Source of the DNA: Akkermansia muciniphila
Lineage (GTDB): Bacteria > Verrucomicrobiota > Verrucomicrobiia > Verrucomicrobiales > Akkermansiaceae
NCBI GenBank assembly: GCA_945874895.1
Contig: CAMCIC010000005.1
Coordinates: 62,001 to 126,000, forward strand
Length of the DNA stretch: 64,000 bases
Direction of reading: 5' to 3'
Shown here: positions 1 to 64,000 of the stretch, piece after piece
How the letters are laid out: every line of letters begins with the position of its first letter
How positions within the stretch are numbered: the stretch's first letter is position 1
Notes under the pieces: generated by a model
What the model was told of the DNA's origin: nothing
Seen by the model: only the letters and a program-made list of their open reading frames with translations
Databases searched by the model: none
Translations under genes and position numbers: made by a program

Positions 1-510
1 AAACGATACATCTGTGATGGATTTGATTTCGACAGGTGCCAGCAGGATGACTTTCGTATTTTCCTCGAGAGCCAAAAGATGCGCTACGATGTCAGCGGAA
101 GTCATGCGGACGAGTCGCTCACCCGTGACAGGGTCATGAGGCACTCCCGCCGCCGCCCATAATACACGCAGATAATCGTAGATCTCCGTAGCCGTGGCCA
201 CAGTGGAACGGGGATTCAAACCGCCGCTGCGTTGCTCGATCGCAATCGCTGGACAAAGACCATCAATGCGGTCGACGTCAGGCTTATCGAGTTGCTCCAT
301 GAATTGCCGCGCATAAGGCGACAGGGATTCCACATACCGGCGCTGTCCCTCCGCATACAACGTGTGAAATGCCAGCGATGACTTGCCGCATCCGCTGGGC
401 CCTGTGATGACGACCAGCTTACCTTTGGGAATTTGCAACGAGAGATTGCGCAGGTTGTGCTGCCTCGCACCGTGTAGAGAGATAAAATCCACGCCATGAT
501 TCAACTTCAT
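1..510 (-). CDS. uvrA: Excinuclease ABC subunit A, N-terminal part (runs off window)
   Basis: UvrA is the damage-recognition ATPase of nucleotide excision repair. Only the first 170 residues are present; the gene continues beyond base 1. Visible are an ABC ATPase Walker A (GPSGCGKS, residues 37-44), the family block [19 protein letters not shown] just after it, a [10 protein letters not shown] segment, and NPRSTV followed by TEIYDYLR, all in the UvrA order. The Walker A differs slightly from the usual GLSGSGKS. The ATG at 510 gives a standard UvrA N-terminus ([20 protein letters not shown]). Total length cannot be judged, so a long or duplicated UvrA paralogue is possible. No full LexA box lies upstream. 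Confidence 0.9.
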
Positions 511-553
511 TTCTGAACAGGATAAAACCTTATTCGCTGAAAAAAAAATCGAA

Positions 554-1261
554 TCAAGGACGCGAGCGCAACTCCTGAATCAATTCGATCTGAATTTGCT
601 GGATCTCGAGCAAACGATCCCATTGATGGGACAGCAAGTGGTCGATTTTCTGATGCAAATGGCGGATTTCCAGCTCGGCTTTCAGGTTGACCTGATAATC
701 GTTCATCGAGCGCAGGCGGTCACGTGCCTCTTGGCGATTTTGACTCATCATGATCAGCGGTGCCTGCACGGACGCGAGAGCCGATAGGATCAGGTTGAGC
801 AAAATGAAAGGATAGGGATCGAAGGGATGAGACGCGAGCATTACTCCATTCACCACCATCCACAAGAGAAGGACCGAACAAAACGAAAGGATGAACTTCC
901 AACTGCCACCGAAGGCCGCCATGCGATCAGCCACTCTCTCGCCCAAAGTCGAAGCCGAATCATCGTCTTCGGTGAGCGGATTTTTGGCCGTCAGTTCATG
1001 ATCGCGAAGATCCTTAATGACCTCGTTCTCCAACTCGGTCAACTCCCCTTTCTCTTGTTGCAACAATTCATGGAGATAACGTTGTTGGTATTTCCGCATG
1101 TCTTCGACACAGATCCAGCCCGCATCGTTCCAACTCGGATGATCCAGTTCGATCAGACGACGCAGTGCTGGTCGTATCACTTGGGCGCGACACAACAGCG
1201 AACGCGTGGAGCAACCGCAGATTTGGCACTGAGGCTCGCAGGAATGGGGATCTTGATTCAT
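554..1261 (-). CDS. DUF1003 family membrane protein
   Basis: This 235-residue protein matches the DUF1003 family, whose function is not known. A cysteine-rich N-terminus (C8, C12, C15, C17, C24) precedes a motif of the type [11 protein letters not shown], then a charged, probably helical stretch (55-95), two membrane helices (about 122-143 and 151-172) and a charged C-terminal coiled-coil region (175-235). The reading frame is open to 1372, but ATG 1261 is preferred because it gives the usual family start and leaves room for a divergent promoter before sufE. It is transcribed away from sufE. Confidence 0.75.
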
Positions 1262-1393
1262 CAAGACGAAGTCGTAGCACACTGCGGGCAGGAACAACAG
1301 CATTTTCCTCATGTCCGGCATCTCGACTGAGCCACAACTGCAAAAATTCCTAATTGCTCGCTTCCACCACATACGCTACCATCTCGCCCGAAG

Positions 1394-1825
1394 ATGACAA
1401 TCGTTGAGAAACAACAGCACCTGCTTGAGGAACTATCGTTTTTTCAGGACTGGCAGGAGAGATACGAATACGTCATCGCACTGGGGCGAAAGCTTGCCCC
1501 GCTTCCTGATTCCGCTCGCAATCCCGATCATCTGATCAGAGGGTGTCAATCGCAGGTATGGCTCGACGCCGCTTTGCGAGATGGCAAGATCGAGTTTTTT
1601 GCCGATTCCGACTCACTGATTACCAAGGGCATGATCGCGCTCTTCATCGAGGTTCTCAATCAACAAAGTCCCGATGACATTCTCACGTGCGACATGTCTT
1701 TCATCGAGCAAACTGGTTTGAAAGAACACCTGGCTCCGACCCGTGCGAACGCGCTATCGTTGATGGCGACGCAGATGAAACAGCGTGCACTGGAATTTTC
1801 CACACAATCAACCAACCATGACTAA
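1394..1825 (+). CDS. sufE: SufE family Fe-S cluster assembly protein
   Basis: SufE accepts sulfane sulfur from a cysteine desulfurase (SufS) and passes it to the Fe-S scaffold. The protein has 143 residues, the normal length. The acceptor cysteine is C51 in the motif RGCQSQVW, the same position as in E. coli SufE. No sufS or sufBCD gene is in the window, so its partner is encoded elsewhere. The stop codon overlaps the start of the downstream terC gene by 8 bases, which suggests translational coupling. Confidence 0.9.
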   Translation: MTIVEKQQHLLEELSFFQDWQERYEYVIALGRKLAPLPDSARNPDHLIRGCQSQVWLDAALRDGKIEFFADSDSLITKGMIALFIEVLNQQSPDDILTCDMSFIEQTGLKEHLAPTRANALSLMATQMKQRALEFSTQSTNHD

Positions 1826-2666
1826 CTCCCTAATACTAGCTACGTATATTGATTTCTCCTGGATGCAACATGCGGAGGCATGGGGAGCATTGCTGACTCT
1901 CTCCTTGCTGGAAATTGTTCTGGGCATCGACAATATCATTTTCATTTCGATTCTGGTCGATCGTCTGCAGGAAAAAGACCGCAAGTTTGGTCGCTACTTC
2001 GGCCTCGGACTCGCGATGATCGCTCGTTTGATACTCCTTGCATCCATTACCTGGATCATGAGTCTGAAGAACGATGTGTTTTCCGTTTCCGTCCATCCGG
2101 CCTTGATTGAAGTATTCCAAGGCTCTCCTCACGAGGATCCGGCACACGCGTTGGTCGATGCCGCTGGGCGCATGGGTATCTCCGTGAAGGACATCATCCT
2201 GATATTGGGAGGGTTTTTCCTCATTTGGAAGTCCACCAAGGAAATCCATCACAAAATGGAGAGTGCGGATGAGGGGTCGGGACAGGGCGGCAAAGCGACC
2301 ATCTCCCTCAGTTCAGTACTTCTTCAGGTCATGATGATCGACATCGTTTTTTCCCTCGATTCCGTGATTACGGCTGTGGGTATGGTAAATGATCCCACTC
2401 GTATTTCTCTAATGATGTGTGCAGTCGTCATCTCGATCGCAGTCATGCTGCTGGCATCCGGCACCATCAGCGCATTTGTTTCTCGACATCCATCGGTCAA
2501 GATCCTTGCTCTGGCATTCCTGATCCTGATCGGCACCACCTTGCTTGCTGAGGGTGTAGGTTTCCACGTGCCGAAAGGATACATTTACTTTGCCATGGCT
2601 TTTTCGTTCTGTGTCGAACTAATCAACCTGCGCATCCGCAAACCCGCCAACCCGCACCACCATTGA
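1818..2666 (+). CDS. TerC family integral membrane protein
   Basis: This 282-residue membrane protein belongs to the TerC family, several members of which export manganese. The family signatures are LEIVLGIDNIIF (about 31-42) and MIDIVFSLDSVITAVGM in the second half; the conserved Asp in both lies in membrane helices and is thought to handle the metal. About seven hydrophobic segments are visible, with a loop rich in Lys, Glu and Gly (about 148-168). The ATG at 1818 lies inside the end of sufE; an upstream ATG at 1785 is in frame but deeper inside sufE. Substrate is inferred from the family only. Confidence 0.85.
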   Translation: MTNSLILATYIDFSWMQHAEAWGALLTLSLLEIVLGIDNIIFISILVDRLQEKDRKFGRYFGLGLAMIARLILLASITWIMSLKNDVFSVSVHPALIEVFQGSPHEDPAHALVDAAGRMGISVKDIILILGGFFLIWKSTKEIHHKMESADEGSGQGGKATISLSSVLLQVMMIDIVFSLDSVITAVGMVNDPTRISLMMCAVVISIAVMLLASGTISAFVSRHPSVKILALAFLILIGTTLLAEGVGFHVPKGYIYFAMAFSFCVELINLRIRKPANPHHH

Positions 2667-2667
2667 C

Positions 2668-3393
2668 ATGCAACTATGGCTTTGCCCGCTTTTAGCCTTT
2701 CTTTTTGGCTCTATCCCCTTCGGTTGGATATTTGGCAAATGGAAGGGCATAGACATTCGCCAGCATGGTTCGGGGAACATCGGAGCAACGAATGTGTGGC
2801 GCGTCTTGGGGAAAAGCTGCGGCATTCCTTGTTTTCTGCTCGATGTGTTTAAAGGTGTGCTGCCTACCTTACTGGGCATGACATTGATCCGCTTTGCGGG
2901 ACAAACGCCAGGAACTTCCCTATCTTTTCTCATTCCTCACGCATACATTTTCCCAGCAGAGCAGCAAGTCACAGCACAAACCTTGGTGGTTTTCACAGGA
3001 CTGCTGTCCATCTTGGGTCACAATTACTCGCCATGGGTCGGCTTCAAGGGCGGTAAGGGGATCGCCACATCGGCAGGAGTGCTGATTGCGCTTATGCCCG
3101 CCGCCATGGTTCTCCTTCTCATCGTATGGGCGTTGATTTTCTTCGTCACAAGATATGTTTCACTCGCGAGCATCATCGCCGCAGCGGTGCTTCCCGTGCT
3201 AACTCATCTCGGCGCGCGTTTTCATCACATCAACAACAACCCCGACTTACCCACACTGTGGGAAGCCGGCACGTGGAACAAGCCGCTCTTTGCGTTTTCC
3301 GTTTTGATCGCTGGCCTTGCCATATGGAAGCACCGTAGCAATATCCAACGCTTGCGCAACGGCACCGAAAACCGCTTCAAGAAAAAATCCTAG
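2668..3393 (+). CDS. plsY: Acyl-phosphate glycerol-3-phosphate acyltransferase PlsY
   Basis: PlsY is the membrane enzyme that transfers an acyl group from acyl-phosphate to sn-glycerol-3-phosphate, making lysophosphatidic acid for phospholipid synthesis. At 241 residues it is slightly longer than many homologues. The three family motifs are present: SIPFG near residue 15, GSGNIGATNV near 34-43, and HNYSPWVGFKGGKG near 113-126. It starts one base after the terC stop and is followed 13 bases later by gpsA, which makes its substrate, so the pair forms a functional unit. Confidence 0.93.
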   Translation: MQLWLCPLLAFLFGSIPFGWIFGKWKGIDIRQHGSGNIGATNVWRVLGKSCGIPCFLLDVFKGVLPTLLGMTLIRFAGQTPGTSLSFLIPHAYIFPAEQQVTAQTLVVFTGLLSILGHNYSPWVGFKGGKGIATSAGVLIALMPAAMVLLLIVWALIFFVTRYVSLASIIAAAVLPVLTHLGARFHHINNNPDLPTLWEAGTWNKPLFAFSVLIAGLAIWKHRSNIQRLRNGTENRFKKKS

Positions 3394-3406
3394 GTCGTAT
3401 CCAACC

Positions 3407-4420
3407 ATGTCGGACATCCGCAACTCCACTTTCGCCTCCATCGCTATCATCGGCAGCGGATCTTTCGGCACATCGCTCGCCTATCTCTTAGGCGAAAGAT
3501 GCGAACGATTGACCCTGATTGGTCGCGACCCCCATGTCGCGGAGCAAATCAATGCCACGCACCACAATCCAAAATATTTGAGTGATACCCGTTTGCATGA
3601 TCACGTGAGAGCGAGCCTCAAGCTCGATGATGCGGCGGACCATGATCTGATCATTTTTTCCGTGCCCACCTCGGCCACCCGCAGCACGGCAGCTGCGTTG
3701 GCGGCCGTTGGCACAAATGCCGCTCTGATATCAAGTGCGAAGGGAATCGAGCGCACAACGGGCGATCGGATGAGCCAAATTTTGCGCGAGTTCTATCCCC
3801 GCAATCCTCTCGCCGTCATATCAGGTCCCAACCATGCGGAAGAAATCGCATGCCATCAAGCCACCTGCGCGGTCATCGGTTCGCACGATCAAGAGTATGC
3901 TTCCGCTTTGCAGAAACTTTTCACACTCCCCCACTTCCGCACCTACACCAGCACGGACATTGCCGGAATCGAATTAGGAGGAGCCATCAAAAACATTTAT
4001 GCCATTGCGGCGGGAATCGCCTCCGGTTTAGGACTGGGTGACAATGCCATTGCTGCACTCGTAACACGAGCCTTGAGTGAAATGACGCGACTGGGAGTGG
4101 CATTGGGAGGCCAGCGCGATACCTTCACTGGACTGTCCGGTTTGGGTGATTTGATTGCCACCTGTTTCTCCCATCACTCCCGCAACCACCGGGTCGGCTT
4201 GGCTCTGGGCAAAGGAATGGCTCTCGATGATGCAGTAGCTGGCATTGGGATGATTGCCGAAGGCGTACCCAACACGCAATCCATCTATGAAGCGGCGAGA
4301 TCTGCAGTTGTAAGCACTCCCATCATCGATGCGGTGTATAGCATTCTCTATCAGGGACGACCTGCCGCTTTGGCCTTGCGTGATTTACTTTCGCGTGATC
4401 CGAGACCCGAGAATGATTGA
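3407..4420 (+). CDS. gpsA: Glycerol-3-phosphate dehydrogenase [NAD(P)+]
   Basis: GpsA reduces dihydroxyacetone phosphate to sn-glycerol-3-phosphate in the cytoplasm. The 337-residue protein has the N-terminal dinucleotide-binding motif GSGSFG (16-21), SAKGIE, the SGPNHAEEIA motif, IKNIYAIAAG with the catalytic lysine, and GLSGLGDLIATC. ATG 3407 is chosen because the extension back to 3317 would overlap plsY. Together with plsY this supplies the first two steps of glycerophospholipid synthesis. Confidence 0.95.
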   Translation: MSDIRNSTFASIAIIGSGSFGTSLAYLLGERCERLTLIGRDPHVAEQINATHHNPKYLSDTRLHDHVRASLKLDDAADHDLIIFSVPTSATRSTAAALAAVGTNAALISSAKGIERTTGDRMSQILREFYPRNPLAVISGPNHAEEIACHQATCAVIGSHDQEYASALQKLFTLPHFRTYTSTDIAGIELGGAIKNIYAIAAGIASGLGLGDNAIAALVTRALSEMTRLGVALGGQRDTFTGLSGLGDLIATCFSHHSRNHRVGLALGKGMALDDAVAGIGMIAEGVPNTQSIYEAARSAVVSTPIIDAVYSILYQGRPAALALRDLLSRDPRPEND

Positions 4421-4450
4421 CTTTAGACGTTTTTCTGCTATCCTCAGCGC

Positions 4451-4702
4451 ATGGCAGAAAAACCAATCCCCAGCGGTCTCAAATCCATGGCACTCGAAGT
4501 CGAAGCAGGCACCCATTGGTGGTGCTCTTGCGGACGCAGTTCGAACCAACCGTTTTGTGACGGATCCCACAAAGGCACAGGCCTGCAAGCGTTACAGTTC
4601 CAAGTTCCCGAGAAAAAGACCCTCTACTTCTGCCTCTGCAAGGCAACAAAAAATCCACCCTTCTGTGACGGCAGTCACAAGTCACTGGTGGCAGAGAGCT
4701 AA
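4451..4702 (+). CDS. Tandem CDGSH iron-sulfur domain protein
   Basis: This 83-residue protein carries two CDGSH-type [2Fe-2S] binding motifs. The first has C25, C27, C36 and H40 and the second C61, C63, C72 and H76, each with the sequence FCDGSHK. Such proteins bind redox-active, pH-labile clusters with three Cys and one His ligands. The two-motif architecture resembles the Miner2/CISD3 type rather than the single-motif mitoNEET. No membrane segment is seen, so it is probably cytoplasmic. Its physiological partner is unknown. Confidence 0.88.
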
Positions 4703-4768
4703 GGCCGTGCTACCCTGAGCATCACTTCTGTAACGTGCCTCAAGGACAGGGTCCTACTTTCTTTTTCG

Positions 4769-4978
4769 ATGCATTGGTTGATCAAACTGCTGATCCTACT
4801 TTTCATCATCCTGTGGATGGGTGCTGGCATGGCTGTTTTTATCAAGTATGGCGTCAATCTTTCCGGCTCCAAAAATGAAACAAACGAAACATCCGGATCG
4901 CAAACACTGAATTTCACCCAGATGTTCCTGATCTGGTTCGGCTTTTTATCATTGGCCGTTCACTTTTTATTCATGTGA
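4769..4978 (+). CDS. Small two-helix membrane protein, unknown
   Basis: This 69-residue reading frame is not recognised as a known family. It would form two membrane helices (about 4-26 and 50-68) joined by a polar loop rich in Asn, Glu, Thr and Ser. It lies in the sense direction between the CDGSH gene and proB, with an ATG 66 bases after the previous stop. Composition fits a small membrane protein, but a gene this short could be fortuitous. Confidence 0.5.
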   Translation: MHWLIKLLILLFIILWMGAGMAVFIKYGVNLSGSKNETNETSGSQTLNFTQMFLIWFGFLSLAVHFLFM

Positions 4979-5065
4979 TGGCACCAATGCTTCGCGGCAA
5001 AGTTGACAGGATTTACCATCGCCAATCTCAGGAAAACCCGCTGTATTTGCCTCCCAAGCCTTCGC

Positions 5066-5827
5066 ATGAATCCATCCTCTGATCTCACCATTATCAAAGT
5101 CGGCACAGGTGTTTTGACCCGTGTCGAAGACGGCACTCTCGACGGCGCAGCGGTCGTGCGATTGGTTACGGCTTTGGCCAGCCTGATGGATGCTGGGCAT
5201 CGTTGCATGTTGGTCTCATCGGGAGCTGTAGGATCGGGCGTGGCATCGTTTCAACTCGATGGCTACCCGCGAGACATCATCACGCGACAGGCCTGCGCCG
5301 CTGTCGGCCAAGCCCGTTTGATGCAAACATACGGCAGTCTTTTTTCCCATTTTGGAATCACCGTCGCCCAAGTCCTGCTCACAGCTGCGGACCTAGGCGA
5401 ACGCTTCGCGCACATTTCCAGCACCTTGCACCGACTATTGGCCGAACCCCGAATTCTCCCCATCATCAATGAAAACGATTCCGTCGCCATTGAAGAACTC
5501 AAGGTTGGCGATAACGATCAACTTTCGTCGCGCGTCGCTGTTCTCGCTGGAGCCAGACGCCTGATTCTCCTCACCAGCGCCGAGGGCTTGTTGGCTCCCG
5601 GCTCCGATCAGCCTATCCCTGAAGTCAAAAACGTGGCGGATGTGATGCACTTTGCACGCGATGACCAAGGGAGATTCTCCATAGGCGGCATGGCATCCAA
5701 GCTCACCGCCGTGCAGTATGCTGTCGAAAATGGGATCGAAACCTGGATCGCGAACGGCAGGCGCCCCGAGAGACTTCTCGAAATCTGCCAAGGCGATGCC
5801 ATCGGCACGCGATTTCTGCCCCACTGA
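5066..5827 (+). CDS. proB: Glutamate 5-kinase, short form without PUA domain
   Basis: ProB phosphorylates L-glutamate to gamma-glutamyl phosphate, the first step of proline synthesis. The 253-residue protein is the amino-acid kinase domain only: IIKVGTGVL near residues 9-17, VSSGAVGSG (50-58), NENDSVA and the nucleotide-binding loop near GGMASK. E. coli ProB is about 367 residues because of a C-terminal PUA domain, which is absent here. ATG 5066 gives the usual start just before the kinase fold; a TTG 63 bases upstream is also in frame. proA follows 19 bases downstream. Confidence 0.93.
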   Translation: MNPSSDLTIIKVGTGVLTRVEDGTLDGAAVVRLVTALASLMDAGHRCMLVSSGAVGSGVASFQLDGYPRDIITRQACAAVGQARLMQTYGSLFSHFGITVAQVLLTAADLGERFAHISSTLHRLLAEPRILPIINENDSVAIEELKVGDNDQLSSRVAVLAGARRLILLTSAEGLLAPGSDQPIPEVKNVADVMHFARDDQGRFSIGGMASKLTAVQYAVENGIETWIANGRRPERLLEICQGDAIGTRFLPH

Positions 5828-5846
5828 ATCTCACGAAAATTGTGCC

Positions 5847-7121
5847 ATGTCTCTCCCACTGACCAAAGAACAGATTCACAGCGCCATCGCCACGATGGGA
5901 CAACAGGCTCGACAAGCGGCCTATGGACTTGCCGCTCTGAGTGCCGATCAAAAAAATGACATTCTCTCAGCGATGGCTCGGGAATTGCGCGCAGAGACCG
6001 AAACGATCGTAGCGGCTAATGCTCTTGATCTTCATCAAGCCCGCGAAAAAGGCCTAAGCTCAGCCATGATCGATCGACTCCGCCTCGATGCAAGCCGTGT
6101 CGAAGCCATGGCGTCAGGCATCGATCAAGTCGCTCGTCTGCATGACCCATGCGGTGAGATACTGAGCGAAGTCAAGCGGCCGAACGGTATGCTCATTCGC
6201 CAAGTTCGTGTGCCCATTGGCGTAATCGGCATCATTTACGAAAGCAGACCGAATGTCACCAGCGATGCCGCGATTCTCTGCCTGAAGTCCGGCAATGCTA
6301 CAATACTCCGCGGAGGCTCGGAAGCAATTCATTCGAATCGCGCGATCGCCGTTGCATTGCAAAAGGGCGGCGAAAGCGCAGGCCTGCCCGCCAACGCAAT
6401 CCAGTTGGTGCCGTTCACCGATCGCGAAAGTGTTGTCGCCCTCGCGCAAATGGACCGCTATCTTGATCTCATCATTCCGCGCGGTGGAAAAGGACTCATC
6501 GAGACTGTCGTTTCGCTCGCACGCATGCCTGTCATCAAGCACTATGATGGCATTTGCCATACATACATCGATTCCTCCGCAAACCTCGAAATGGCCATCC
6601 GCATTAGCGTAAATGCCAAAACCCAAAAACCCGGTGTTTGCAATGCCATGGAGACCTTGCTCGTGCATGAACATGTCGCTCATGCATTTTTGCCTCAACT
6701 CGCCTTCGCATTGCGCGAAAAAAACGTTGAACTGCGCGGATGCGAGAGAACGAGAGAAATCCTTACCGACATCATTCCAGCCAGTGAAGAGGACTGGGGC
6801 ACCGAGTATCTCGATCTGATCCTCTCGATGAAAGTTGTCAACTCCACGGAAGATGCGATTGCGCACATCAATCACTTCGGATCGCATCATTCCGACTGCA
6901 TCATCACTGACGATGACAATGCTGCGAAATATTTCCTCACTCATGTCGATAGCGCTTGCGTCTTTCACAATGTTTCCACTCGATTGGCAGACGGTGAAGA
7001 ATTCGGCTTTGGCGCGGAAATCGGCATCTCCACGGATAAAATTCACGCCCGCGGGCCGATGGCGCTGCGAGAATTGACCACCTACCAGTATCGCATCACC
7101 GGTGACGGTGTCATCAAGTAG
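5847..7121 (+). CDS. proA: Gamma-glutamyl phosphate reductase
   Basis: ProA reduces gamma-glutamyl phosphate with NADPH to glutamate 5-semialdehyde, the second step of proline synthesis. The protein has 424 residues, a typical length. The aldehyde dehydrogenase-like fold is marked by IGVIYESRPNVT-type sequence (near 126-138), LRGGSEA, PRGGKGLI and the catalytic Cys265 in KPGVCNAMETLL. The open frame extends back into proB, but ATG 5847 is the family start. It forms a two-gene operon with proB. Confidence 0.95.
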   Translation: MSLPLTKEQIHSAIATMGQQARQAAYGLAALSADQKNDILSAMARELRAETETIVAANALDLHQAREKGLSSAMIDRLRLDASRVEAMASGIDQVARLHDPCGEILSEVKRPNGMLIRQVRVPIGVIGIIYESRPNVTSDAAILCLKSGNATILRGGSEAIHSNRAIAVALQKGGESAGLPANAIQLVPFTDRESVVALAQMDRYLDLIIPRGGKGLIETVVSLARMPVIKHYDGICHTYIDSSANLEMAIRISVNAKTQKPGVCNAMETLLVHEHVAHAFLPQLAFALREKNVELRGCERTREILTDIIPASEEDWGTEYLDLILSMKVVNSTEDAIAHINHFGSHHSDCIITDDDNAAKYFLTHVDSACVFHNVSTRLADGEEFGFGAEIGISTDKIHARGPMALRELTTYQYRITGDGVIK

Positions 7122-7148
7122 GATGCCAGAATTTCATCACATCGCGTA

Positions 7149-7176
7149 TTGACGCCCTCTCGTTTCCTCGTATCAT
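7149..7176 (+). promoter_or_regulatory. Sigma-70-type promoter of gap
   Basis: TTGACG at 7149-7154 and TATCAT at 7171-7176 are separated by 16 bases; each hexamer matches five of six consensus bases. Transcription would begin near 7183 and leave a leader of about 55 bases before the gap start codon at 7239. Confidence 0.6.
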
Positions 7177-7220
7177 TTCCCCGCCTCACGGAAGTCAATT
7201 ACGCAATCCGAGAGCCATAA

Positions 7221-8246
<1,026 letters not shown>

Positions 8247-8265
8247 TCAGTTCCGCCATCCATCG

Positions 8266-8299
8266 AAAAACCGACCGGCTTACTCCGGTCGGTTTTTTT
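8266..8299 (+). terminator. Intrinsic terminator after gap, probably bidirectional
   Basis: CCGACCGG (8271-8278) pairs perfectly with CCGGTCGG (8285-8292) across a 6-base loop and is followed by seven T. Five A precede the stem, so it can also end transcription of tlyA from the other strand, whose stop is at 8309. Confidence 0.9.
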
Positions 8300-8308
8300 G
8301 TGCTCTGA

Positions 8309-9046
8309 TCAGAGGCATTCTCCGCTGATCCAAGCCAAAAATTCATGGTTGCCATCGGTGCCCGTGATGGGTGAAGGCATGAGCCCACGCCACGTTTTGC
8401 CGCATTCTGCGGTCACAAAAGTGCAGATTTTCTCCACTGCCTTGTCGTGCAAAGTCGTGTCACGTACAATACCGCCTTTGCCAATTTCATGACGTTCCAA
8501 TTCAAATTGCGGTTTGATCAAACAAACCACCGTGCCATCCGCTTTCAATACGGAAAATACAGCGGGCAACACTTTGGTGAGGGAGATGAATGACAAATCC
8601 ATGACCGCGAGATCAACCGGCTCGCCCAGATCATCGACGGTCATATGGCGAGCATTGAATTTTTCTTTGACGACGACACGCGCATCATTGCGTATTTTCC
8701 ATGCCAATTGATTGGTTCCTACATCGATGGCATGCACCCGTGCGGCACCGCGTTGCAGAAGGCAATCGGTGAATCCTCCCGTGGAAGCCCCCACATCGAC
8801 GCAGATGAGGCCCGTGACATCGATGCCAAACCCTTCCAGCGCACCTTCCATTTTCAACCCACCGCGGCCGACGTATTTGAGCTTCTCCTTGATTTCCAGT
8901 GGAGCATCCACCTCGATCGTCGTACTCGGTTTTTCCATCAAACGATCACCGCTGCGCACCTCCCCCGCCAGCACCAAACGCTTCGCCTGCTCGCGCGAAT
9001 CACAAAGTCCACGCGCCACCAGCAAGGCATCCACTCGATCTTTCAT
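8309..9046 (-). CDS. tlyA: TlyA family rRNA 2'-O-methyltransferase
   Basis: The 245-residue protein has an N-terminal S4 RNA-binding domain (starting MKDRVDALLVARGL, with VGRGGLK at its end) followed by an FtsJ-like SAM methyltransferase fold with the SAM motif VDVGASTGGFTDCLL. Family members methylate ribose in 16S and 23S rRNA; older annotations call them hemolysin A. ATG 9046 matches the family start; an ATG at 9070 would add eight residues. It lies downstream of rlmH, another rRNA methyltransferase, on the same strand. Confidence 0.9.
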   Translation of the reverse strand: MKDRVDALLVARGLCDSREQAKRLVLAGEVRSGDRLMEKPSTTIEVDAPLEIKEKLKYVGRGGLKMEGALEGFGIDVTGLICVDVGASTGGFTDCLLQRGAARVHAIDVGTNQLAWKIRNDARVVVKEKFNARHMTVDDLGEPVDLAVMDLSFISLTKVLPAVFSVLKADGTVVCLIKPQFELERHEIGKGGIVRDTTLHDKAVEKICTFVTAECGKTWRGLMPSPITGTDGNHEFLAWISGECL

Positions 9047-9278
9047 CGGCGTGAGCAAAGCAAATACCATGACGGATGGCGAGCCTGAAACGAACTACAT
9101 CCGCCAAAGGAGACCGTTTGCGCGACCATTCTCTTAGCGGGTATGATTCAAGATCGAAGGACTGTCATCGGGAGTCCGACTGCATTCTGATGGATCACAT
9201 GGAAGCAGATCGTCTTTTCTTTGAAAGATTCGGCAGCCACAATGACATCTTCCCACAGTGCGATCGAAAGAGCGCAGA

Positions 9279-9722
9279 TCAATCTCGGTGATACGGCTCG
9301 CCTTTACGCAAAGTAGCTACTCGATAGATTTGTTCTAACAAAACGACAAGAGCCAACTCATGCTGCATTGTCATGGAAGACAGGGACAAGAGCCAATCCG
9401 CGCTATCTCGCAACTCTTGAGTATGACCATCCGAGGCACCGATGACAAAAGCCACCGTCTTGACATCGCCGCGCATTTCGAGAGCGGCGAAGCGATCGCT
9501 GAGTTGTCGCGTGGTAGGACGGTCGCCGCGCTCGTCCAGCACGATGCGATAGGCACCTTGCGACTTTTCTAACAAACGTTGTGAGACCTCTTGCGAGTTC
9601 CCGGCCTTGACGGTAACGATTTCGGCATCGAGGTAACGTCGCAAGCGCAGCAGATATTCATCGACGCCCGCTTTGGCATAAGCGAGCGCCGGTTTCCCCG
9701 CGACAATGATTTGCCAGCGCAT
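9279..9722 (-). CDS. rlmH: 23S rRNA (pseudouridine1915-N3)-methyltransferase
   Basis: RlmH (SPOUT family) methylates pseudouridine 1915 in helix 69 of 23S rRNA on assembled ribosomes. The protein has 147 residues against about 155 in E. coli. Visible are the VLDERGDRPT motif, FVIGASDGHTQELRDSAD (the SPOUT knot region binding SAM) and the C-terminal LLEQIYRVATLRKGEPYHRD, whose last residues are typical. It sits 8 bases after the glyQS stop, in the same direction. The 232 bases between it and tlyA hold no convincing gene. Confidence 0.93.
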   Translation of the reverse strand: MRWQIIVAGKPALAYAKAGVDEYLLRLRRYLDAEIVTVKAGNSQEVSQRLLEKSQGAYRIVLDERGDRPTTRQLSDRFAALEMRGDVKTVAFVIGASDGHTQELRDSADWLLSLSSMTMQHELALVVLLEQIYRVATLRKGEPYHRD

Positions 9723-9730
9723 GACAGCGA

Positions 9731-11119
9731 TTACCGCACACGCTCCAGCAACCAGGGAAGCAGTGCATCGATGGAGATGCGTTCCTGCTCCATGGAATCG
9801 CGATGGCGAAGAGTAACAGTGTTTTTCAACTCCTCACCACCCTCACCGAGTGTTTCGAAATCGATGGTGATGCCATACGGCGTACCGACCTCGTCCTGAC
9901 GACGGTAGCGACGACCCACAGCACCGCTGTCATCGTAGAAAACATTCATCCAAGGTTGCAGCTTCTTCTGAATCTCCTTGGCGATGCGCACTTGTTCTTC
10001 ATTCTTTTTCAACAAAGGAAAAATACCAACCTTGATGGGAGCCATGCGTGGGGTGAAACGCATCACCGTGCGCACGTCTTCTTTGCCCTTGTCATCGGTC
10101 AGAGTCTCTTCGTCATATGCCTCGCAAATCAATGCCAGCACGGTTCGGTCGCAACCTGCGGAGGGCTCAACGACATGAGGCAAGAATTTCTCCTTGGTTT
10201 CCTCATCAAAGTATTCGAGTGGACGCCCCGAGCCTTTCTGGTGCACGCCGAGATCGTAATCTGTGCGATAGGCGACGCCCTCTAATTCTTGTATACCAAA
10301 GGGGAATTCGTATTCGATATCGTAGGTTTTCTGAGAGTAAAACGCACGCTCGCCATCGGGCACATCGAGGATGTGCAACTTGGTGCGCGGGATACCAATT
10401 TCTTCATAAAACTTGAGCCGCGTTTCCAACCACTCATCGGTCAAGCGCATGCCATCCTTGGGATGGCAGAAATACTCGATCTCCATTTGTTCGAATTCAC
10501 GCGAACGGAAAGTGTAGTTGCGCGGATTGATCTCGTTGCGGAACGACTTGCCGACCTGAGCAATGCCAAAGGGAAGTTTCACACGCGAGGAATCCAACAC
10601 GTTTTTGTACTGAACGAAGATCGACTGCGCAGTCTCAGGCCGCAGATAAGCCGTGGCGTTGGGATCATTTTCGTCCGCTGAGGCGCCCATCTTCGTTTTG
10701 AACATCAGATTGAACTCCCGGGCCTCTGTTAGCTCGCACTTGGGTGAGCCGCCCACGCAACAACTTGGTTTTTCTGGGCACTGCATACTGGCCACATTAT
10801 CGGCCCGAAAGCGTCCCTTGCAGGTCTTGCAGTCAACCATAGGGTCAGAAAAACCACCGACGTGCCCCGAGGCCACAAGCACCTGTTGCATCGTTAAAAT
10901 CGCACCATCCATACCGACGACATCATCGCGCTCCTGAACGGTGGTGCGCCACCAATAATCCTTGAGATTACGCTTCAACTCGGCACCGAGCGGACCGTAG
11001 TCCCAGCAACCGTTGAGTCCACCATACAATTCACCGGCTTGGAAAATGAAGCCACGGCGCTTGCATAGCGAAACGATTTTTTCCATGCGCTGCGGGTCGG
11101 TATTGGTCTTGTCTGCCAT
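9731..11119 (-). CDS. glyQS: Glycine--tRNA ligase, single-chain (alpha2 type)
   Basis: This class II aminoacyl-tRNA synthetase charges tRNA-Gly. At 462 residues it is the dimeric type, not the alpha2-beta2 GlyQ/GlyS form. Motifs include GFIFQAGELYGGLNGCWDYGPLG near the N-terminus (split over 23-45), a Cys-rich insertion (about 95-125), FNLMFKT, LRPETAQSIF, the motif 2 sequence FRNEINPRN, and PSAGCDRTVLALI near motif 3. The anticodon-binding domain is at the C-terminus. ATG 11119 is preferred over the upstream ATG at 11254, which would run into the terminator of the next operon. Confidence 0.94.
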   Translation of the reverse strand: MADKTNTDPQRMEKIVSLCKRRGFIFQAGELYGGLNGCWDYGPLGAELKRNLKDYWWRTTVQERDDVVGMDGAILTMQQVLVASGHVGGFSDPMVDCKTCKGRFRADNVASMQCPEKPSCCVGGSPKCELTEAREFNLMFKTKMGASADENDPNATAYLRPETAQSIFVQYKNVLDSSRVKLPFGIAQVGKSFRNEINPRNYTFRSREFEQMEIEYFCHPKDGMRLTDEWLETRLKFYEEIGIPRTKLHILDVPDGERAFYSQKTYDIEYEFPFGIQELEGVAYRTDYDLGVHQKGSGRPLEYFDEETKEKFLPHVVEPSAGCDRTVLALICEAYDEETLTDDKGKEDVRTVMRFTPRMAPIKVGIFPLLKKNEEQVRIAKEIQKKLQPWMNVFYDDSGAVGRRYRRQDEVGTPYGITIDFETLGEGGEELKNTVTLRHRDSMEQERISIDALLPWLLERVR

Positions 11120-11252
11120 AAGAATTCGATTGGTTGCGGGGACGCGCAGCAAAGCAGAATCGCGGCGCGCGTGCAAGTGGCGATTTCGCCATCGAAGTCC
11201 ATAGTCTTCAGTCGATTCCCTGAAGCCTGCAATGATGAGGAGGTATACCCAC

Positions 11253-11288
11253 AAAAAAACCGCCGCCGACTCTGAAAGTCAGCGGCGG
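11253..11288 (-). terminator. Intrinsic terminator of the isomerase/oxidoreductase operon
   Basis: A 12-bp GC-rich stem (11260-11271 with 11277-11288, one G-U pair when read on the minus strand) encloses a short loop and is followed on the minus strand by seven T (11253-11259). It lies just after the Gfo/Idh/MocA stop at 11304. Confidence 0.88.
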
Positions 11289-11303
11289 TGGATCATCTCG
11301 ACA

Positions 11304-12389
11304 TCAAGCAACCGTGACTGGCTTGCCGGATTTGGCTGATGCGTAAATGGCATCAATCACCTGCATCAGACGCAGAGCTTGCTCGGGCGTGTTGAGAGGT
11401 GCGGCTTTGCCGGTAATAGCGTGGATGAAATTCGCGGCACTGGCGCTACGCCCCATGTCTTCGCAGGCAGGGGTAACGATGGAGCGATTGACGCTGTTGC
11501 CATTTTCCTGAACATACAACTCACAGGTATCGATTGCAGTTTCATCGAGGCCATCGATGCCAAAAAGGCGTTCGACCTTACCACCCGCTTTGGTGCCTTG
11601 GAACACAACGCTGACTTCCTCGCGCTTGATCATTTCCGCCCAAGAAACTTGCAAACTGAGCACCTGACCCGTTTTGAAGGTCACAAACCCGTGAGCCGCG
11701 TTTTCCACGTCTGTAACACCACCGACGCGGTCTGGAATGCCCCAAGGTCCTTTGAAGTTTTTATCCTCAATCAAATCGGAGAAGGTCTGACCCAGGACGT
11801 GTTTTGGCTCTGGGTAGCCCATGAAATACATGGCGAGGTCGATCATGTGCAGCAAGTCGATCAAAGGACCACCGCCGGACAATGCCTTGGTCGTGAACCA
11901 ACCACCGAAGCCAGGAATGCCAGTGCGCCGAATCCATTTGGCCTGGGCCGAATTGATTTTTCCTACGGTTCCCTGTTCGATGTATTTCATCATCGCTTGC
12001 GACTCGGGCCGGGCGCGATTGTTGAAATTGAACATCACTTTCTTTTTCGCAGCTTTTGCGGCTGCAATGATTTCCTTCACTTCCTTCGCGTTGAGCGCGG
12101 GGGGCTTTTCGGAAAACACGTGCTTGCCCGCCTTGAGGCATTGCACAGCGAGAGGCTTGTGGAACTTGTTTGGCACGATGATGCTCACGGCATCCAGCTT
12201 CTTGCACTCCTTGAGCATCGCATCGACCGATTCAAAGGCGTGCGGGATGCCCCACTTCTCCGCAGCCTTAGCTGCCGCTCCTGGCGCAGCGTCGGCGACT
12301 GCGACAATTTCCGCTCCGGCCTGACGAAAGCCTGCGGCATGATATTGGAGCATTCCTCCTGCTCCAATGATTCCTACTTTGGTTGCCAT
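11304..12389 (-). CDS. Gfo/Idh/MocA family oxidoreductase
   Basis: This 361-residue protein belongs to the NAD(P)-dependent sugar and inositol dehydrogenase family. The N-terminal Rossmann fold shows VGIIGAGGM (5-13), VADA, and the signature block AGKHVFSEKPPAL (about 87-99) with the conserved EKP; the C-terminal half is the alpha/beta substrate domain, including GGGPLIDLLHMIDLAMYF with the conserved Asp and His. The substrate cannot be deduced. It follows a TIM-barrel isomerase by 20 bases and a terminator closes the pair, suggesting a two-step oxidation or epimerisation of a sugar or cyclitol. Confidence 0.88.
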   Translation of the reverse strand: MATKVGIIGAGGMLQYHAAGFRQAGAEIVAVADAAPGAAAKAAEKWGIPHAFESVDAMLKECKKLDAVSIIVPNKFHKPLAVQCLKAGKHVFSEKPPALNAKEVKEIIAAAKAAKKKVMFNFNNRARPESQAMMKYIEQGTVGKINSAQAKWIRRTGIPGFGGWFTTKALSGGGPLIDLLHMIDLAMYFMGYPEPKHVLGQTFSDLIEDKNFKGPWGIPDRVGGVTDVENAAHGFVTFKTGQVLSLQVSWAEMIKREEVSVVFQGTKAGGKVERLFGIDGLDETAIDTCELYVQENGNSVNRSIVTPACEDMGRSASAANFIHAITGKAAPLNTPEQALRLMQVIDAIYASAKSGKPVTVA

Positions 12390-12409
12390 AAAAATACGAT
12401 GGGTATGAA

Positions 12410-13462
12410 TTATTGGTTGGATTTATCGAAGGCGGCATCGAAGGCCACTTGATTGACAGGGAAATCAAGTTTGCGCACATAAGCGCAGCTTTCCGTGGCA
12501 CCGTGAAAGCGGTCCATACGGCCGTCCTCCCACTCCACGCTGAGTGGACCAGTGTAGCCGATGTCGTTGAGAGCAACGATCACATCCTCAAAGCGGATGT
12601 CACCGCGGCCCACGCTGCGGAAATCCCAAAAACGTCGAGCATCGCAGAAGTCAGTATGACCACCGAAAACACCCACACTGCCGTCGCCATGTCCCCACCA
12701 CACATCTTTCATGTGAGCATGATGAATTTGCGCGGCAAAATGGCGGATGAACTTCACGTAGTCCACACCCTGGTAGCCGAGATGGGAGGGATCGTAATTG
12801 AAACCGAAGCGTTTGTGGTTCTTCACCGCTTCGAGAGCACGTTGCGCTGATACGATATCAAAGGCGATTTCCGTAGGGTGAACTTCCAACGCGAAATAGA
12901 CGTCTTCCTTTTCGAAGACCTCGAGAATCGGACCAAAGCGTGTCGCGAAATCATCGTAGCCTTTTTGCAGGTAGGCTTGATTGGTGGGAGGAAAAGCATA
13001 CAGCGCCCCCCAGATGCTGGAACCGGTAAAACCATTCACCACCGCCTTGCCCGAGCCTGCGGGTTTATCAGCCATGTACGACTGGCCCGCATCGAGAAAC
13101 TTGCGGCATGCGCGAGCTGTATCGGCCAGTTCCGCGGCTGCGCGCTGACGCACTCCCTCAGGCTCGCCATCACCCCAGACATGCGGAGGCAGAATGCACT
13201 GGTGGCGCTCGTCAATGTGATCACAGATCGCCTGACCCACCAAGTGCGCAGAGATTGCGTAGCAAGCAAGACCATGCTGTTTCAATAACTCCCAACGCCC
13301 TTCCACATAACCTGGTTGAGTCAGGGCCGCCTGCACATCGAAATGATCACCCCAGCATGCGAGCTCGACGCCGTCGTAGCCCATTTGTTTCACGCGAGGA
13401 AGAAGCTCTGCAAGTGGGATGTCCGCCCACTGCCCGGTAAATAGAGTAACTGGTCTAGCCAT
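12410..13462 (-). CDS. Xylose isomerase-like TIM-barrel sugar isomerase/epimerase
   Basis: The 350-residue protein matches the AP-endonuclease-2/xylose-isomerase-like TIM barrel family. Metal-ligand type positions are visible in [21 protein letters not shown] and the [14 protein letters not shown] segment, and the C-terminal [14 protein letters not shown] supplies the last acidic residue. The N-terminus [14 protein letters not shown] is also typical. ATG 13462 removes 13 residues that look unrelated to the fold. It is the first gene of an operon with the Gfo/Idh/MocA oxidoreductase. Family members act in inositol and uncommon sugar metabolism; the actual substrate is unknown. Confidence 0.87.
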
Positions 13463-13565
13463 AGGGTTGAAACGTGTTTCGCGTTTGAATATGGACAACA
13501 ATCGTGTCGGTGACCACTGAAAATTTTGTCAATCTCTCCCGTAAGAATCAGTTGCCCGAGTAGAT

Positions 13566-14381
13566 CTACGACGCGGAGATGTCTGATGTGAGATTCTCGA
13601 ACGAGGGAATCGATGCCACTTGCAATGCTTTCCCATCACAGGATCGAACAGGCAAAATCCCGCGAATGGCGGAAGTAACGAACATCTCCTCGGTTCGCAA
13701 AAAATCCTCCTGACGAATGTCCGCCTCCTTGATGTGAGAGAATTTTTCCAACACAATCTCGCGCATTACACCGGGCAGGCAACCAGAATCCAGTGAGGGA
13801 GTAAGCCACTTGCCATCGATTTTTACAAATACATTCGCCGTGCAGGCCTCGCAAAGATGGTGCCGATGGTTGAAAAAGATTCCCTCTTCCGCTCCCCGTT
13901 CGCGAGCCCATCGCAAACCCAGCAGATTCTCGGCGTAGGACGTGGTTTTGAGACCAGAAAGTGCCGAGCGCTCATTGCGTGCAAATGGAAGGGTCATCAC
14001 GGCAAGGTTCATCGGTTCATGAACGATCGCCTGCGCCGTCAGCCAGACCACAGGTCTGCTGCCAGGATGCGAATCATAAAGCCCCCCCTCACCCGCCGTG
14101 ACTGTAAGACGCAAGCGTGCTCTTCCTGAAAGCAGACCGTTTTTTCCGCAGATCTCTCGTGCCAATGCAGGAACGTCCACCGTATCGAAATCATGCCTCA
14201 AGCCCAAGCGTGTCACGCCATCCCGCAATCGACGAAGATGGCGCTGCGAATGCTGCAATTCACCGTTGATCGATAGCATGGTCTCAAAAACTCCCAAACC
14301 ATGCAAAACCCCGCGATCGGTCATCGCGATAAATCCCTCTGATTCATCGATCCAATTGCCGCCACTCCAGATGATCGCCAT
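13566..14381 (-). CDS. Class IV aminotransferase, aminodeoxychorismate lyase-like
   Basis: This 271-residue PLP enzyme is of fold type IV (BcaT/DAAT/PabC). The PLP lysine is probably K145 in GLKTTSYAENLLG; CEACTANVFV and the C-terminal EEMFVTSAIRGILPV are the other class signatures. Length and sequence fit 4-amino-4-deoxychorismate lyase (PabC, p-aminobenzoate for folate), but D-amino-acid or branched-chain aminotransferase activity cannot be excluded. No pabA or pabB is adjacent. It is transcribed divergently from the PP2C gene. Confidence 0.8.
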   Translation of the reverse strand: MAIIWSGGNWIDESEGFIAMTDRGVLHGLGVFETMLSINGELQHSQRHLRRLRDGVTRLGLRHDFDTVDVPALAREICGKNGLLSGRARLRLTVTAGEGGLYDSHPGSRPVVWLTAQAIVHEPMNLAVMTLPFARNERSALSGLKTTSYAENLLGLRWARERGAEEGIFFNHRHHLCEACTANVFVKIDGKWLTPSLDSGCLPGVMREIVLEKFSHIKEADIRQEDFLRTEEMFVTSAIRGILPVRSCDGKALQVASIPSFENLTSDISAS

Positions 14382-14472
14382 GTCCAGATGCTACACGATG
14401 AAACGGCGGGTGCGAAGACGATTTTGGATTTGTCAAAAACAGCATCGATCCTATGCTGCGCTGGCAACCCAC

Positions 14473-15309
14473 ATGATAGAAGAAAACATCGAAGAAAACC
14501 TACCCGCAACCCTGCGCTGGTCCGGATTGTCTGATGTGGGGCGCTTTCGCAAAAACAACGAAGATGCTTTTCTCGCACTGACCTTTGACGCGCATGAATT
14601 GAAATATCTCGGGAAAACCGGTGATGCCGATTTCCGGATGGGTGATTTTTTGTTTGCAGTGAGCGATGGAATGGGCGGCGCCAAGTCCGGTGAGTTCGCC
14701 AGCAAAATAGCGGTCGAACACATCACCAAACTATTGCCAAAAAGCTTTCACCTCAGCGCCCAAGGCATGGATGCGGGACTGGCTGATGTGGTTAAGGAAT
14801 TATTCCTTCGCATCCATGATACCATGGCGCAGCTAGGGCGGCATTACGAAGAGTGTGCCGGAATGGGGGCTACCTTGAGCCTGTGTTGGGTCATGCCCGG
14901 TTGGATCCACTTCGGCCACATAGGAGACAGTCGCATCTATTTTCTGCCAAGTGATGGACCCATGCATCAGGTTTCAGAGGATCACTCGTATGTCGGTTGG
15001 TTGCAGCGTCAGGGAAAACTCAATGAACGCGAGGCCCGTATGCATCCGCAGCGGCATGCTCTCGATCAAGTGCTGGGCGGCGGAAACAAGAACATTGAAC
15101 CCCAAATCGGACGCATCCGCTGGAAAAAGGGTGATCGTTTTCTCATCTGTTCCGATGGCGTGGTCGATGGCTTGTGGAATCAAAAGATCGAGGAAATATC
15201 ACGTCGGAATGACCAAGACGGATCCCTCAACACGGTGGAGTTGATCAAAGAAGCCGTCACTGACTCAGGGCGTGACAACACCACCGCGATCCTGGTCGAA
15301 TTGGGATGA
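14473..15309 (+). CDS. PP2C-type serine/threonine protein phosphatase
   Basis: The 278-residue protein is a soluble Mg/Mn-dependent phosphatase. The metal-binding motifs are all present: SDVGRFRKNNEDAF (20-33), VSDGMGGAKSGE (63-74), GHIGDSRIYF, LICSDGVVDGL and GRDNTTAILVEL at the C-terminus. It usually counteracts a Ser/Thr kinase of the Hanks type, but none is in the window. ATG 14473 is chosen because the open frame upstream overlaps the divergent aminotransferase. It ends 174 bases before nuoG and does not look co-transcribed with it. Confidence 0.9.
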   Translation: MIEENIEENLPATLRWSGLSDVGRFRKNNEDAFLALTFDAHELKYLGKTGDADFRMGDFLFAVSDGMGGAKSGEFASKIAVEHITKLLPKSFHLSAQGMDAGLADVVKELFLRIHDTMAQLGRHYEECAGMGATLSLCWVMPGWIHFGHIGDSRIYFLPSDGPMHQVSEDHSYVGWLQRQGKLNEREARMHPQRHALDQVLGGGNKNIEPQIGRIRWKKGDRFLICSDGVVDGLWNQKIEEISRRNDQDGSLNTVELIKEAVTDSGRDNTTAILVELG

Positions 15310-15385
15310 CAGAGTCGATGGTGGAAGTCGCCGCACGAGCCAAGCGATCACACAAAAATCCATCAGCCTCAGAAATGTTACGAGC

Positions 15386-15403
15386 TTGTGAAATTTTTCA
15401 CAA
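15386..15403. promoter_or_regulatory. CRP-type palindrome upstream of nuoG
   Basis: TTGTGAAATTTTTCACAA is a perfect inverted repeat (8-bp arms, 2-base centre) that contains TGTGA-N6-TCACA exactly, the recognition pattern of E. coli CRP and related CRP/FNR family proteins. Its centre is about 80 bases before the first candidate nuoG codon and about 52 before the predicted transcription start. The regulator itself is not in the window, so binding is an inference. Confidence 0.55.
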
Positions 15404-15410
15404 AGTTCGC

Positions 15411-15439
15411 TTGCGCCTGACGAGGGTCTGGGGCATAGT
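15411..15439 (+). promoter_or_regulatory. Candidate promoter of the nuo operon
   Basis: TTGCGC (15411-15416) and CATAGT (15434-15439) are 17 bases apart. The -35 hexamer is weak (3 of 6) and the -10 moderate (4 of 6), which fits a promoter needing an activator bound at the palindrome just upstream. Transcription would start near 15446. Confidence 0.4.
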
Positions 15440-15483
15440 CCGCGCGCTTACGAGATGATTTCGAAAGTGCATTCCTATTTGCC

Positions 15484-17244
15484 ATGAGCGACACCACTAC
15501 GGCCACTGCGGAAAATAAGCTACCCAAAGACCTCGCTGCCGAAAAAGGCATGGTCAATGTGCAAATCGACGGTGTTTGGCACCAGTTTCCACGCGGCACG
15601 CGCATGATTGAAGCCTGTCGCGCTGTGCAAGTGGAAGTGCCACACTACTGCTACCACCCGAAATTGTCTGCACCGGGCAACTGCAGGATGTGCCTTGTCC
15701 AGATGGGCATGCCACCCCGCCCCGCTCCCGGACAGGAACCCACGCGAGATGAAAATGGATACGAAACGATTGGCTGGATGCCGCGTCCCGTGATCGCCTG
15801 CGCCAACACTGTAGCGGAAAACATGGGAATCCGCACCAAGGGAGAGTTGGTCGAAAAATGTCGCGAGGGCGTCATGGAATTCCTGTTGATCAATCACCCA
15901 CTCGATTGCCCCATCTGTGATCAGGCGGGTGAGTGTCGACTGCAGGAATTTTCCGTAGGTTTCGGCCGCGGCAGTTCACGATTTGTCGACCTCAAGGTCA
16001 AGAAGCCGAAAAATGTCGAAATCGGCCCGCGCATTCGTCTGGATGATGAACGCTGCATCATGTGCAGCCGCTGCATTCGTTTCATGGATGAAGTTGCTGG
16101 CGACCCGGTGCTAGGCTTTACCCAACGCGGCACTCACACCACTCTGACCGTGCATCCAGGCAGGCTGCTCGATTCGAATTACTCTCTCAACACTTCCGAT
16201 ATTTGCCCCGTGGGTGCGCTGACATCGAACGACTTCCGCTTCCAAATGCGCGTATGGTTTCTTAAGGAAACCAAGAGCGTGGACGTGAATTGCGGCACCG
16301 GTTCCAACATTACGATATGGACTCGTGGCAACAAAATTCATCGCATTACGCCGCGTCAGAACGATGATGTCAATTCCTGCTGGATGCCTGATTCGCATCG
16401 CCTGAATTTCCACTACATCGATAGCGATGCCCGACTGACCGAACCATTGCTGCGTGGTTCCGATGGCCGATTTCAATCTGCATCGTGGACGGATGCTTTA
16501 GAAACGATTGCTGAGGCTGTGAAGAAATTCTCCCCGAACCAAGTAGCGGTTATCGGATCGGGGCGTATGACCAATGAGGAACTTTTCCTTACCAAGCAAT
16601 TGACGGGAACTCTTGGTGATGTGTCTCTTGCCTTGGTTCCGCGTTCGGGCGAGCCTGATCATTTACTCATCGCAGCCGACCGCAATCCGAACACTACGGG
16701 TGCCCGCTTGATATGGCAGACGGCTGATCCATCAGCATCGCTTGATGCAATCCGTGATGGTGTAAGGAACGGCAGCATCAAGGCTCTTATTTCCCTGGGC
16801 GAAGATCTGACTGCCGATGCAGGATTCACGGGAGAAGATTTGGCGCAACTCGAATTTCACGCTCACAGCCACATCCTGGCAAACCCCACCGCCAATGCGG
16901 CACATGTCGTATTACCGTCATCAGCTTTTGCAGAAAAAAGAGGGTCGATGGTCAACCTCAGTGGTCGTCTGCAGCGTCTCAACGCCGCTTGCAGCGCCCC
17001 CGGACAAGCTCGCGACGACTGGGAAATCCTACGTGATCTGGTTCAGGCACTCACGGGTCAAAAGCACGATGCCGCCATGATCGAGAGCGTTTTCAAACAA
17101 CTCAGTCATACGATCAACGAGTTTGCCAACCTCACGCTTTCGAAGATCGGCGACCAAGGCGTGGTCATTGCAGAAAGCAGTCACAAAATTCTGCTCCTCG
17201 AAAACGAGCGCGCCCGCAAGGCTGCTGGCGTGATCAACGGTTGA
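15484..17244 (+). CDS. nuoG: NADH-quinone oxidoreductase subunit G (short form)
   Basis: NuoG is the largest peripheral-arm subunit of complex I and holds several Fe-S clusters. Ligands are visible for a [2Fe-2S] cluster (C56, C67, C70, C106), the His-Cys [4Fe-4S] cluster (H138, C142, C145, C151) and a third cluster (C191, C194, C197, C241). The rest is a reduced molybdopterin-oxidoreductase-like domain (about 260-560). At 586 residues it is far shorter than the 908 of E. coli NuoG. It is the first complex I gene in this cluster; nuoH follows after 24 bases. Confidence 0.94.
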   Translation: MSDTTTATAENKLPKDLAAEKGMVNVQIDGVWHQFPRGTRMIEACRAVQVEVPHYCYHPKLSAPGNCRMCLVQMGMPPRPAPGQEPTRDENGYETIGWMPRPVIACANTVAENMGIRTKGELVEKCREGVMEFLLINHPLDCPICDQAGECRLQEFSVGFGRGSSRFVDLKVKKPKNVEIGPRIRLDDERCIMCSRCIRFMDEVAGDPVLGFTQRGTHTTLTVHPGRLLDSNYSLNTSDICPVGALTSNDFRFQMRVWFLKETKSVDVNCGTGSNITIWTRGNKIHRITPRQNDDVNSCWMPDSHRLNFHYIDSDARLTEPLLRGSDGRFQSASWTDALETIAEAVKKFSPNQVAVIGSGRMTNEELFLTKQLTGTLGDVSLALVPRSGEPDHLLIAADRNPNTTGARLIWQTADPSASLDAIRDGVRNGSIKALISLGEDLTADAGFTGEDLAQLEFHAHSHILANPTANAAHVVLPSSAFAEKRGSMVNLSGRLQRLNAACSAPGQARDDWEILRDLVQALTGQKHDAAMIESVFKQLSHTINEFANLTLSKIGDQGVVIAESSHKILLLENERARKAAGVING

Positions 17245-17268
17245 TCGTAACGTAACCTCACTCAGATC

Positions 17269-18525
17269 ATGGACATTACTCTGTTCCTTACCATCATCAT
17301 CAAAATCATCACGCTCACTTTTGTGGTGGTTTTGCCTCTCGTGCCCTTATCGGTGTATTTCGAGCGACGCTTCTCCGCGATCATCCAAGACCGCGTAGGG
17401 CCGAACCGTGTAGGCATTCCCCTAACCCTGTTAGGTGCCAAAAAAGATTTTTCTTTTTTCGGACTCGTTCAACCGGTAGCGGACGGGATCAAACTCTTTC
17501 TCAAAGAGGACTTCACACCCGCACATGTGCGCAAGGCTTTTTATTGGATGGCGCCAGCCCTGACCGTCGCGCCAGCGCTGATCACTCTATGCGTCATTCC
17601 ATTCGGTAGCGATATCCAGCTGCCAGGCATGGATCCCGTGAAATTGGTGATTGCGGACATCAACGTAGGACCACTCTTCATCTTTGCCATCGCATCGCTC
17701 TCCGTCTATGGCATCACCCTCGCCGGATGGTCATCGAACTCGAAGTTTCCTTTCATTGGTGGTGTTCGTTCCACAGCTCAAATGATTTCCTATGAAATCG
17801 CCCTTGGGCTCTCGATCATTCCCGTCCTTTTGTATTTCGGCGAACTGAACCTCTCGAAGATTGTGCAATACCAAGCGGAGCATGGCTGGCTACTGCTGCC
17901 GCTCTGGGGACATGGTGAAGGTGCTCTATCGCTGACCAACAAACTTTTGTTTTGGATTCCAGCATTCATTTCATTCCTGATATTCACCATATCCATCTTC
18001 GCGGAAACCAACCGTATGCCCTTCGATTTACCGGAGTGCGAGACCGAACTGGTTGGAGGTTATCACACCGAATACTCTTCGATGAAATTCGCCATGTTTT
18101 TCATGGGTGAATACGCCGCCATGGTGGTAGGTTCAGCGTTGATTGTAACCTTGTTCCTCGGTGGATGGTCGGTAGGCTTTGGCCTCGATGCCGCCATTGC
18201 TGGACTCGCGATCGGTGGATTTAAGATCGGAGGACTGATCCACCTGGGCGTCTTTCTCGCTAAGGTCCTTGCCTTCATCTTGTTTTTCATCCTCGTCCGC
18301 TGGACGGTGCCACGCTTCCGCTACGATCAGTTGATGAAACTTGGCTGGGTAATTTTCTTTGAAGCCGCGCTCATCAATGTTTTCCTAGCTGCTCTCGTTA
18401 TCGCAGCCCCAGCCTTGGGTTCCGTTATCATCGGGATCGGTGCCGTATTGCTGATCGCAACCACTGCCGCCATCATCTACGTGGCTAAGGTTTCTGAAGA
18501 AAAAGTCATTTCGGTTCAACACTAA
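17269..18525 (+). CDS. nuoH: NADH-quinone oxidoreductase subunit H
   Basis: NuoH is the membrane subunit that joins the peripheral arm to the proton-pumping modules and forms part of the quinone chamber. The 418-residue protein is longer than the usual 325-350, mainly through a loop around residues 195-225 and at the C-terminus. Family sequences include ERRFSAIIQDRVGPNRVG, LVQPVADGIKLFLKED, STAQMISYEIALGL, FAETNRMPFDLPECETELV and GYHTEYSSMKFA. At least eight membrane helices are visible. Confidence 0.96.
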   Translation: MDITLFLTIIIKIITLTFVVVLPLVPLSVYFERRFSAIIQDRVGPNRVGIPLTLLGAKKDFSFFGLVQPVADGIKLFLKEDFTPAHVRKAFYWMAPALTVAPALITLCVIPFGSDIQLPGMDPVKLVIADINVGPLFIFAIASLSVYGITLAGWSSNSKFPFIGGVRSTAQMISYEIALGLSIIPVLLYFGELNLSKIVQYQAEHGWLLLPLWGHGEGALSLTNKLLFWIPAFISFLIFTISIFAETNRMPFDLPECETELVGGYHTEYSSMKFAMFFMGEYAAMVVGSALIVTLFLGGWSVGFGLDAAIAGLAIGGFKIGGLIHLGVFLAKVLAFILFFILVRWTVPRFRYDQLMKLGWVIFFEAALINVFLAALVIAAPALGSVIIGIGAVLLIATTAAIIYVAKVSEEKVISVQH

Positions 18526-18536
18526 CAACTCTCATC

Positions 18537-19103
18537 ATGGCCATTGTCAAACTTTCTCGTCCCAAACTTTCCGTCGGCGAAAAAATCTATTTCGGCGCCC
18601 TGCTGAAAGGTTTTTTCCTGACCATGAAACATGCGGTCGACTCCTTGCTGAACAAATCACGTGGTGCCAAGGATCTCGCTTCCTCAGGCTTGGGTGTGAC
18701 GATGCAGTTTCCGGAACAACGCTGGGACGAGCACATGCCAGAGCATTACCGCGGCGCACCAACGCTTGTCACCGATGAACAAGGACGCGAGCGATGCGTC
18801 TCCTGCCAGCTTTGCGAATTCATATGTCCGCCAAAGGCGATCAAGATCACTCCGAGTGAGATTCCTTCCAATGACCCATGGGCCAAGGTGGAAAAGCGTC
18901 CTAAAGCATTCGATATCGACATGATCCGCTGCATTTATTGTGGAATGTGTGAGGAAGTTTGCCCCGAGCAGGCGATTTTCCTGCGCAAGGACTACCTCAT
19001 TACCGGACTCAACCGTGCAGATATGGTGCACGATAAAGCAAAACTCTACGAGATCGGCGGCGTGCGCGTGGGCCTGGTCAACAAGTGGAACGAAATCAAG
19101 TAA
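18537..19103 (+). CDS. nuoI: NADH-quinone oxidoreductase subunit I
   Basis: NuoI is the ferredoxin-like subunit carrying clusters N6a and N6b on the way to quinone. Two [4Fe-4S] motifs are present: C87, C90, C93, C97 and C132, C135, C138, C142, with each ending in CP. The 188-residue length is normal. The N-terminal helix (about 14-38) would lie on the membrane surface against NuoH. It starts 11 bases after nuoH. Confidence 0.96.
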   Translation: MAIVKLSRPKLSVGEKIYFGALLKGFFLTMKHAVDSLLNKSRGAKDLASSGLGVTMQFPEQRWDEHMPEHYRGAPTLVTDEQGRERCVSCQLCEFICPPKAIKITPSEIPSNDPWAKVEKRPKAFDIDMIRCIYCGMCEEVCPEQAIFLRKDYLITGLNRADMVHDKAKLYEIGGVRVGLVNKWNEIK

Positions 19104-19122
19104 CCTTTCTCCATTCTTTCTC

Positions 19123-19677
19123 ATGCCCTCTCCCATTTTCTGGCTTTTCGCTCTTATCACGCTCTTCGGTGCCGCTGCCGTGGTGCTGCTTCCCAACCCA
19201 GTTGCCAGCGCGATGTCGATGGTGGCTTCTTTTGTCGGCTTGGCCGGACTCTTCGTTGGACTCAATGCCTATTTCGCCGGCATCATTCAAATCCTCGTCT
19301 ACGCTGGTGCCATCATGGTGTTGTTCATCTTCATCATCATGTTGCTCGATTTGAATACGGACAAAAAACGTTCGCCAAAAATGGCTCCGATGTTCGCAGG
19401 GCTTGGGATTGTCATTGCCTTTACCATCCAACTGGTGGGTGTCATCACAGCCACGCCTAACGAGAAGTTGGTCGATCTTGACCTCCCAGCAGCAGCGGAG
19501 CACTTCGACAAGAGCACACAGATCGCCAAAAACCTCAGTGCCAATTCACTGCCTGACGTTCACCTGATTGGACAGAGCTTGTTTACTCAATACAACCTTC
19601 CTCTGCAAATCCTCGGTGCGCTGCTGTTGGTCTCCACAGTGGGCGTGGTGGTGCTTTCGAAAAAACAAATTCATTGA
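19123..19677 (+). CDS. nuoJ: NADH-quinone oxidoreductase subunit J
   Basis: NuoJ is a small membrane subunit next to NuoK in the complex I membrane arm. The 184-residue protein has five hydrophobic segments. The third contains ILVYAGAIMVLFIFIIMLL, matching the conserved helix whose pi-bulge is implicated in coupling. A polar loop (about 115-155) precedes the last helix. ATG 19123 follows the nuoI stop by 19 bases; the open frame upstream is an overlap with nuoI. Confidence 0.95.
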   Translation: MPSPIFWLFALITLFGAAAVVLLPNPVASAMSMVASFVGLAGLFVGLNAYFAGIIQILVYAGAIMVLFIFIIMLLDLNTDKKRSPKMAPMFAGLGIVIAFTIQLVGVITATPNEKLVDLDLPAAAEHFDKSTQIAKNLSANSLPDVHLIGQSLFTQYNLPLQILGALLLVSTVGVVVLSKKQIH

Positions 19678-19683
19678 TTTCCC

Positions 19684-20028
19684 ATGTCCCTCCTTGCCAA
19701 TTTCCCGCCTGCCACACTGAACCAATACCTGCTAGTTGCCGGTTTGCTGTTCGCTATAGGACTCACAGGAGTGGTGCTGCGCCGCAACATCATCATCGTA
19801 TTCATGTGCCTTGAATTGATGTTGAGTGCTGCCAACCTCACTCTGATCGCATTTTCCCGATCCAATCTCAATGCACAAAACCTGCCGGATGTGCACGGTC
19901 AGATGCTCGTCTTCTTCGTTATCACGGTAGCAGCGGCAGAAGTCGCGGTCGGTCTTGCGATCATTGTGGCTCTCTACCGCTCTCGCCAAACCATCTACAC
20001 GGACGAGCTCACTACGCTGAAAGGCTAA
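19684..20028 (+). CDS. nuoK: NADH-quinone oxidoreductase subunit K
   Basis: NuoK is a three-helix subunit related to MrpC that takes part in proton translocation. It has 114 residues; E. coli NuoK has 100. The conserved glutamates lie in [18 protein letters not shown] (helix 2) and in [21 protein letters not shown] (helix 3, quoted in two overlapping parts). An additional ten residues are found at the N-terminus. It starts 6 bases after nuoJ. Confidence 0.96.
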
Positions 20029-20044
20029 TTCATTTTTCTATCTT

Positions 20045-21847
20045 ATGTCACCTGCCTGGTATCTTCTCCTCCTTCCCCTGCTCGTTGCGGCAGTGAACTA
20101 CTTGTTGTTTTCCAAACAACACAGCATTGCATCACTTCTTTCCACAGCATCCGCCGTGGCTACCTTCGCTGTAGCTTTCACGCTGCTCGGGAGTCATGCC
20201 GAACCGGAGTCCTATCGCTGGATTTCCGTCGGCAAATGGAACCTCGAGATCGGGATTACCCTCGATTCATTGTCCACCGGCATGATGATTGTCGTCACGG
20301 GTGTGGGCATGCTGGTGCACATTTTCTCACTGGCTTACATGAAAGAGGACGACGCCAAGGCGCGCTTTTTTACGGGCTTGTCGCTATTCATGTTCTCGAT
20401 GACCGGCATCGTGCTGGCCAACAATTTTATCATGACTTTCATTTTCTGGGAGCTGGTGGGGCTGAGCTCCTACTTGCTCATCGGTCACTGGTATCAAAAA
20501 GACTCGGCGGCCGATGCCTCGAAAAAGGCATTCCTTACAAACCGAATTGGCGATTTCGGCTTCATGATAGGCATCCTCTTGCTATGGAACATCACCGGAA
20601 CCTTTACCTTCGGTGACATGAAATTGCCTGCAGGGCTGGAAACAGGTGTGCTCGTGACGGCGCTGCTTTGCATCTTCTGTGGTGCCGTGGGCAAATCCGC
20701 CCAGCTCCCCCTGCATGTTTGGTTGCCTGATGCCATGGAGGGCCCCACACCCGTTTCCGCACTGATCCATGCCGCGACAATGGTGGCGGCCGGTGTCTAC
20801 ATGCTTTTCCGAGTGCAGGTTGCACTTGGGGCGGAGTGCTTTGCCAATGATGCCGGCACAGTGATTGCTTGGGTCGGAGGGATTACTTCTCTGGCCGCGG
20901 CACTGATGGCAACTCAACAGGATGATATCAAACGAATACTTGCCTACTCGACCCTCTCACAACTCGGCTATATGGTAATGACCGTCGGTCTCACAGCGGG
21001 AGATGCTGGCATGTTTCACCTGTTCACACACGCCTGGTTCAAGGCTTTGCTGTTCCTCGGTTCCGGCGCGGTGATCTATGCCTGCCACCACGAGCAGGAC
21101 ATCTGGAAAATGGGTGGATTGCTCAAAAAAATGCCGATCACGGGCTTCACTTTCCTACTTGGCTATGCCGCCTTGATTGCGGTTCCCTACGTGACGTCCG
21201 GTTTCTGGTCGAAAGAAGAAATCCTTGCGGCCGCCTTCACTCACAACAAAGCGCTGTTCTGGATCGCAGTAGGAGTTGCCTTCCTAACGACCTTCTACAT
21301 GACACGTTTGTTCGTTGTGGCTTTTCTCGGCAAAGCCAAAAGCGAAAATGCGGATCACGCTCACGAAGTTGGACCACTGATGTTCGTTCCCCTTGTATTG
21401 CTCGCCGTCATGGCCTTGTTCTCCGCTTCTAAAATCGGTGGTCTTGATTTGGCAAAAGTTCTCTCGGCCGTTCGTCCTCACGCTCACCACCACGATTCGA
21501 TCATACTCATCGCATCCGTATCCACCCTTGTTCTGGGTCTGTTGGCAGGCTTTGGCCTCTACGCAGGGAAGACCAAGGACCCGCTATCCTTTCCGATCTT
21601 TCGCGAGCGTTTTTACATAGATCGATTTTATGACCATTTCTTGGTCAAGTATTTGCAAGACGCCTTCGCTGCGATTGTTCATTTCTTCGATGAACTGTTC
21701 ATCAACGGTCTTTTCGTGGGTGGCATTTCCCGCGGTGCCCAAGGCATCGGATTGCTGATACGCCGCATGCAATCTGGCAATATCCAAACCTACGCGGCCT
21801 TCTTAGGGCTTGGGGTGTTGCTGGTCATTTATCTGGTTGTTTTCTGA
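20045..21847 (+). CDS. nuoL: NADH-quinone oxidoreductase subunit L
   Basis: NuoL is the most distal antiporter-like proton-pumping subunit of complex I. The 600-residue protein has the conserved glutamate in FIFWELVGLSSYLLIGHWY, the lysine in GKSAQLPLHVWLPDAMEGPT, and SALIHAATMVAAGVY, followed by the lateral helix and final membrane helix at the C-terminus (LGVLLVIYLVVF). A His-rich cytoplasmic or periplasmic patch (HAHHH near 480) is a local feature. It starts 16 bases after nuoK. Confidence 0.96.
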   Translation: MSPAWYLLLLPLLVAAVNYLLFSKQHSIASLLSTASAVATFAVAFTLLGSHAEPESYRWISVGKWNLEIGITLDSLSTGMMIVVTGVGMLVHIFSLAYMKEDDAKARFFTGLSLFMFSMTGIVLANNFIMTFIFWELVGLSSYLLIGHWYQKDSAADASKKAFLTNRIGDFGFMIGILLLWNITGTFTFGDMKLPAGLETGVLVTALLCIFCGAVGKSAQLPLHVWLPDAMEGPTPVSALIHAATMVAAGVYMLFRVQVALGAECFANDAGTVIAWVGGITSLAAALMATQQDDIKRILAYSTLSQLGYMVMTVGLTAGDAGMFHLFTHAWFKALLFLGSGAVIYACHHEQDIWKMGGLLKKMPITGFTFLLGYAALIAVPYVTSGFWSKEEILAAAFTHNKALFWIAVGVAFLTTFYMTRLFVVAFLGKAKSENADHAHEVGPLMFVPLVLLAVMALFSASKIGGLDLAKVLSAVRPHAHHHDSIILIASVSTLVLGLLAGFGLYAGKTKDPLSFPIFRERFYIDRFYDHFLVKYLQDAFAAIVHFFDELFINGLFVGGISRGAQGIGLLIRRMQSGNIQTYAAFLGLGVLLVIYLVVF

Positions 21848-21868
21848 TAGAATCTAACGTTTTTCCCC

Positions 21869-23329
21869 ATGTCATCGTCTCTTTTTTTCATTCCATTCGT
21901 CGCCGCGATCGCCATCCTATTTGGCAGTCCGGCGCGCGCAACGGCCCGAGCTGCAGCTATTGTCACCTTTCTGATAGGCATGTATGCGGCAGCCACATGG
22001 TCGAATACGGCATTGTGGTCCTCCACCTTTTCCACTCTCACCCTGCCGTCGATCAACATGGCCTTCGGATTCATCAACGGTACATCGGCTGTCATGGTGG
22101 CGCTGGCAGTCACCGTATTGCTCGCAGCGGTTTTTTCGGGGCAATCACCGGAAGGACGTGAAAAGCTGTATTATGCTTCTAGTCTATTCATTGGCGCAGG
22201 CGCCATAGGTGCCTTTATCTCAACCGATCTGTTTTTTTTCTATGCTTTCCACGAATTGGCATTGATTCCGACATTCCTGATGATTGGTTTGTTAGGTCGG
22301 GGCAACCGCAAGGAAATTGCTTGGAAAATTACCATTTATCTTGGAGTCGGCTCCCTCATTCTTCTGGCGGGACTGGTATGGTTGGCACGTGAGACTGGTA
22401 CCTACAACATCATCGCCATGCTGGAAGCTCAAAAAGCTGGCACACTGGCCATCGAACCCGGAACTCAAAAATCCATCGCCGCGCTGCTCATCGTGGGCTT
22501 CGGTGTGCTCGTTTCTCTTTTTCCATTCCACTCTTGGGCTGCACCTGCCTACGCCAGCGCCCCCGCCCCCACCGCCATGCTGCATGCCGGTGTGCTAAAA
22601 AAGTTCGGTCTCTACGGACTACTGCAGTTGGCGGTTCCTCTGCTGCCTGCTGGCATGAATGCATGGCTTACTCCCCTGCTCGTATTGCTGTTGGGGAACA
22701 TTCTGTGGATCGGCTTGGTCACGATCAGCCAAAAACGTTTGGACTCTATGCTTGGCCACTCATCCGTCATGCACATGGGCTACATTTTTCTCGCACTTGC
22801 AGCGGTAGTGGCTTCCAACGCTGCAGGCACGACAAACCAGTTCGGCATTCCAGCAGCCACCGTGCTGATGTTTGCCCACGGCATTTCGATTGCCATGCTC
22901 TTTGGTCTTGCAGACCGTATCGAGCGGAGAACGAAGTCGCTTGATTTCAACGACCTCGGTGGATTGGCGAAGACGGCCCCCTCACTGGCATTCTTTTTCG
23001 GCATGGCCGGCATGGCATCGCTCGGTCTCCCCGGTCTGGCGAACTTCTCTGGTGAAGTTATGGTATTCTTGGCTGGTTTCGAAGGGCGAAATGCCGCCTC
23101 TGCCTTGAGCCCAGTGCAAATCGCTACGATCCTATCGCTCTGGGGCGTCGTGATCAGCGCGGTCTACGTGCTGAGAGGATTTCGCAAAACATTCCAAGGT
23201 CCCACCGTTTCCTCCACCTCATTGGCGACCGACCTCACTCTTGTGGAAAAAATCCCTGCCGTGCTGCTTGCGGTGGCCTTGCTGCTGGTAGGAATCTATC
23301 CACGCATCCTGCTGCAACTCCTCTCTTAA
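21869..23329 (+). CDS. nuoM: NADH-quinone oxidoreductase subunit M
   Basis: NuoM is the middle antiporter-like proton-pumping subunit. The 486-residue protein shows FFFYAFHELALIPTFLMIGL with the conserved glutamate, FPFHSWAAPAYASAPAPTA, MLHAGVLKKFGLYGL with the lysine, and SSVMHMGYIFLALA. About thirteen membrane helices are apparent. It follows nuoL by 21 bases and precedes nuoN by 19. Confidence 0.95.
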   Translation: MSSSLFFIPFVAAIAILFGSPARATARAAAIVTFLIGMYAAATWSNTALWSSTFSTLTLPSINMAFGFINGTSAVMVALAVTVLLAAVFSGQSPEGREKLYYASSLFIGAGAIGAFISTDLFFFYAFHELALIPTFLMIGLLGRGNRKEIAWKITIYLGVGSLILLAGLVWLARETGTYNIIAMLEAQKAGTLAIEPGTQKSIAALLIVGFGVLVSLFPFHSWAAPAYASAPAPTAMLHAGVLKKFGLYGLLQLAVPLLPAGMNAWLTPLLVLLLGNILWIGLVTISQKRLDSMLGHSSVMHMGYIFLALAAVVASNAAGTTNQFGIPAATVLMFAHGISIAMLFGLADRIERRTKSLDFNDLGGLAKTAPSLAFFFGMAGMASLGLPGLANFSGEVMVFLAGFEGRNAASALSPVQIATILSLWGVVISAVYVLRGFRKTFQGPTVSSTSLATDLTLVEKIPAVLLAVALLLVGIYPRILLQLLS

Positions 23330-23348
23330 CGAAAAACATTTTCCTCGT

Positions 23349-24821
23349 ATGCCCGCTTACTATCTCGAAGCACTCACCGTCACTCTCGGCATCCTATTGT
23401 TGGTAGCCGAAGCTTTTGTGCCGGGAAAACAAAAAACTTGGGTCGGTCTTGCCGCTATCATCGGTCTGGTCGCGGTGTTGGCGTTGACATTCACCGCCAT
23501 GGGTCCGGAACAATGCACCGAAGCGAAGCCATGGACCAAATTTGCCCTTTGGGAGCTTTACCGTTTCGATGCCACGGCCAAATTTTACAAGATCCTCGCT
23601 TTGTTTTCCTCCATCCTTGTGCTCATTCTCGCCTTGGATTACCGCGCCATTCTCTCACGCTACACGGGTGACACGAATGACGAAAACGGAACAGCGGAAT
23701 ACTATTCTCTCATCGTGATCGCTACCGCAGCGATGATGTGGATGGCATCGGCAAAAAACCTTGCCATGCTTTTTGTATCGCTGGAGCTACTGACCATTAC
23801 GTTCTACATTTTGGTCGCGTTTATGAAACGCAATGTTGGGTCGTTGGAGGCCGGCGTAAAATATCTGATTCTCGGCGCACTATCCACAGGCTTCCTCGTC
23901 TATGGCATGGCTTGGACATACGGTGCCACCAAATCATTGAGTTTCGATGCCATTGCGATCGCTGCAGGGACTCATGCTCCTTCCGCCGCATTGCTGTTCG
24001 GGGCAGCGCTCATGATCATTGCTCTCGGCTTCAAGGTGGGTGCGGCACCGATGCATTTTTGGATCCCCGATGTGTATCAGGGCGCACCCACTCCCACCAC
24101 TGCCTTTCTTTCGGTAGGTTCGAAGGCCTCGGGCTTTGTGGCCTTGATGTCCATCATGTCCCTCTACGCCGCTAGTCCTCACGCCATCAAGCTTTTCGGT
24201 GTGCTCACCATCCTTGCTGGCATCACTCTTGTGATCGGTAACTTCGGAGCGATTCCACAAAATAATTTCAAGCGACTGCTTGCGTATTCTTCGATTGCGA
24301 ATGCTGGATTCCTCTTGCTGGCCGTTGCCACGAATCGTGATGGAGTGACGAGTCTATCCTCCTCACAAATCGTGGGTTTTTATCTTGCGAGCTACCTTAT
24401 CATGACCATGGCGGCCTTTTTCGTGCTGAGCTTCATCCGAGTGGAAACAGGAAGTGAAAACATCGATGCTTTGGATGGTTTGTCACGCCGCAACCCGATG
24501 CTGGCGATGGCGATCACCGTGATCATGGCATCGCTGGCAGGAGTGCCGCTCACCGTTGGCTTTATAGGGAAGTTTTTCGTGTTCCGTGCAGCGATGGAAG
24601 CGGGTATGACGGGCTCCATCGTCATCGCAGCCATTACGGCCGCAGCAGGATTCTACTATTACTTCAAAATCCTCCGGGCCGTCTGGTGGAATGCTCCCAA
24701 TGATAAGGCTCCACTCGCGCTTCAAACATCTTCTCTCTTTAGCATTTCTCTTGGGCTTCTGACGGTCGCCATTCTCGTCTTTGGCATCTGGCCTCAACCG
24801 ATTATGAATCTCATCAAATGA
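23349..24821 (+). CDS. nuoN: NADH-quinone oxidoreductase subunit N
   Basis: NuoN is the antiporter-like proton-pumping subunit closest to NuoK. The 490-residue protein contains LFVSLELLTITFYILVAF with the conserved glutamate, FKVGAAPMHFWIPDVYQGAP with the lysine, and NNFKRLLAYSSIANAGFLLL. It is the last membrane-arm gene of the G-N block. In most bacteria it ends the operon; here a toxin-antitoxin pair and then nuoD follow. Confidence 0.95.
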   Translation: MPAYYLEALTVTLGILLLVAEAFVPGKQKTWVGLAAIIGLVAVLALTFTAMGPEQCTEAKPWTKFALWELYRFDATAKFYKILALFSSILVLILALDYRAILSRYTGDTNDENGTAEYYSLIVIATAAMMWMASAKNLAMLFVSLELLTITFYILVAFMKRNVGSLEAGVKYLILGALSTGFLVYGMAWTYGATKSLSFDAIAIAAGTHAPSAALLFGAALMIIALGFKVGAAPMHFWIPDVYQGAPTPTTAFLSVGSKASGFVALMSIMSLYAASPHAIKLFGVLTILAGITLVIGNFGAIPQNNFKRLLAYSSIANAGFLLLAVATNRDGVTSLSSSQIVGFYLASYLIMTMAAFFVLSFIRVETGSENIDALDGLSRRNPMLAMAITVIMASLAGVPLTVGFIGKFFVFRAAMEAGMTGSIVIAAITAAAGFYYYFKILRAVWWNAPNDKAPLALQTSSLFSISLGLLTVAILVFGIWPQPIMNLIK

Positions 24822-24840
24822 TGGTTTTTCGGAAAATAAT

Positions 24841-24870
24841 TTGACAAAAATCACATAAAGTATGATTTTT
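24841..24870 (+). promoter_or_regulatory. Promoter/operator candidate of the vapBC module
   Basis: A perfect TTGACA (24841-24846) and a TATGAT (24861-24866) lie 14 bases apart, shorter than the usual spacing. An inverted repeat AAAAATCA (24846-24853) and TGATTTTT (24863-24870) with a 9-base centre overlaps both hexamers, six bases before the antitoxin ATG. This position suits autorepression by a VapBC complex. Confidence 0.5.
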
Positions 24871-24875
24871 TTCGC

Positions 24876-25082
24876 ATGAAAATCACAATCGATATTGAAG
24901 AAACACTCTTGCAAGAAGCCATGAAACTCACGGGCGAACGCAAAAAAGGCCCTGCCGTTGTCAAGGCCGCTTCAGAATTTGTCAAACGCGAGCTGGCCAA
25001 AAAATTCGGACATATGCTGCGAGAAGGGGAATTTGGCGAGTATCCTCTCACCAATGCGGAAATTGAAGCTTTGGATCGATAA
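24876..25082 (+). CDS. vapB: VapB-type antitoxin
   Basis: The 68-residue protein resembles the VapB antitoxin family formerly called DUF2191. The N-terminal MKITIDIEETLLQEAMKLTG would form the ribbon-helix-helix DNA-binding part. The C-terminal half (GEFGEYPLTNAEIEALDR) would wrap the toxin. The toxin gene follows after two bases. It sits between nuoN and nuoD in the same direction, 54 bases after the nuoN stop. Confidence 0.85.
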   Translation: MKITIDIEETLLQEAMKLTGERKKGPAVVKAASEFVKRELAKKFGHMLREGEFGEYPLTNAEIEALDR

Positions 25083-25084
25083 TT

Positions 25085-25513
25085 ATGGTGCTTGTGGATA
25101 CCAGTGTGTGGATTGAGATGCATCGGCGCGATGGGCGCGATGATGTTAAGCTCGGTTTGCAAGGATTGCTTGATGCCTTTGAGGCTACATTATGCGGTCC
25201 TGTGGAAATGGAATTTCTTGGAGGTGCCAGTCCCATGGAACGCGAGCGCTTGCAAGCTTGGTGCAACATTTTGCCCTATCTGCGCAATGACCAATCGATT
25301 TGGCGCAAAGCCTCCTCGAATTTTGCTTTGCTCCGCCAGAACGGTGTGAGCGCACCATGGAACGATGTGCTGATTGCGACCCTCGGGAAAGAAGCCGATT
25401 GCAGGGTTTACGCTTGCGACAAACATTTTGAATTGATGGCTCCCATCCTCAAACTCCCCCTTTACAAACCAGGATACCTCGGCATGTATGTCGAGGAAAA
25501 TGACAACTTCTGA
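25085..25513 (+). CDS. vapC: VapC-type PIN-domain ribonuclease toxin
   Basis: PIN toxins cleave tRNA or rRNA at a Mg-dependent acidic site. The 142-residue protein has the N-terminal VDTSVWIE motif with D5, an acidic pair E41/E43, D94 in WNDVLIATLG, and D112 in ACDKHFELM, a complete PIN constellation. It is intact, so the toxin is probably active. It lies two bases after its antitoxin and 28 bases before nuoD. Confidence 0.88.
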   Translation: MVLVDTSVWIEMHRRDGRDDVKLGLQGLLDAFEATLCGPVEMEFLGGASPMERERLQAWCNILPYLRNDQSIWRKASSNFALLRQNGVSAPWNDVLIATLGKEADCRVYACDKHFELMAPILKLPLYKPGYLGMYVEENDNF

Positions 25514-25541
25514 CGATTGATCCCTTTTTTCCACACTGCTC

Positions 25542-26792
25542 ATGAAAACATCCTACGAAGCTCCCGATACCCTAGCCAAAGCCAGCCGTGGTCATGATGA
25601 CTACAATGCCGAGGCCTTTGACCTGCACGGAGAGAGAATGACCCTAAACATGGGGCCCTCCCATCCTGCTACTCACGGGGTATTGCGTCTGATCTTGGAG
25701 TTGGACGGAGAGACGATCATTAGTGCCGACCCTGACGTCGGCTTCTTGCATCGTGGCGACGAAAAAATTGCCGAGAATATGCACTACAATCAGTTCATTC
25801 CTTATACTGACAGGTTGGACTACCTCGCGCCTCTGGCAAACAATGTAGCCTATGCTTGTGCGGTTGAAAAACTCATGGGCTGGGAACTTCCACCACGCGG
25901 TCAGGCATTGCGTGTGCTTTGCTGCGAACTCGCACGCATTTCCGCCCATATGCTGGGTGTGGGAGTTTGCGCTATGGACGTGGGCGCGATGACCGTTTTC
26001 CTCTACACATTTACCGAACGGGAAAAAGTCTATAACCTCTGCGAACAGCTTACTGGCGCGCGTTTCACGACTTCTTACACTCGTGTGGGTGGGCAACTGC
26101 GCGATATGCCTGCAGGATTTGATCAAGCAGTTCGCACCTTCCTCGACGAATGCGCGGTGACCATCGAAGAGATTGCCAAGCTCCTCGATAAAAACAAAAT
26201 CTTTATCGATCGTATGGCGGACGTGGGTGTCATCTCACGCGAAGAAGCCATTTCCTGGGGCATGACGGGACCCAACCTGCGGGCTTCTGGCGTGACGCGT
26301 GACCTGCGCAAGGACAATCCTTACCTGGGATACGAAAAATATGAATTTGATATTCCTATTGCAGAGGAAGGCGACTGCTATGCGCGCTACCAAGTGCGTA
26401 TGGAGGAGATGCGCCAGTCCATCAAGATCTGCCGCCAAGTGCTCGACACCATGCCCGAGGGGCCGGTCAATTTGGCTGACACCAAATCGATGTTGCCCGA
26501 CAAGGAGCGCGTGATGATGTCGATGGAAGAACTGATTCACCATTTTATTGTTGCGACCCAGGGCATCAATGCCCCTGCGGGTGAAGTCTATTTCGGTCAT
26601 GAAAACCCGAAAGGCGAATTGGGCTTTTACATCCACTCCACGGGGGGTGGAGTTCCGCATCGCCTCAAAATCCGCAGCCCCTCCTTCTGTAACCTCGCTA
26701 TCGTATCCAAACTCCTGCCCGGTCATATGGTCTCCGACATTCCTGCGATCCTTGGTTCGTTGGATTTCGTCATGGGAGAGTGCGACCGTTAA
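25542..26792 (+). CDS. nuoD: NADH-quinone oxidoreductase subunit D
   Basis: NuoD is the 49-kDa-type subunit that forms the quinone-binding site with NuoB. The 416-residue protein has LNMGPSHPATHGVLRLILEL with the conserved His pair, DPDVGFLHRG, DRLDYLAPL, the TGARFTTSYTRVGG loop, and the C-terminal LGSLDFVMGECDR. It is not fused to nuoC, which does occur in some bacteria. It normally sits directly after nuoC; here it follows a VapBC pair, and no nuoC or nuoB is found in the window. Confidence 0.96.
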   Translation: MKTSYEAPDTLAKASRGHDDYNAEAFDLHGERMTLNMGPSHPATHGVLRLILELDGETIISADPDVGFLHRGDEKIAENMHYNQFIPYTDRLDYLAPLANNVAYACAVEKLMGWELPPRGQALRVLCCELARISAHMLGVGVCAMDVGAMTVFLYTFTEREKVYNLCEQLTGARFTTSYTRVGGQLRDMPAGFDQAVRTFLDECAVTIEEIAKLLDKNKIFIDRMADVGVISREEAISWGMTGPNLRASGVTRDLRKDNPYLGYEKYEFDIPIAEEGDCYARYQVRMEEMRQSIKICRQVLDTMPEGPVNLADTKSMLPDKERVMMSMEELIHHFIVATQGINAPAGEVYFGHENPKGELGFYIHSTGGGVPHRLKIRSPSFCNLAIVSKLLPGHMVSDIPAILGSLDFVMGECDR

Positions 26793-26819
26793 TCTCCGCC
26801 AGCCCCAATCTTACATCCC

Positions 26820-27386
26820 ATGTCCATCCTTGATCACAACATCAGCTCGGAAGAAACGCCCGGAACCGGGTTTTTTCCGCCCTTTGCCGTTACTCCCGAA
26901 TTGGAGGCAGAAGCGGCCAAGCGCTTGGCACAATTTCCCGAAAATCAGAAACGCTCGGCTGTATTGCCACTGCTGCATTATGTGCAGCACCACCATGGCT
27001 ACATCTCTGCCAGTGCGATCGATTGGGTGGCTTCCTGCATCGGCATCGAACCGATCAAGGTCCTGGAAGTAGTCACGTTTTATCCGGGATTCCGTCAATC
27101 GGCGCCTGGCCAATTCCACATCCGTGTCTGCCGAACACTGTCCTGCGCCATGGGTGGATCGTATGAATTGATGGATCAACTTTGTGCACTCACAGGCATC
27201 GATCGTTCTCATGCAGATTCCCATCATCATCCGGTCAGTGTTTCGCCCTGCGGACGTTTTTCGGTCGAATTTGCTGAATGCCTTGCATCCTGTGGCACCG
27301 CCCCGGTTTGTATGGTGAATGATGATTTTCACGAAGGTGTAAGCCCTGAGAAGGCTGAGGATTTACTCAAAAAGTATTCGTCCTAG
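26820..27386 (+). CDS. nuoE: NADH-quinone oxidoreductase subunit E
   Basis: NuoE carries the off-pathway [2Fe-2S] cluster N1a and partners NuoF. The 188-residue protein has the four ligands C104, C109, C154 and C158 in the thioredoxin-like fold, and an N-terminal helical bundle (QKRSAVLPLLHYVQ). It follows nuoD by 27 bases. A second toxin-antitoxin module separates it from nuoF, its direct structural partner. Confidence 0.95.
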   Translation: MSILDHNISSEETPGTGFFPPFAVTPELEAEAAKRLAQFPENQKRSAVLPLLHYVQHHHGYISASAIDWVASCIGIEPIKVLEVVTFYPGFRQSAPGQFHIRVCRTLSCAMGGSYELMDQLCALTGIDRSHADSHHHPVSVSPCGRFSVEFAECLASCGTAPVCMVNDDFHEGVSPEKAEDLLKKYSS

Positions 27387-27412
27387 GGTTTTTCGATTGA
27401 CTTTTTGCTCCG

Positions 27413-27431
27413 TTACCACACAATTACCACA
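27413..27431 (+). promoter_or_regulatory. Direct repeat before the second antitoxin, candidate operator
   Basis: TTACCACA occurs at 27413-27420 and again at 27424-27431, an 11-base period that places the repeats on the same DNA face; the last base is the A of the antitoxin ATG. Ribbon-helix-helix repressors often bind short tandem repeats. A TTGACT hexamer at 27397-27402 could be the -35 element; no good -10 was seen. Confidence 0.45.
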
Positions 27432-27712
27432 TGAGTTACTCCCTCACAAGAACTAGCATGTCTTTGGATGCTTGGACCCTACAAGCTCTAAAGGAATTGA
27501 GTGAAAAATGGAGCATCTCTAAGGCCGAGGTGATTCGCCGCGCTGTCCGCCAGCTCAAGGAAAAAGCGGATCAAGAAGAGCAGGTCATGGACCCAGTTCA
27601 AGCTCTCGCTTGGCTACAAAACGGCGGGGGTCTCGTCGCCGAGGACGCTGAAAAATTCCGCGCTGATGTGATCGCTGAACGGCAAGAACGCAAATACTGG
27701 TGGGAATCGTGA
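27431..27712 (+). CDS. Ribbon-helix-helix antitoxin
   Basis: The 93-residue protein starts with a beta strand (LTRTSMSL) and two helices (ALKELSEKW and SKAEVIRRAVRQLKEK), the CopG/Arc pattern for DNA binding. The C-terminal half, with AWLQNGGGLVAEDAEKF, would contact the toxin. It is unrelated by eye to the first VapB. Its stop codon overlaps the GTG start of the PIN gene as GTGA, so translation is probably coupled. It lies 44 bases after nuoE. Confidence 0.8.
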   Translation: MSYSLTRTSMSLDAWTLQALKELSEKWSISKAEVIRRAVRQLKEKADQEEQVMDPVQALAWLQNGGGLVAEDAEKFRADVIAERQERKYWWES

Positions 27713-28101
27713 TACACTTGGATACCAACCTTCTGATCGATCTCGTTACCCGCCATTCGGCGCAGGTAGAGATGGTCCATGGGTGGTTGAAAAACAAAAT
27801 TCCCCTCGCCGCTTCCGCCGTGACGTGGTCGGAGTTTTGCAACGGTCCGCACTCGAAGGAACAGAAGGATGCCGTGCATGCCATTCTGCGCGGTGGCATC
27901 CATCCTTTCACCGAGGATCAAGCGGAGTTCGCCTCGCGTCTTTTTCACCAGACCGGTCGCAAGCGTGGCTCGCATGCCGATTGCATGATCGCCGCCGCGG
28001 CCTTTTGCGCCCGCCAATCCATCGCCACTCGCAACATCAAAGACTTCGAACGTTTCCTTCCCTACGGCGTCAAACTCATTCCTGTTCCCACACTCTCCTA
28101 A
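27709..28101 (+). CDS. PIN-domain toxin (second module)
   Basis: This 130-residue PIN protein has D5 in HLDTNLLIDL, E42 in TWSEF, D91 in GSHADCMIAAAA and D112 in NIKDFERF, so the putative nuclease site is complete. The GTG at 27709 overlaps the antitoxin stop; another in-frame GTG is three codons earlier. There is little similarity to the vapC toxin at 25085 beyond the PIN motifs, so the two modules are probably independent arrivals rather than a duplication. nuoF begins 15 bases downstream. Confidence 0.87.
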   Translation: MIHLDTNLLIDLVTRHSAQVEMVHGWLKNKIPLAASAVTWSEFCNGPHSKEQKDAVHAILRGGIHPFTEDQAEFASRLFHQTGRKRGSHADCMIAAAAFCARQSIATRNIKDFERFLPYGVKLIPVPTLS

Positions 28102-28116
28102 CATTCTCGACTCACC

Positions 28117-29517
28117 ATGATCACCTATCTTCCTGGCAAAGAACCTCACGCGCGCGAATACCGTCTGATTTTCAAAAACGTCGATCGTGCGGACTACGAT
28201 CCCTCCATCGATTGCTACCTGCGCAATGGCGGCTACGAGCAATTGAAAAAAGCCATCACCATGGCGCCAAAGGACATCACCGAGGAAGTGAAAAAATCCG
28301 GCCTGCGTGGTCGTGGCGGGGCTGGCTTCCCTACGGGCATGAAATGGACTTTCATCCCGCCCAATAACACCAAACCCGTGTATCTGATTTGCAACGGCGA
28401 TGAATCGGAACCGGGCACTTTCAAGGATCGCTACATCCTCCACCAGGATCCGCACCAACTGATCGAGGGCATGGTGATCTCGGCATTCGCCGTTGGCGCT
28501 CATACTGCCTACATTTATATTCGCGAGGAATTCCCCGCTGCGGCGCAAATCGTCGAAAATGCCATCGCCGAAGCTCGAGCGAAAAACTTCGTAGGTCCAA
28601 ATGTGTTGGGATCCGGTTTTGACTTGGAAATTTATGTGCACCGCGGGGCTGGAGCTTACATTTGCGGTGAGGAGACCGGTCTCATCGAATCACTCGAAGG
28701 CAAGCGCCCCTACCCTCGCATCAAGCCTCCTTATTTCCCTGCGGCTCTCGGGCTCTACATGTGTCCCACGATCGTGAACAATGTGGAATCGCTCTGCCAT
28801 GTGAAGCACATCATCGAACGTGGTGGTGACGAATACGCCAAATTGGGCGTAGCTCGCAATACCGGCACCCGTATTTTGTGCGTATCCGGCGATGTGAAAA
28901 ATCCGGGTTACTTCGAAGTTGAAGTCGGCAAACTGACCATGCGCGAACTTCTCTACGACGTTTGCGGCGGACCCAAAGACGGTCGCGAATTCAAAGCCGT
29001 GATTCCGGGTGGATCATCTTCCAAGATCCTTCGTTGCGATGAAACCTTTGCTCTGAAAAACCCCGATGGCACTTCCCGAGAACTCAGTTTCTGGGACATT
29101 CCTATGGACTTTGATAGCCTCGCCGCCTGCGGATCGATGGCTGGCTCCGGGGGCGTGATCGTCATCGATGACAGTCGCAAGATTTCCTGGGTACTGAACA
29201 ATCTCAACTCCTTCTACGCCCATGAATCTTGCGGTCAGTGTACACCCTGCCGCGAGGGGAGCATGTGGATGAAAAAAATCACCGACCGCCTCGTTAGCGG
29301 AGATGCTTCGCCCGAGGACATCAAGACTCTGGAGAGCGTGGCCTATCAGATCGATGGTCGCACCATCTGTGCCTTCGGCGAAGCCAGTTCCTGGCCCGTG
29401 GAAGCGATTGTAGCCAAATTCCGCGATGAATTGATCGCCGACACAGATCCGGCCAATGCGAACAAACCTCACAATCCCGAGGCCGAGGCTCAGCAGCGAT
29501 TTCTCATCGAAGCATAA
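28117..29517 (+). CDS. nuoF: NADH-quinone oxidoreductase subunit F
   Basis: NuoF binds NADH, FMN and cluster N3 and is the electron entry point of complex I. The 466-residue protein has the nucleotide and flavin motifs GRGGAGFPTGMKW and GAGAYICGEETGLIESLEG, and the [4Fe-4S] ligands C372, C375, C378 (CGQCTPC) with C418 (TICAFGEASSWP). It lies last in this cluster after the second toxin-antitoxin pair, and converges on the sulfatase gene with an 18-base gap. Confidence 0.96.
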   Translation: MITYLPGKEPHAREYRLIFKNVDRADYDPSIDCYLRNGGYEQLKKAITMAPKDITEEVKKSGLRGRGGAGFPTGMKWTFIPPNNTKPVYLICNGDESEPGTFKDRYILHQDPHQLIEGMVISAFAVGAHTAYIYIREEFPAAAQIVENAIAEARAKNFVGPNVLGSGFDLEIYVHRGAGAYICGEETGLIESLEGKRPYPRIKPPYFPAALGLYMCPTIVNNVESLCHVKHIIERGGDEYAKLGVARNTGTRILCVSGDVKNPGYFEVEVGKLTMRELLYDVCGGPKDGREFKAVIPGGSSSKILRCDETFALKNPDGTSRELSFWDIPMDFDSLAACGSMAGSGGVIVIDDSRKISWVLNNLNSFYAHESCGQCTPCREGSMWMKKITDRLVSGDASPEDIKTLESVAYQIDGRTICAFGEASSWPVEAIVAKFRDELIADTDPANANKPHNPEAEAQQRFLIEA

Positions 29518-29535
29518 CATCACCTTCCCTTTTCG

Positions 29536-31026
29536 TTAGGGGAACCGCAACGGAAACACGGGGTTATCGGAAATTTCCTTGATCAGGATTTTTTCGGCTT
29601 CGCGGATCAGGTCAGGTTTTTCCTGGGCAAGGTTTTTCGTTTCTCCGCGATCCTTGGTCACATCGTATACCTCCCAATCGCCAGGTTTTTTGGTATGCAA
29701 TCCACGTCGGAGCACTTTGTGATTCCCCATGCGCACCGCCACCTGTCCAGTGTATTCTGGGTAGGCCCAGATCATGGGCTTACGATTTTCGACTGTGGCT
29801 TGACCCGTCATAACGGGCCACAAGCTATCGCCATCAAGCCCGTCACGGGGCTTCAATGAACAGGCCTCGATCAAGGTAGGAAACCAATCGGCAAAGTAGC
29901 TGGGAGTCTCACTCTCGATTCCCGCTTTCACAGCTGATGGATAACGAACGATCATGGGCACGCGCAGTCCGCCTTCGTAAACGCTGCCCTTGAAGGCTTT
30001 CAAATCTCGTGTCGATTGAAAAAAGGCAGCATCCACACCACCGATGCCAAACTGAGGATCCTTTGCCATGTGGGTGGTTCCGTTATCGGAAGTAAATACG
30101 ATGAGCGTCTCATCGAGAATACCGGCTTGTCTCAGCTTCTCGACCACTTGGCCGACATGGCGATCGAGATCACTGATCATCGCTGCGTAGGCAGCCCGCG
30201 GGCGAGGATGCGGCAAATAACCGGATTGCCCGCGGTAAGGCTGATCGTCCCATTCTTTGGGGTATTGATCGACCGATGACAAAGGAGGATGCATGGCCAT
30301 GTGAGGCTCGATAAAAGGCAGAAAAAGGAAGAACTTTTCCTTTTGATGTTCGTCGATGAACTGCAATGCTTCCCGAAGGATCGATAAAGATGAGTAATTT
30401 TTTCCGATCCATTTTTCCGCCTTTACTTCACCCTTGACCAAAGAGTCATGTCCCGGAACGGGTATTTCATTGAGCAGCACTTGTTGATCGTTGCGCCAGA
30501 GAAATTTCGGATAGAAAGAGTGAGCGACTGCTTGGCAATTGTAGCCGTAGAAGAGATCGAATCCGTGGCGGTTGGGATCACCCGATGTGCCCACTGGTCC
30601 CAGCCCCCACTTGCCCATGGCGGCCGTGGCGTATCCCGATTCTTTGAAACTCTGGGACAGCAACCACGTATGAGCCTCGATTGGATGCTGACCTTCCTTG
30701 CACTGCGGCAAGGACAGCGATGCCTGTCGATTGCCTCGGATATCAGCGTGTCCCGTATGCTTGCCACTGAGCAAAACACAGCGTGACGGGGCACAGACGG
30801 GAGCGCCGGAATAATGCTGTGTGAAACGCATGCCTTCGCGCGCCAATTGATCGATGTGAGGCGTCTTGATTTTTTGCTGACCGTAGCATCCCAGCTCCCC
30901 CCAGCCCAAATCATCGGCAAGGATGAACACCACATGGCGAGGCGCAGCAACTGCCCATGCGCCCGAGATCCACAGCCACGTCACGATGAAAAGGCAACGA
31001 ACAAGTCGATTGAAGTTCGGCATCAT
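29536..31026 (-). CDS. Secreted formylglycine-dependent sulfatase
   Basis: The 496-residue protein is an arylsulfatase-type hydrolase of sulfate esters. An N-terminal signal peptide (about residues 8-28, ending AWAVAA) indicates export. The catalytic Cys78 in CAPSRCVLLSG is the site converted to formylglycine; metal ligands lie in ILADDLGWGELG (35-46) and FTSDNGTTH. The C-terminal DVTKDRGETKNLA is typical of the family. ATG 31026 is chosen with 31023 and 31038 as near alternatives. Verrucomicrobia and planctomycetes use such enzymes on sulfated polysaccharides; the substrate here is unknown. Confidence 0.88.
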   Translation of the reverse strand: MMPNFNRLVRCLFIVTWLWISGAWAVAAPRHVVFILADDLGWGELGCYGQQKIKTPHIDQLAREGMRFTQHYSGAPVCAPSRCVLLSGKHTGHADIRGNRQASLSLPQCKEGQHPIEAHTWLLSQSFKESGYATAAMGKWGLGPVGTSGDPNRHGFDLFYGYNCQAVAHSFYPKFLWRNDQQVLLNEIPVPGHDSLVKGEVKAEKWIGKNYSSLSILREALQFIDEHQKEKFFLFLPFIEPHMAMHPPLSSVDQYPKEWDDQPYRGQSGYLPHPRPRAAYAAMISDLDRHVGQVVEKLRQAGILDETLIVFTSDNGTTHMAKDPQFGIGGVDAAFFQSTRDLKAFKGSVYEGGLRVPMIVRYPSAVKAGIESETPSYFADWFPTLIEACSLKPRDGLDGDSLWPVMTGQATVENRKPMIWAYPEYTGQVAVRMGNHKVLRRGLHTKKPGDWEVYDVTKDRGETKNLAQEKPDLIREAEKILIKEISDNPVFPLRFP

Positions 31027-31097
31027 GCGTGACTCCATCGTTTCGGCATTCGAGGCGCAAGGAAAAAATCCAACTGGAAAAATGCGTATGCCATCCT

Positions 31098-32573
31098 TCA
31101 ACTCGTCTGCCATTCCAGGATGGCGGAACCGATGCAGTCAAAAAGATCGGTAGCAAGCAGTGCGTGCGCCGAGGAAAATTTTCGCACCACAGCCAACTCT
31201 GCTGCGCGTCCACAGATCCAAGATCCTGCACAGGCGGCCGTCACGGGCAAGATGCCTTGAGCCAGTAGGCCCGCGATGACTCCTGAAAGGACATCCCCCA
31301 TGCCCGCGGTTGCCATGCCGGCGTGGCCTGTGGAATTGTGATAAAGCGGACCGCCCCGCTGTTGCACTAAGGTTCTCGCTCCTTTCAGCAAAAGAATCGA
31401 TGGGTGGCATTGCGTAAAGTGGTCGCATGCCTCTTCTCTTGAACAAGCGGCGGAATTAGGAGCCAAACGCAAAAACTCTCCAGGATGAGGGGTAATCACG
31501 TGGTGCTCCCGCAAGCAGTGATGTCCATGAAAAAGGGCGATCGCATTGAGTGCATCCGCATCCACCACGCTGGGTGTTTGGGACGAAGTGAGAAGCGCCG
31601 ACATCAGTTGAAACTCCGTCTCATCCATGGGACCCAGACCTGGGCCCACGACAAGAGCATCAGCTTTTTCAATGACGATCTCCGCCCAATTCTGGTAGCC
31701 ACGAACCATCAGCTCGGGAGTAGCACGAGCCAAGACGGCCCCAAGAATTTCCTGCTTCACCCAAAGCGTCACGAGTCCAGCACCGGCGCGCAATGCGGCA
31801 GTGGCACACAACAAGGAGGCTCCCTCCATGCCGACTGATCCTGCCACCACGGAAACGCGACCCGCATTGCCCTTATGGAAATCATGGGGGCGAAGCGGCA
31901 GAGAAGCAGGAAAGCTCGCCGGAACGATCAAGCGCCTCTGAGGGTTTCCCACCTCTGCCGGAACTTTTCCCAAATCAATCGCTTCCAATCGTCCCACGCA
32001 ATTGACAGCTTGAGCTGCTAGCAATCCATTTTTGGGAGCCCCAATCAAAAACGTATAATCGGCTACCACCGTGTCATCGCCAGGATTTCCGGTATCAGCA
32101 TCGAGCCCCGTGGGAAGATCGAGTGCCACAACGGGAGATGCTTGATGCAGTCGACGTTCACGTAGCCTACGCACCGCGCCAAGAATAGGCTCACGCAAAT
32201 CACCACGAGCGCCGATGCCCAGCAGAGCATCTACGATCACAACTGGCTCTTGGGCTTTTCTTGGAGTTTCAGGAACCGCCTCTAGGGCGCGGAACTGCTG
32301 TCGAGTTAGCGTTGCCCATTCCATCTCAGGGAAAACGGCATCGATCTCCAAGCGCCACCCCCAAGAACGCAAATGTTTGGCGGCGCAGAGGGCGTCTCCG
32401 GCATTGTGGCCTTTGCCAAGAAACAAAACGAGCAACCCTGGCTGGGGAAAAAACTTCTGGATCGAGCAGGCGATCCCCCAGCCTGCTTGTTCCATCAAAG
32501 CGGATGCATCGCTGCCTTGCGCGAACCAGGCCCGCTCCAAGTGTAGCATCTCTCTCACAGAAACGGCATTCAT
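31098..32573 (-). CDS. nnr: Bifunctional NAD(P)H-hydrate epimerase / ADP-dependent dehydratase
   Basis: This enzyme repairs hydrated NADH and NADPH. The N-terminal YjeF epimerase domain (about 1-215) shows GKGHNAGDAL (near 53-62) and VDALLGIGARGDLR. The C-terminal ribokinase-like dehydratase domain (about 225-490) has HKGNAGRVSVVAGS, VVGPGLG, VDADALNA and GMATAGMGDVLSG with the catalytic Asp. At 491 residues the fusion has the usual length. It lies between the DUF1501 gene (43 bases upstream) and the sulfatase on the same strand. Confidence 0.92.
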   Translation of the reverse strand: MNAVSVREMLHLERAWFAQGSDASALMEQAGWGIACSIQKFFPQPGLLVLFLGKGHNAGDALCAAKHLRSWGWRLEIDAVFPEMEWATLTRQQFRALEAVPETPRKAQEPVVIVDALLGIGARGDLREPILGAVRRLRERRLHQASPVVALDLPTGLDADTGNPGDDTVVADYTFLIGAPKNGLLAAQAVNCVGRLEAIDLGKVPAEVGNPQRRLIVPASFPASLPLRPHDFHKGNAGRVSVVAGSVGMEGASLLCATAALRAGAGLVTLWVKQEILGAVLARATPELMVRGYQNWAEIVIEKADALVVGPGLGPMDETEFQLMSALLTSSQTPSVVDADALNAIALFHGHHCLREHHVITPHPGEFLRLAPNSAACSREEACDHFTQCHPSILLLKGARTLVQQRGGPLYHNSTGHAGMATAGMGDVLSGVIAGLLAQGILPVTAACAGSWICGRAAELAVVRKFSSAHALLATDLFDCIGSAILEWQTS

Positions 32574-32616
32574 GTCGCCATGTTGGAGATTTTCTTCTAA
32601 CAGACAACTCGAAAAC

Positions 32617-34080
32617 TCAGGTCATCACAGCCGATACCACTTTGCCGTGAACATCGGTCAGTCGGAAGTTCCGCCCCTGATAGCGGAAAGTCAATTTTTC
32701 ATGGTGGATGCCCAGCATGTGCAGGAGTGTGGCCTGCATGTCATGAACATGCACTGGATCTTGTGTGATGTGATAGGCGAAATCATCAGTCTGACCGTGA
32801 CTGTAGCCGGGCTTAAATCCACCACCTGCGCCCCAGATGGTGAAGCCGACACCGAAGTGATCCCGACCATGGGCTCGCGGATTATTGATATCCCCTTGGA
32901 CAAACACCGTGCGCCCGAATTCGCTGACCCACAGCACGATGGTGTCCTCCAGCATTCCACGTTGTTTCAAGTCCCTTACCAAAGCCGCCGCTGGTTGATC
33001 CGTATCGCGACATTGGTTCTCCAATTGATAGGTAAGATTTTTATGCTGATCCCACCCCGCATGCATCAACTGAACAAATCGGGTGCCGCGTTCCACCAGT
33101 TTTCTCGCCAGCAAGCAATGCCTCGCAAAAGAACCGTGCCGATGCACATCTGGGCCATACATAGCGAGAGTCTCCGCACTCTCTTTTGACAAGTCCGTGA
33201 GTTCCGGCACGCTCATTTGCATGCGATAGGCCATTTCATACTGGGAGATTCTGGTATCGATTTCCGGATCGCCATAGCGCTCAAGGTGATGCTGATTGAT
33301 GGCGGCGAGATCATCGAGGGCGCTACGTCGCAGGCCACGATCGATGCCTGCGGGATTGTTGAGATACAAGACGGGATCACCTTCACTGCGAAAACGAACT
33401 CCTTGGTACTTGGTGGGTAAAAAACCACTTCCCCAATAGTAGTCGAAGAACAACTGACCGCAGGTTTTTTCCTTATCCGAGGATGTCATTACCACAAAAG
33501 ACGGAAGATCTTGGGACAAACAACCGAGACCATAGGTGCCCCATGCACCCAAACTGGGTCGGCCAGGGACTTGGCTTCCCGTGAGAAAGAAAGTCACACC
33601 GGGGGCGTGATTGACAGCCTCGGTATGCATCGAATCGATAAAACAAAGATCATCGGCGATGGAACCCGTGTGTGGCAACAATTCGGATAACATACGTCCG
33701 CATTGACCGAACCTTTGAAATGGCTTCAGTGCAGGCAGAATGGGAAACTTGCCCTGAGAAGCCGTCATGGTGGATAGCCGAGTGCTCCCTCTCACCGAAG
33801 CAGGCACTTCGCTAAGACGCAGTTTTTCGAGTCCCGGTTTATGCTGAAAAAGATCGAGTTGCGATGGTCCTCCACCTTGCCAGAGCAAGATCACATTTTT
33901 AGCCTTGGGCCGCACATGTGGAAGCCCGACCAAGGGGTTCATGTTCACCGCAGGACCGGCAAACAACTCACGGTTGAGCAAGGACGCCAAAGCAACAGTG
34001 CCGATTCCCGTGGCGGACTTACCGAAGAGCTGCCGACGAGTGATGAGTTGTTGGTGGCGTTGGAATGGATCGAGATTCAT
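32617..34080 (-). CDS. DUF1501 family exported protein (sulfatase-fold)
   Basis: The 487-residue protein belongs to DUF1501, a family abundant in planctomycetes and Verrucomicrobia and related to the alkaline phosphatase/sulfatase fold. The N-terminus has a Tat-like signal (TRRQLFGKS around residue 14, then a hydrophobic stretch). WQGGGPSQLDLF, HTEAVNHAPG, WGTYGLG, LVERGTRFVQLMHAGWDQH and VLWVSEFGRT are the conserved blocks. The ATG at 34080 overlaps the stop of the upstream DUF1553 gene as ATGA, so the two are translated together. Confidence 0.9.
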   Translation of the reverse strand: MNLDPFQRHQQLITRRQLFGKSATGIGTVALASLLNRELFAGPAVNMNPLVGLPHVRPKAKNVILLWQGGGPSQLDLFQHKPGLEKLRLSEVPASVRGSTRLSTMTASQGKFPILPALKPFQRFGQCGRMLSELLPHTGSIADDLCFIDSMHTEAVNHAPGVTFFLTGSQVPGRPSLGAWGTYGLGCLSQDLPSFVVMTSSDKEKTCGQLFFDYYWGSGFLPTKYQGVRFRSEGDPVLYLNNPAGIDRGLRRSALDDLAAINQHHLERYGDPEIDTRISQYEMAYRMQMSVPELTDLSKESAETLAMYGPDVHRHGSFARHCLLARKLVERGTRFVQLMHAGWDQHKNLTYQLENQCRDTDQPAAALVRDLKQRGMLEDTIVLWVSEFGRTVFVQGDINNPRAHGRDHFGVGFTIWGAGGGFKPGYSHGQTDDFAYHITQDPVHVHDMQATLLHMLGIHHEKLTFRYQGRNFRLTDVHGKVVSAVMT

Positions 34081-37000
34081 TGTCGTGTGATAGCTTCGTC
34101 CGAATTGTAAATCGTAAGGCAGAGATGAGTGAGCGCAGCATGCCGTGTGACATCGAGCTTGGCATCGCGGGATGTGGCTCCATTGCCCAACAACTCGCGA
34201 GCAGCGCTGGGATGGTGCTGAAAATGAAGCAGAGATTTGTCCCAAGCACGGAGCAGCAGTCCTTGTTCGGTGGCGTCAGGAGCTCGCATGCAAACGCGAG
34301 CGAAAGCCTGATCGAGCCATGCTGGGACATCACCGCCGCCCTGCATGATCAACTGAGCCAACGCGCGGGAGGCCTCGACCCAAGTGGTATCGTTCATCAT
34401 CGTAAGGGCGTGCAAAGGCGTGCTGGTCAAATTCATTTTTACTTCGCAAGTGCGTCGAGCTGCCGTATCAAACATGTTTCCTGGAGCCACCGTGCGACGC
34501 CAAAAGGTATAAATGCCGCGGCGGTGAAGATCGTCGCCCATCGACAACGGGTAGGTGAAATCGCGTTCCTTGGTGATGCTCAATCCGTCCCATATGCTGG
34601 CAGGTTGATACGGATACACAGGTTTGCCATAGAGCTTCGTTTTCAGCAGACCACTGGTATGCAATGCATAGTCGCGCAACAATAATGACGGCATACGAAA
34701 CCGACTTGCTCTCGCGTAAAGCTTATTTTCTGGATCATTTTGCCATGCTTGATCGGTAATGCGGGAGCTCTGCCGATAGGTGGCACTAGTAACGATCAGT
34801 CGATGCATGTGCTTCATGTTCCAACCACTCTCACGAAACTCCACGGCCAACCAATCGAGCAATTCGGGATGGGTAGGCAAATCACCCCCAAGGCCGAAAT
34901 TTTCTGCAGATTTGACAATTCCCTTACCGAAGTAGATCTGCCAGATGCGATTCATCTGCACGCGGGCTGTGAGCGGGTTTTGTGGACTCATAATCCAGCG
35001 AGCCAATCCGAGACGATTTTTCGGTTGATCCGCAGCCATCGGCGGCAATACCGCTGGCGTGTTGCTAAAAACTTCTTCTTTGGGGTTTTCGTAACTGCCG
35101 CGATCATAGATGTAGGTTTTGCGCGGCATTCCATCTGACATCACCATCACACGAGGTAATTCGTTTTTGCGGCGATCGATTTCATTCTGGCCTTGTCGCA
35201 ACTGTTGCTGTGTCTCCACCACATGGGGATGAAGGTTGCTGAGAAAATCGGAAATTTTTTTCGATTCCTCAGCATTGCGTTCGGCAGGATCCTTTTTGAT
35301 AAGCACCACCCATTCCTTGGGCAATTTGGCCCTCGTAACGGGTGCTATGCCTGATGTCAATGAGATTCGAAAGCGACCAAACAGATGGGCGATGTGCCTC
35401 GATTGAAAGGACATCACCAAACGCAGCGACCGGGATGACGCCGTCACGGGTTGGCGAAATTCCATCGCCAGAAAATGTGGAGATTTCACGTCGGGAAAAA
35501 ATGCCCATCCCGTGTTCGGATCATCATCAAGGATCGCCTCAGGAGAAAATCCACCTTGGCTGTAATCCGCCATCATTTGCGATATCGGCACATCTTTGCC
35601 ACCTTGCGAAACCGTCAATTGGCTTAGCACGGCATTTCCGCTCTCCGCGCGACCCGATCCACCCTGCGGAAAACGCGCATCTGGGATGAGATCTATGCGC
35701 AACCCAGTTGCGACTTCGGCAGGGATGGGAAGATCGATGAAGTAGTTCGATTTTGCCGATGGATGCCCCATAGACAAGATGGATCGATCATCCTGCAACT
35801 GCAGCACGACTCCATCGGTGGCCTCAAGCCCAGCGGGTGTTACTGGATTCCAGACGACCTGCTCCACCGACTGCAAGGCTTTTTCCATCTCGATCATGGA
35901 AGAGAGAAATTCAGGGGTTTTCCTCCATGCATCAAAACGGGATTGCATCTCTTGTTGACGATCTTGAAGTGCCTGCAGAGTCTTCTTCTCTTGCTCGGAA
36001 CCGGCATAGATCCAAGGATCAGCAATCCGGTATGGGCCGCTCCCTCCAGGCACGCCCTTTTCCGGCACTTGATTGAAAAAAGCCATCATCGAGTAATAGT
36101 CTCTCTGACTGAGAGGATCATACTTGTGATCGTGACATTGCGCACAGGCCAAGGTAAGACCTAACCAGTTGGTAGCCGTGACATCAACACGATCAAACAG
36201 TAGGATGTTTCGTTGCTCCTCCGCGATGGCACCGCCCTCACCGTTGAGCATCTGACATCGATGAAAACCGGTTGCTACCTTTTGTGAAAGTTCGCTTCCT
36301 GGCAGCAAATCTCCCGCCAATTGCTCGATGGTGAATTGATCGAAAGGCATGTTCTCATTGAGGGCCTTGATCACCCAATCACGCCAAACATATTGATGGG
36401 TGTCTCCGTCTTGTTGGAACCCATTGCTATCGGCATAACGCGCGGCATCGAGCCATGGCAAAGCCATTCTCTCCCCGTAATGTGGGCTGGCCAGTAAACG
36501 GTCCACCGCTCTCTCGTAAGCATCCACCGATGGATCCTTGAGAAAATCCCGCAATTCCTCGGGAGTGGGAGGAAGTCCGATCAGGTCGATGGATAGTCGG
36601 CGCAACAAGGTGGCGCGGTCCGCCTCTGGCGAAGGTCGCAGGCCTTCTTTTTCGAGTCGCTCGACAATGAACCAATCGATGGGATTTTTCCCCCATCCAG
36701 GTGAACCTAAAGACGGCAAGCTTGGTCGCTTGGGAACTTGATAAGACCAATGCACCTCATAGACCGCTCCCTCGTTGATCCAGCGACGGAGCATTTTCTC
36801 TTCAGTTGGCGAAATGGCATGAATCGCTTCGGGAGGAGGCATCATTTCATCAGGATCCTCACTCTTGATGCGCCAGATCACAGCACTAGCATCCGCATTT
36901 CCGGGAATGATCGCTCTTTCTTTGCGCGATGGATCGGTAGCCCCCTCGTAAGTGTCGAGCCGCAGCTCCGCTTTGCGCGTTTTGGCATCAAAACCATGAC

Positions 37001-37121
37001 AACTGAAACATTTTTCACTCAGGATGGGGCGTATATCAAAATTGTATGACAAGCGCTGCGCCAAGCATGACGAGGTCAGCTCTAGAAAAAACAGAATCGC
37101 AGTCAAGGATGAGAATTTCAT
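34077..37121 (-). CDS. PSD1/DUF1549/DUF1553 protein with c-type haem motif
   Basis: This 1014-residue exported protein has a signal peptide (1-21), an N-terminal planctomycete cytochrome c domain with a haem-binding CFSCH (C38, C41, H42) and MMPP as possible distal ligand, a DUF1549 domain (about 145-345) with a second CxxCH in CAQCHDHKYDP, a middle region (420-620) that looks like a carbohydrate-binding or beta-sandwich module, and a C-terminal DUF1553 domain (about 690-960) starting NRLGLARWIMSPQNP. Such proteins occur with DUF1501 partners and their reaction is unknown, probably polysaccharide processing. It is divergent from acs. Confidence 0.9.
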   Translation of the reverse strand: MKFSSLTAILFFLELTSSCLAQRLSYNFDIRPILSEKCFSCHGFDAKTRKAELRLDTYEGATDPSRKERAIIPGNADASAVIWRIKSEDPDEMMPPPEAIHAISPTEEKMLRRWINEGAVYEVHWSYQVPKRPSLPSLGSPGWGKNPIDWFIVERLEKEGLRPSPEADRATLLRRLSIDLIGLPPTPEELRDFLKDPSVDAYERAVDRLLASPHYGERMALPWLDAARYADSNGFQQDGDTHQYVWRDWVIKALNENMPFDQFTIEQLAGDLLPGSELSQKVATGFHRCQMLNGEGGAIAEEQRNILLFDRVDVTATNWLGLTLACAQCHDHKYDPLSQRDYYSMMAFFNQVPEKGVPGGSGPYRIADPWIYAGSEQEKKTLQALQDRQQEMQSRFDAWRKTPEFLSSMIEMEKALQSVEQVVWNPVTPAGLEATDGVVLQLQDDRSILSMGHPSAKSNYFIDLPIPAEVATGLRIDLIPDARFPQGGSGRAESGNAVLSQLTVSQGGKDVPISQMMADYSQGGFSPEAILDDDPNTGWAFFPDVKSPHFLAMEFRQPVTASSRSLRLVMSFQSRHIAHLFGRFRISLTSGIAPVTRAKLPKEWVVLIKKDPAERNAEESKKISDFLSNLHPHVVETQQQLRQGQNEIDRRKNELPRVMVMSDGMPRKTYIYDRGSYENPKEEVFSNTPAVLPPMAADQPKNRLGLARWIMSPQNPLTARVQMNRIWQIYFGKGIVKSAENFGLGGDLPTHPELLDWLAVEFRESGWNMKHMHRLIVTSATYRQSSRITDQAWQNDPENKLYARASRFRMPSLLLRDYALHTSGLLKTKLYGKPVYPYQPASIWDGLSITKERDFTYPLSMGDDLHRRGIYTFWRRTVAPGNMFDTAARRTCEVKMNLTSTPLHALTMMNDTTWVEASRALAQLIMQGGGDVPAWLDQAFARVCMRAPDATEQGLLLRAWDKSLLHFQHHPSAARELLGNGATSRDAKLDVTRHAALTHLCLTIYNSDEAITRQ

Positions 37122-37193
37122 AACGCAGAAGCGGAGGAAGCAACCATTCAGACCATACGAAACAAGTCCGACAAAACAATCGTCAATTTGGCA

Positions 37194-37222
37194 TTTACGT
37201 TGAAGCTGAAATGGCGTATGGT
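37194..37222 (+). promoter_or_regulatory. Candidate acs promoter
   Basis: TTTACG (37194-37199) and TATGGT (37217-37222) are 17 bases apart. Transcription would start near 37229, 20 bases before the acs ATG. A matching TATGGT sits on the other strand at 37152-37157 in front of the DUF1553 gene, so the spacer probably holds two divergent promoters. Confidence 0.45.
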
Positions 37223-37248
37223 GTCACCGCACTTTGATTCAAGCCCAA

Positions 37249-39198
37249 ATGAGTAAGTCCATCGAAAGTCATCTCAGCGAAGAACGCGTATTCCTTCCCA
37301 GCAAGGAGTTTTCCGCTAAAGCCCGAATTTCCTCCCTCAGTCAGTATAAAAAACTCTACAAGGAATCCATCGAAAAACCCCAGCTCTTCTGGGGACGAGA
37401 GGCAAAAGAGCTCGATTGGCGTCAACCTTGGAGCAAAGCCTTGGAATGGAAAGCTCCATTTGCCAAGTGGTTTGTGGGCGGAAAATTGAATGTGGCAGAA
37501 AATTGCGTGGATCGTCATGCAAACAGCGCGCGGCGCAACAAGGCGGCCATCATTTTCGAAGGAGAACCCGGCGACAAAAGAGTGATCACCTACGGCCAGT
37601 TGCAACGTGAGGTTTGTCAATTCGCCAATGTGCTGGAAAAAAATGGAGTCAAGGCCAAGGATCGCGTTCTCGTTTACATGCCGATGATTCCCGAAGCGGC
37701 CGTCGCGATGTTGGCTTGCGCACGCATCGGCGCTGTGCATTCCGTCGTGTTCGGAGGATTTTCCGCCGATTCGATCGTTGATCGCCTAGAAGACTCGGGT
37801 GCTACCGTGATCATCACAGCGGACGGAGGCTGGCGTCGCGGCAAAGTGGTTCCGCTCAAGGACAACGTCGATGCGGCTCTGGAGAAATACAGTCACGTGC
37901 GCAAGGTGGTGGTGTTCCAACGTTGTGCGAATCCTGTCAGCATGGCTCCCACCCGCGATGTTTGGTGGCATGAAGAAGTAGCCGCAGTGAAACACACCCA
38001 CAAAGCAAAAGCTTTTGATTCCGAACATCCCCTATTCATTCTTTACACCTCTGGATCCACGGGGAAACCCAAAGGAATTCTGCACACCAGCGGCGGCTAT
38101 CTCACTGGCACCTATTCCACTTTCAAATACATCTTCGACATCCGCGAAGAGGATGTCTACTGGTGCACGGCTGATGTAGGATGGATCACTGGACATTCTT
38201 ACATCGTTTATGGTCCCCTCGCCAATGGTGCCACTCAGGTGATGTATGAAGGCGCTCCGAACCAACCCGACTTCGGGCGTTTTTGGAAAATCATCGAGGA
38301 GCATGGCGTTTCGATTTTCTACACTGCTCCCACCGCCATTCGCGCCTTTATCAAGGCGGGCGATCATTTCCCAGCAAATCATGATTTGTCATCACTGCGG
38401 CTGTTAGGCTCGGTGGGAGAGCCGATCAATCCCGAGGCATGGATGTGGTATCATGAAAAAATCGGCGGCAAACGCTGTCCGATTGTCGACACCTGGTGGC
38501 AAACGGAAACGGGCGCCATCATGATCAGTCCCTTGCCTGGCTGCACTCCCACCAAGCCGGGAACAGCCACGCTCCCTTTCTTTGGTGTCGATGCCGCCAT
38601 TCTCGATGAGACGGGCAAAGAGTGCAAAGCAAATGAAGGCGGCAAGTTAGTGATCCGCAAGCCCTGGCCCTCCATGACACGAACGATTTATGGTGATAAG
38701 AGCCGCTACACGAAAACCTATTGGTCAGACTACCCCGGCATCTACACCGCCGGTGACGGGGCTCGGCGCGACAAAGCGGGCAATTTCTGGATCGTCGGTC
38801 GGATCGACGATGTTCTGAACGTCTCCGGCCACCGTCTCGGCACGGCAGAAGTCGAGAGTTCGCTTGTATCTCACCCGGCAGTTGCGGAATCCGCCGTCGT
38901 AGGTCGCCCTGATGAGTTGAAAGGTCAGGGTGTCGTGTGCTTTGTTACTCTCAAGGAAACCCACCAACCCTCTGAAGCTCTGCGCAAGGAATTGCGTGAA
39001 CATGTCGGCAAGTCCATCGGCGCGATTGCCAAACCTGATGATGTCTATTTCGCACCCGCGTTACCCAAGACCCGCTCCGGAAAGATCATGCGTCGTTTGC
39101 TGAAGGAACTGGTCACCACTGGTGACATTTCTGGCAACATTACGACCCTTGACGACATGACTGTCATCTCCAATCTGAAGGCCGCCATGCAGGCCTAA
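37249..39198 (+). CDS. acs: Acetyl-CoA synthetase (AMP-forming)
   Basis: Acs activates acetate to acetyl-CoA through acetyl-AMP. The 649-residue protein has the P-loop-like [25 protein letters not shown], a YKTGD-like region [19 protein letters not shown], and the C-terminal [14 protein letters not shown] whose lysine is the usual acetylation-controlled residue. ATG 37249 is preferred; an in-frame TTG at 37234 is closer to the predicted transcription start. A coiled-coil gene follows 9 bases downstream. Confidence 0.96.
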
Positions 39199-39207
39199 CC
39201 CAACGCC

Positions 39208-40077
39208 ATGACCCCCACCACCTATTACATCGCACTCATCGCCAAGTCCTTCGGACTGGAACGACGCAACAAAAGGCTAGCGGATGCTTCGTCCGAAATG
39301 GGTTTGTTGCGTGAGGCCGAGTATCAGCTGGGTAAATTGTTGTGGGAAAAAATCGAAAACATTGAAGAACTCTCCGTTGAATACTGGAATTTGCGCAAAT
39401 ATGTCAAAGAACATCATACGCACACCAAAACCGTCAACGAGCTCAACGAAAAACTAACAGCATTGCACGAAAAGCGCGCGGAGATTCTGAATGAAGATTC
39501 AGCCGAGCAGGATGAACTCTCTCAACAACGCGTGGATCTTTTGCGAAAACTGGAAGAACTCGCCTACAAAAGAGAGAGTGTAGTGCGTCGAGCAAGGGAA
39601 ATCCGCCGCATTCATGAAGGACATCTCACCAAAATCGAAGTGTTGGAGAGAGACGGCCATCACGCGGATGAAGTGGCTGCCGTAAAAAACGACATTGATG
39701 ACTTGAAGCAGGAGTTCCGCTCACTCAAGCAACAGCGCTCGGAAATGGGCGAGGAGCTTGAAAAAGGCGATCGGGAATTGGATGAAATCGATGACAAATT
39801 GCAACTGATCAAACAAGCGAGACGTGACCGCGCAGCCGTTGTATTTCAAGATATTGGCAGCATCAATCGCCAGTTATCCGATATTTCATCTGATATCGGC
39901 AATTGCGAAAATCAGATTCGCCACCTCCAAGCGGCCGTTGGCCGTCACATCAGTCGTTACTACAAACGTCATTCTCTATGCGGGGAAGTGGCTCAACACC
40001 AGCGAGCCATGGTTGAGGTCATGCGGATGCTGCGTATTTCGATTGCCATGAATCACAAGTTATCGGACTTCAAATAA
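39208..40077 (+). CDS. Coiled-coil protein of unknown function
   Basis: This 289-residue protein is not recognised. It is charged and almost entirely helical, with heptad-like runs of Leu, Glu, Lys and Arg from about 30 to 240 and no membrane segment or signal peptide. A low-hydrophobic C-terminal part (250-289) contains one Cys and HISRYYKRHSLC. It begins 9 bases after acs in the same direction, so it is probably co-transcribed with it. It meets the Y-family polymerase gene tail to tail. Confidence 0.8.
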   Translation: MTPTTYYIALIAKSFGLERRNKRLADASSEMGLLREAEYQLGKLLWEKIENIEELSVEYWNLRKYVKEHHTHTKTVNELNEKLTALHEKRAEILNEDSAEQDELSQQRVDLLRKLEELAYKRESVVRRAREIRRIHEGHLTKIEVLERDGHHADEVAAVKNDIDDLKQEFRSLKQQRSEMGEELEKGDRELDEIDDKLQLIKQARRDRAAVVFQDIGSINRQLSDISSDIGNCENQIRHLQAAVGRHISRYYKRHSLCGEVAQHQRAMVEVMRMLRISIAMNHKLSDFK

Positions 40078-40101
40078 GGCCGCCTACTCCTACAGGGGAG
40101 A

Positions 40102-41322
40102 TCACACATCGGGCAGTGATTGAAACGCGATACGCGGCACGTCTTCTGAAAGTGCCGCCTGGGCGGAACCGAACCACAAGGCCTTCGCACCATGACGTTT
40201 GGCAACCTGATCGAGCAATCGACTCAACGCCATTTCCCGCGGATCTGGCGCAAACAGTGGCAGCCTAGGATCCGAATGCGTGAGGAGTCGGGACAAATCT
40301 ACCCCCACCGCAAACGGATGACTCAAGGACTGCGGTCGCTCCAGCCAAAGGGCTCTCCACACTTCGAGCAAGACGCGAATCTCCTGTGTCGAAGGAAACC
40401 GCGCCATCACCGACCACGAAGGAACATTCATATCGCGACTGGATTTCACCTTGATATGCATTTCTCCACATTCATAACCTTCACGCCTCAAACGCAAAGC
40501 CGCTTTGTAAACCAATCGTTCCAGCATGGCCCTCGCGCCATCCTCATGGCGCAAGCGAGGATGCAGGATTTTCGAATGCCCGATCTGACGTGCGACGATT
40601 TCAGGCCTCACCGGTTCAATGCCATGCAATGACTGCCAGAAACGCTCACCCTCGATTCCCCCCCACACCGCCCGCAGTTGTCGGGGGGTAGCCTCCCACA
40701 ATTGCCGTACCGTTCGAATGCCTCGTATTTTTAGACGCTCATGCATGTTCGCGCCTATGCCGCATAAATCGCGCAATTCCAGCTCAAAAAACTCCGATCC
40801 AGGTTGTTGCGCGTCCAACCATACCAGCCCATCGGGTTTGTGCATATCGCTTGCGGTTTTAGCCAAGAACACCGTGGGAGCTAGGCCGATCGAACAGGTC
40901 AGAGGATCGCCAAAATCGCTTGCCAAGCGACGTTTTACTTGCAAAGCGATTTGCCAGACTTTTTCTTTTTCAGCATAAGGTCCGGTAAACACCGCATACA
41001 ACTCATCAATCGAGCAAACCTTTTCTACGGGGATCTCCTCTTCGATCAAAGATATCAACCGACGGTGATAGTTCATGTATTTCACCGCATCACTGAGCAC
41101 CAGAATGATCCCAGGACAGCGGGCGCGCGCTTCGCGCACAGGAGTGCCCGTCTTGATGCCGTAACGCTTTGCTTCCCGGCTCGCCGCAATGCAGCAAGTG
41201 GCATCTGTCATGCTCGCAATCACCGCCACCGGCTTACCGCGCAAAAGAGGATTGGCGTGCTGCTCCACAGCCGCGAAATAACTATTGAAATCCACAAAAC
41301 AAACCGTACGCCTCACGCTCAA
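40102..41322 (-). CDS. Y-family (translesion) DNA polymerase
   Basis: The 406-residue protein is a UmuC/DinB-type polymerase that copies damaged DNA. The catalytic acidic residues lie in CFVDFNSYFAAVEQ (near 8-21) and CSIDELYAVF (near 103-112). A helix-hairpin-helix region follows (LCGIGANMHERLKIRGIRT), and the little-finger domain is C-terminal. No UmuD gene is adjacent and the C-terminal beta-clamp motif is not obvious. The start is TTG 41322 or GTG 41316. A Verrucomicrobia-type LexA box lies immediately upstream, so SOS control is likely. Confidence 0.9.
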   Translation of the reverse strand: MSVRRTVCFVDFNSYFAAVEQHANPLLRGKPVAVIASMTDATCCIAASREAKRYGIKTGTPVREARARCPGIILVLSDAVKYMNYHRRLISLIEEEIPVEKVCSIDELYAVFTGPYAEKEKVWQIALQVKRRLASDFGDPLTCSIGLAPTVFLAKTASDMHKPDGLVWLDAQQPGSEFFELELRDLCGIGANMHERLKIRGIRTVRQLWEATPRQLRAVWGGIEGERFWQSLHGIEPVRPEIVARQIGHSKILHPRLRHEDGARAMLERLVYKAALRLRREGYECGEMHIKVKSSRDMNVPSWSVMARFPSTQEIRVLLEVWRALWLERPQSLSHPFAVGVDLSRLLTHSDPRLPLFAPDPREMALSRLLDQVAKRHGAKALWFGSAQAALSEDVPRIAFQSLPDV

Positions 41323-41325
41323 TAT

Positions 41326-41339
41326 TGTTCATTTGAACA
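41326..41339. promoter_or_regulatory. LexA-type SOS box (Verrucomicrobia consensus)
   Basis: TGTTCATTTGAACA fits TGTTC-N4-GAACA exactly, the 14-bp palindrome described for LexA in Verrucomicrobia. On the minus strand it lies between a TTGCAT (-35) and an AACAAT (-10) spaced 17 bases, so bound LexA would cover the polymerase promoter. The site ends 3 bases before the TTG start codon. Confidence 0.75.
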
Positions 41340-41389
41340 CTTTTTGATGCAAGTCGATTTTTAGAATTTTTTTCCTGCCATTGACGCAC

Positions 41390-41407
41390 TTGTCGATGAC
41401 TCGACAA
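41390..41407. repeat. Inverted repeat, candidate operator
   Basis: TTGTCGA (41390-41396) and TCGACAA (41401-41407) are perfect inverted arms with a TGAC centre. They lie just after a TTGACG hexamer (41381-41386) and 75 bases before the second Gfo/Idh/MocA gene. No T-run follows, so it is not a terminator. Confidence 0.45.
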
Positions 41408-41481
41408 AAGAACCCTGAATTCCCATGGATGACACAGAATCATCTTACGTGAAAAAATGACGCATGGTAATTCTAAGTCTC

Positions 41482-42606
41482 ATGTCAGACATTAATATTG
41501 CGATCGTAGGACTTGGTTTCGGTGCCGAGTTCATTCCCATTTATCAGAGACTCAAAGGCGTCAACATGTATGCCATTTGCCAGCGTACCCGCTCTAAGCT
41601 CGACGAGGTGGGCGACAAGTTCGGCATCGCCGTGCGCTACGAAAGTTACGAAGAGTTGCTCAAGGACCCTAACATCCACGCGGTTCACATCAACTCCCCC
41701 ATTCCAGATCATGCTGCGCAAACCATCGCAGCCCTGAAAGCAGGAAAACACGTGGCTTGCACGGTGCCTATGGCAACATCGGTCGAGGACTGCAAAACCA
41801 TCGTCGATCTCGTCAAACAAACGGGTCGAAAATACATGATGATGGAAACAGTTTGCTACGCCCGTGAGTTCCTGTTCATGAAGGAGCTCTACGACAAGGG
41901 TGAACTGGGCAAAATCCAGTTTCTCAAAGCTTCTCACCAGCAGGATATGGAAGGTTGGCCGGGCTACTGGCCGGGTCTGCCCCCCATGCATTACGCCACT
42001 CACTGCGTAGGCCCCATCCTCGGACTTACTCGTGGCGAGGCGGAATACGTTTCCTGCTTCGGCTCCGGTACCATTCACGAGTCCATGCATGATTGCTATG
42101 GCTCTCCCTTTGCTGTGGAAACCACGCACATCAAGTTCAAGGACAGCGATGTGTCAGCTCACGTCTATCGGTCACTCTTTGATGTGGCTCGTCAATATCG
42201 CGAGTCATTCGAAGTGTATGGTCAGAAGAAATCCGTCGAATGGCCGCTCATCGAACATCGTCCGCTGGTGATCCACACAGCGAAAAAACCGGAACCAGAA
42301 ATTCCTGAGGAAGTGACTTGCCCTGACTTTGCTCACTACCTGCCGGAGGAGATTCAACTTTTCACGACCGGAGGAGTTTATGGCGGTGAAAGCGGCGAAG
42401 AACACCTTTCCTTCACCCAAGGTGCGGGACACGGCGGTTCTCATCCGCATCTGGTCTATCAGTTTGTGAAAATGCTGCAAAGCGGCGTTGATGCCTATCC
42501 CAACGCCATCGAGTCCGCCAACATCACCTGCACGGGCATTCTGTCTCACGAGTCCGCCATGAAAGGCGGCGAGCTCATTCGCCTGCCAGAATGGACTCAT
42601 CGTTGA
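41482..42606 (+). CDS. Gfo/Idh/MocA family oxidoreductase (second)
   Basis: The 374-residue protein has the Rossmann start INIAIVGLGFGAEFIP and the family block ALKAGKHVACTVPMA, where the usual EKP is replaced by TVP. The lysine of EKP is a conserved family feature, so this enzyme could be atypical or use a different catalytic group. CYGSPFAVETTHIKF and GHGGSHPHLVYQFVKML belong to the C-terminal substrate domain. It is a single-gene unit closed by a strong terminator. ATG 41482 removes six residues of upstream open frame. Confidence 0.85.
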   Translation: MSDINIAIVGLGFGAEFIPIYQRLKGVNMYAICQRTRSKLDEVGDKFGIAVRYESYEELLKDPNIHAVHINSPIPDHAAQTIAALKAGKHVACTVPMATSVEDCKTIVDLVKQTGRKYMMMETVCYAREFLFMKELYDKGELGKIQFLKASHQQDMEGWPGYWPGLPPMHYATHCVGPILGLTRGEAEYVSCFGSGTIHESMHDCYGSPFAVETTHIKFKDSDVSAHVYRSLFDVARQYRESFEVYGQKKSVEWPLIEHRPLVIHTAKKPEPEIPEEVTCPDFAHYLPEEIQLFTTGGVYGGESGEEHLSFTQGAGHGGSHPHLVYQFVKMLQSGVDAYPNAIESANITCTGILSHESAMKGGELIRLPEWTHR

Positions 42607-42631
42607 TGAGATAGGGTTTTTGCTTCACCAA

Positions 42632-42664
42632 AACGCTGCCGCATCGACGCGGCGGCGTTTTTTT
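42632..42664 (+). terminator. Intrinsic terminator after the Gfo/Idh/MocA gene
   Basis: AACGCTGCCGC and GCGGCGGCGTT pair across a 6-base loop (42632-42659 approximately) with one T-G mismatch, followed by a T-run to 42664. It lies 25 bases after the stop codon at 42606. Confidence 0.88.
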
Positions 42665-42756
42665 GTCTCTCCCCTCCCGTTGACTGAACCCTGACGACCG
42701 ATCATGCGCCGATTGCGAGTTGCCCCAGTTCGCGGCTTGTGCTTGATTTTCACTCC

Positions 42757-43578
42757 ATGCCTGAACTGCCTGAAGTAGAAACAACGCGTCTCGGGATCCT
42801 TCCCCATGTGAGAAACGCTCTCATCAAAGAAGTCATCGTGCGGCGCCGCGATTTGCGCCAAGCGGTGCCGGAGTCCTTAGCCGAGATCGAGGGCTTGCGC
42901 GTCATCGATGTCACACGCCGCGCGAAGTATCTCATTCTCCATCTGGAAGAGAATCATACAGTCCTCATCCACCTCGGCATGTCAGGCAGTTTGCGCATCG
43001 TAGATCCTTCTGTCCACTACCGCACTCACGATCATATCGCGTTCACTCTCTCAACCGGAAAAGAACTGCGTTTCCATGATCCGCGCCGGTTTGGTATCGT
43101 GACCCATGCGGTGTTGCGTGATCCCCTCACCCATCCGCTATTTTCTTCGTTAGGCCCTGAACCGCTGCAGCCAGAATTCGATGCCGCTTATCTCAAACAT
43201 GCATTGCGTTCTCTGCAACGCCCGATCAAACTGGCCATCATGGACAACGCCATCGTCGTGGGCGTAGGAAACATCTATGCCTCCGAATCGTTGCTTCACG
43301 CTGGCATCCAGCCGACGACTCCCTCATGCAAACTGTCCCTACCGCGCCTACAACGTTTGGTGGATGCCATCAAAATGGTGTTGGAAAAATCCATTGCACA
43401 GGGAGGCACAACCTTGAGAGATTTTCTACGGGAAAATGGCGAACCAGGATATTTTCGTCAGGAATTGCTTGTGTATGAGCGGGAGGGGCAACCCTGCCGT
43501 ATCTGTCACACTCCCATCCGCAAAATCATCTTAGGCCAACGCAGCACATATTTTTGCAACAAGTGTCAAAAGCGTTAG
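42757..43578 (+). CDS. mutM: Formamidopyrimidine-DNA glycosylase
   Basis: MutM/Fpg excises oxidised purines such as 8-oxoguanine and cuts the abasic site. The mature N-terminus PELPEVETT supplies the catalytic Pro2 and Glu3; a conserved lysine lies in HLGMSGSLR. The helix-two-turn-helix has MDNAIVVGVGNIYASE, and the C-terminal zinc finger has C-x2-C (CRIC) and C-x2-C (CNKC). At 273 residues the length is normal. ATG 42757 is fixed by the required PELPE start; the gene converges on argB with a 9-base gap. Confidence 0.96.
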   Translation: MPELPEVETTRLGILPHVRNALIKEVIVRRRDLRQAVPESLAEIEGLRVIDVTRRAKYLILHLEENHTVLIHLGMSGSLRIVDPSVHYRTHDHIAFTLSTGKELRFHDPRRFGIVTHAVLRDPLTHPLFSSLGPEPLQPEFDAAYLKHALRSLQRPIKLAIMDNAIVVGVGNIYASESLLHAGIQPTTPSCKLSLPRLQRLVDAIKMVLEKSIAQGGTTLRDFLRENGEPGYFRQELLVYEREGQPCRICHTPIRKIILGQRSTYFCNKCQKR

Positions 43579-43587
43579 CAAAGTCCA

Positions 43588-44466
43588 TCAGCGAGATACC
43601 TCGGTTCCGATCCCCGACTCGGTAAAAATTTCTAACAACAGCGCATGAGGCAATCGTCCATCGATGAAGTGCACCTTGCGCACACCGGCATTCAGAGCAT
43701 CCATGGCACTCTTGATTTTGGGAATCATGCCACCGGAAATGGTGCCATCAGCGATCATGGCATCCGCTTGCGCACGGTTGACCGATTTGATCAAAGTATT
43801 CGGATCCTTGGGGTCACGCATGAGACCGGGGACATCGGAAAGATACACGAGCTTCGCCACGCGCAATTCTTTTGCAAGTGCGGCAGCGGCCAAATCGGCA
43901 TTGATGTTGAGAGGCTTTCCTGTGGATAGTTCGGCAGCCAAGGGAGAAATCACAGGCACGATGCCGGCATTGTGCGCCGATTCCATCCGGCCTAACTGAC
44001 AGCCGACCACCTCGCCGACGCGACCGATGTCCACACGCTGCCCCTCTGCATCGGCTACCTTCATTTTTTCGCCAAAAAAAACATCGGTGCCGGGAATGCC
44101 CACAGCCTTGCCACCGTATTCGCGAATCATGCGAACGAGCCCGGGATTGATCTCCTCCGATAGCACCTGTTCCACAATCGAGATTGCCTCATCAGTTGTC
44201 ACACGAAAGCCACCCACAAATTTCGCCTCCAGTCCGGCGGTCTCCATGGCGGCGGAAATCGCTTTGCCACCACCGTGCACCACAATCGGATTGATCCCTG
44301 CAACTTCAAGAAAAACAATGTCGCGCATCACCTTGGCGACCAACTCGGGATTTTCCATGGCCGAGCCCCCCATCTTCACCAGAACGGTTTTCCCACGAAA
44401 AGCCTGAAGGTAAGGCAATGCTTCGATCAATGCTTCAGCTTTGGCGGTGGACTGGGTCAAACTCAT
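43588..44466 (-). CDS. argB: Acetylglutamate kinase
   Basis: ArgB phosphorylates N-acetyl-L-glutamate, the second step of arginine synthesis. The 292-residue protein has KTVLVKMGGSAM with the phosphate-binding lysine, VVHGGGKAIS, GFRVTTDEAI, NINADLAAAALA and GTISGGMIPKI. A conserved N-terminal helix (about 1-20) is typical of arginine-sensitive ArgB hexamers. ATG 44466 is preferred over an upstream in-frame start at 44679. It is divergent from apt; no other arg gene is nearby. Confidence 0.95.
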   Translation of the reverse strand: MSLTQSTAKAEALIEALPYLQAFRGKTVLVKMGGSAMENPELVAKVMRDIVFLEVAGINPIVVHGGGKAISAAMETAGLEAKFVGGFRVTTDEAISIVEQVLSEEINPGLVRMIREYGGKAVGIPGTDVFFGEKMKVADAEGQRVDIGRVGEVVGCQLGRMESAHNAGIVPVISPLAAELSTGKPLNINADLAAAALAKELRVAKLVYLSDVPGLMRDPKDPNTLIKSVNRAQADAMIADGTISGGMIPKIKSAMDALNAGVRKVHFIDGRLPHALLLEIFTESGIGTEVSR

Positions 44467-44565
44467 GGCCAAATCAAGCCACAATCGACGCAAGAAATCC
44501 ACTGCTTTCTTTCGCACGGCAGAATCCGGCTTGCCAATCCGCAGTGTTTTTCTTCTGATGATGAC

Positions 44566-45090
44566 ATGGCATCTTCGCAACACCTTCGAGCCGCCGTTCG
44601 TGACATTCCAGATTTCCCCCAACCTGGCATTCTCTTCAAAGACATCACCCCTGTCCTCGCCGACGGCAAGTTGTTTCACGACAGCATCACTCTGCTCTGC
44701 GCCTCCGCAGGAGATCTCACGATCGACAAAGTCGTGGGCATCGACGCCCGTGGTTTCATCTTCGCAGCTGCTGTAGCCGATCGCTTGGGCATCGGCTTCG
44801 TGCCCGTGCGCAAGGCCGGCAAACTGCCGTGGAAAACTCGTGGACTGGCCTATTCGTTAGAATACGGAGAAAATGTCATCGAACTGCACGAGGACTCTGT
44901 GCAACCAGGTGAGAACATTCTGTTAGTCGATGATTTGCTCGCCACGGGTGGCACTGCCGCAGCTGCCGCGCAGTTGATCCAATCGCTGGGTGCCAAGCTC
45001 GTGGGTGCCTCATTTTTCATCGAACTCACCGATCTCAAAGGGCGGGAGAAGATGCCCGACGTGCCCATTCATGCAATTTTGAGTTACTGA
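44566..45090 (+). CDS. apt: Adenine phosphoribosyltransferase
   Basis: Apt salvages adenine to AMP with PRPP. The 174-residue protein has the N-terminal VRDIPDFPQPGILFKDITP, GIDARGFIFAAAVADRL, RKAGKLPW, and the PRPP-binding loop NILLVDDLLATGGTAAAA. ATG 44566 gives the family start; another ATG 5 bases upstream is in a different frame. Its stop lies inside the last bases of the opposing SprT-like gene, an overlap of 7 bases. Confidence 0.95.
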   Translation: MASSQHLRAAVRDIPDFPQPGILFKDITPVLADGKLFHDSITLLCASAGDLTIDKVVGIDARGFIFAAAVADRLGIGFVPVRKAGKLPWKTRGLAYSLEYGENVIELHEDSVQPGENILLVDDLLATGGTAAAAAQLIQSLGAKLVGASFFIELTDLKGREKMPDVPIHAILSY

Positions 45091-45662
45091 TCCCAAGCAG
45101 CTTTTCGCACAAAACGGAACCGAGGATCATACCTACCACCGTTGAAATCTGCGCAACAACGACGGCATGCCAAATGTTTTTTCATGGGGCGCACGCGAGG
45201 TATTTCCGTGTGGCACTGGGGACAATGGTAAAGATAACGGATCTTCTGCTTTCGCGCTGGCAAAGGAAGACGATGGCAGGCTTTCTCACCAGGGATTCCC
45301 AAATCTGCGCATGCTCTCCGCCACTCCGCACCGTGGGGCGATATGCGCTTCCCCTTATTTCGCTGCGCAGCCACGAGATGGGCGAGTTCATGACGGAGAA
45401 TGACTTGAATGTGCTGCGGGTCCAAGGATTGAAGCCGAGGGTTCATTTCGATCTGGAGTTCTAACAACCATGCGCGCCCCGCAGTGGATCGCATGCGAGG
45501 ATTCCAGACAACAACGACGTTGACGGCCAAATGCTCCAAACCCAGATCGCGAGCCAGTTGCTGACACAACTCGGTCAAGGGAGGATCGATCTCACGACGG
45601 ATCGGCAAGCGAGAATTCGTGGTTGTAGGAGGAACCAACCAGTGAAAAACCGACTGCCACAT
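45084..45662 (-). CDS. SprT-like zinc metalloprotease with zinc ribbon
   Basis: The 192-residue protein has the HELAH metalloprotease motif (H91, E92, H95) and a C-terminal zinc ribbon with C147, C150, C166 and C169. This combination is that of the SprT/Spartan family, several of which act in DNA-protein crosslink repair in eukaryotes; bacterial members are poorly studied. The start is uncertain: ATG 45662, ATG 45674 or GTG 45704. It converges on apt with a 7-base overlap. Confidence 0.82.
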   Translation of the reverse strand: MWQSVFHWLVPPTTTNSRLPIRREIDPPLTELCQQLARDLGLEHLAVNVVVVWNPRMRSTAGRAWLLELQIEMNPRLQSLDPQHIQVILRHELAHLVAAQRNKGKRISPHGAEWRRACADLGIPGEKACHRLPLPARKQKIRYLYHCPQCHTEIPRVRPMKKHLACRRCCADFNGGRYDPRFRFVRKAAWDQ

Positions 45663-45835
45663 TTTTCGCCGCATGCAGGAAATGCATAGCGCAGGGCCGC
45701 GCACCTGACAAGCCGATGCAGGTTGTTTGTGATGCAGTCGGCAGAGAGATCAGATGCCAGTCCATCCAATTCTCATTGTTTTGAATCGCGGATTTGACAG
45801 ATGCCCAAAGGCGTTTACAATCCTCCCTCACGAGA

Positions 45836-47074
45836 ATGACGGACGAGCAACTCTACGAATCGCTGACGCAATTTCACAGCAGCACGCGGCATTCCTGGTC
45901 CGATGCCACAACGGAGCAATGGAACGACTACCGATGGCAACTCAAGAACCGAGTTTCCAGTTTGACCGCCCTGGAGGAAAGAATGGCGCTCAGTGCTGAA
46001 GAGCGGGCCGGAGTCCTGTTAGCGGGGAACAAGCTTGCCATGTCGATCACGCCGCATTTCTTCGAGCTCATCGATCGCCAAAATCCAGATTGCCCAATCC
46101 GCCGCCAAATCATTCCTCGCATCGAGGAAGCATGGACCGCCCCCGAAGAACTGGCGGATCCTTGCGGTGAAGACAGCCACATGCCAGTGCCCGGTCTTGT
46201 TCATCGCTATCCCGATCGGGTGCTTTTTCTTGTCACTGATCGCTGTGCTTCCTACTGCCGCTACTGCACACGCTCCCGCGTTGTTTCGGGCGCAGGCGAC
46301 CAGCAACTGGAGATCCAATGGGAATCAGCTTTCCGTTATTTGGAAAAGCATACGGAAGTTCGCGATGTGCTGCTCTCTGGGGGCGATCCGCTCTTGCTAT
46401 CAGATGACAAGCTCGACCGCATCCTCACAAGACTCCGTACCATCCCGCACATTCAGTTCCTGCGGATCGGATCCCGCATTCCCATCTTCCTACCGCAGCG
46501 CATTACTCCTGAGCTTTGCGGAATCCTCCAAAAACATCACCCGCTTTTCATTTCCATACATACCAATCACCCAAAGGAACTCACAACAGAAGTGCGTGCT
46601 GGATTGGAACGTATGGCGAATGCAGGCATTCCATTGGGCAATCAATCGGTTCTTCTCCGTTGCATCAATGACTCCGCGACCGTGCAGCGTGCGTTGGTGC
46701 ACAAACTACTGATGTGCCGAGTTCGCCCCTACTACCTCTATCAGTGTGATCTCATCAACGGATCTTCGCATTTGCGCACTTCCGTGGCCACGGGACTGGA
46801 CATCATCAATCACCTGCGAGGCCACACGACAGGATACGGCATTCCTCAGTTTGTTGTCGATGGACCCGGAGGTGGAGGAAAAATCCCGCTCAATCCCGAC
46901 TACATCATCAATCGCCAACCGGGACGCGTGATCCTGCGCAACTATCAGGATCAAATCTTCGAATACCCTGATCCGCATCCCATTGACGATAAAACTCTTC
47001 AAGAGCTTCATCTTCTAGCCAACTCACCTACTTTGACCGACCATGTGGAACATCAACTTTCTGGAACTATTTGA
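45836..47074 (+). CDS. kamA: KamA family radical SAM aminomutase (lysine 2,3-aminomutase-like)
   Basis: The 412-residue protein carries the radical SAM CASYCRYC (C-x3-C-x2-C) cluster motif, the PLP lysine in PGGGGK, and the lysine-binding Asp residues in YLYQCDL and FVVDGPGGG. Lysine 2,3-aminomutase makes beta-lysine. Length and the extended N-terminus fit KamA better than the shorter EpmB, which modifies elongation factor P. No acetyltransferase (AblB) for N-acetyl-beta-lysine follows. ATG 45836 is chosen; TTG 45794 is in frame. The 3' end overlaps the next gene by 32 bases. Confidence 0.85.
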   Translation: MTDEQLYESLTQFHSSTRHSWSDATTEQWNDYRWQLKNRVSSLTALEERMALSAEERAGVLLAGNKLAMSITPHFFELIDRQNPDCPIRRQIIPRIEEAWTAPEELADPCGEDSHMPVPGLVHRYPDRVLFLVTDRCASYCRYCTRSRVVSGAGDQQLEIQWESAFRYLEKHTEVRDVLLSGGDPLLLSDDKLDRILTRLRTIPHIQFLRIGSRIPIFLPQRITPELCGILQKHHPLFISIHTNHPKELTTEVRAGLERMANAGIPLGNQSVLLRCINDSATVQRALVHKLLMCRVRPYYLYQCDLINGSSHLRTSVATGLDIINHLRGHTTGYGIPQFVVDGPGGGGKIPLNPDYIINRQPGRVILRNYQDQIFEYPDPHPIDDKTLQELHLLANSPTLTDHVEHQLSGTI

Positions 47075-47558
47075 TCGCTGTTTGCAACTCCATGCAGCTG
47101 GCGGAAGAGATTATCTTTCCTTTTACAGTGCCAGCGACTTGACATTTCTGGAGTCGATCGGCTGTCAACCGCGAGAGTTTTACGACTTCGTGGAGGATTT
47201 GAACAACGAGCAAGAACCCGCAGCCAGCACAGCTTTGCTGATCGCATCTGTACGAAGGGATTACTTCCTAACCGTGCAAAATGGCCAACCTTCGTCGCGT
47301 ATCACTCTTCACGAAGATTTGCCGACCTTCGGCGACACGTTCGAAGGGATCGCCTACCTGCCCCGCATCCTTACCAAGGCAAGAGGAAAACTTCGTGGTG
47401 AACTTGATCCAGACATCATGTTCTGCTGCGGCGGGGATCGCCATTTTCTTGCGCAACATGGCAACATTCATCCGGCTGATTTCCTTCGCGTGGTGTGGGC
47501 TGCGGGAGATGATGATGCCAAAGTTGCCTCGTATGTCTTGAGCAAAAGGGATGCCTAA
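47043..47558 (+). CDS. DUF5069 family protein
   Basis: The 171-residue protein matches DUF5069, a small soluble family of unknown function seen often in Verrucomicrobia. Recognisable segments are LTFLESIGCQPREFYDFVED, YLPRILTKARGKLRGEL and FLRVVWAAGDDDAKV. There is a Cys pair in MFCCGGDRHFL and no membrane segment. Its ATG lies 32 bases inside the end of kamA in another frame, so the two are probably translated in a coupled way. It could assist or act next to that enzyme; this is inference. Confidence 0.75.
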   Translation: MWNINFLELFDRCLQLHAAGGRDYLSFYSASDLTFLESIGCQPREFYDFVEDLNNEQEPAASTALLIASVRRDYFLTVQNGQPSSRITLHEDLPTFGDTFEGIAYLPRILTKARGKLRGELDPDIMFCCGGDRHFLAQHGNIHPADFLRVVWAAGDDDAKVASYVLSKRDA

Positions 47559-47685
47559 TCCATGAACCGTGTGTTCCATTGGTGGCAAATGTAGCATTTT
47601 CGTCAGACAAAAATCACAAAACAACGACATTCCGGCTTGCTCTCCTATGCGGGTTGACTAGTTTTCAGAGACGAAATACCTAGAT

Positions 47686-48183
47686 TTGAGATCATTTATC
47701 GTACAGATTTTCCTTTGTGTTCATTGCACACTATGGCTCACCCAGTGCACCGATCTTGGGCTTGGCAATATGGGCGGACCTACGGCCACGGAGCGCGCGG
47801 ATCAAATTTCCACTGAACCGCGGGGTGATTTTTATTATGGCAGACGGTATTACGTTCACAAAACGAGGTTCTGGGGATACTTGAGAGAACCTGGCAAAAG
47901 CGCCCGACAATCGCAACTGGTTGTCATGAAGGAATCGCGTAAACTTTGCCCCGATCGATTGCCCGAAAATGGTCCAAGCGAACCATCGTATGGGTTCGAT
48001 CACAATTCCGAATACCGGATCTGGGGACAATTCACCGGCCGCAGGGTCTATGATGTCAACAGCAATCAATTCCTCCCGGAATTTGAGCTCCACGATTATC
48101 AATTGATCAAGCGTCAACCAGGCTGGTTGTTTTCCCCCCGCGACAGATACGATCCCAAGAGAATTACGTTACTTCCCCGATAG
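47686..48183 (+). CDS. Putative lipoprotein, unknown
   Basis: The 165-residue protein is not recognised. A hydrophobic N-terminus ends in LTQC, a lipobox with Cys21 as the likely lipidated residue, so it would be anchored to a membrane on the periplasmic side. The rest is Tyr-, Arg- and Asp-rich with FYYGRRYYVHKTRFWGYLREPG. The start is TTG at 47686. A weak TTGACT...TACCTA pair lies just upstream. The next unknown gene begins 12 bases later, so the two likely share an operon. Confidence 0.65.
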   Translation: MRSFIVQIFLCVHCTLWLTQCTDLGLGNMGGPTATERADQISTEPRGDFYYGRRYYVHKTRFWGYLREPGKSARQSQLVVMKESRKLCPDRLPENGPSEPSYGFDHNSEYRIWGQFTGRRVYDVNSNQFLPEFELHDYQLIKRQPGWLFSPRDRYDPKRITLLPR

Positions 48184-48195
48184 AACTTTTTTTCC

Positions 48196-49185
48196 ATGAA
48201 ACCGAAACATATCCAGCGGGGGCTAGCCAACAAAGCGCAGGCGAGTGTCGCCAGAAACAACGAAGCCGTGCCAGGTGTCGGAAGATTAAAGCGCATTCAT
48301 CGGACCTACGAGAGCAGTCGCAAAAGAAGTAGACACATTCGAGACAAAAGCACCAACCTCAGGTTCGTCCTTCGCGTCTTGTTTGCATGCTTTGCAATGA
48401 CTTTGATAGCAGGGGTGAGTTGGGTATTGTATGATCAGATCAAACGCAGTGACAAGAAGACGGTGGTCAGCACTTTGGCTCAAGACACGTTTGTGATCCC
48501 TCACCCACCCGCAGATTCTTGTGTCTCCCTGGTCAAAGACTTCCTTGCCATCTCTAACGCCAATGATTTGTCGCGAACTGCTAGGCTCAAGCGCTTGGGT
48601 TTGGCTGAATCTTACTCACTTTTTGTCAAGTTTCGTATGGCCCAAGGTGAGGTAGATCGTATCGAGTGGATAGGCGCGGAGGAAACCAACGGCATGTCCC
48701 TCGAACGAGTGCTGGTGATTTATAAATCGGGTCAGTACGCGGTTGCCTCGCTGACGGACGTGGGTCAAGGGGATTGGAAGGTGGATTTCGATTCGTTCGT
48801 CTCCTACCAGACTAAGCCTTGGGAACAGATCATTTCTCAAGGAAGTTGCTCTGCCGTGGTGCGCGTCAAGGTCACACCAGACTCCTACTACAACGGATAC
48901 TTTCAAAACGAAAATGAATGGATCTGCCTCGCCATGCGATTTAACGATCAATCGGACATCGTCTACGGCTACGTCACACCCAACTCCCCTGTTTTCTTGG
49001 ACATCGTCGCCATGTTACGAGTCAACGATCCAGCCGATATGATGGTTGAAATATCGCGTGATGCCGGCATGAACCGCATGCAATATGAGATCCGAGGCGT
49101 CATCGCCCAAGGATGGGTCGAATCGGACGTTCCATTCAACGCGCGTAACATCAAAAAATCCCCAAGCGTGCCCACGCCTCAATGA
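48196..49185 (+). CDS. Single-pass membrane protein, unknown
   Basis: The 329-residue protein is not recognised. A basic N-terminus (residues 1-55, with KRSRHIRDK) is followed by one membrane helix (about 58-79) and an extracytoplasmic domain of about 240 residues. The N-terminal part of this domain (residues 105-215) resembles a helical then beta region with KSGQYAVASLTDVGQGDWKVDFD. The gene follows the lipoprotein gene by 12 bases and its stop overlaps the opposing aguB stop by 7 bases. Confidence 0.7.
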   Translation: MKPKHIQRGLANKAQASVARNNEAVPGVGRLKRIHRTYESSRKRSRHIRDKSTNLRFVLRVLFACFAMTLIAGVSWVLYDQIKRSDKKTVVSTLAQDTFVIPHPPADSCVSLVKDFLAISNANDLSRTARLKRLGLAESYSLFVKFRMAQGEVDRIEWIGAEETNGMSLERVLVIYKSGQYAVASLTDVGQGDWKVDFDSFVSYQTKPWEQIISQGSCSAVVRVKVTPDSYYNGYFQNENEWICLAMRFNDQSDIVYGYVTPNSPVFLDIVAMLRVNDPADMMVEISRDAGMNRMQYEIRGVIAQGWVESDVPFNARNIKKSPSVPTPQ

Positions 49186-50036
49186 CGCCATCGGCGGAGC
49201 AGATCAGCGTAACTATCGATACGACGATCGCGGAAAAAAGGCCAGATGCGCCGGAATTGTTCGACTTCCTCGTAATGGAGATCGTGCAATAAAATTTCCT
49301 CTCGATCTGCCGAGGCTTTGGCCACCAACTCGCCGTAAGGATTCGCAACGAAAGACTGGCCCCAGAACTCAGTGCCTCCATGTTCTCCGGAGCGATTGAC
49401 GGCAGCCACAAAACAGCCGTTCGCCACGGCATGACCGCGTTGCACGGTCTCCCAAGCGCAGTGCTGGGCGGCGCCCAGTTCGGCTTTCTCGCTGGGAAGC
49501 CAACCAATGGCTGTGGGATAAATCAACACCTGAGCCCCGCCCAAGGCCATCAGACGCGCAGCTTCGGGATACCATTGATCCCAACAAATCAGGACGCCGA
49601 TTTTGCCAAAGCGAGTATCCCAAACCGGATAACCGCTGTCACCGGGCGTAAAGTAAAATTTCTCCTCAAATCCTGGATCCTGGGGAATATGGTTTTTGCG
49701 ATAGAGTCCCATCAATGTGCCATCAGCATCGATAATCGCTGCCGTATTGTGATACAACCCAGGGCCACGGTGCTCGAACAAAGATGCCACCAATACGATG
49801 CCTAGCTCTGAGGCAAGTTTTGATAGATCTTCGGTCACAGGTCCGGGCAAGGGATCCGCAAGATCAAAGAGCTCGGTATTCTCCACCGTGCAAAAATAGG
49901 GTGTCAGAAACAACTCTTGAGTCACCACGATTTGGGCACCTTGTGCCGCGGCTTGACGAATCAAATGCTGGTGATGCTGCCATGATTCCTCTTTGTCGGA
50001 AAATGTCGTGGACTGAAGCAGTGCGATGCGAGGCAT
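49179..50036 (-). CDS. aguB: N-carbamoylputrescine amidase (carbon-nitrogen hydrolase)
   Basis: This 285-residue nitrilase-superfamily enzyme hydrolyses N-carbamoylputrescine to putrescine. The catalytic triad is in VVTQELFL (Glu), LYRKNHIP (Lys) and LICWDQWYPEAARLMALGGA (Cys); YPTAIGWLPSE and GHAVANGCFVAAVNRSGEHGG match the AguB group. The partner agmatine deiminase (aguA) is not adjacent, so it may lie elsewhere. ATG 50036 follows a poor upstream extension of 12 residues. Confidence 0.85.
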   Translation of the reverse strand: MPRIALLQSTTFSDKEESWQHHQHLIRQAAAQGAQIVVTQELFLTPYFCTVENTELFDLADPLPGPVTEDLSKLASELGIVLVASLFEHRGPGLYHNTAAIIDADGTLMGLYRKNHIPQDPGFEEKFYFTPGDSGYPVWDTRFGKIGVLICWDQWYPEAARLMALGGAQVLIYPTAIGWLPSEKAELGAAQHCAWETVQRGHAVANGCFVAAVNRSGEHGGTEFWGQSFVANPYGELVAKASADREEILLHDLHYEEVEQFRRIWPFFRDRRIDSYADLLRRWRH

Positions 50037-50148
50037 GTTGTGATCATTATCGCAGGCGATTCGTCCATGCAATCAGGAATCGACGAAAAAAGCACGCAAA
50101 TTTGATTCGCATCGCAAGTCATCTTGTTGTTATATGGGGGCGCACCCC

Positions 50149-50520
50149 ATGATCTCACTGACACCAAGCGCTGCTGAGGAATTGAGCCGTATGCTGCTCA
50201 AAAAAAACTCCCCCACCGCAGGTCTTCGACTTGCGGTAGAGCGCGGAGGATGCGCCGGCTTGCAATACGCCATGAAAATCACTGAACCGCAGCAAGGGGA
50301 CGAAAAAATCGAACACCCCAGTGGAGCACTTCTCTATGTGGCAACTGACAGCATTGATTTTCTCCGAGGGAGTGAGATTGATTATTCCGACTCCCTCTCT
50401 GATGCTGGCTTTAAAATCACCAATCCCAACGCCATGCGCTCCTGTGGTTGCGGCACATCCTTCGAGCCTGCCAAAACTCCCACTTCTGAACTCCCTCAGG
50501 GACAGCCCTGCGACTCCTGA
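50149..50520 (+). CDS. A-type Fe-S carrier (IscA/ErpA family)
   Basis: The 123-residue protein has the three cysteines of A-type carriers, C35 in RGGCAGLQY and C99 with C101 in SCGCGTSF, which bind a cluster or iron for delivery to apo-proteins. The C-terminal 20 residues are an added tail containing another Cys. ATG 50149 is chosen over an in-frame ATG 15 bases upstream. The unknown gene 3 bases downstream is probably in the same transcript. Confidence 0.9.
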   Translation: MISLTPSAAEELSRMLLKKNSPTAGLRLAVERGGCAGLQYAMKITEPQQGDEKIEHPSGALLYVATDSIDFLRGSEIDYSDSLSDAGFKITNPNAMRSCGCGTSFEPAKTPTSELPQGQPCDS

Positions 50521-50523
50521 TCC

Positions 50524-51300
50524 ATGGCCCGTTCGAAAATCGCCGAGTTCGCACGCAAGCGCCCGCCGTATTTCTGGTGGATCCTCGCTCATGCTCTCGC
50601 CCTTTGTTTTTGCGCCATTTCTTGGATTCTCACCACCTACATTTTCGAGAATCCAGAACTTCCTAAAAATTACGCGCTTTTAAAAAAAATCGGCCAAGCA
50701 CCAACGCCTCAGCCCTTCACCGTATTGAAAGCGCCCGAGGGAGAATCGTTGCGTCCAGAAGCCATCTACCGGCAATTCGCGGCTTACGCAGCTCCTGAGA
50801 ATGATGCCAAACTGCACAAAATCAATTCTCTGTTGCTCAGGTCTTACCTCCAAAGCTACAAGGACTCGATCAAACCTACCTACATCGAGGGCACCTATCG
50901 CATCCTGCAAATTCGCCCGCTCAGTGCCGCTGATCTGCTGTCTCCGGGTTTCGTGATCCGTGCTCAGGCATTGGTGCAACCGGAAAAAGATCGGCCAGCC
51001 AGCGCTTACCCCGTGATCATCGAATCGATTTTCCCCTGCGACAATAAGGCCGCGTTCACTTGGTTCAAACCCGGCGACCTTCTGCGCATGCAAAAAGTGC
51101 CGGACTGCATGGCGATCCTTCACATTTCGATGCTCGGAACGACCGATGAACCCATGGTCAATCTCACACTGGCACCCATCGCCTACAGCGAATACAAAAT
51201 TGGAGAAAGCCGGGTCGTGAGCACCACACCGCCCGTAAATGTCAATCTCCAAGCCGGCTTCCCGATGTTTGCCCCCATGGCTCCGAAGCCTGCGCCCTGA
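50524..51300 (+). CDS. N-terminally anchored protein, unknown
   Basis: The 258-residue protein is not recognised. A basic start (ARSKIAEFARKRPP) and one membrane helix (about 17-41) are followed by a soluble region with no further helix. It contains SLLLRSYLQSYKDSIKPTYIEGTYRI and PVIIESIFPCDNKAAFTWF, and it ends in a Pro-rich tail. It starts three bases after the A-type carrier gene and ends 5 bases before the convergent purU stop. Confidence 0.72.
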   Translation: MARSKIAEFARKRPPYFWWILAHALALCFCAISWILTTYIFENPELPKNYALLKKIGQAPTPQPFTVLKAPEGESLRPEAIYRQFAAYAAPENDAKLHKINSLLLRSYLQSYKDSIKPTYIEGTYRILQIRPLSAADLLSPGFVIRAQALVQPEKDRPASAYPVIIESIFPCDNKAAFTWFKPGDLLRMQKVPDCMAILHISMLGTTDEPMVNLTLAPIAYSEYKIGESRVVSTTPPVNVNLQAGFPMFAPMAPKPAP

Positions 51301-51305
51301 ATGCA

Positions 51306-52172
51306 TCAATCGGGAAAAACAATCGCCCGATTGCCATCGATGATCGTGCGATCGTGGACGTGGTAGCGAATGCCACGCGCCAGTGCGATCCGCTCACAAT
51401 TCCGGCCCAGACGTGCCAAATCTGAGGGACTGTGAAAATGCTGCACGCGTTCGACTTCTTGCTCGATGATAGGTCCGGCATCGAGATCAGATGTAACATA
51501 GTGACAGGTGGCTCCGATCCATTTGACGCCGCGATCATAGGCCTGCCGATAGGGGTTGGCACCGATAAACGCGGGCAAAAAGCTGTGGTGAATGTTGATC
51601 AATTTCCCCCGGAACTCCATGCAAAACCAATCGGGCAAAATTTGCATGAACCGAGCGAGCACAGCTAGCTCCACATTCTGTTCAAGCAGCAAGGCATGGA
51701 TTTGACGAAATCCCGATTCGCGTCGGTCGCCGTCCATTTCGACGTGATGAAACGGTATGCTATAGCGTGAAGCCACCTCACGACAATCCGCACGGTTGCC
51801 GATGATGGAAGTGATTTCCACTGGCAACTCCCCCATCTGCGCACGCCACAGGATCTCGTGCAGGCAATGATCGGTCTTGGTCACCAACACCGCGGTGCGC
51901 ATCCGATAGGGCAACGCACGAAAGTGCCAGTCCGCCCGCAAACTTCGCCCCAGATCGCCGAAGTCATTGATGAACGAATCAAGATTGCAACGCAGACCAC
52001 GGGTGTCGATTTCCAGTCTGGCGAAAAACTTGCCGCCCAAGGAGTCGGAGAATTGCGCCAACTCCACCAAGTTGCCCGATCTCTCCGCCACGTAAGATGC
52101 AACTTTCGCAACAATCCCGGGTTGATCAGGACAATTCAATTTAAGAATCAAGCCATGCACATCGCTCTTCAT
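51306..52172 (-). CDS. purU: Formyltetrahydrofolate deformylase
   Basis: PurU hydrolyses 10-formyltetrahydrofolate to tetrahydrofolate and formate, balancing one-carbon pools and supplying formate for PurT. The 288-residue protein has an N-terminal ACT regulatory domain (about 7-85: LNCPDQPGIVAKVASYV) and a C-terminal formyltransferase domain with NIHHSFLPAFIGANPY (catalytic Asn/His) and GATCHYVTSDLDAGPII (catalytic Asp). It is divergent from the superoxide dismutase gene. Confidence 0.95.
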   Translation of the reverse strand: MKSDVHGLILKLNCPDQPGIVAKVASYVAERSGNLVELAQFSDSLGGKFFARLEIDTRGLRCNLDSFINDFGDLGRSLRADWHFRALPYRMRTAVLVTKTDHCLHEILWRAQMGELPVEITSIIGNRADCREVASRYSIPFHHVEMDGDRRESGFRQIHALLLEQNVELAVLARFMQILPDWFCMEFRGKLINIHHSFLPAFIGANPYRQAYDRGVKWIGATCHYVTSDLDAGPIIEQEVERVQHFHSPSDLARLGRNCERIALARGIRYHVHDRTIIDGNRAIVFPD

Positions 52173-52301
52173 GGTAGGAACAAAGTAGACAATGGATGTA
52201 GATCAAATCAGAGTTCTTGTCACCCGCAAATCATCTAACAAAACGGGAGGGCGATAAAAATCGACTTGCGCGCCATGGGTTCAAGATTAGATTTCAGATT
52301 C

Positions 52302-53027
52302 ATGACAACGAAACTATCTCGTCGCAACGTGTTGAAATGGAGCTTGGCCACGGCAGCGGTCACTGGCATAGGGCAAACGTATGCGGAAACCGTCACCCAC
52401 TCGCTTCCTGCTCTGGGATTTGACCCCGCAGCACTGGAACCACATGTGGATGCCGCCACCATGACGATTCATCACAGCAAGCATCATGCGGCCTACATCA
52501 CCAAGCTCAATGAAGCATTGGCGGCCCACCCAGATTGGGCAGCATGGTCGATCAATGCGCTGATGCCAAAATTGCGCGATGTCAAGGATATTACGCTGCA
52601 AACCACTTTGCGCAACCATGGGGGCGGTCATTGGAATCACAGTTTTTTCTGGAAGAGTCTGGCACCTGCCGCACAATCAGGAAAGCCCTCAACGGAAGTC
52701 ATGCGGGCCATCGAGTCCTCCTTCGGTTCCTACGATCAGATGAAAACAGCTTTCGCCGATGCAGCCATGAAGCGCTTTGGTTCCGGATGGGTTTGGCTGA
52801 TCTCACAGAACGGAAAACTCAAAATCACCTCGACTCCCAATCAGGACAACCCGCTGATGAGCGGCTTGGTGGCCGAGGGCGATCTCGGTCAACCTCTACT
52901 GGGCTTGGATGTCTGGGAGCATGCCTACTACCTCCACTATCAAAATCGCCGCGCCGATTACATCGCCGCATGGTGGAATGTGATCCGTTGGCAGGCAGTT
53001 CACGATCGACTGATGGCCGCGCCATGA
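52302..53027 (+). CDS. sodA: Superoxide dismutase, Mn type, with Tat-like export signal
   Basis: The 241-residue enzyme dismutates superoxide. A 29-residue N-terminal extension has SRRNVLK and a hydrophobic stretch ending near YAE, a Tat-type signal that would place it outside the cytoplasm. Metal ligands by position are H57, H113, D203 and H207. GGHWNH and the NQDNPL Gln match the Mn rather than the Fe form. ATG 52302 is chosen. A downstream gene of the von Willebrand type begins 67 bases later. The upstream divergent gene is purU. Confidence 0.92.
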   Translation: MTTKLSRRNVLKWSLATAAVTGIGQTYAETVTHSLPALGFDPAALEPHVDAATMTIHHSKHHAAYITKLNEALAAHPDWAAWSINALMPKLRDVKDITLQTTLRNHGGGHWNHSFFWKSLAPAAQSGKPSTEVMRAIESSFGSYDQMKTAFADAAMKRFGSGWVWLISQNGKLKITSTPNQDNPLMSGLVAEGDLGQPLLGLDVWEHAYYLHYQNRRADYIAAWWNVIRWQAVHDRLMAAP

Positions 53028-53094
53028 TTTTGCCTGCCCAGCATAAAGGGATTGCAGTCAGAGGTGGGAACGCTACCATCGCATCAACGCAGAC

Positions 53095-55794
53095 ATGCCG
53101 ATCCAATTTCAATCTCTCGAGTGGTTTTTGCTCGTTCCCGCCTCGCTGATCGCTGGATGGTTCTGGAAGGATCTCGGATTGTTTCGTCCACTGCGGCTGC
53201 TGATCCTCATCCTTTGCTGTTTTTTGCTAGCGGATCCCTCCATTCGCAAACAGCAGGACGCGCTGGATCTTTATGTCTTGCTGGATCGCTCCGAATCGAC
53301 CGAAGAACTCGTCGATCAAGGTCTGCCTGAGTGGCAACGCATTTTGGAAAAGTCCAAGCCCTCCAGACGTGATGAGTTGCACCTGCTGAATTATGCAGCA
53401 GAAATTGCGCCACTGGGTTCCGATGGTGCGGTATTCACTGGGTCGCGCAAACTGACTCGTACCGACCTTGCGCTTCAAACCATCGCGGCGCTTGCCAAGG
53501 AAGATCACCCTGCGCGCGTATTGTTGTTTACCGATGGTTATTCCACCGAACCGCTCTACGAAGCCACCGCACAATTGCAAGCCCGAGGCATACCATTGGA
53601 TTTCCGCCTGATCCGAGAAACGATCCAAAACGATTTCCGCGTAGCACGCCTGGAGTTGCCGGATCGCATTCAGGCAGGCGAGCCGTTTTTGTTATCGGTG
53701 ACCGTTCGTGGGTCGGCAGATGGCGAAGTGCCACTCACCTTGATGCGCAACCAACAACCGCTCACGGAGACCAAGGTCAAATTAACCAACGGCGTGGGTA
53801 AGGTCGAGTTCACAGATCGCATTCCGCGCGCGGGTTCGTTTGAGTATGCCGCCCAGATTCTCCCCTCCGGAGATCAGCATGTGGGAAACAATCGTCTTTC
53901 ACGATGGATCGAAATTACCGGCGGACCGCGAGTCCTGCTGATCAGTCGCTATCAGGATGATCCGGTGGCAAAAATCCTAACCTCACTCCATTTCACGGTA
54001 GAGGTCGTGAGCGAGCCGAATCTGCTGAGCGCGGGAAAACTCACGGGGACTCGAGCAGTGATTCTCAACAACGTTCCCGCCCATGAGATTCCGAAGTCTT
54101 TTCTCGAAGCGCTGCCCTTTTATGTGCACGAGCAAGGCGGCGGACTGCTCATGGCCGGTGGTGACCGTTCTTTCGGATCCGGTGGGTATTTCGAGTCTGC
54201 CATTGATCCCCTGCTTCCTGTATCCATGGAGCTAAAATCTGAGCATCGGAAACTCGCCGTGGCATTGGCCATTGTCATGGATCGCTCGGGATCGATGGCC
54301 GTCTCCGTAGGTCCAGGACAAACCAAGATCGACCTCGCCAATCAAGGTGCGGTCAATGCCATCCAACTTCTTGGCAACATGGATCAGGTGGCGGTGATCG
54401 CCGTCGATTCCTCTCCAGAGACGTTCGTTCCTCTCACGCAGATCAACGGCAAACAGGATGCGCTATCCAAAGCTGTGCGGAAGGTACAATCATCCGGTGG
54501 GGGCATTTTTGTGTATGAAGGATTGAAGGCAGGTTGGGATGCCTTGAAGAAATCGAACTCTGGCACGAGACACTTGATATTGTTCACCGATACCGCCGAT
54601 ACCGAAGAGCCCGGTGACTACAAACGACTGATCAAGGAAATGACAGACCAAGGAGCGACGATTTCCGTCATCGGCATGGGCACCCCCGCGGATAGCGATG
54701 CCAAGCTCTGCGAGGAAATTGCCAAATTGGGCAAAGGCCGGATGTTCTACAGCGACAAACCGATGGACATCCCGAAAATCTTCGCCCAGGAGACGGTGAC
54801 GATCGCACGCTCCGCATTCATCGAGGATCCTACCAAAACGAAACAAACAGGTCGGTGGTCAGAGGTATCCCCCCAGCCGCTGCAATGGTTGGGAGCTGTG
54901 GATGGCTACAACCTTTCCTACGCCCGAGAGGATGCCACGGTTTCGCTGGTATCGTCTGATGAATATCTCGCGCCCTTGGTCGCAACGGCGCGTCGAGGTC
55001 TGGGTCGCACTGCGGCGATATCCTTTCCGCTCGGTGGCAAAAAATCGGATGCCACGCGCCAGTGGTCCGAATACGCCAACTTCCTTCAAACCACCACACG
55101 TTGGCTCATGGGTTTGGACCTACCTCCTGGCATCGGTCTCAAACACCGTGCCGAAGGGTCAAGACTTACCCTCGATCTTCTCTACGATCCGGAATTGTGG
55201 TCTGAACCATTTCAGAGCCATCCGCCTAAGATTCGCCTCTTAGAATTAAACACCGATTCTCAAAGTTACGACCTTCCTTGGCGACGCATTTCTCCCGGAC
55301 AATTTTCCGTCACACGTGATCTGGAGGAAGGAGCCGTCGTGCGCGGAGCGATCCAACTGGGAACCTACGCCATTCCCTTCGGTCCCATTACCTTAGGATC
55401 TTCGATCGAATGGGCCTTCGAGCCTGAGGCCATCAGCGAACTGCGGACCGCCTCCCAACAGACCGGAGGACGCGAGCTGTTAGACCTCAAAACCGCATGG
55501 CTGAGACCACCGCTCATCCAAGACACCTCTCTGCGCCTGCCACTGCTACTGACGCTGTTAGGCATGTTGCTCATCGAGGCGCTCATCACTCGCACCGGTT
55601 GGCAATGGCCCGCGTTCTCCAGTCGCATGCCACGCAGCAAGGCTCCCAAAATTCGGTTGAAGAAAGCTCAAGCATCGGGGCCGAATGAGCCGCCCCTTGC
55701 GATTCGACAAGAGGACAAACCCGCAGAGACGACACTCGAAATCGAGCAGAGCGCTCGGCGGTCCCGCTTCCAAAAAGCCAAAGAGCGCAAGTGA
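53095..55794 (+). CDS. Membrane protein with two von Willebrand A domains
   Basis: The 899-residue protein has two N-terminal membrane helices (about 9-25 and 30-47), a first VWA-like domain with a MIDAS-like DRSES (64-68), a middle part (about 200-380) with beta-sandwich and glutamine-amidotransferase-like segments (GPRVLLISRYQDD, GGLLMAGGDRSFGSGGY), a second VWA domain starting with the MIDAS DRSGS at 396-400, and a C-terminal helix (about 815-835) before a basic tail. This layout occurs in BatA-like and other uncharacterised bacterial proteins. Role unknown, possibly a scaffold with metal-dependent adhesion. Confidence 0.85.
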   Translation: MPIQFQSLEWFLLVPASLIAGWFWKDLGLFRPLRLLILILCCFLLADPSIRKQQDALDLYVLLDRSESTEELVDQGLPEWQRILEKSKPSRRDELHLLNYAAEIAPLGSDGAVFTGSRKLTRTDLALQTIAALAKEDHPARVLLFTDGYSTEPLYEATAQLQARGIPLDFRLIRETIQNDFRVARLELPDRIQAGEPFLLSVTVRGSADGEVPLTLMRNQQPLTETKVKLTNGVGKVEFTDRIPRAGSFEYAAQILPSGDQHVGNNRLSRWIEITGGPRVLLISRYQDDPVAKILTSLHFTVEVVSEPNLLSAGKLTGTRAVILNNVPAHEIPKSFLEALPFYVHEQGGGLLMAGGDRSFGSGGYFESAIDPLLPVSMELKSEHRKLAVALAIVMDRSGSMAVSVGPGQTKIDLANQGAVNAIQLLGNMDQVAVIAVDSSPETFVPLTQINGKQDALSKAVRKVQSSGGGIFVYEGLKAGWDALKKSNSGTRHLILFTDTADTEEPGDYKRLIKEMTDQGATISVIGMGTPADSDAKLCEEIAKLGKGRMFYSDKPMDIPKIFAQETVTIARSAFIEDPTKTKQTGRWSEVSPQPLQWLGAVDGYNLSYAREDATVSLVSSDEYLAPLVATARRGLGRTAAISFPLGGKKSDATRQWSEYANFLQTTTRWLMGLDLPPGIGLKHRAEGSRLTLDLLYDPELWSEPFQSHPPKIRLLELNTDSQSYDLPWRRISPGQFSVTRDLEEGAVVRGAIQLGTYAIPFGPITLGSSIEWAFEPEAISELRTASQQTGGRELLDLKTAWLRPPLIQDTSLRLPLLLTLLGMLLIEALITRTGWQWPAFSSRMPRSKAPKIRLKKAQASGPNEPPLAIRQEDKPAETTLEIEQSARRSRFQKAKERK

Positions 55795-55880
55795 TGAGGG
55801 AATTTCCGCTGAGAAAATCCCGATGAAAAAAATGCAATGATCCGTTTGTCATTTGCCGATTCTTTGTTACGCTTCGCGCC

Positions 55881-57467
55881 GTGAGCGACCCTGTCCATCC
55901 TACGCAACGTCTCCTTTCGGCATTGGACCTCGGCCCATCTTGGGCTCGCGATGCCATACCGCGTCCCACCGGTCGCGCAGCCAAAAACACCACGGCACCG
56001 GATGCCGCGGACGTTCGCCCTGCCCGCCGCAGCGATGAGAAAAGTGATCGCGGTTTCGCGCCTCGTTTTCAAGATCGCAACGGACGCGATGATCGCCGCG
56101 GGAATCAACGCAGTGATCCTCCCAGCCGTCGCTTTACGCGCCCAGAACCAGAGGTCGTGATCCCTGCTGCCCCAGGCGTAAAGGTTCTGATCGAGCCGAA
56201 TGCAGATGCCCTGCACTTGATCGCTAAGGAGGTGACTCACGTAGCGAGAGTGTATTCCCTGTTCGACATCGCCAAGACCTTGCTAAGCCAGCGCGAGCGC
56301 TACCACGGAGTGTTCACGGTCGATGAGTCGAAGGCTCCGCTGTATTATGGTCATCGTGATCATTCTCTATGGTTGACCAAGGAAGAAGCGGTGCAGCATT
56401 TTTGGAAAGCCGAATGGCGGGGTGATTTGTATGAAGAAGAGGAAGTCGAGATCGACGGACCTGCGGGCAATTTCCAAGTCATCGCCAAGTGCGGACTGAG
56501 TGGAAAAGTGTTAGGCCCCCCCAACTACCACGCCTACCAATCCACGATTCGTCAGGTTCATCGTGACTTGTATCCGAACATGCCCTTTGATCGATATGCG
56601 GCTAAGATTGTGACGGAAAGAAGTGAGGAAGCTGTGCAGGCATGGCTCCATGGCATGAAGACAAAATTGCGTTGGAAACCTGTGGGCCAGGAGGAAAGTG
56701 TATGGCTGGAGGATCGCGCTGCTGTGGAACAACATTTCCTCAACCATCGTTTTCCCGAGATGTATGTGGCCACCCATCGGGTAGAAGTGCCCGCCAACAC
56801 CGCCATCCAATTTTTCTCTCCCAGCCTTCTGGTGAGCTTCAAAAATGCCGCCCGTCACGCGGCCCAGCACGCGGCCATCATCATCCCCACGGTTTGCACC
56901 TTGCTCGAAAAAGAACACCTGCCGGTTTTTAAGAAACAGGGCAAACTGTATGCGGGTCCCTCCCGCCCCCATCCGATTCCAGATGACACTGCATTCGCGG
57001 ATCGCATGGACCTGATCGTAACGTGGATGCGATCGAATCCCGAGACCAAATTATCCAAGCTCTGGAAAGCGGTGCTGCCCGAAGGAGAGACGGACCCCTC
57101 GGCCGAATGGCTCGCAGATTTATTCTGGCTTCTTTCCCAAGGTCACCTGCTTTTGTTCGCCGATGACACACTGATCCTCCCCCTGCGCCGCAAGGCTGAA
57201 CAGGCACCCGCTAAAAAGGAGAAAACATCAACGGCGAAATCAACTGAGACCAAGGAGACGAAATCCCGCAAACGGAAGCCTCGCAAGCGCCGCAAACCGC
57301 TGCTGCTCGTCATCGAAAAACGCGTAGCCGATCTGCCACCCTTACTGCGCAAGCGACTGCATGGCTTTGATCGAACCATCGCCCACCGCCTCCGCCTGAA
57401 ATCAAAAGCCCGCCAATCACTCCGCGATCAACCGGAAATTTCTGAATCTAACGAAACCGAAGAGTAA
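55881..57467 (+). CDS. Unrecognised basic protein, 528 residues
   Basis: No family is recognised. From a GTG start the N-terminal third (about 35-95) is Arg- and Asp-rich and looks disordered (DRNGRDDRRGNQR). The middle (about 115-430) is folded and rich in aromatics with LYYGHRDHSLWL and YEEEEVEID. An Ala/Lys/Thr-rich linker (about 435-465) precedes a strongly basic stretch (KSRKRKPRKRRKPL), and the C-terminus is again basic. AEWLADLFWLLSQGHLLLF near 415 could be a winged-helix end. It could bind nucleic acid; this is inference. ppnP begins 4 bases later. Confidence 0.78.
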   Translation: MSDPVHPTQRLLSALDLGPSWARDAIPRPTGRAAKNTTAPDAADVRPARRSDEKSDRGFAPRFQDRNGRDDRRGNQRSDPPSRRFTRPEPEVVIPAAPGVKVLIEPNADALHLIAKEVTHVARVYSLFDIAKTLLSQRERYHGVFTVDESKAPLYYGHRDHSLWLTKEEAVQHFWKAEWRGDLYEEEEVEIDGPAGNFQVIAKCGLSGKVLGPPNYHAYQSTIRQVHRDLYPNMPFDRYAAKIVTERSEEAVQAWLHGMKTKLRWKPVGQEESVWLEDRAAVEQHFLNHRFPEMYVATHRVEVPANTAIQFFSPSLLVSFKNAARHAAQHAAIIIPTVCTLLEKEHLPVFKKQGKLYAGPSRPHPIPDDTAFADRMDLIVTWMRSNPETKLSKLWKAVLPEGETDPSAEWLADLFWLLSQGHLLLFADDTLILPLRRKAEQAPAKKEKTSTAKSTETKETKSRKRKPRKRRKPLLLVIEKRVADLPPLLRKRLHGFDRTIAHRLRLKSKARQSLRDQPEISESNETEE

Positions 57468-57471
57468 TACC

Positions 57472-57798
57472 ATGAGCCACCCCACATCCTTTTCCGCCGT
57501 CTCCGTCGATACCAAAGCCAACGTCTACTTTGATGGCAAAGTGGTTTCGCATTCCGTTCATTTTTCCGATGGATCCAAAAAAACGCTGGGTCTCATCTAT
57601 CCCGGTGAATACCACTTCGGCACCGCTGCGGCGGAGCGCATGGAAATCATTTCAGGATCATGCGAAGTCACACTCGATGGTTCTACCGATACCGTGCACT
57701 ACGCCTCAGGAACATTTTTCGATGTCCCCGCCAACAGCGGATTTTCCATCGCTGTGAGCGAAGGCATCTGTGAATACATCTGCTCTTTCCTGAGCTAA
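57472..57798 (+). CDS. ppnP: Pyrimidine/purine nucleoside phosphorylase
   Basis: PpnP (formerly YaiE, DUF1255) phosphorolyses several nucleosides. The 108-residue cupin-like protein matches E. coli PpnP by NVYFDGKVVSHSVHF, YPGEYHFGTAAAERMEIISG and FFDVPANSGFSIAVSE. The length is close to the 94 residues of the E. coli enzyme, with a short N-terminal addition. It starts 4 bases after the 528-residue unknown gene and probably shares its transcript. Confidence 0.88.
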   Translation: MSHPTSFSAVSVDTKANVYFDGKVVSHSVHFSDGSKKTLGLIYPGEYHFGTAAAERMEIISGSCEVTLDGSTDTVHYASGTFFDVPANSGFSIAVSEGICEYICSFLS

Positions 57799-58141
57799 GA
57801 GCAGCAAGGGGACAGATTTCCTGAAATGCGTCGCTGAACAATTCCTGGCGTAAAGTGCGGAAGAATTTTGCGCATGCAGGCGTTGATTTTTCCGCGAAAA
57901 AACAATTTCACTCGCTCGAGATTTGCAACTCGCTGGGTAGGTGATCCCGATCGAGGTGCATTCTTGCGAGCTCGATCGTCTGGCAAGACAAAACCTTGTT
58001 TTCGATTGCGGTGTGTCAGGGATTGCTGTATCACTTCGTTGTGAACGTGCGTGCAATCGTCCGTTTCACGAAAAAACCGTTGGAATGATTTCCATGGCTC
58101 ATTGGAGTTTCAACCATCATCTCTCACAAGCCTCTATTACG
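57799..58141. other. Intergenic stretch, nothing recognised
   Basis: The 343 bases between ppnP and the permease hold no convincing gene, RNA, repeat or terminator. The permease frame is open back to 57941 without a start that fits the family. A promoter for the permease is expected here but no good hexamer pair was found. Confidence 0.6.
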
Positions 58142-59602
58142 ATGAAAGACCTTTTTGCCAAAAAACCGCTCTCGGAAGTGCTCCGCGAGGTGCAACATGA
58201 GGACGACTCTTCAACGCCTTCCCTGAAACGCCAATTGGGACCAGTGCACCTCATCCTGCTGGGTATCGGAGTCGTGATCGGAGCCGGACTTTTTTCCCTC
58301 ACTGGCAAGGTGGCAGCAGAAGCGGCCGGACCCGCTGTGACACTTTCCTACATCATCGGTGGTATTGCCTGCGCTCTCGCCGGGCTCTGCTATGCGGAGT
58401 TTGCCTCGATGGTGCCAGCATCTGGCAGCGCCTATACCTACAGTTATGTGACCTTGGGTCAATTTTTCGCTTGGATCATCGGGTGGGATTTGGTGCTCGA
58501 ATACGCCGTGGGCGCCGCCACGGTAGCGACTGCTTGGTCAGCCTATTTTATCAAGCTCTGTCAGCAGTTGGGGATCCATTTCCCGCAGGCGCTGGCCGCC
58601 TCCCCTTTTGACGACAATCCCGGCATCGTCAATCTTCCCGCCGCATTCATCATCTTGGCCATGACAGCCTTGCTCATCAAGGGTACGAAGGAAAGCGTTC
58701 GATTCAACGCAGTGATGGTCGTGCTCAAGGTGATCATTGTTTTGACAGTGGTGGGACTGGGCTGGGCTTACATCAATCCCGCAAATCATACGCCCTTTAT
58801 TCCTGCGAATACGGGAACGTTCGGCGAGTTTGGCTGGAGTGGCATCATGCGCGGAGCGGGTCTCATTTTCTTTGCTTACATCGGATTCGACGCTGTCTCC
58901 ACGGCGGCACAGGAAGCACGCAACCCTCAAAGGGACATGCCCATCGGCATTCTCGGCTCGCTCTTCATCTGCACGGTGCTCTACATCGCCTTTTCATGGG
59001 TGCTGACGGGGCTTGCAAGCTACACGACTTTCAAAGGACTGGACAAACTGGCGCCGGTGGCCACTGCGATCAGTGCCATGCCGCAGGGCTTTCACTGGCT
59101 GAACCAGCTCATCGTGCCTGCGATTCTCTGCGGCTTTTCCTCCGTCATCATGGTCTTGCTGATGGGACAAAGCCGCGTGTTTTTCACCATGTCACGAGAT
59201 GGCTTACTGCCGAGCTTTTTTTCCGACCTGCACCCCAAACTCCGCACTCCATGGAAGAGCAATGGCTCGATCGGCATCGTGGCAGCGCTCGCCGTGGCCA
59301 TCCTACCCGGCGACCTTTGGGGCGAAATGTGCTCCATCGGCACACTGCTCGCCTTCGTATTGGTCTGCATCGCGGTCATCGTGTTGCGCATCAAGGAACC
59401 GAATGCACCACGGGTCTTCCGCTGCCCTGCCGTCCCTCTAGTTCCGATCTTGGGTGCTCTTGTGTGCATTTCCATGATGGTGCCACTGCCAGGCGATACA
59501 TGGATTCGGCTTGTGGTCTGGATGGCCATTGGTTTTATCATTTACTTCGGATACAGCAGAAAGCACAGCCGCCTGAACGGAGAGAACAGCCAAAAGAATT
59601 GA
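58142..59602 (+). CDS. Amino acid permease of the APC superfamily
   Basis: The 486-residue protein has about thirteen membrane helices. The first shows LGIGVVIGAGLFSLTGKVAAEAAGP (in parts), the APC consensus that forms the substrate site. Sequence and a short N-terminal cytoplasmic region fit the cationic amino acid transporter subgroup (for example YfnA-like proteins); the substrate is not known. ATG 58142 gives MKDLFAKKPLSEVLREV, the usual start. The following genes are unrelated. Confidence 0.9.
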   Translation: MKDLFAKKPLSEVLREVQHEDDSSTPSLKRQLGPVHLILLGIGVVIGAGLFSLTGKVAAEAAGPAVTLSYIIGGIACALAGLCYAEFASMVPASGSAYTYSYVTLGQFFAWIIGWDLVLEYAVGAATVATAWSAYFIKLCQQLGIHFPQALAASPFDDNPGIVNLPAAFIILAMTALLIKGTKESVRFNAVMVVLKVIIVLTVVGLGWAYINPANHTPFIPANTGTFGEFGWSGIMRGAGLIFFAYIGFDAVSTAAQEARNPQRDMPIGILGSLFICTVLYIAFSWVLTGLASYTTFKGLDKLAPVATAISAMPQGFHWLNQLIVPAILCGFSSVIMVLLMGQSRVFFTMSRDGLLPSFFSDLHPKLRTPWKSNGSIGIVAALAVAILPGDLWGEMCSIGTLLAFVLVCIAVIVLRIKEPNAPRVFRCPAVPLVPILGALVCISMMVPLPGDTWIRLVVWMAIGFIIYFGYSRKHSRLNGENSQKN

Positions 59603-59663
59603 GTGACTTTCTTCTCTTGCTGTTGAATCCGATAGAACTGATTTCCCTCGTAATGATTCGGAT

Positions 59664-60341
59664 GTGAAAATTTGGCCACTCACTGTTGCACTCCTGTATG
59701 GGATCCTTCTGATCCTTCTGGGATATCCTTTGGTCAAACTGGCATTCATTCCGAAAGGGCCCAATCTGACTGAATATGCTCAAGCGTTTTCACATTGGCA
59801 ACCCTGGGCGCTTGTCGGCTTGATGGTCGTTAGCCAATTTGCATTGCTTCGCATTCCCGTAGCCCGTGCCAGTGGACGCCCCGTAGCTCAGCGATCGATT
59901 TGGAGCACAGTGATCTCCTCTGCCTTCATGATGGGACTCTTGATCTTTGGCGCAATCGTATCCATCCAAGAGTGCATCGGAAAAGTCGCGACAGATACCT
60001 ATGGGCTCTGGCCTGCTGTGATTTGTGCTTTGGCAAGCTGGATCTTCTGGACATGCTACTTCCATCGAGCGGCATCATCTGCCTCCCCTGCCGATCCCAT
60101 GAGGGCAATCCGAAAACACCTATGGACGGGATCCATTCTTGAGCTTCTGGTCGCGATCCCCACCCATATTTTCGTACGTCATCGCGGCGAATGTTGTGCG
60201 GGCTTCGGCACCTTTCTCGGGCTCAGTTGCGGCTTCGCGGTCATGATATTTGCATTCGGACCTTCGCTCTATTTTCTCTTCTTGGTTCGTCGACGACGCT
60301 ATCCATCCGTTGAATCAGGCTCTTTGCACAGCAGAAAATAA
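59664..60341 (+). CDS. Multi-pass membrane protein, unknown
   Basis: The 225-residue protein is not recognised. Five or six hydrophobic segments are present: about 7-27, 50-65, 84-105, 114-135, 155-172 and 188-210. RPVAQRSIWSTVISS is a polar loop, and the C-terminus is basic (LVRRRRYPS). Start is GTG 59664, which overlaps an ATGTGA sequence, so no better start is available nearby. It precedes another unknown gene by 8 bases. Confidence 0.7.
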   Translation: MKIWPLTVALLYGILLILLGYPLVKLAFIPKGPNLTEYAQAFSHWQPWALVGLMVVSQFALLRIPVARASGRPVAQRSIWSTVISSAFMMGLLIFGAIVSIQECIGKVATDTYGLWPAVICALASWIFWTCYFHRAASSASPADPMRAIRKHLWTGSILELLVAIPTHIFVRHRGECCAGFGTFLGLSCGFAVMIFAFGPSLYFLFLVRRRRYPSVESGSLHSRK

Positions 60342-60349
60342 CATCGTGC

Positions 60350-61171
60350 ATGACAACCAGTGAAACCTGCTACGAAAGCCCTATCATCAGTCAATCCTCC
60401 AGCGCACTGAAGTGGGGACTGCGCGTGATTTGTTTGCTTGGCACCATGGCCTTCATGTCAGCCATTGCGGGATCGCCTGGACCTCCTTTTTCCGAATCCG
60501 CAACTCTCGCTCACATCCAGAAGCTGAAAGAGACGAAGGATGAGATCATGCCAGGGGATACGATTCCTCGTCGTCTGCGATTAGCGGATTCCTTGTATGC
60601 ATTGGCCCACTTCTACAACGACCAAAAGTTTTTTGAGAAAGCCGATGCGTGTTATGCTGAGACATTTGCCATTCTTAAAAATGACAAGTCGGTCGCCGGT
60701 CGGAGCGCCCGCCGAAATTACGCGGAATCAACCGCACGAGATTATCTCGAGCGAGGTGACCTAGCGAAGGCGAAGCCCTACATTGACGTGGCGCGGCAGA
60801 TGTGCCGTGAAGATTCCACACAGAAGGAAGCATTGCCATCGGTATTGACGACTCTGGCACGCTGGCAAAGGCATAGCAAACTATGGAAAGAAGCTGAATC
60901 CTCGTTGCTAGAAGCATTAGCCATTCGAGGAGAATATGGGCAGGAACAACGCGGAGAACTAGCACTCGTTTATCTCGAATCGTGCCAGTGGGCTCATGCG
61001 GACAAGACCATCAGGGAGATGGAAAAATCCAACTATGCCGATTCCTCCTGCCTATTTCTTCGCGCTCATTGGCTTCGCGCTACGGGGAAGCAGCGAGAGT
61101 CTGAGCAACTGGAAGCAGAAGCTCGCGCCAAAAAAGCGGAAGAGTTGGAGAAGCAAAAAAACTCTCAATAA
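60350..61171 (+). CDS. Tetratricopeptide-like protein, unknown
   Basis: The 273-residue protein has a single N-terminal hydrophobic segment (about 21-41) and then helical repeats with TPR-like spacing, for example YALAHFYNDQKFFEKADACY (72-95 region), TARDYLERGDLAKAKPYID and SVLTTLARWQRHSKLWKEAE. It ends in a Lys/Glu tail. TPR proteins mediate protein contacts. It begins 8 bases after the preceding unknown membrane gene, so both probably act together in the envelope; this is inference. Confidence 0.7.
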   Translation: MTTSETCYESPIISQSSSALKWGLRVICLLGTMAFMSAIAGSPGPPFSESATLAHIQKLKETKDEIMPGDTIPRRLRLADSLYALAHFYNDQKFFEKADACYAETFAILKNDKSVAGRSARRNYAESTARDYLERGDLAKAKPYIDVARQMCREDSTQKEALPSVLTTLARWQRHSKLWKEAESSLLEALAIRGEYGQEQRGELALVYLESCQWAHADKTIREMEKSNYADSSCLFLRAHWLRATGKQRESEQLEAEARAKKAEELEKQKNSQ

Positions 61172-61289
61172 ACATCATTTCCCCGATCGGAACGCGGAGC
61201 TAAAGTCGCTGCAGGCTGAGGTTTTCGCCTATCATCCGCCACAGATAGGACATACCCTCATCCACAAAAACCATGAATCAAATTCATAA

Positions 61290-61306
61290 TTGGTACATTT
61301 CCTGCT
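61290..61306 (+). promoter_or_regulatory. Candidate sigma-54 promoter of amt
   Basis: TTGGTAC at 61290-61296 and CTGCT at 61302-61306 place GG (61292-61293) and GC (61304-61305) exactly ten bases apart, the -24/-12 pattern of sigma-54 promoters. Transcription would start near 61317, only four bases before the chosen start codon, which weakens the call. Confidence 0.35.
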
Positions 61307-61320
61307 TATCTACATGTGAC

Positions 61321-62634
61321 ATGAACCAAAATCATACAAGAAAAAAAGCCCTGGCAGCATTGGCCATCTGGGGCATGGGAAGCGGTATGTTGCAAGCGCA
61401 GGAAGCGACGGCAGCAGTGGTCGATTCAGGAAACAGCGCGTGGATTTTCACGGCTACAGCATTGGTATTATTCATGACAATGCCCGGCTTAGCGCTCTTT
61501 TACGGAGGACTGGTACGTGGAAAAAATTTCCTTTCCGTGCTGGGGCAATGTGCTGGCATCGCATTTGTGGCGTCCTTGCTGTGGGTAGGCGGCGTCTACA
61601 GTCTCGCTTTCAAAGGGGACGGAAAGTGGATCGGTGATTTGAGCGCTGCTTGGCTGCAGGGTGTGGGCATTGAATCCCTGGCACCAAATACGACCATTCC
61701 TGAGTTATTATTCGTGATGTTCCAAATGACATTCGCGATCATCACACCAGCGCTTTATATCGGAGCGGTCGTAGAACGCATGAAATTCTCCGCTGTTTTG
61801 TTATTCTCCTCGTTATGGCTGATTCTGGTCTACGCTCCCGTCGCCAAGTGGGTGTGGGGTGGCGGCTGGTTGTTCACGATGGGCATTCGCGATCTGGCAG
61901 GTGGCATTGTCGTACACGCCACAGCGGGAGTCAGCGCGCTGGTCCTGGCCATACTTCTGGGCAAGCGCAAAGGATTTCCACAACACCCTCATCCGCCGCA
62001 CAGCCCGGCGATGGTATTCATCGGAGCCGCCATGTTGTGGGTCGGCTGGTTTGGTTTCAACGCAGGCAGCCAACTGAGCGCGGGCGGAAGTGCCGCCATG
62101 ACGATGCTGGTGACTCATCTTTCCGCATGTGCTGCCGCAGTGGTTTGGATGCTATTGGAAAGAATCCGCAACGGAAAAATTGGAGTGGTCGGAATGGTGA
62201 CCGGATTGGTAGCGGGGCTGGCCACCGTGACTCCCGCCTCTGGCGATGTCGGACCGCTGGGAGCCATCGCCATCGGATCCTTGGCCGCACTTGTTTGCTA
62301 TGGAGCCGTGAACTTGATTCGCGAAAAATGGCACATCGATGACTCGCTGGATGTCTTCGCCGTTCACGGCGTGGGCGGCATTCTCGGCACCGTCCTGCTG
62401 GCCTTTTTTGGTCAAAAATCCATGGGAGGACTGGGCCTCGTCAAGCCCGTGGGCGAGCAATTGATGATCCAATTGACAGGATTGGGCGTAACAGTGGTGT
62501 GGTCGGCTGTGGCCACCGTGATTTTGTTCTTTATTGTGAAAAAAACCATCGGTGTGCGAGTCACCGAGGAACAGGAATGGGAAGGTCTCGACCGCGCAGA
62601 GCATGGCGAGAACGCTTACTCAACGGAATCCTAA
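61321..62634 (+). CDS. amt: Ammonium transporter
   Basis: Amt forms a trimeric membrane channel for ammonium/ammonia. The 437-residue protein has a signal peptide (about 1-23, ending LQAQ), eleven membrane helices, FYGGLVRGKN, the pore histidines in VVHATAGVSALVLA and DVFAVHGVGGILGT, and NAGSQLSAGG. No glnK (PII) gene is next to it, unlike the common glnK-amt pairing. ATG 61321 gives the signal peptide; an ATG 48 bases upstream is in frame. Confidence 0.94.
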   Translation: MNQNHTRKKALAALAIWGMGSGMLQAQEATAAVVDSGNSAWIFTATALVLFMTMPGLALFYGGLVRGKNFLSVLGQCAGIAFVASLLWVGGVYSLAFKGDGKWIGDLSAAWLQGVGIESLAPNTTIPELLFVMFQMTFAIITPALYIGAVVERMKFSAVLLFSSLWLILVYAPVAKWVWGGGWLFTMGIRDLAGGIVVHATAGVSALVLAILLGKRKGFPQHPHPPHSPAMVFIGAAMLWVGWFGFNAGSQLSAGGSAAMTMLVTHLSACAAAVVWMLLERIRNGKIGVVGMVTGLVAGLATVTPASGDVGPLGAIAIGSLAALVCYGAVNLIREKWHIDDSLDVFAVHGVGGILGTVLLAFFGQKSMGGLGLVKPVGEQLMIQLTGLGVTVVWSAVATVILFFIVKKTIGVRVTEEQEWEGLDRAEHGENAYSTES

Positions 62635-62661
62635 TCGACTCTATGGGCGCGCGCGCGGTTG

Positions 62662-63777
62662 TCACCAGTCCTGGCCAATGCCGTAGCGCGCGCCGATTTC
62701 CAGTAGTTCCTCTCGCATGGGCCACTCGTCGGCCCGCTCGCTCTTGGCATGGCGCTTGCTCGCCCCCTTGAGCATCATGCATCCGGTATTGTCGCCAATG
62801 CAGCGTACTTCTTCGATCTCCTCTGGAGTCAGGCGCACATCGGGGAGTGGGACAAAGGCCTGGATCTTATCCTCGATCGGGCGTTTGTCTTCACCCGTTT
62901 CCTGTAAAAACGTAGGAACCACCGAGGAAACCGCAGGTTGCGAAAGATTCCAAATCGCGGCAAACTGCAACATGCTGAGCCCGTATTTGCGTGCAATGGG
63001 ACGCATGCGTTCCATTTTTTCGATACCGTGTTTGACCCAGCCCGCCGGGCGATAGGTACGGTGATCTCCAGGTTTGAATTCATGATCCTCCGAAAACTCA
63101 TCTGTGAAAACGCCACCGTAGTCCACCACGCGTGTCAACACTTTGACGCCGTTTTGCGCGTAGGCATTCAGCGCGAGCCCCGCAGGCCATGGCTCTAGGG
63201 GATTGAGAATGACCATGGTCCAATCGATCAAATCCTTGTATCTCTCGATATTGTGGATGGTATCGAGAGTGAAGCCGTTAGCGGGACCGGGTGCTGTTCC
63301 GAGCATTTGGGTGAGACCCTCAGCCTTGAGTGCGCTCATACCGCTCCAGACAGCCTCATGCGTGTATCCGATCTCATCGGGATTATGGAGCATGACCAGA
63401 TCGAAATGCGATGTGCGGCAGCGCTCCAGCGATTTTTCACAAGCCATGCGGAGGTAGGCGGCGTATTGATCGGGACCTCGCAATTCCGGATCAGTAAATC
63501 TCGGGTATCCCGTATTCCCCTTGCGCTGGCCCTCGTAGAAATCGTGACCAAGCATACCCACCAAGCAATACGTGGAACGATCCACGCCATCGAGCGCCTT
63601 TCCTAACAAATCATCAGCACGGCCGTTGCCATACACATCGGCCGTCACAAAGGTGCGAAAACCGGAATCGTAGGCAAGGCGAAGGGATTCGATGAAACGA
63701 TCCTCGGTTAACATCTCGCCGTAGTGCATGAATCTGCCGCCGCTCCAGGTGCCGTATGCTTCTTGTGTGAGTTCCAT
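62662..63777 (-). CDS. Aldo/keto reductase family protein
   Basis: The 371-residue protein has the AKR TIM-barrel signatures: TADVYGNGRADDLLGKAL near the N-terminus (catalytic Asp and Tyr region), HFDLVMLHNPDEIGYT, and WNLSQPAVSSVVPTF near the C-terminus, where cofactor would bind. The catalytic lysine (usually about 30 residues after the Tyr) is not obvious: position YCLVGMLGHDF replaces the usual KVG. It may therefore be an atypical family member. It is convergent with amt. Confidence 0.82.
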   Translation of the reverse strand: MELTQEAYGTWSGGRFMHYGEMLTEDRFIESLRLAYDSGFRTFVTADVYGNGRADDLLGKALDGVDRSTYCLVGMLGHDFYEGQRKGNTGYPRFTDPELRGPDQYAAYLRMACEKSLERCRTSHFDLVMLHNPDEIGYTHEAVWSGMSALKAEGLTQMLGTAPGPANGFTLDTIHNIERYKDLIDWTMVILNPLEPWPAGLALNAYAQNGVKVLTRVVDYGGVFTDEFSEDHEFKPGDHRTYRPAGWVKHGIEKMERMRPIARKYGLSMLQFAAIWNLSQPAVSSVVPTFLQETGEDKRPIEDKIQAFVPLPDVRLTPEEIEEVRCIGDNTGCMMLKGASKRHAKSERADEWPMREELLEIGARYGIGQDW

Positions 63778-63802
63778 GGTTTGTGTATGATGACTTGCCC
63801 TC

Positions 63803-63830
63803 TACATAACGCAATTCGCGCAAAGGTCAA
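63803..63830 (-). promoter_or_regulatory. Candidate promoter of the aldo/keto reductase gene
   Basis: On the minus strand TTGACC (63825-63830) and TATGTA (63803-63808) are 16 bases apart. The -35 matches five of six consensus bases and the -10 only three. Transcription would start about 20 bases before the ATG at 63777. Confidence 0.35.
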
Positions 63831-63880
63831 AACAAAGCAAAATCAGATCGTCAAAGAAATGATGGGGGAAAGATCGCGAA

Positions 63881-64000
63881 TCACAAAAGATCCCATTCGC
63901 CAGAAGGTTTTTCGCGTTGCGCTTGAGCGGAGAGATAGCGATTGGAATAGGAAATCACGGCGCCGACGCTGGCCCCGTGATCGCCACCGAGCCGGCGAGG
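63881..64000 (-). CDS. C-terminal fragment of an unrecognised protein
   Basis: A reading frame enters from the window end on the minus strand and stops at 63881. The 39 visible residues include GGDHGASVGAVISY and end in SGEWDLL. The composition is protein-like, but the family is not recognised. Upstream coding lies outside the window. Confidence 0.45.
   Translation of the reverse strand, partial: PRRLGGDHGASVGAVISYSNRYLSAQAQREKPSGEWDLL

Follow-up and report, generated by a model that had tools for sequence, protein, structure and literature searches.

A predicted LexA operator before a stand-alone Y-family DNA polymerase gene in an uncultured genus related to Akkermansiaceae

The LexA operator of Verrucomicrobia reportedly has the form TGTTC-N4-GAACA. 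According to a paper that cites Erill et al. 2016, a uracil-DNA glycosylase system was reported to be under SOS control in Verrucomicrobia. Among Y-family DNA polymerases, SOS control applies to UmuC of Pol V and to DinB (Pol IV), in E. coli and elsewhere. Integron integrases can be SOS-controlled as well; the chromosomal integrons of soil and freshwater have mostly lost LexA control, and the survey that reported this does not mention Verrucomicrobia (Cambray et al. 2011, PMC3108266).

The site described here lies in a 64-kb window, the whole stretch of DNA that was analysed, from an uncultured genus related to Akkermansiaceae; no description of this genus was found in the literature searched. 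With the Verrucomicrobia LexA operator (attributed to Erill et al. 2016, Front Mol Biosci 3:33, which later papers cite) the site shares its sequence, its placement before lexA and recA and its phylum, but it differs in organism and in its predicted target, a stand-alone polymerase. The initial annotation had assigned the DNA to this phylum and had described a Y-family polymerase downstream of the box with no umuD next to it. The phylum assignment fits the named close relatives, which are Akkermansia, Akkermansiaceae and Verrucomicrobiae MAGs, and the other points held: the open reading frame carries the Pfam domains IMS (E = 3e-34), IMS_C and IMS_HHH_1, and no umuD-like or S24 gene adjoins it among its neighbors in the window.

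The polymerase gene (40102..41316, minus strand) encodes 404 aa, and its product is the only PF00817 protein found in the source genome. It retains intact active-site motifs (DFNSYFA and SIDE), with the catalytic Asp and Asp-Glu present, and the sequence RLPLF near the C terminus, common to the genus members, resembles a clamp-binding motif. Among solved structures, those of Pol IV are nearest to it in sequence. Like SOS-regulated DinB, the protein is a Y-family enzyme with intact active-site residues, no UmuD partner and, by prediction, LexA control. However, it is only distantly related to DinB, reaching at best 167 bits against a cut-off of 381 with the DinB/Pol IV NCBIfam models (equivalog and subfamily cut-offs are 256 and more), and both the type of box and the predicted leaderless geometry differ. 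With UmuC it shares predicted SOS control of a Y-family polymerase, but it lacks the adjoining umuD and scores 82 bits against the UmuC cut-off of 431. Because the scores fall far under every Pol IV cut-off and under that of UmuC, we classified the protein as a Y-family polymerase and not as DinB or UmuC. A UmuC/Pol V assignment was further rejected because no UmuD was found elsewhere in the source genome, where the S24 domain turned up in LexA and in a Schlafen-helicase fusion only. ImuB was rejected on the intact active-site residues, the lack of a neighboring imuA-imuB-dnaE2 cassette and the presence of a single PF00817 gene in the genome. The Schlafen fusion (L121:82-2103, on G000:C11) joins a Schlafen group 3 helicase to a C-terminal, LexA-like S24 peptidase domain.

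A pattern search of the window returned one perfect TGTTC-N4-GAACA, TGTTCATTTGAACA at 41326-41339, compared with 0.05 expected from base composition. This predicted operator has palindromic arms and is given no strand (the minus strand reads TGTTCAAATGAACA); it lies directly upstream of the minus-strand polymerase start. As the initial annotation had proposed, the site fits the motif, and a TTGCAT-N17-AACAAT promoter runs over it on the correct strand. The -35-like element TTGCAT occupies 41347..41352 and the proposed -10 hexamer AACAAT 41324..41329, both on the minus strand, and the spacer between them (from 41352-41347 to 41329-41324) is 17 nt. By the sigma-70 consensus, AACAAT is weak; it overlaps the operator, and the hexamer is not conserved in relatives.

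An in-frame TGA within the box leaves TTG 41322 and GTG 41316 as the sole start options. Since relatives conserve only the GTG/ATG position, the start was placed at the GTG (41314..41316, minus strand), which is also the inferred transcription start region. The TTGC part of the -35-like element keeps its position (-35/-36 relative to the start codon) in each of the nine genus promoters, and the gap from the box to the conserved GTG/ATG is 9 nt in most genus polymerases, 10 in L015 and 11 in L017. No Shine-Dalgarno-like sequence was seen in the 8 genus polymerase promoters scanned. A -35 element that lies 35 nt before the start codon would place the expected transcription start on that codon, and we infer that the polymerase transcript should be leaderless, beginning at the GTG, with LexA over the -10 region. 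The almost leaderless transcript of the initial annotation is thus favored by the conserved TTGC, with its start at GTG 41316 and not at TTG 41322. The nine genus promoters share ancestry and do not represent nine independent events; their fixed geometry makes them a clear example of a predicted operator lying on a predicted leaderless promoter.

The source genome (2.9 Mb, 26 contigs) holds six perfect boxes, against 2 for a reversed-pattern control and 2.4 expected from the base composition of the window. They stand before recA (62 nt upstream of the ATG), lexA (11 nt), ssb, radC, the Y-family polymerase and a decayed integron integrase, so that each of the six has a plausible target; the search before recA and lexA that had been proposed as a check thus found a perfect copy at both. 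One-mismatch boxes numbered 75, against 46 in the control, and were mostly set aside as noise, with the exception of a tandem pair on contig C1. Across 10 genomes of the genus, 61 perfect boxes were found, against 18 in the reversed control, and classification of the targets by tblastn placed them before recA and lexA in 10/10 genomes, ssb in 8/10 and radC in 3/10. Boxes inside open reading frames (L092, L102, L104, L086) were taken as chance, and those of G008 in eukaryote-like contigs (L088 and L092; armadillo repeats, dynein-like) probably reflect contamination in that MAG. Perfect boxes also occur at the start of dinD (DNA damage-inducible protein D) in two genus genomes (L096:1495, L114:230) and, LexA-type as well, at or just before the start of IS91-family transposase genes in two genus genomes (L097:1522, L107:1575).

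Comparison of homologous polymerase promoters, the other check proposed at the outset, showed the box in 9/9 genus members with an upstream region (six perfect, two with one mismatch and one, in G006, with two) and in most homologues at the order level. No polymerase was detectable in the genus genome G004 (92% complete). Among the 15 order-level homologues, which are 36-42% identical, 10 have a box with 0-1 mismatch near the start and in a further 4 the box is weaker and frequently reads TGTTCNTNTGAGTA. None of the four flanking genes of the window (acs, a 289-aa gene, the oxidoreductase and mutM) was found beside the polymerase in 16 relative loci; since the flanks are not conserved while the box is, the box has travelled with the polymerase. 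The 120 nt preceding the match in the Proteobacteria homologues (L046-L055) contain no TGTTC-N4-GAACA, as expected where another motif is read by LexA.

A chance palindrome with no regulatory role would be in keeping with the ∼2.4 perfect copies that base composition predicts for the genome and the 2 of the reversed control. We regard this explanation as extremely unlikely, because the 9-11 nt spacing is kept in every genus promoter, most order-level homologues likewise have the box close to the start, and it is conserved in a neighborhood that is not. Similar palindromes can be read by other HTH regulators, and LexA binding here is predicted from sequence. Nevertheless, it is highly improbable that a palindrome-binding regulator other than LexA acts at 41326-41339: the recurrence of the same motif before lexA, recA and ssb across the genus is the classical signature of a LexA operator, and one LexA gene is present in the genome. 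This LexA has PF01726 (HTH) and S24 peptidase domains, and its Ala-Gly cleavage site, GESM serine and LKRY lysine are readable.

The operator might also serve, instead of or besides the polymerase, a Gfo/Idh/MocA oxidoreductase (start near 41464-41482), which is divergent from the polymerase and shares its intergenic region. Synteny speaks against this assignment, which we consider very unlikely and set aside: the oxidoreductase is absent near the polymerases of relatives, whereas the box stays there at its fixed spacing.

Considering its sequence, its genome-wide company, its conservation and its fixed geometry, the site is very probably a Verrucomicrobia-type LexA operator that controls the Y-family polymerase through a leaderless promoter as an SOS gene. 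The boxes before recA and lexA in all 10 genomes and the conserved polymerase promoters thus argue for the SOS reading of the site in the initial annotation, and neither of the findings named there as refuting it was obtained. With LexA on about -23 to -10, the spacer and the -10 of the polymerase promoter would be covered and RNA polymerase excluded. Upon DNA damage, RecA filaments would lead to LexA self-cleavage and the promoter would open; the predicted induction would yield a leaderless mRNA, with its 5' end on GTG 41316 or right beside it, for the single Y-family translesion polymerase of the genome, with its presumed lesion-bypass activity. The same LexA would control lexA itself, recA, ssb and probably radC. 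The polymerase is thus a well-supported yet ordinary predicted SOS gene that adds to the known LexA regulon of Verrucomicrobia, extends it to an uncultured genus and would explain how the stand-alone polymerase is switched on there. Used as a tag, the box further led to LexA boxes before integron integrases and to a candidate SOS microprotein.

The candidate microprotein lies at the tandem one-mismatch boxes on contig C1 (G000:C1:79969-79998), where the ATG of a 54-aa open reading frame (G000:C1:79992-80153) falls inside the second box; boxes and reading frame together span 79969-80153 (L119:3970-4154, L122). Homologues of 43-46 aa occur in eight other genus members (L123-L130), giving nine genomes in all. 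Both tandem boxes are within one mismatch in 7/8 of these homologues, and L130 has one box and a degenerate second copy. The pooled pN/pS is 0.35. The protein is basic, follows the pattern MNTLKIRxWFFCQRW...EQLxLPFD and showed no significant family in a comparison with Pfam. Because its C terminus, EQLxLPFD, resembles a beta-clamp-binding motif, it may bind the sliding clamp. We tentatively propose that it is an undescribed SOS microprotein of 43-54 aa under LexA boxes, which might possibly bind the sliding clamp upon SOS induction and restrain the replicative polymerase or clear the way for the Y-family polymerase. Two tandem boxes are also found at lexA in another family of the order (L180:1501; G047:C106:31390-31415), with the lexA ATG inside the second, the same layout as that of the microprotein candidate.

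Behind the perfect box at G000:C23:17994 (L006, L120), tblastn revealed an integrase remnant in the form of two broken stretches of the N-terminal region (84% and 66% identical to an intact copy from the genus); nothing further of the gene was found there by tblastn. Integron integrases (TIGR02249) of this genus and of several other genera of the order have perfect boxes just upstream, and the intact ones are L142, L143, L144, L145, L148, L153 and L157. As in the SOS control of integron integrases described previously, a LexA-type site lies on intI, decayed here and intact in relatives. In contrast to the survey in which loss of LexA control is the norm (PMC3108266), a group-specific box is present here, and the LexA motif of this group is not the one on which that survey relied.

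Five order-level genomes, from other families of the order, carry single open reading frames of ∼1400 aa that fuse a DinB-type Y-family polymerase with intact active motifs to a PHP-DnaE polymerase (L181-L185, e.g. L182:1828-6084 and L185:2046-6266). In the papers searched by term on the diversity of bacterial polymerases, no mention of a DinB-PHP-DnaE fusion was found. In four of the five genomes, a short gap separates the fusion gene from a LexA-type S24 gene that precedes it.
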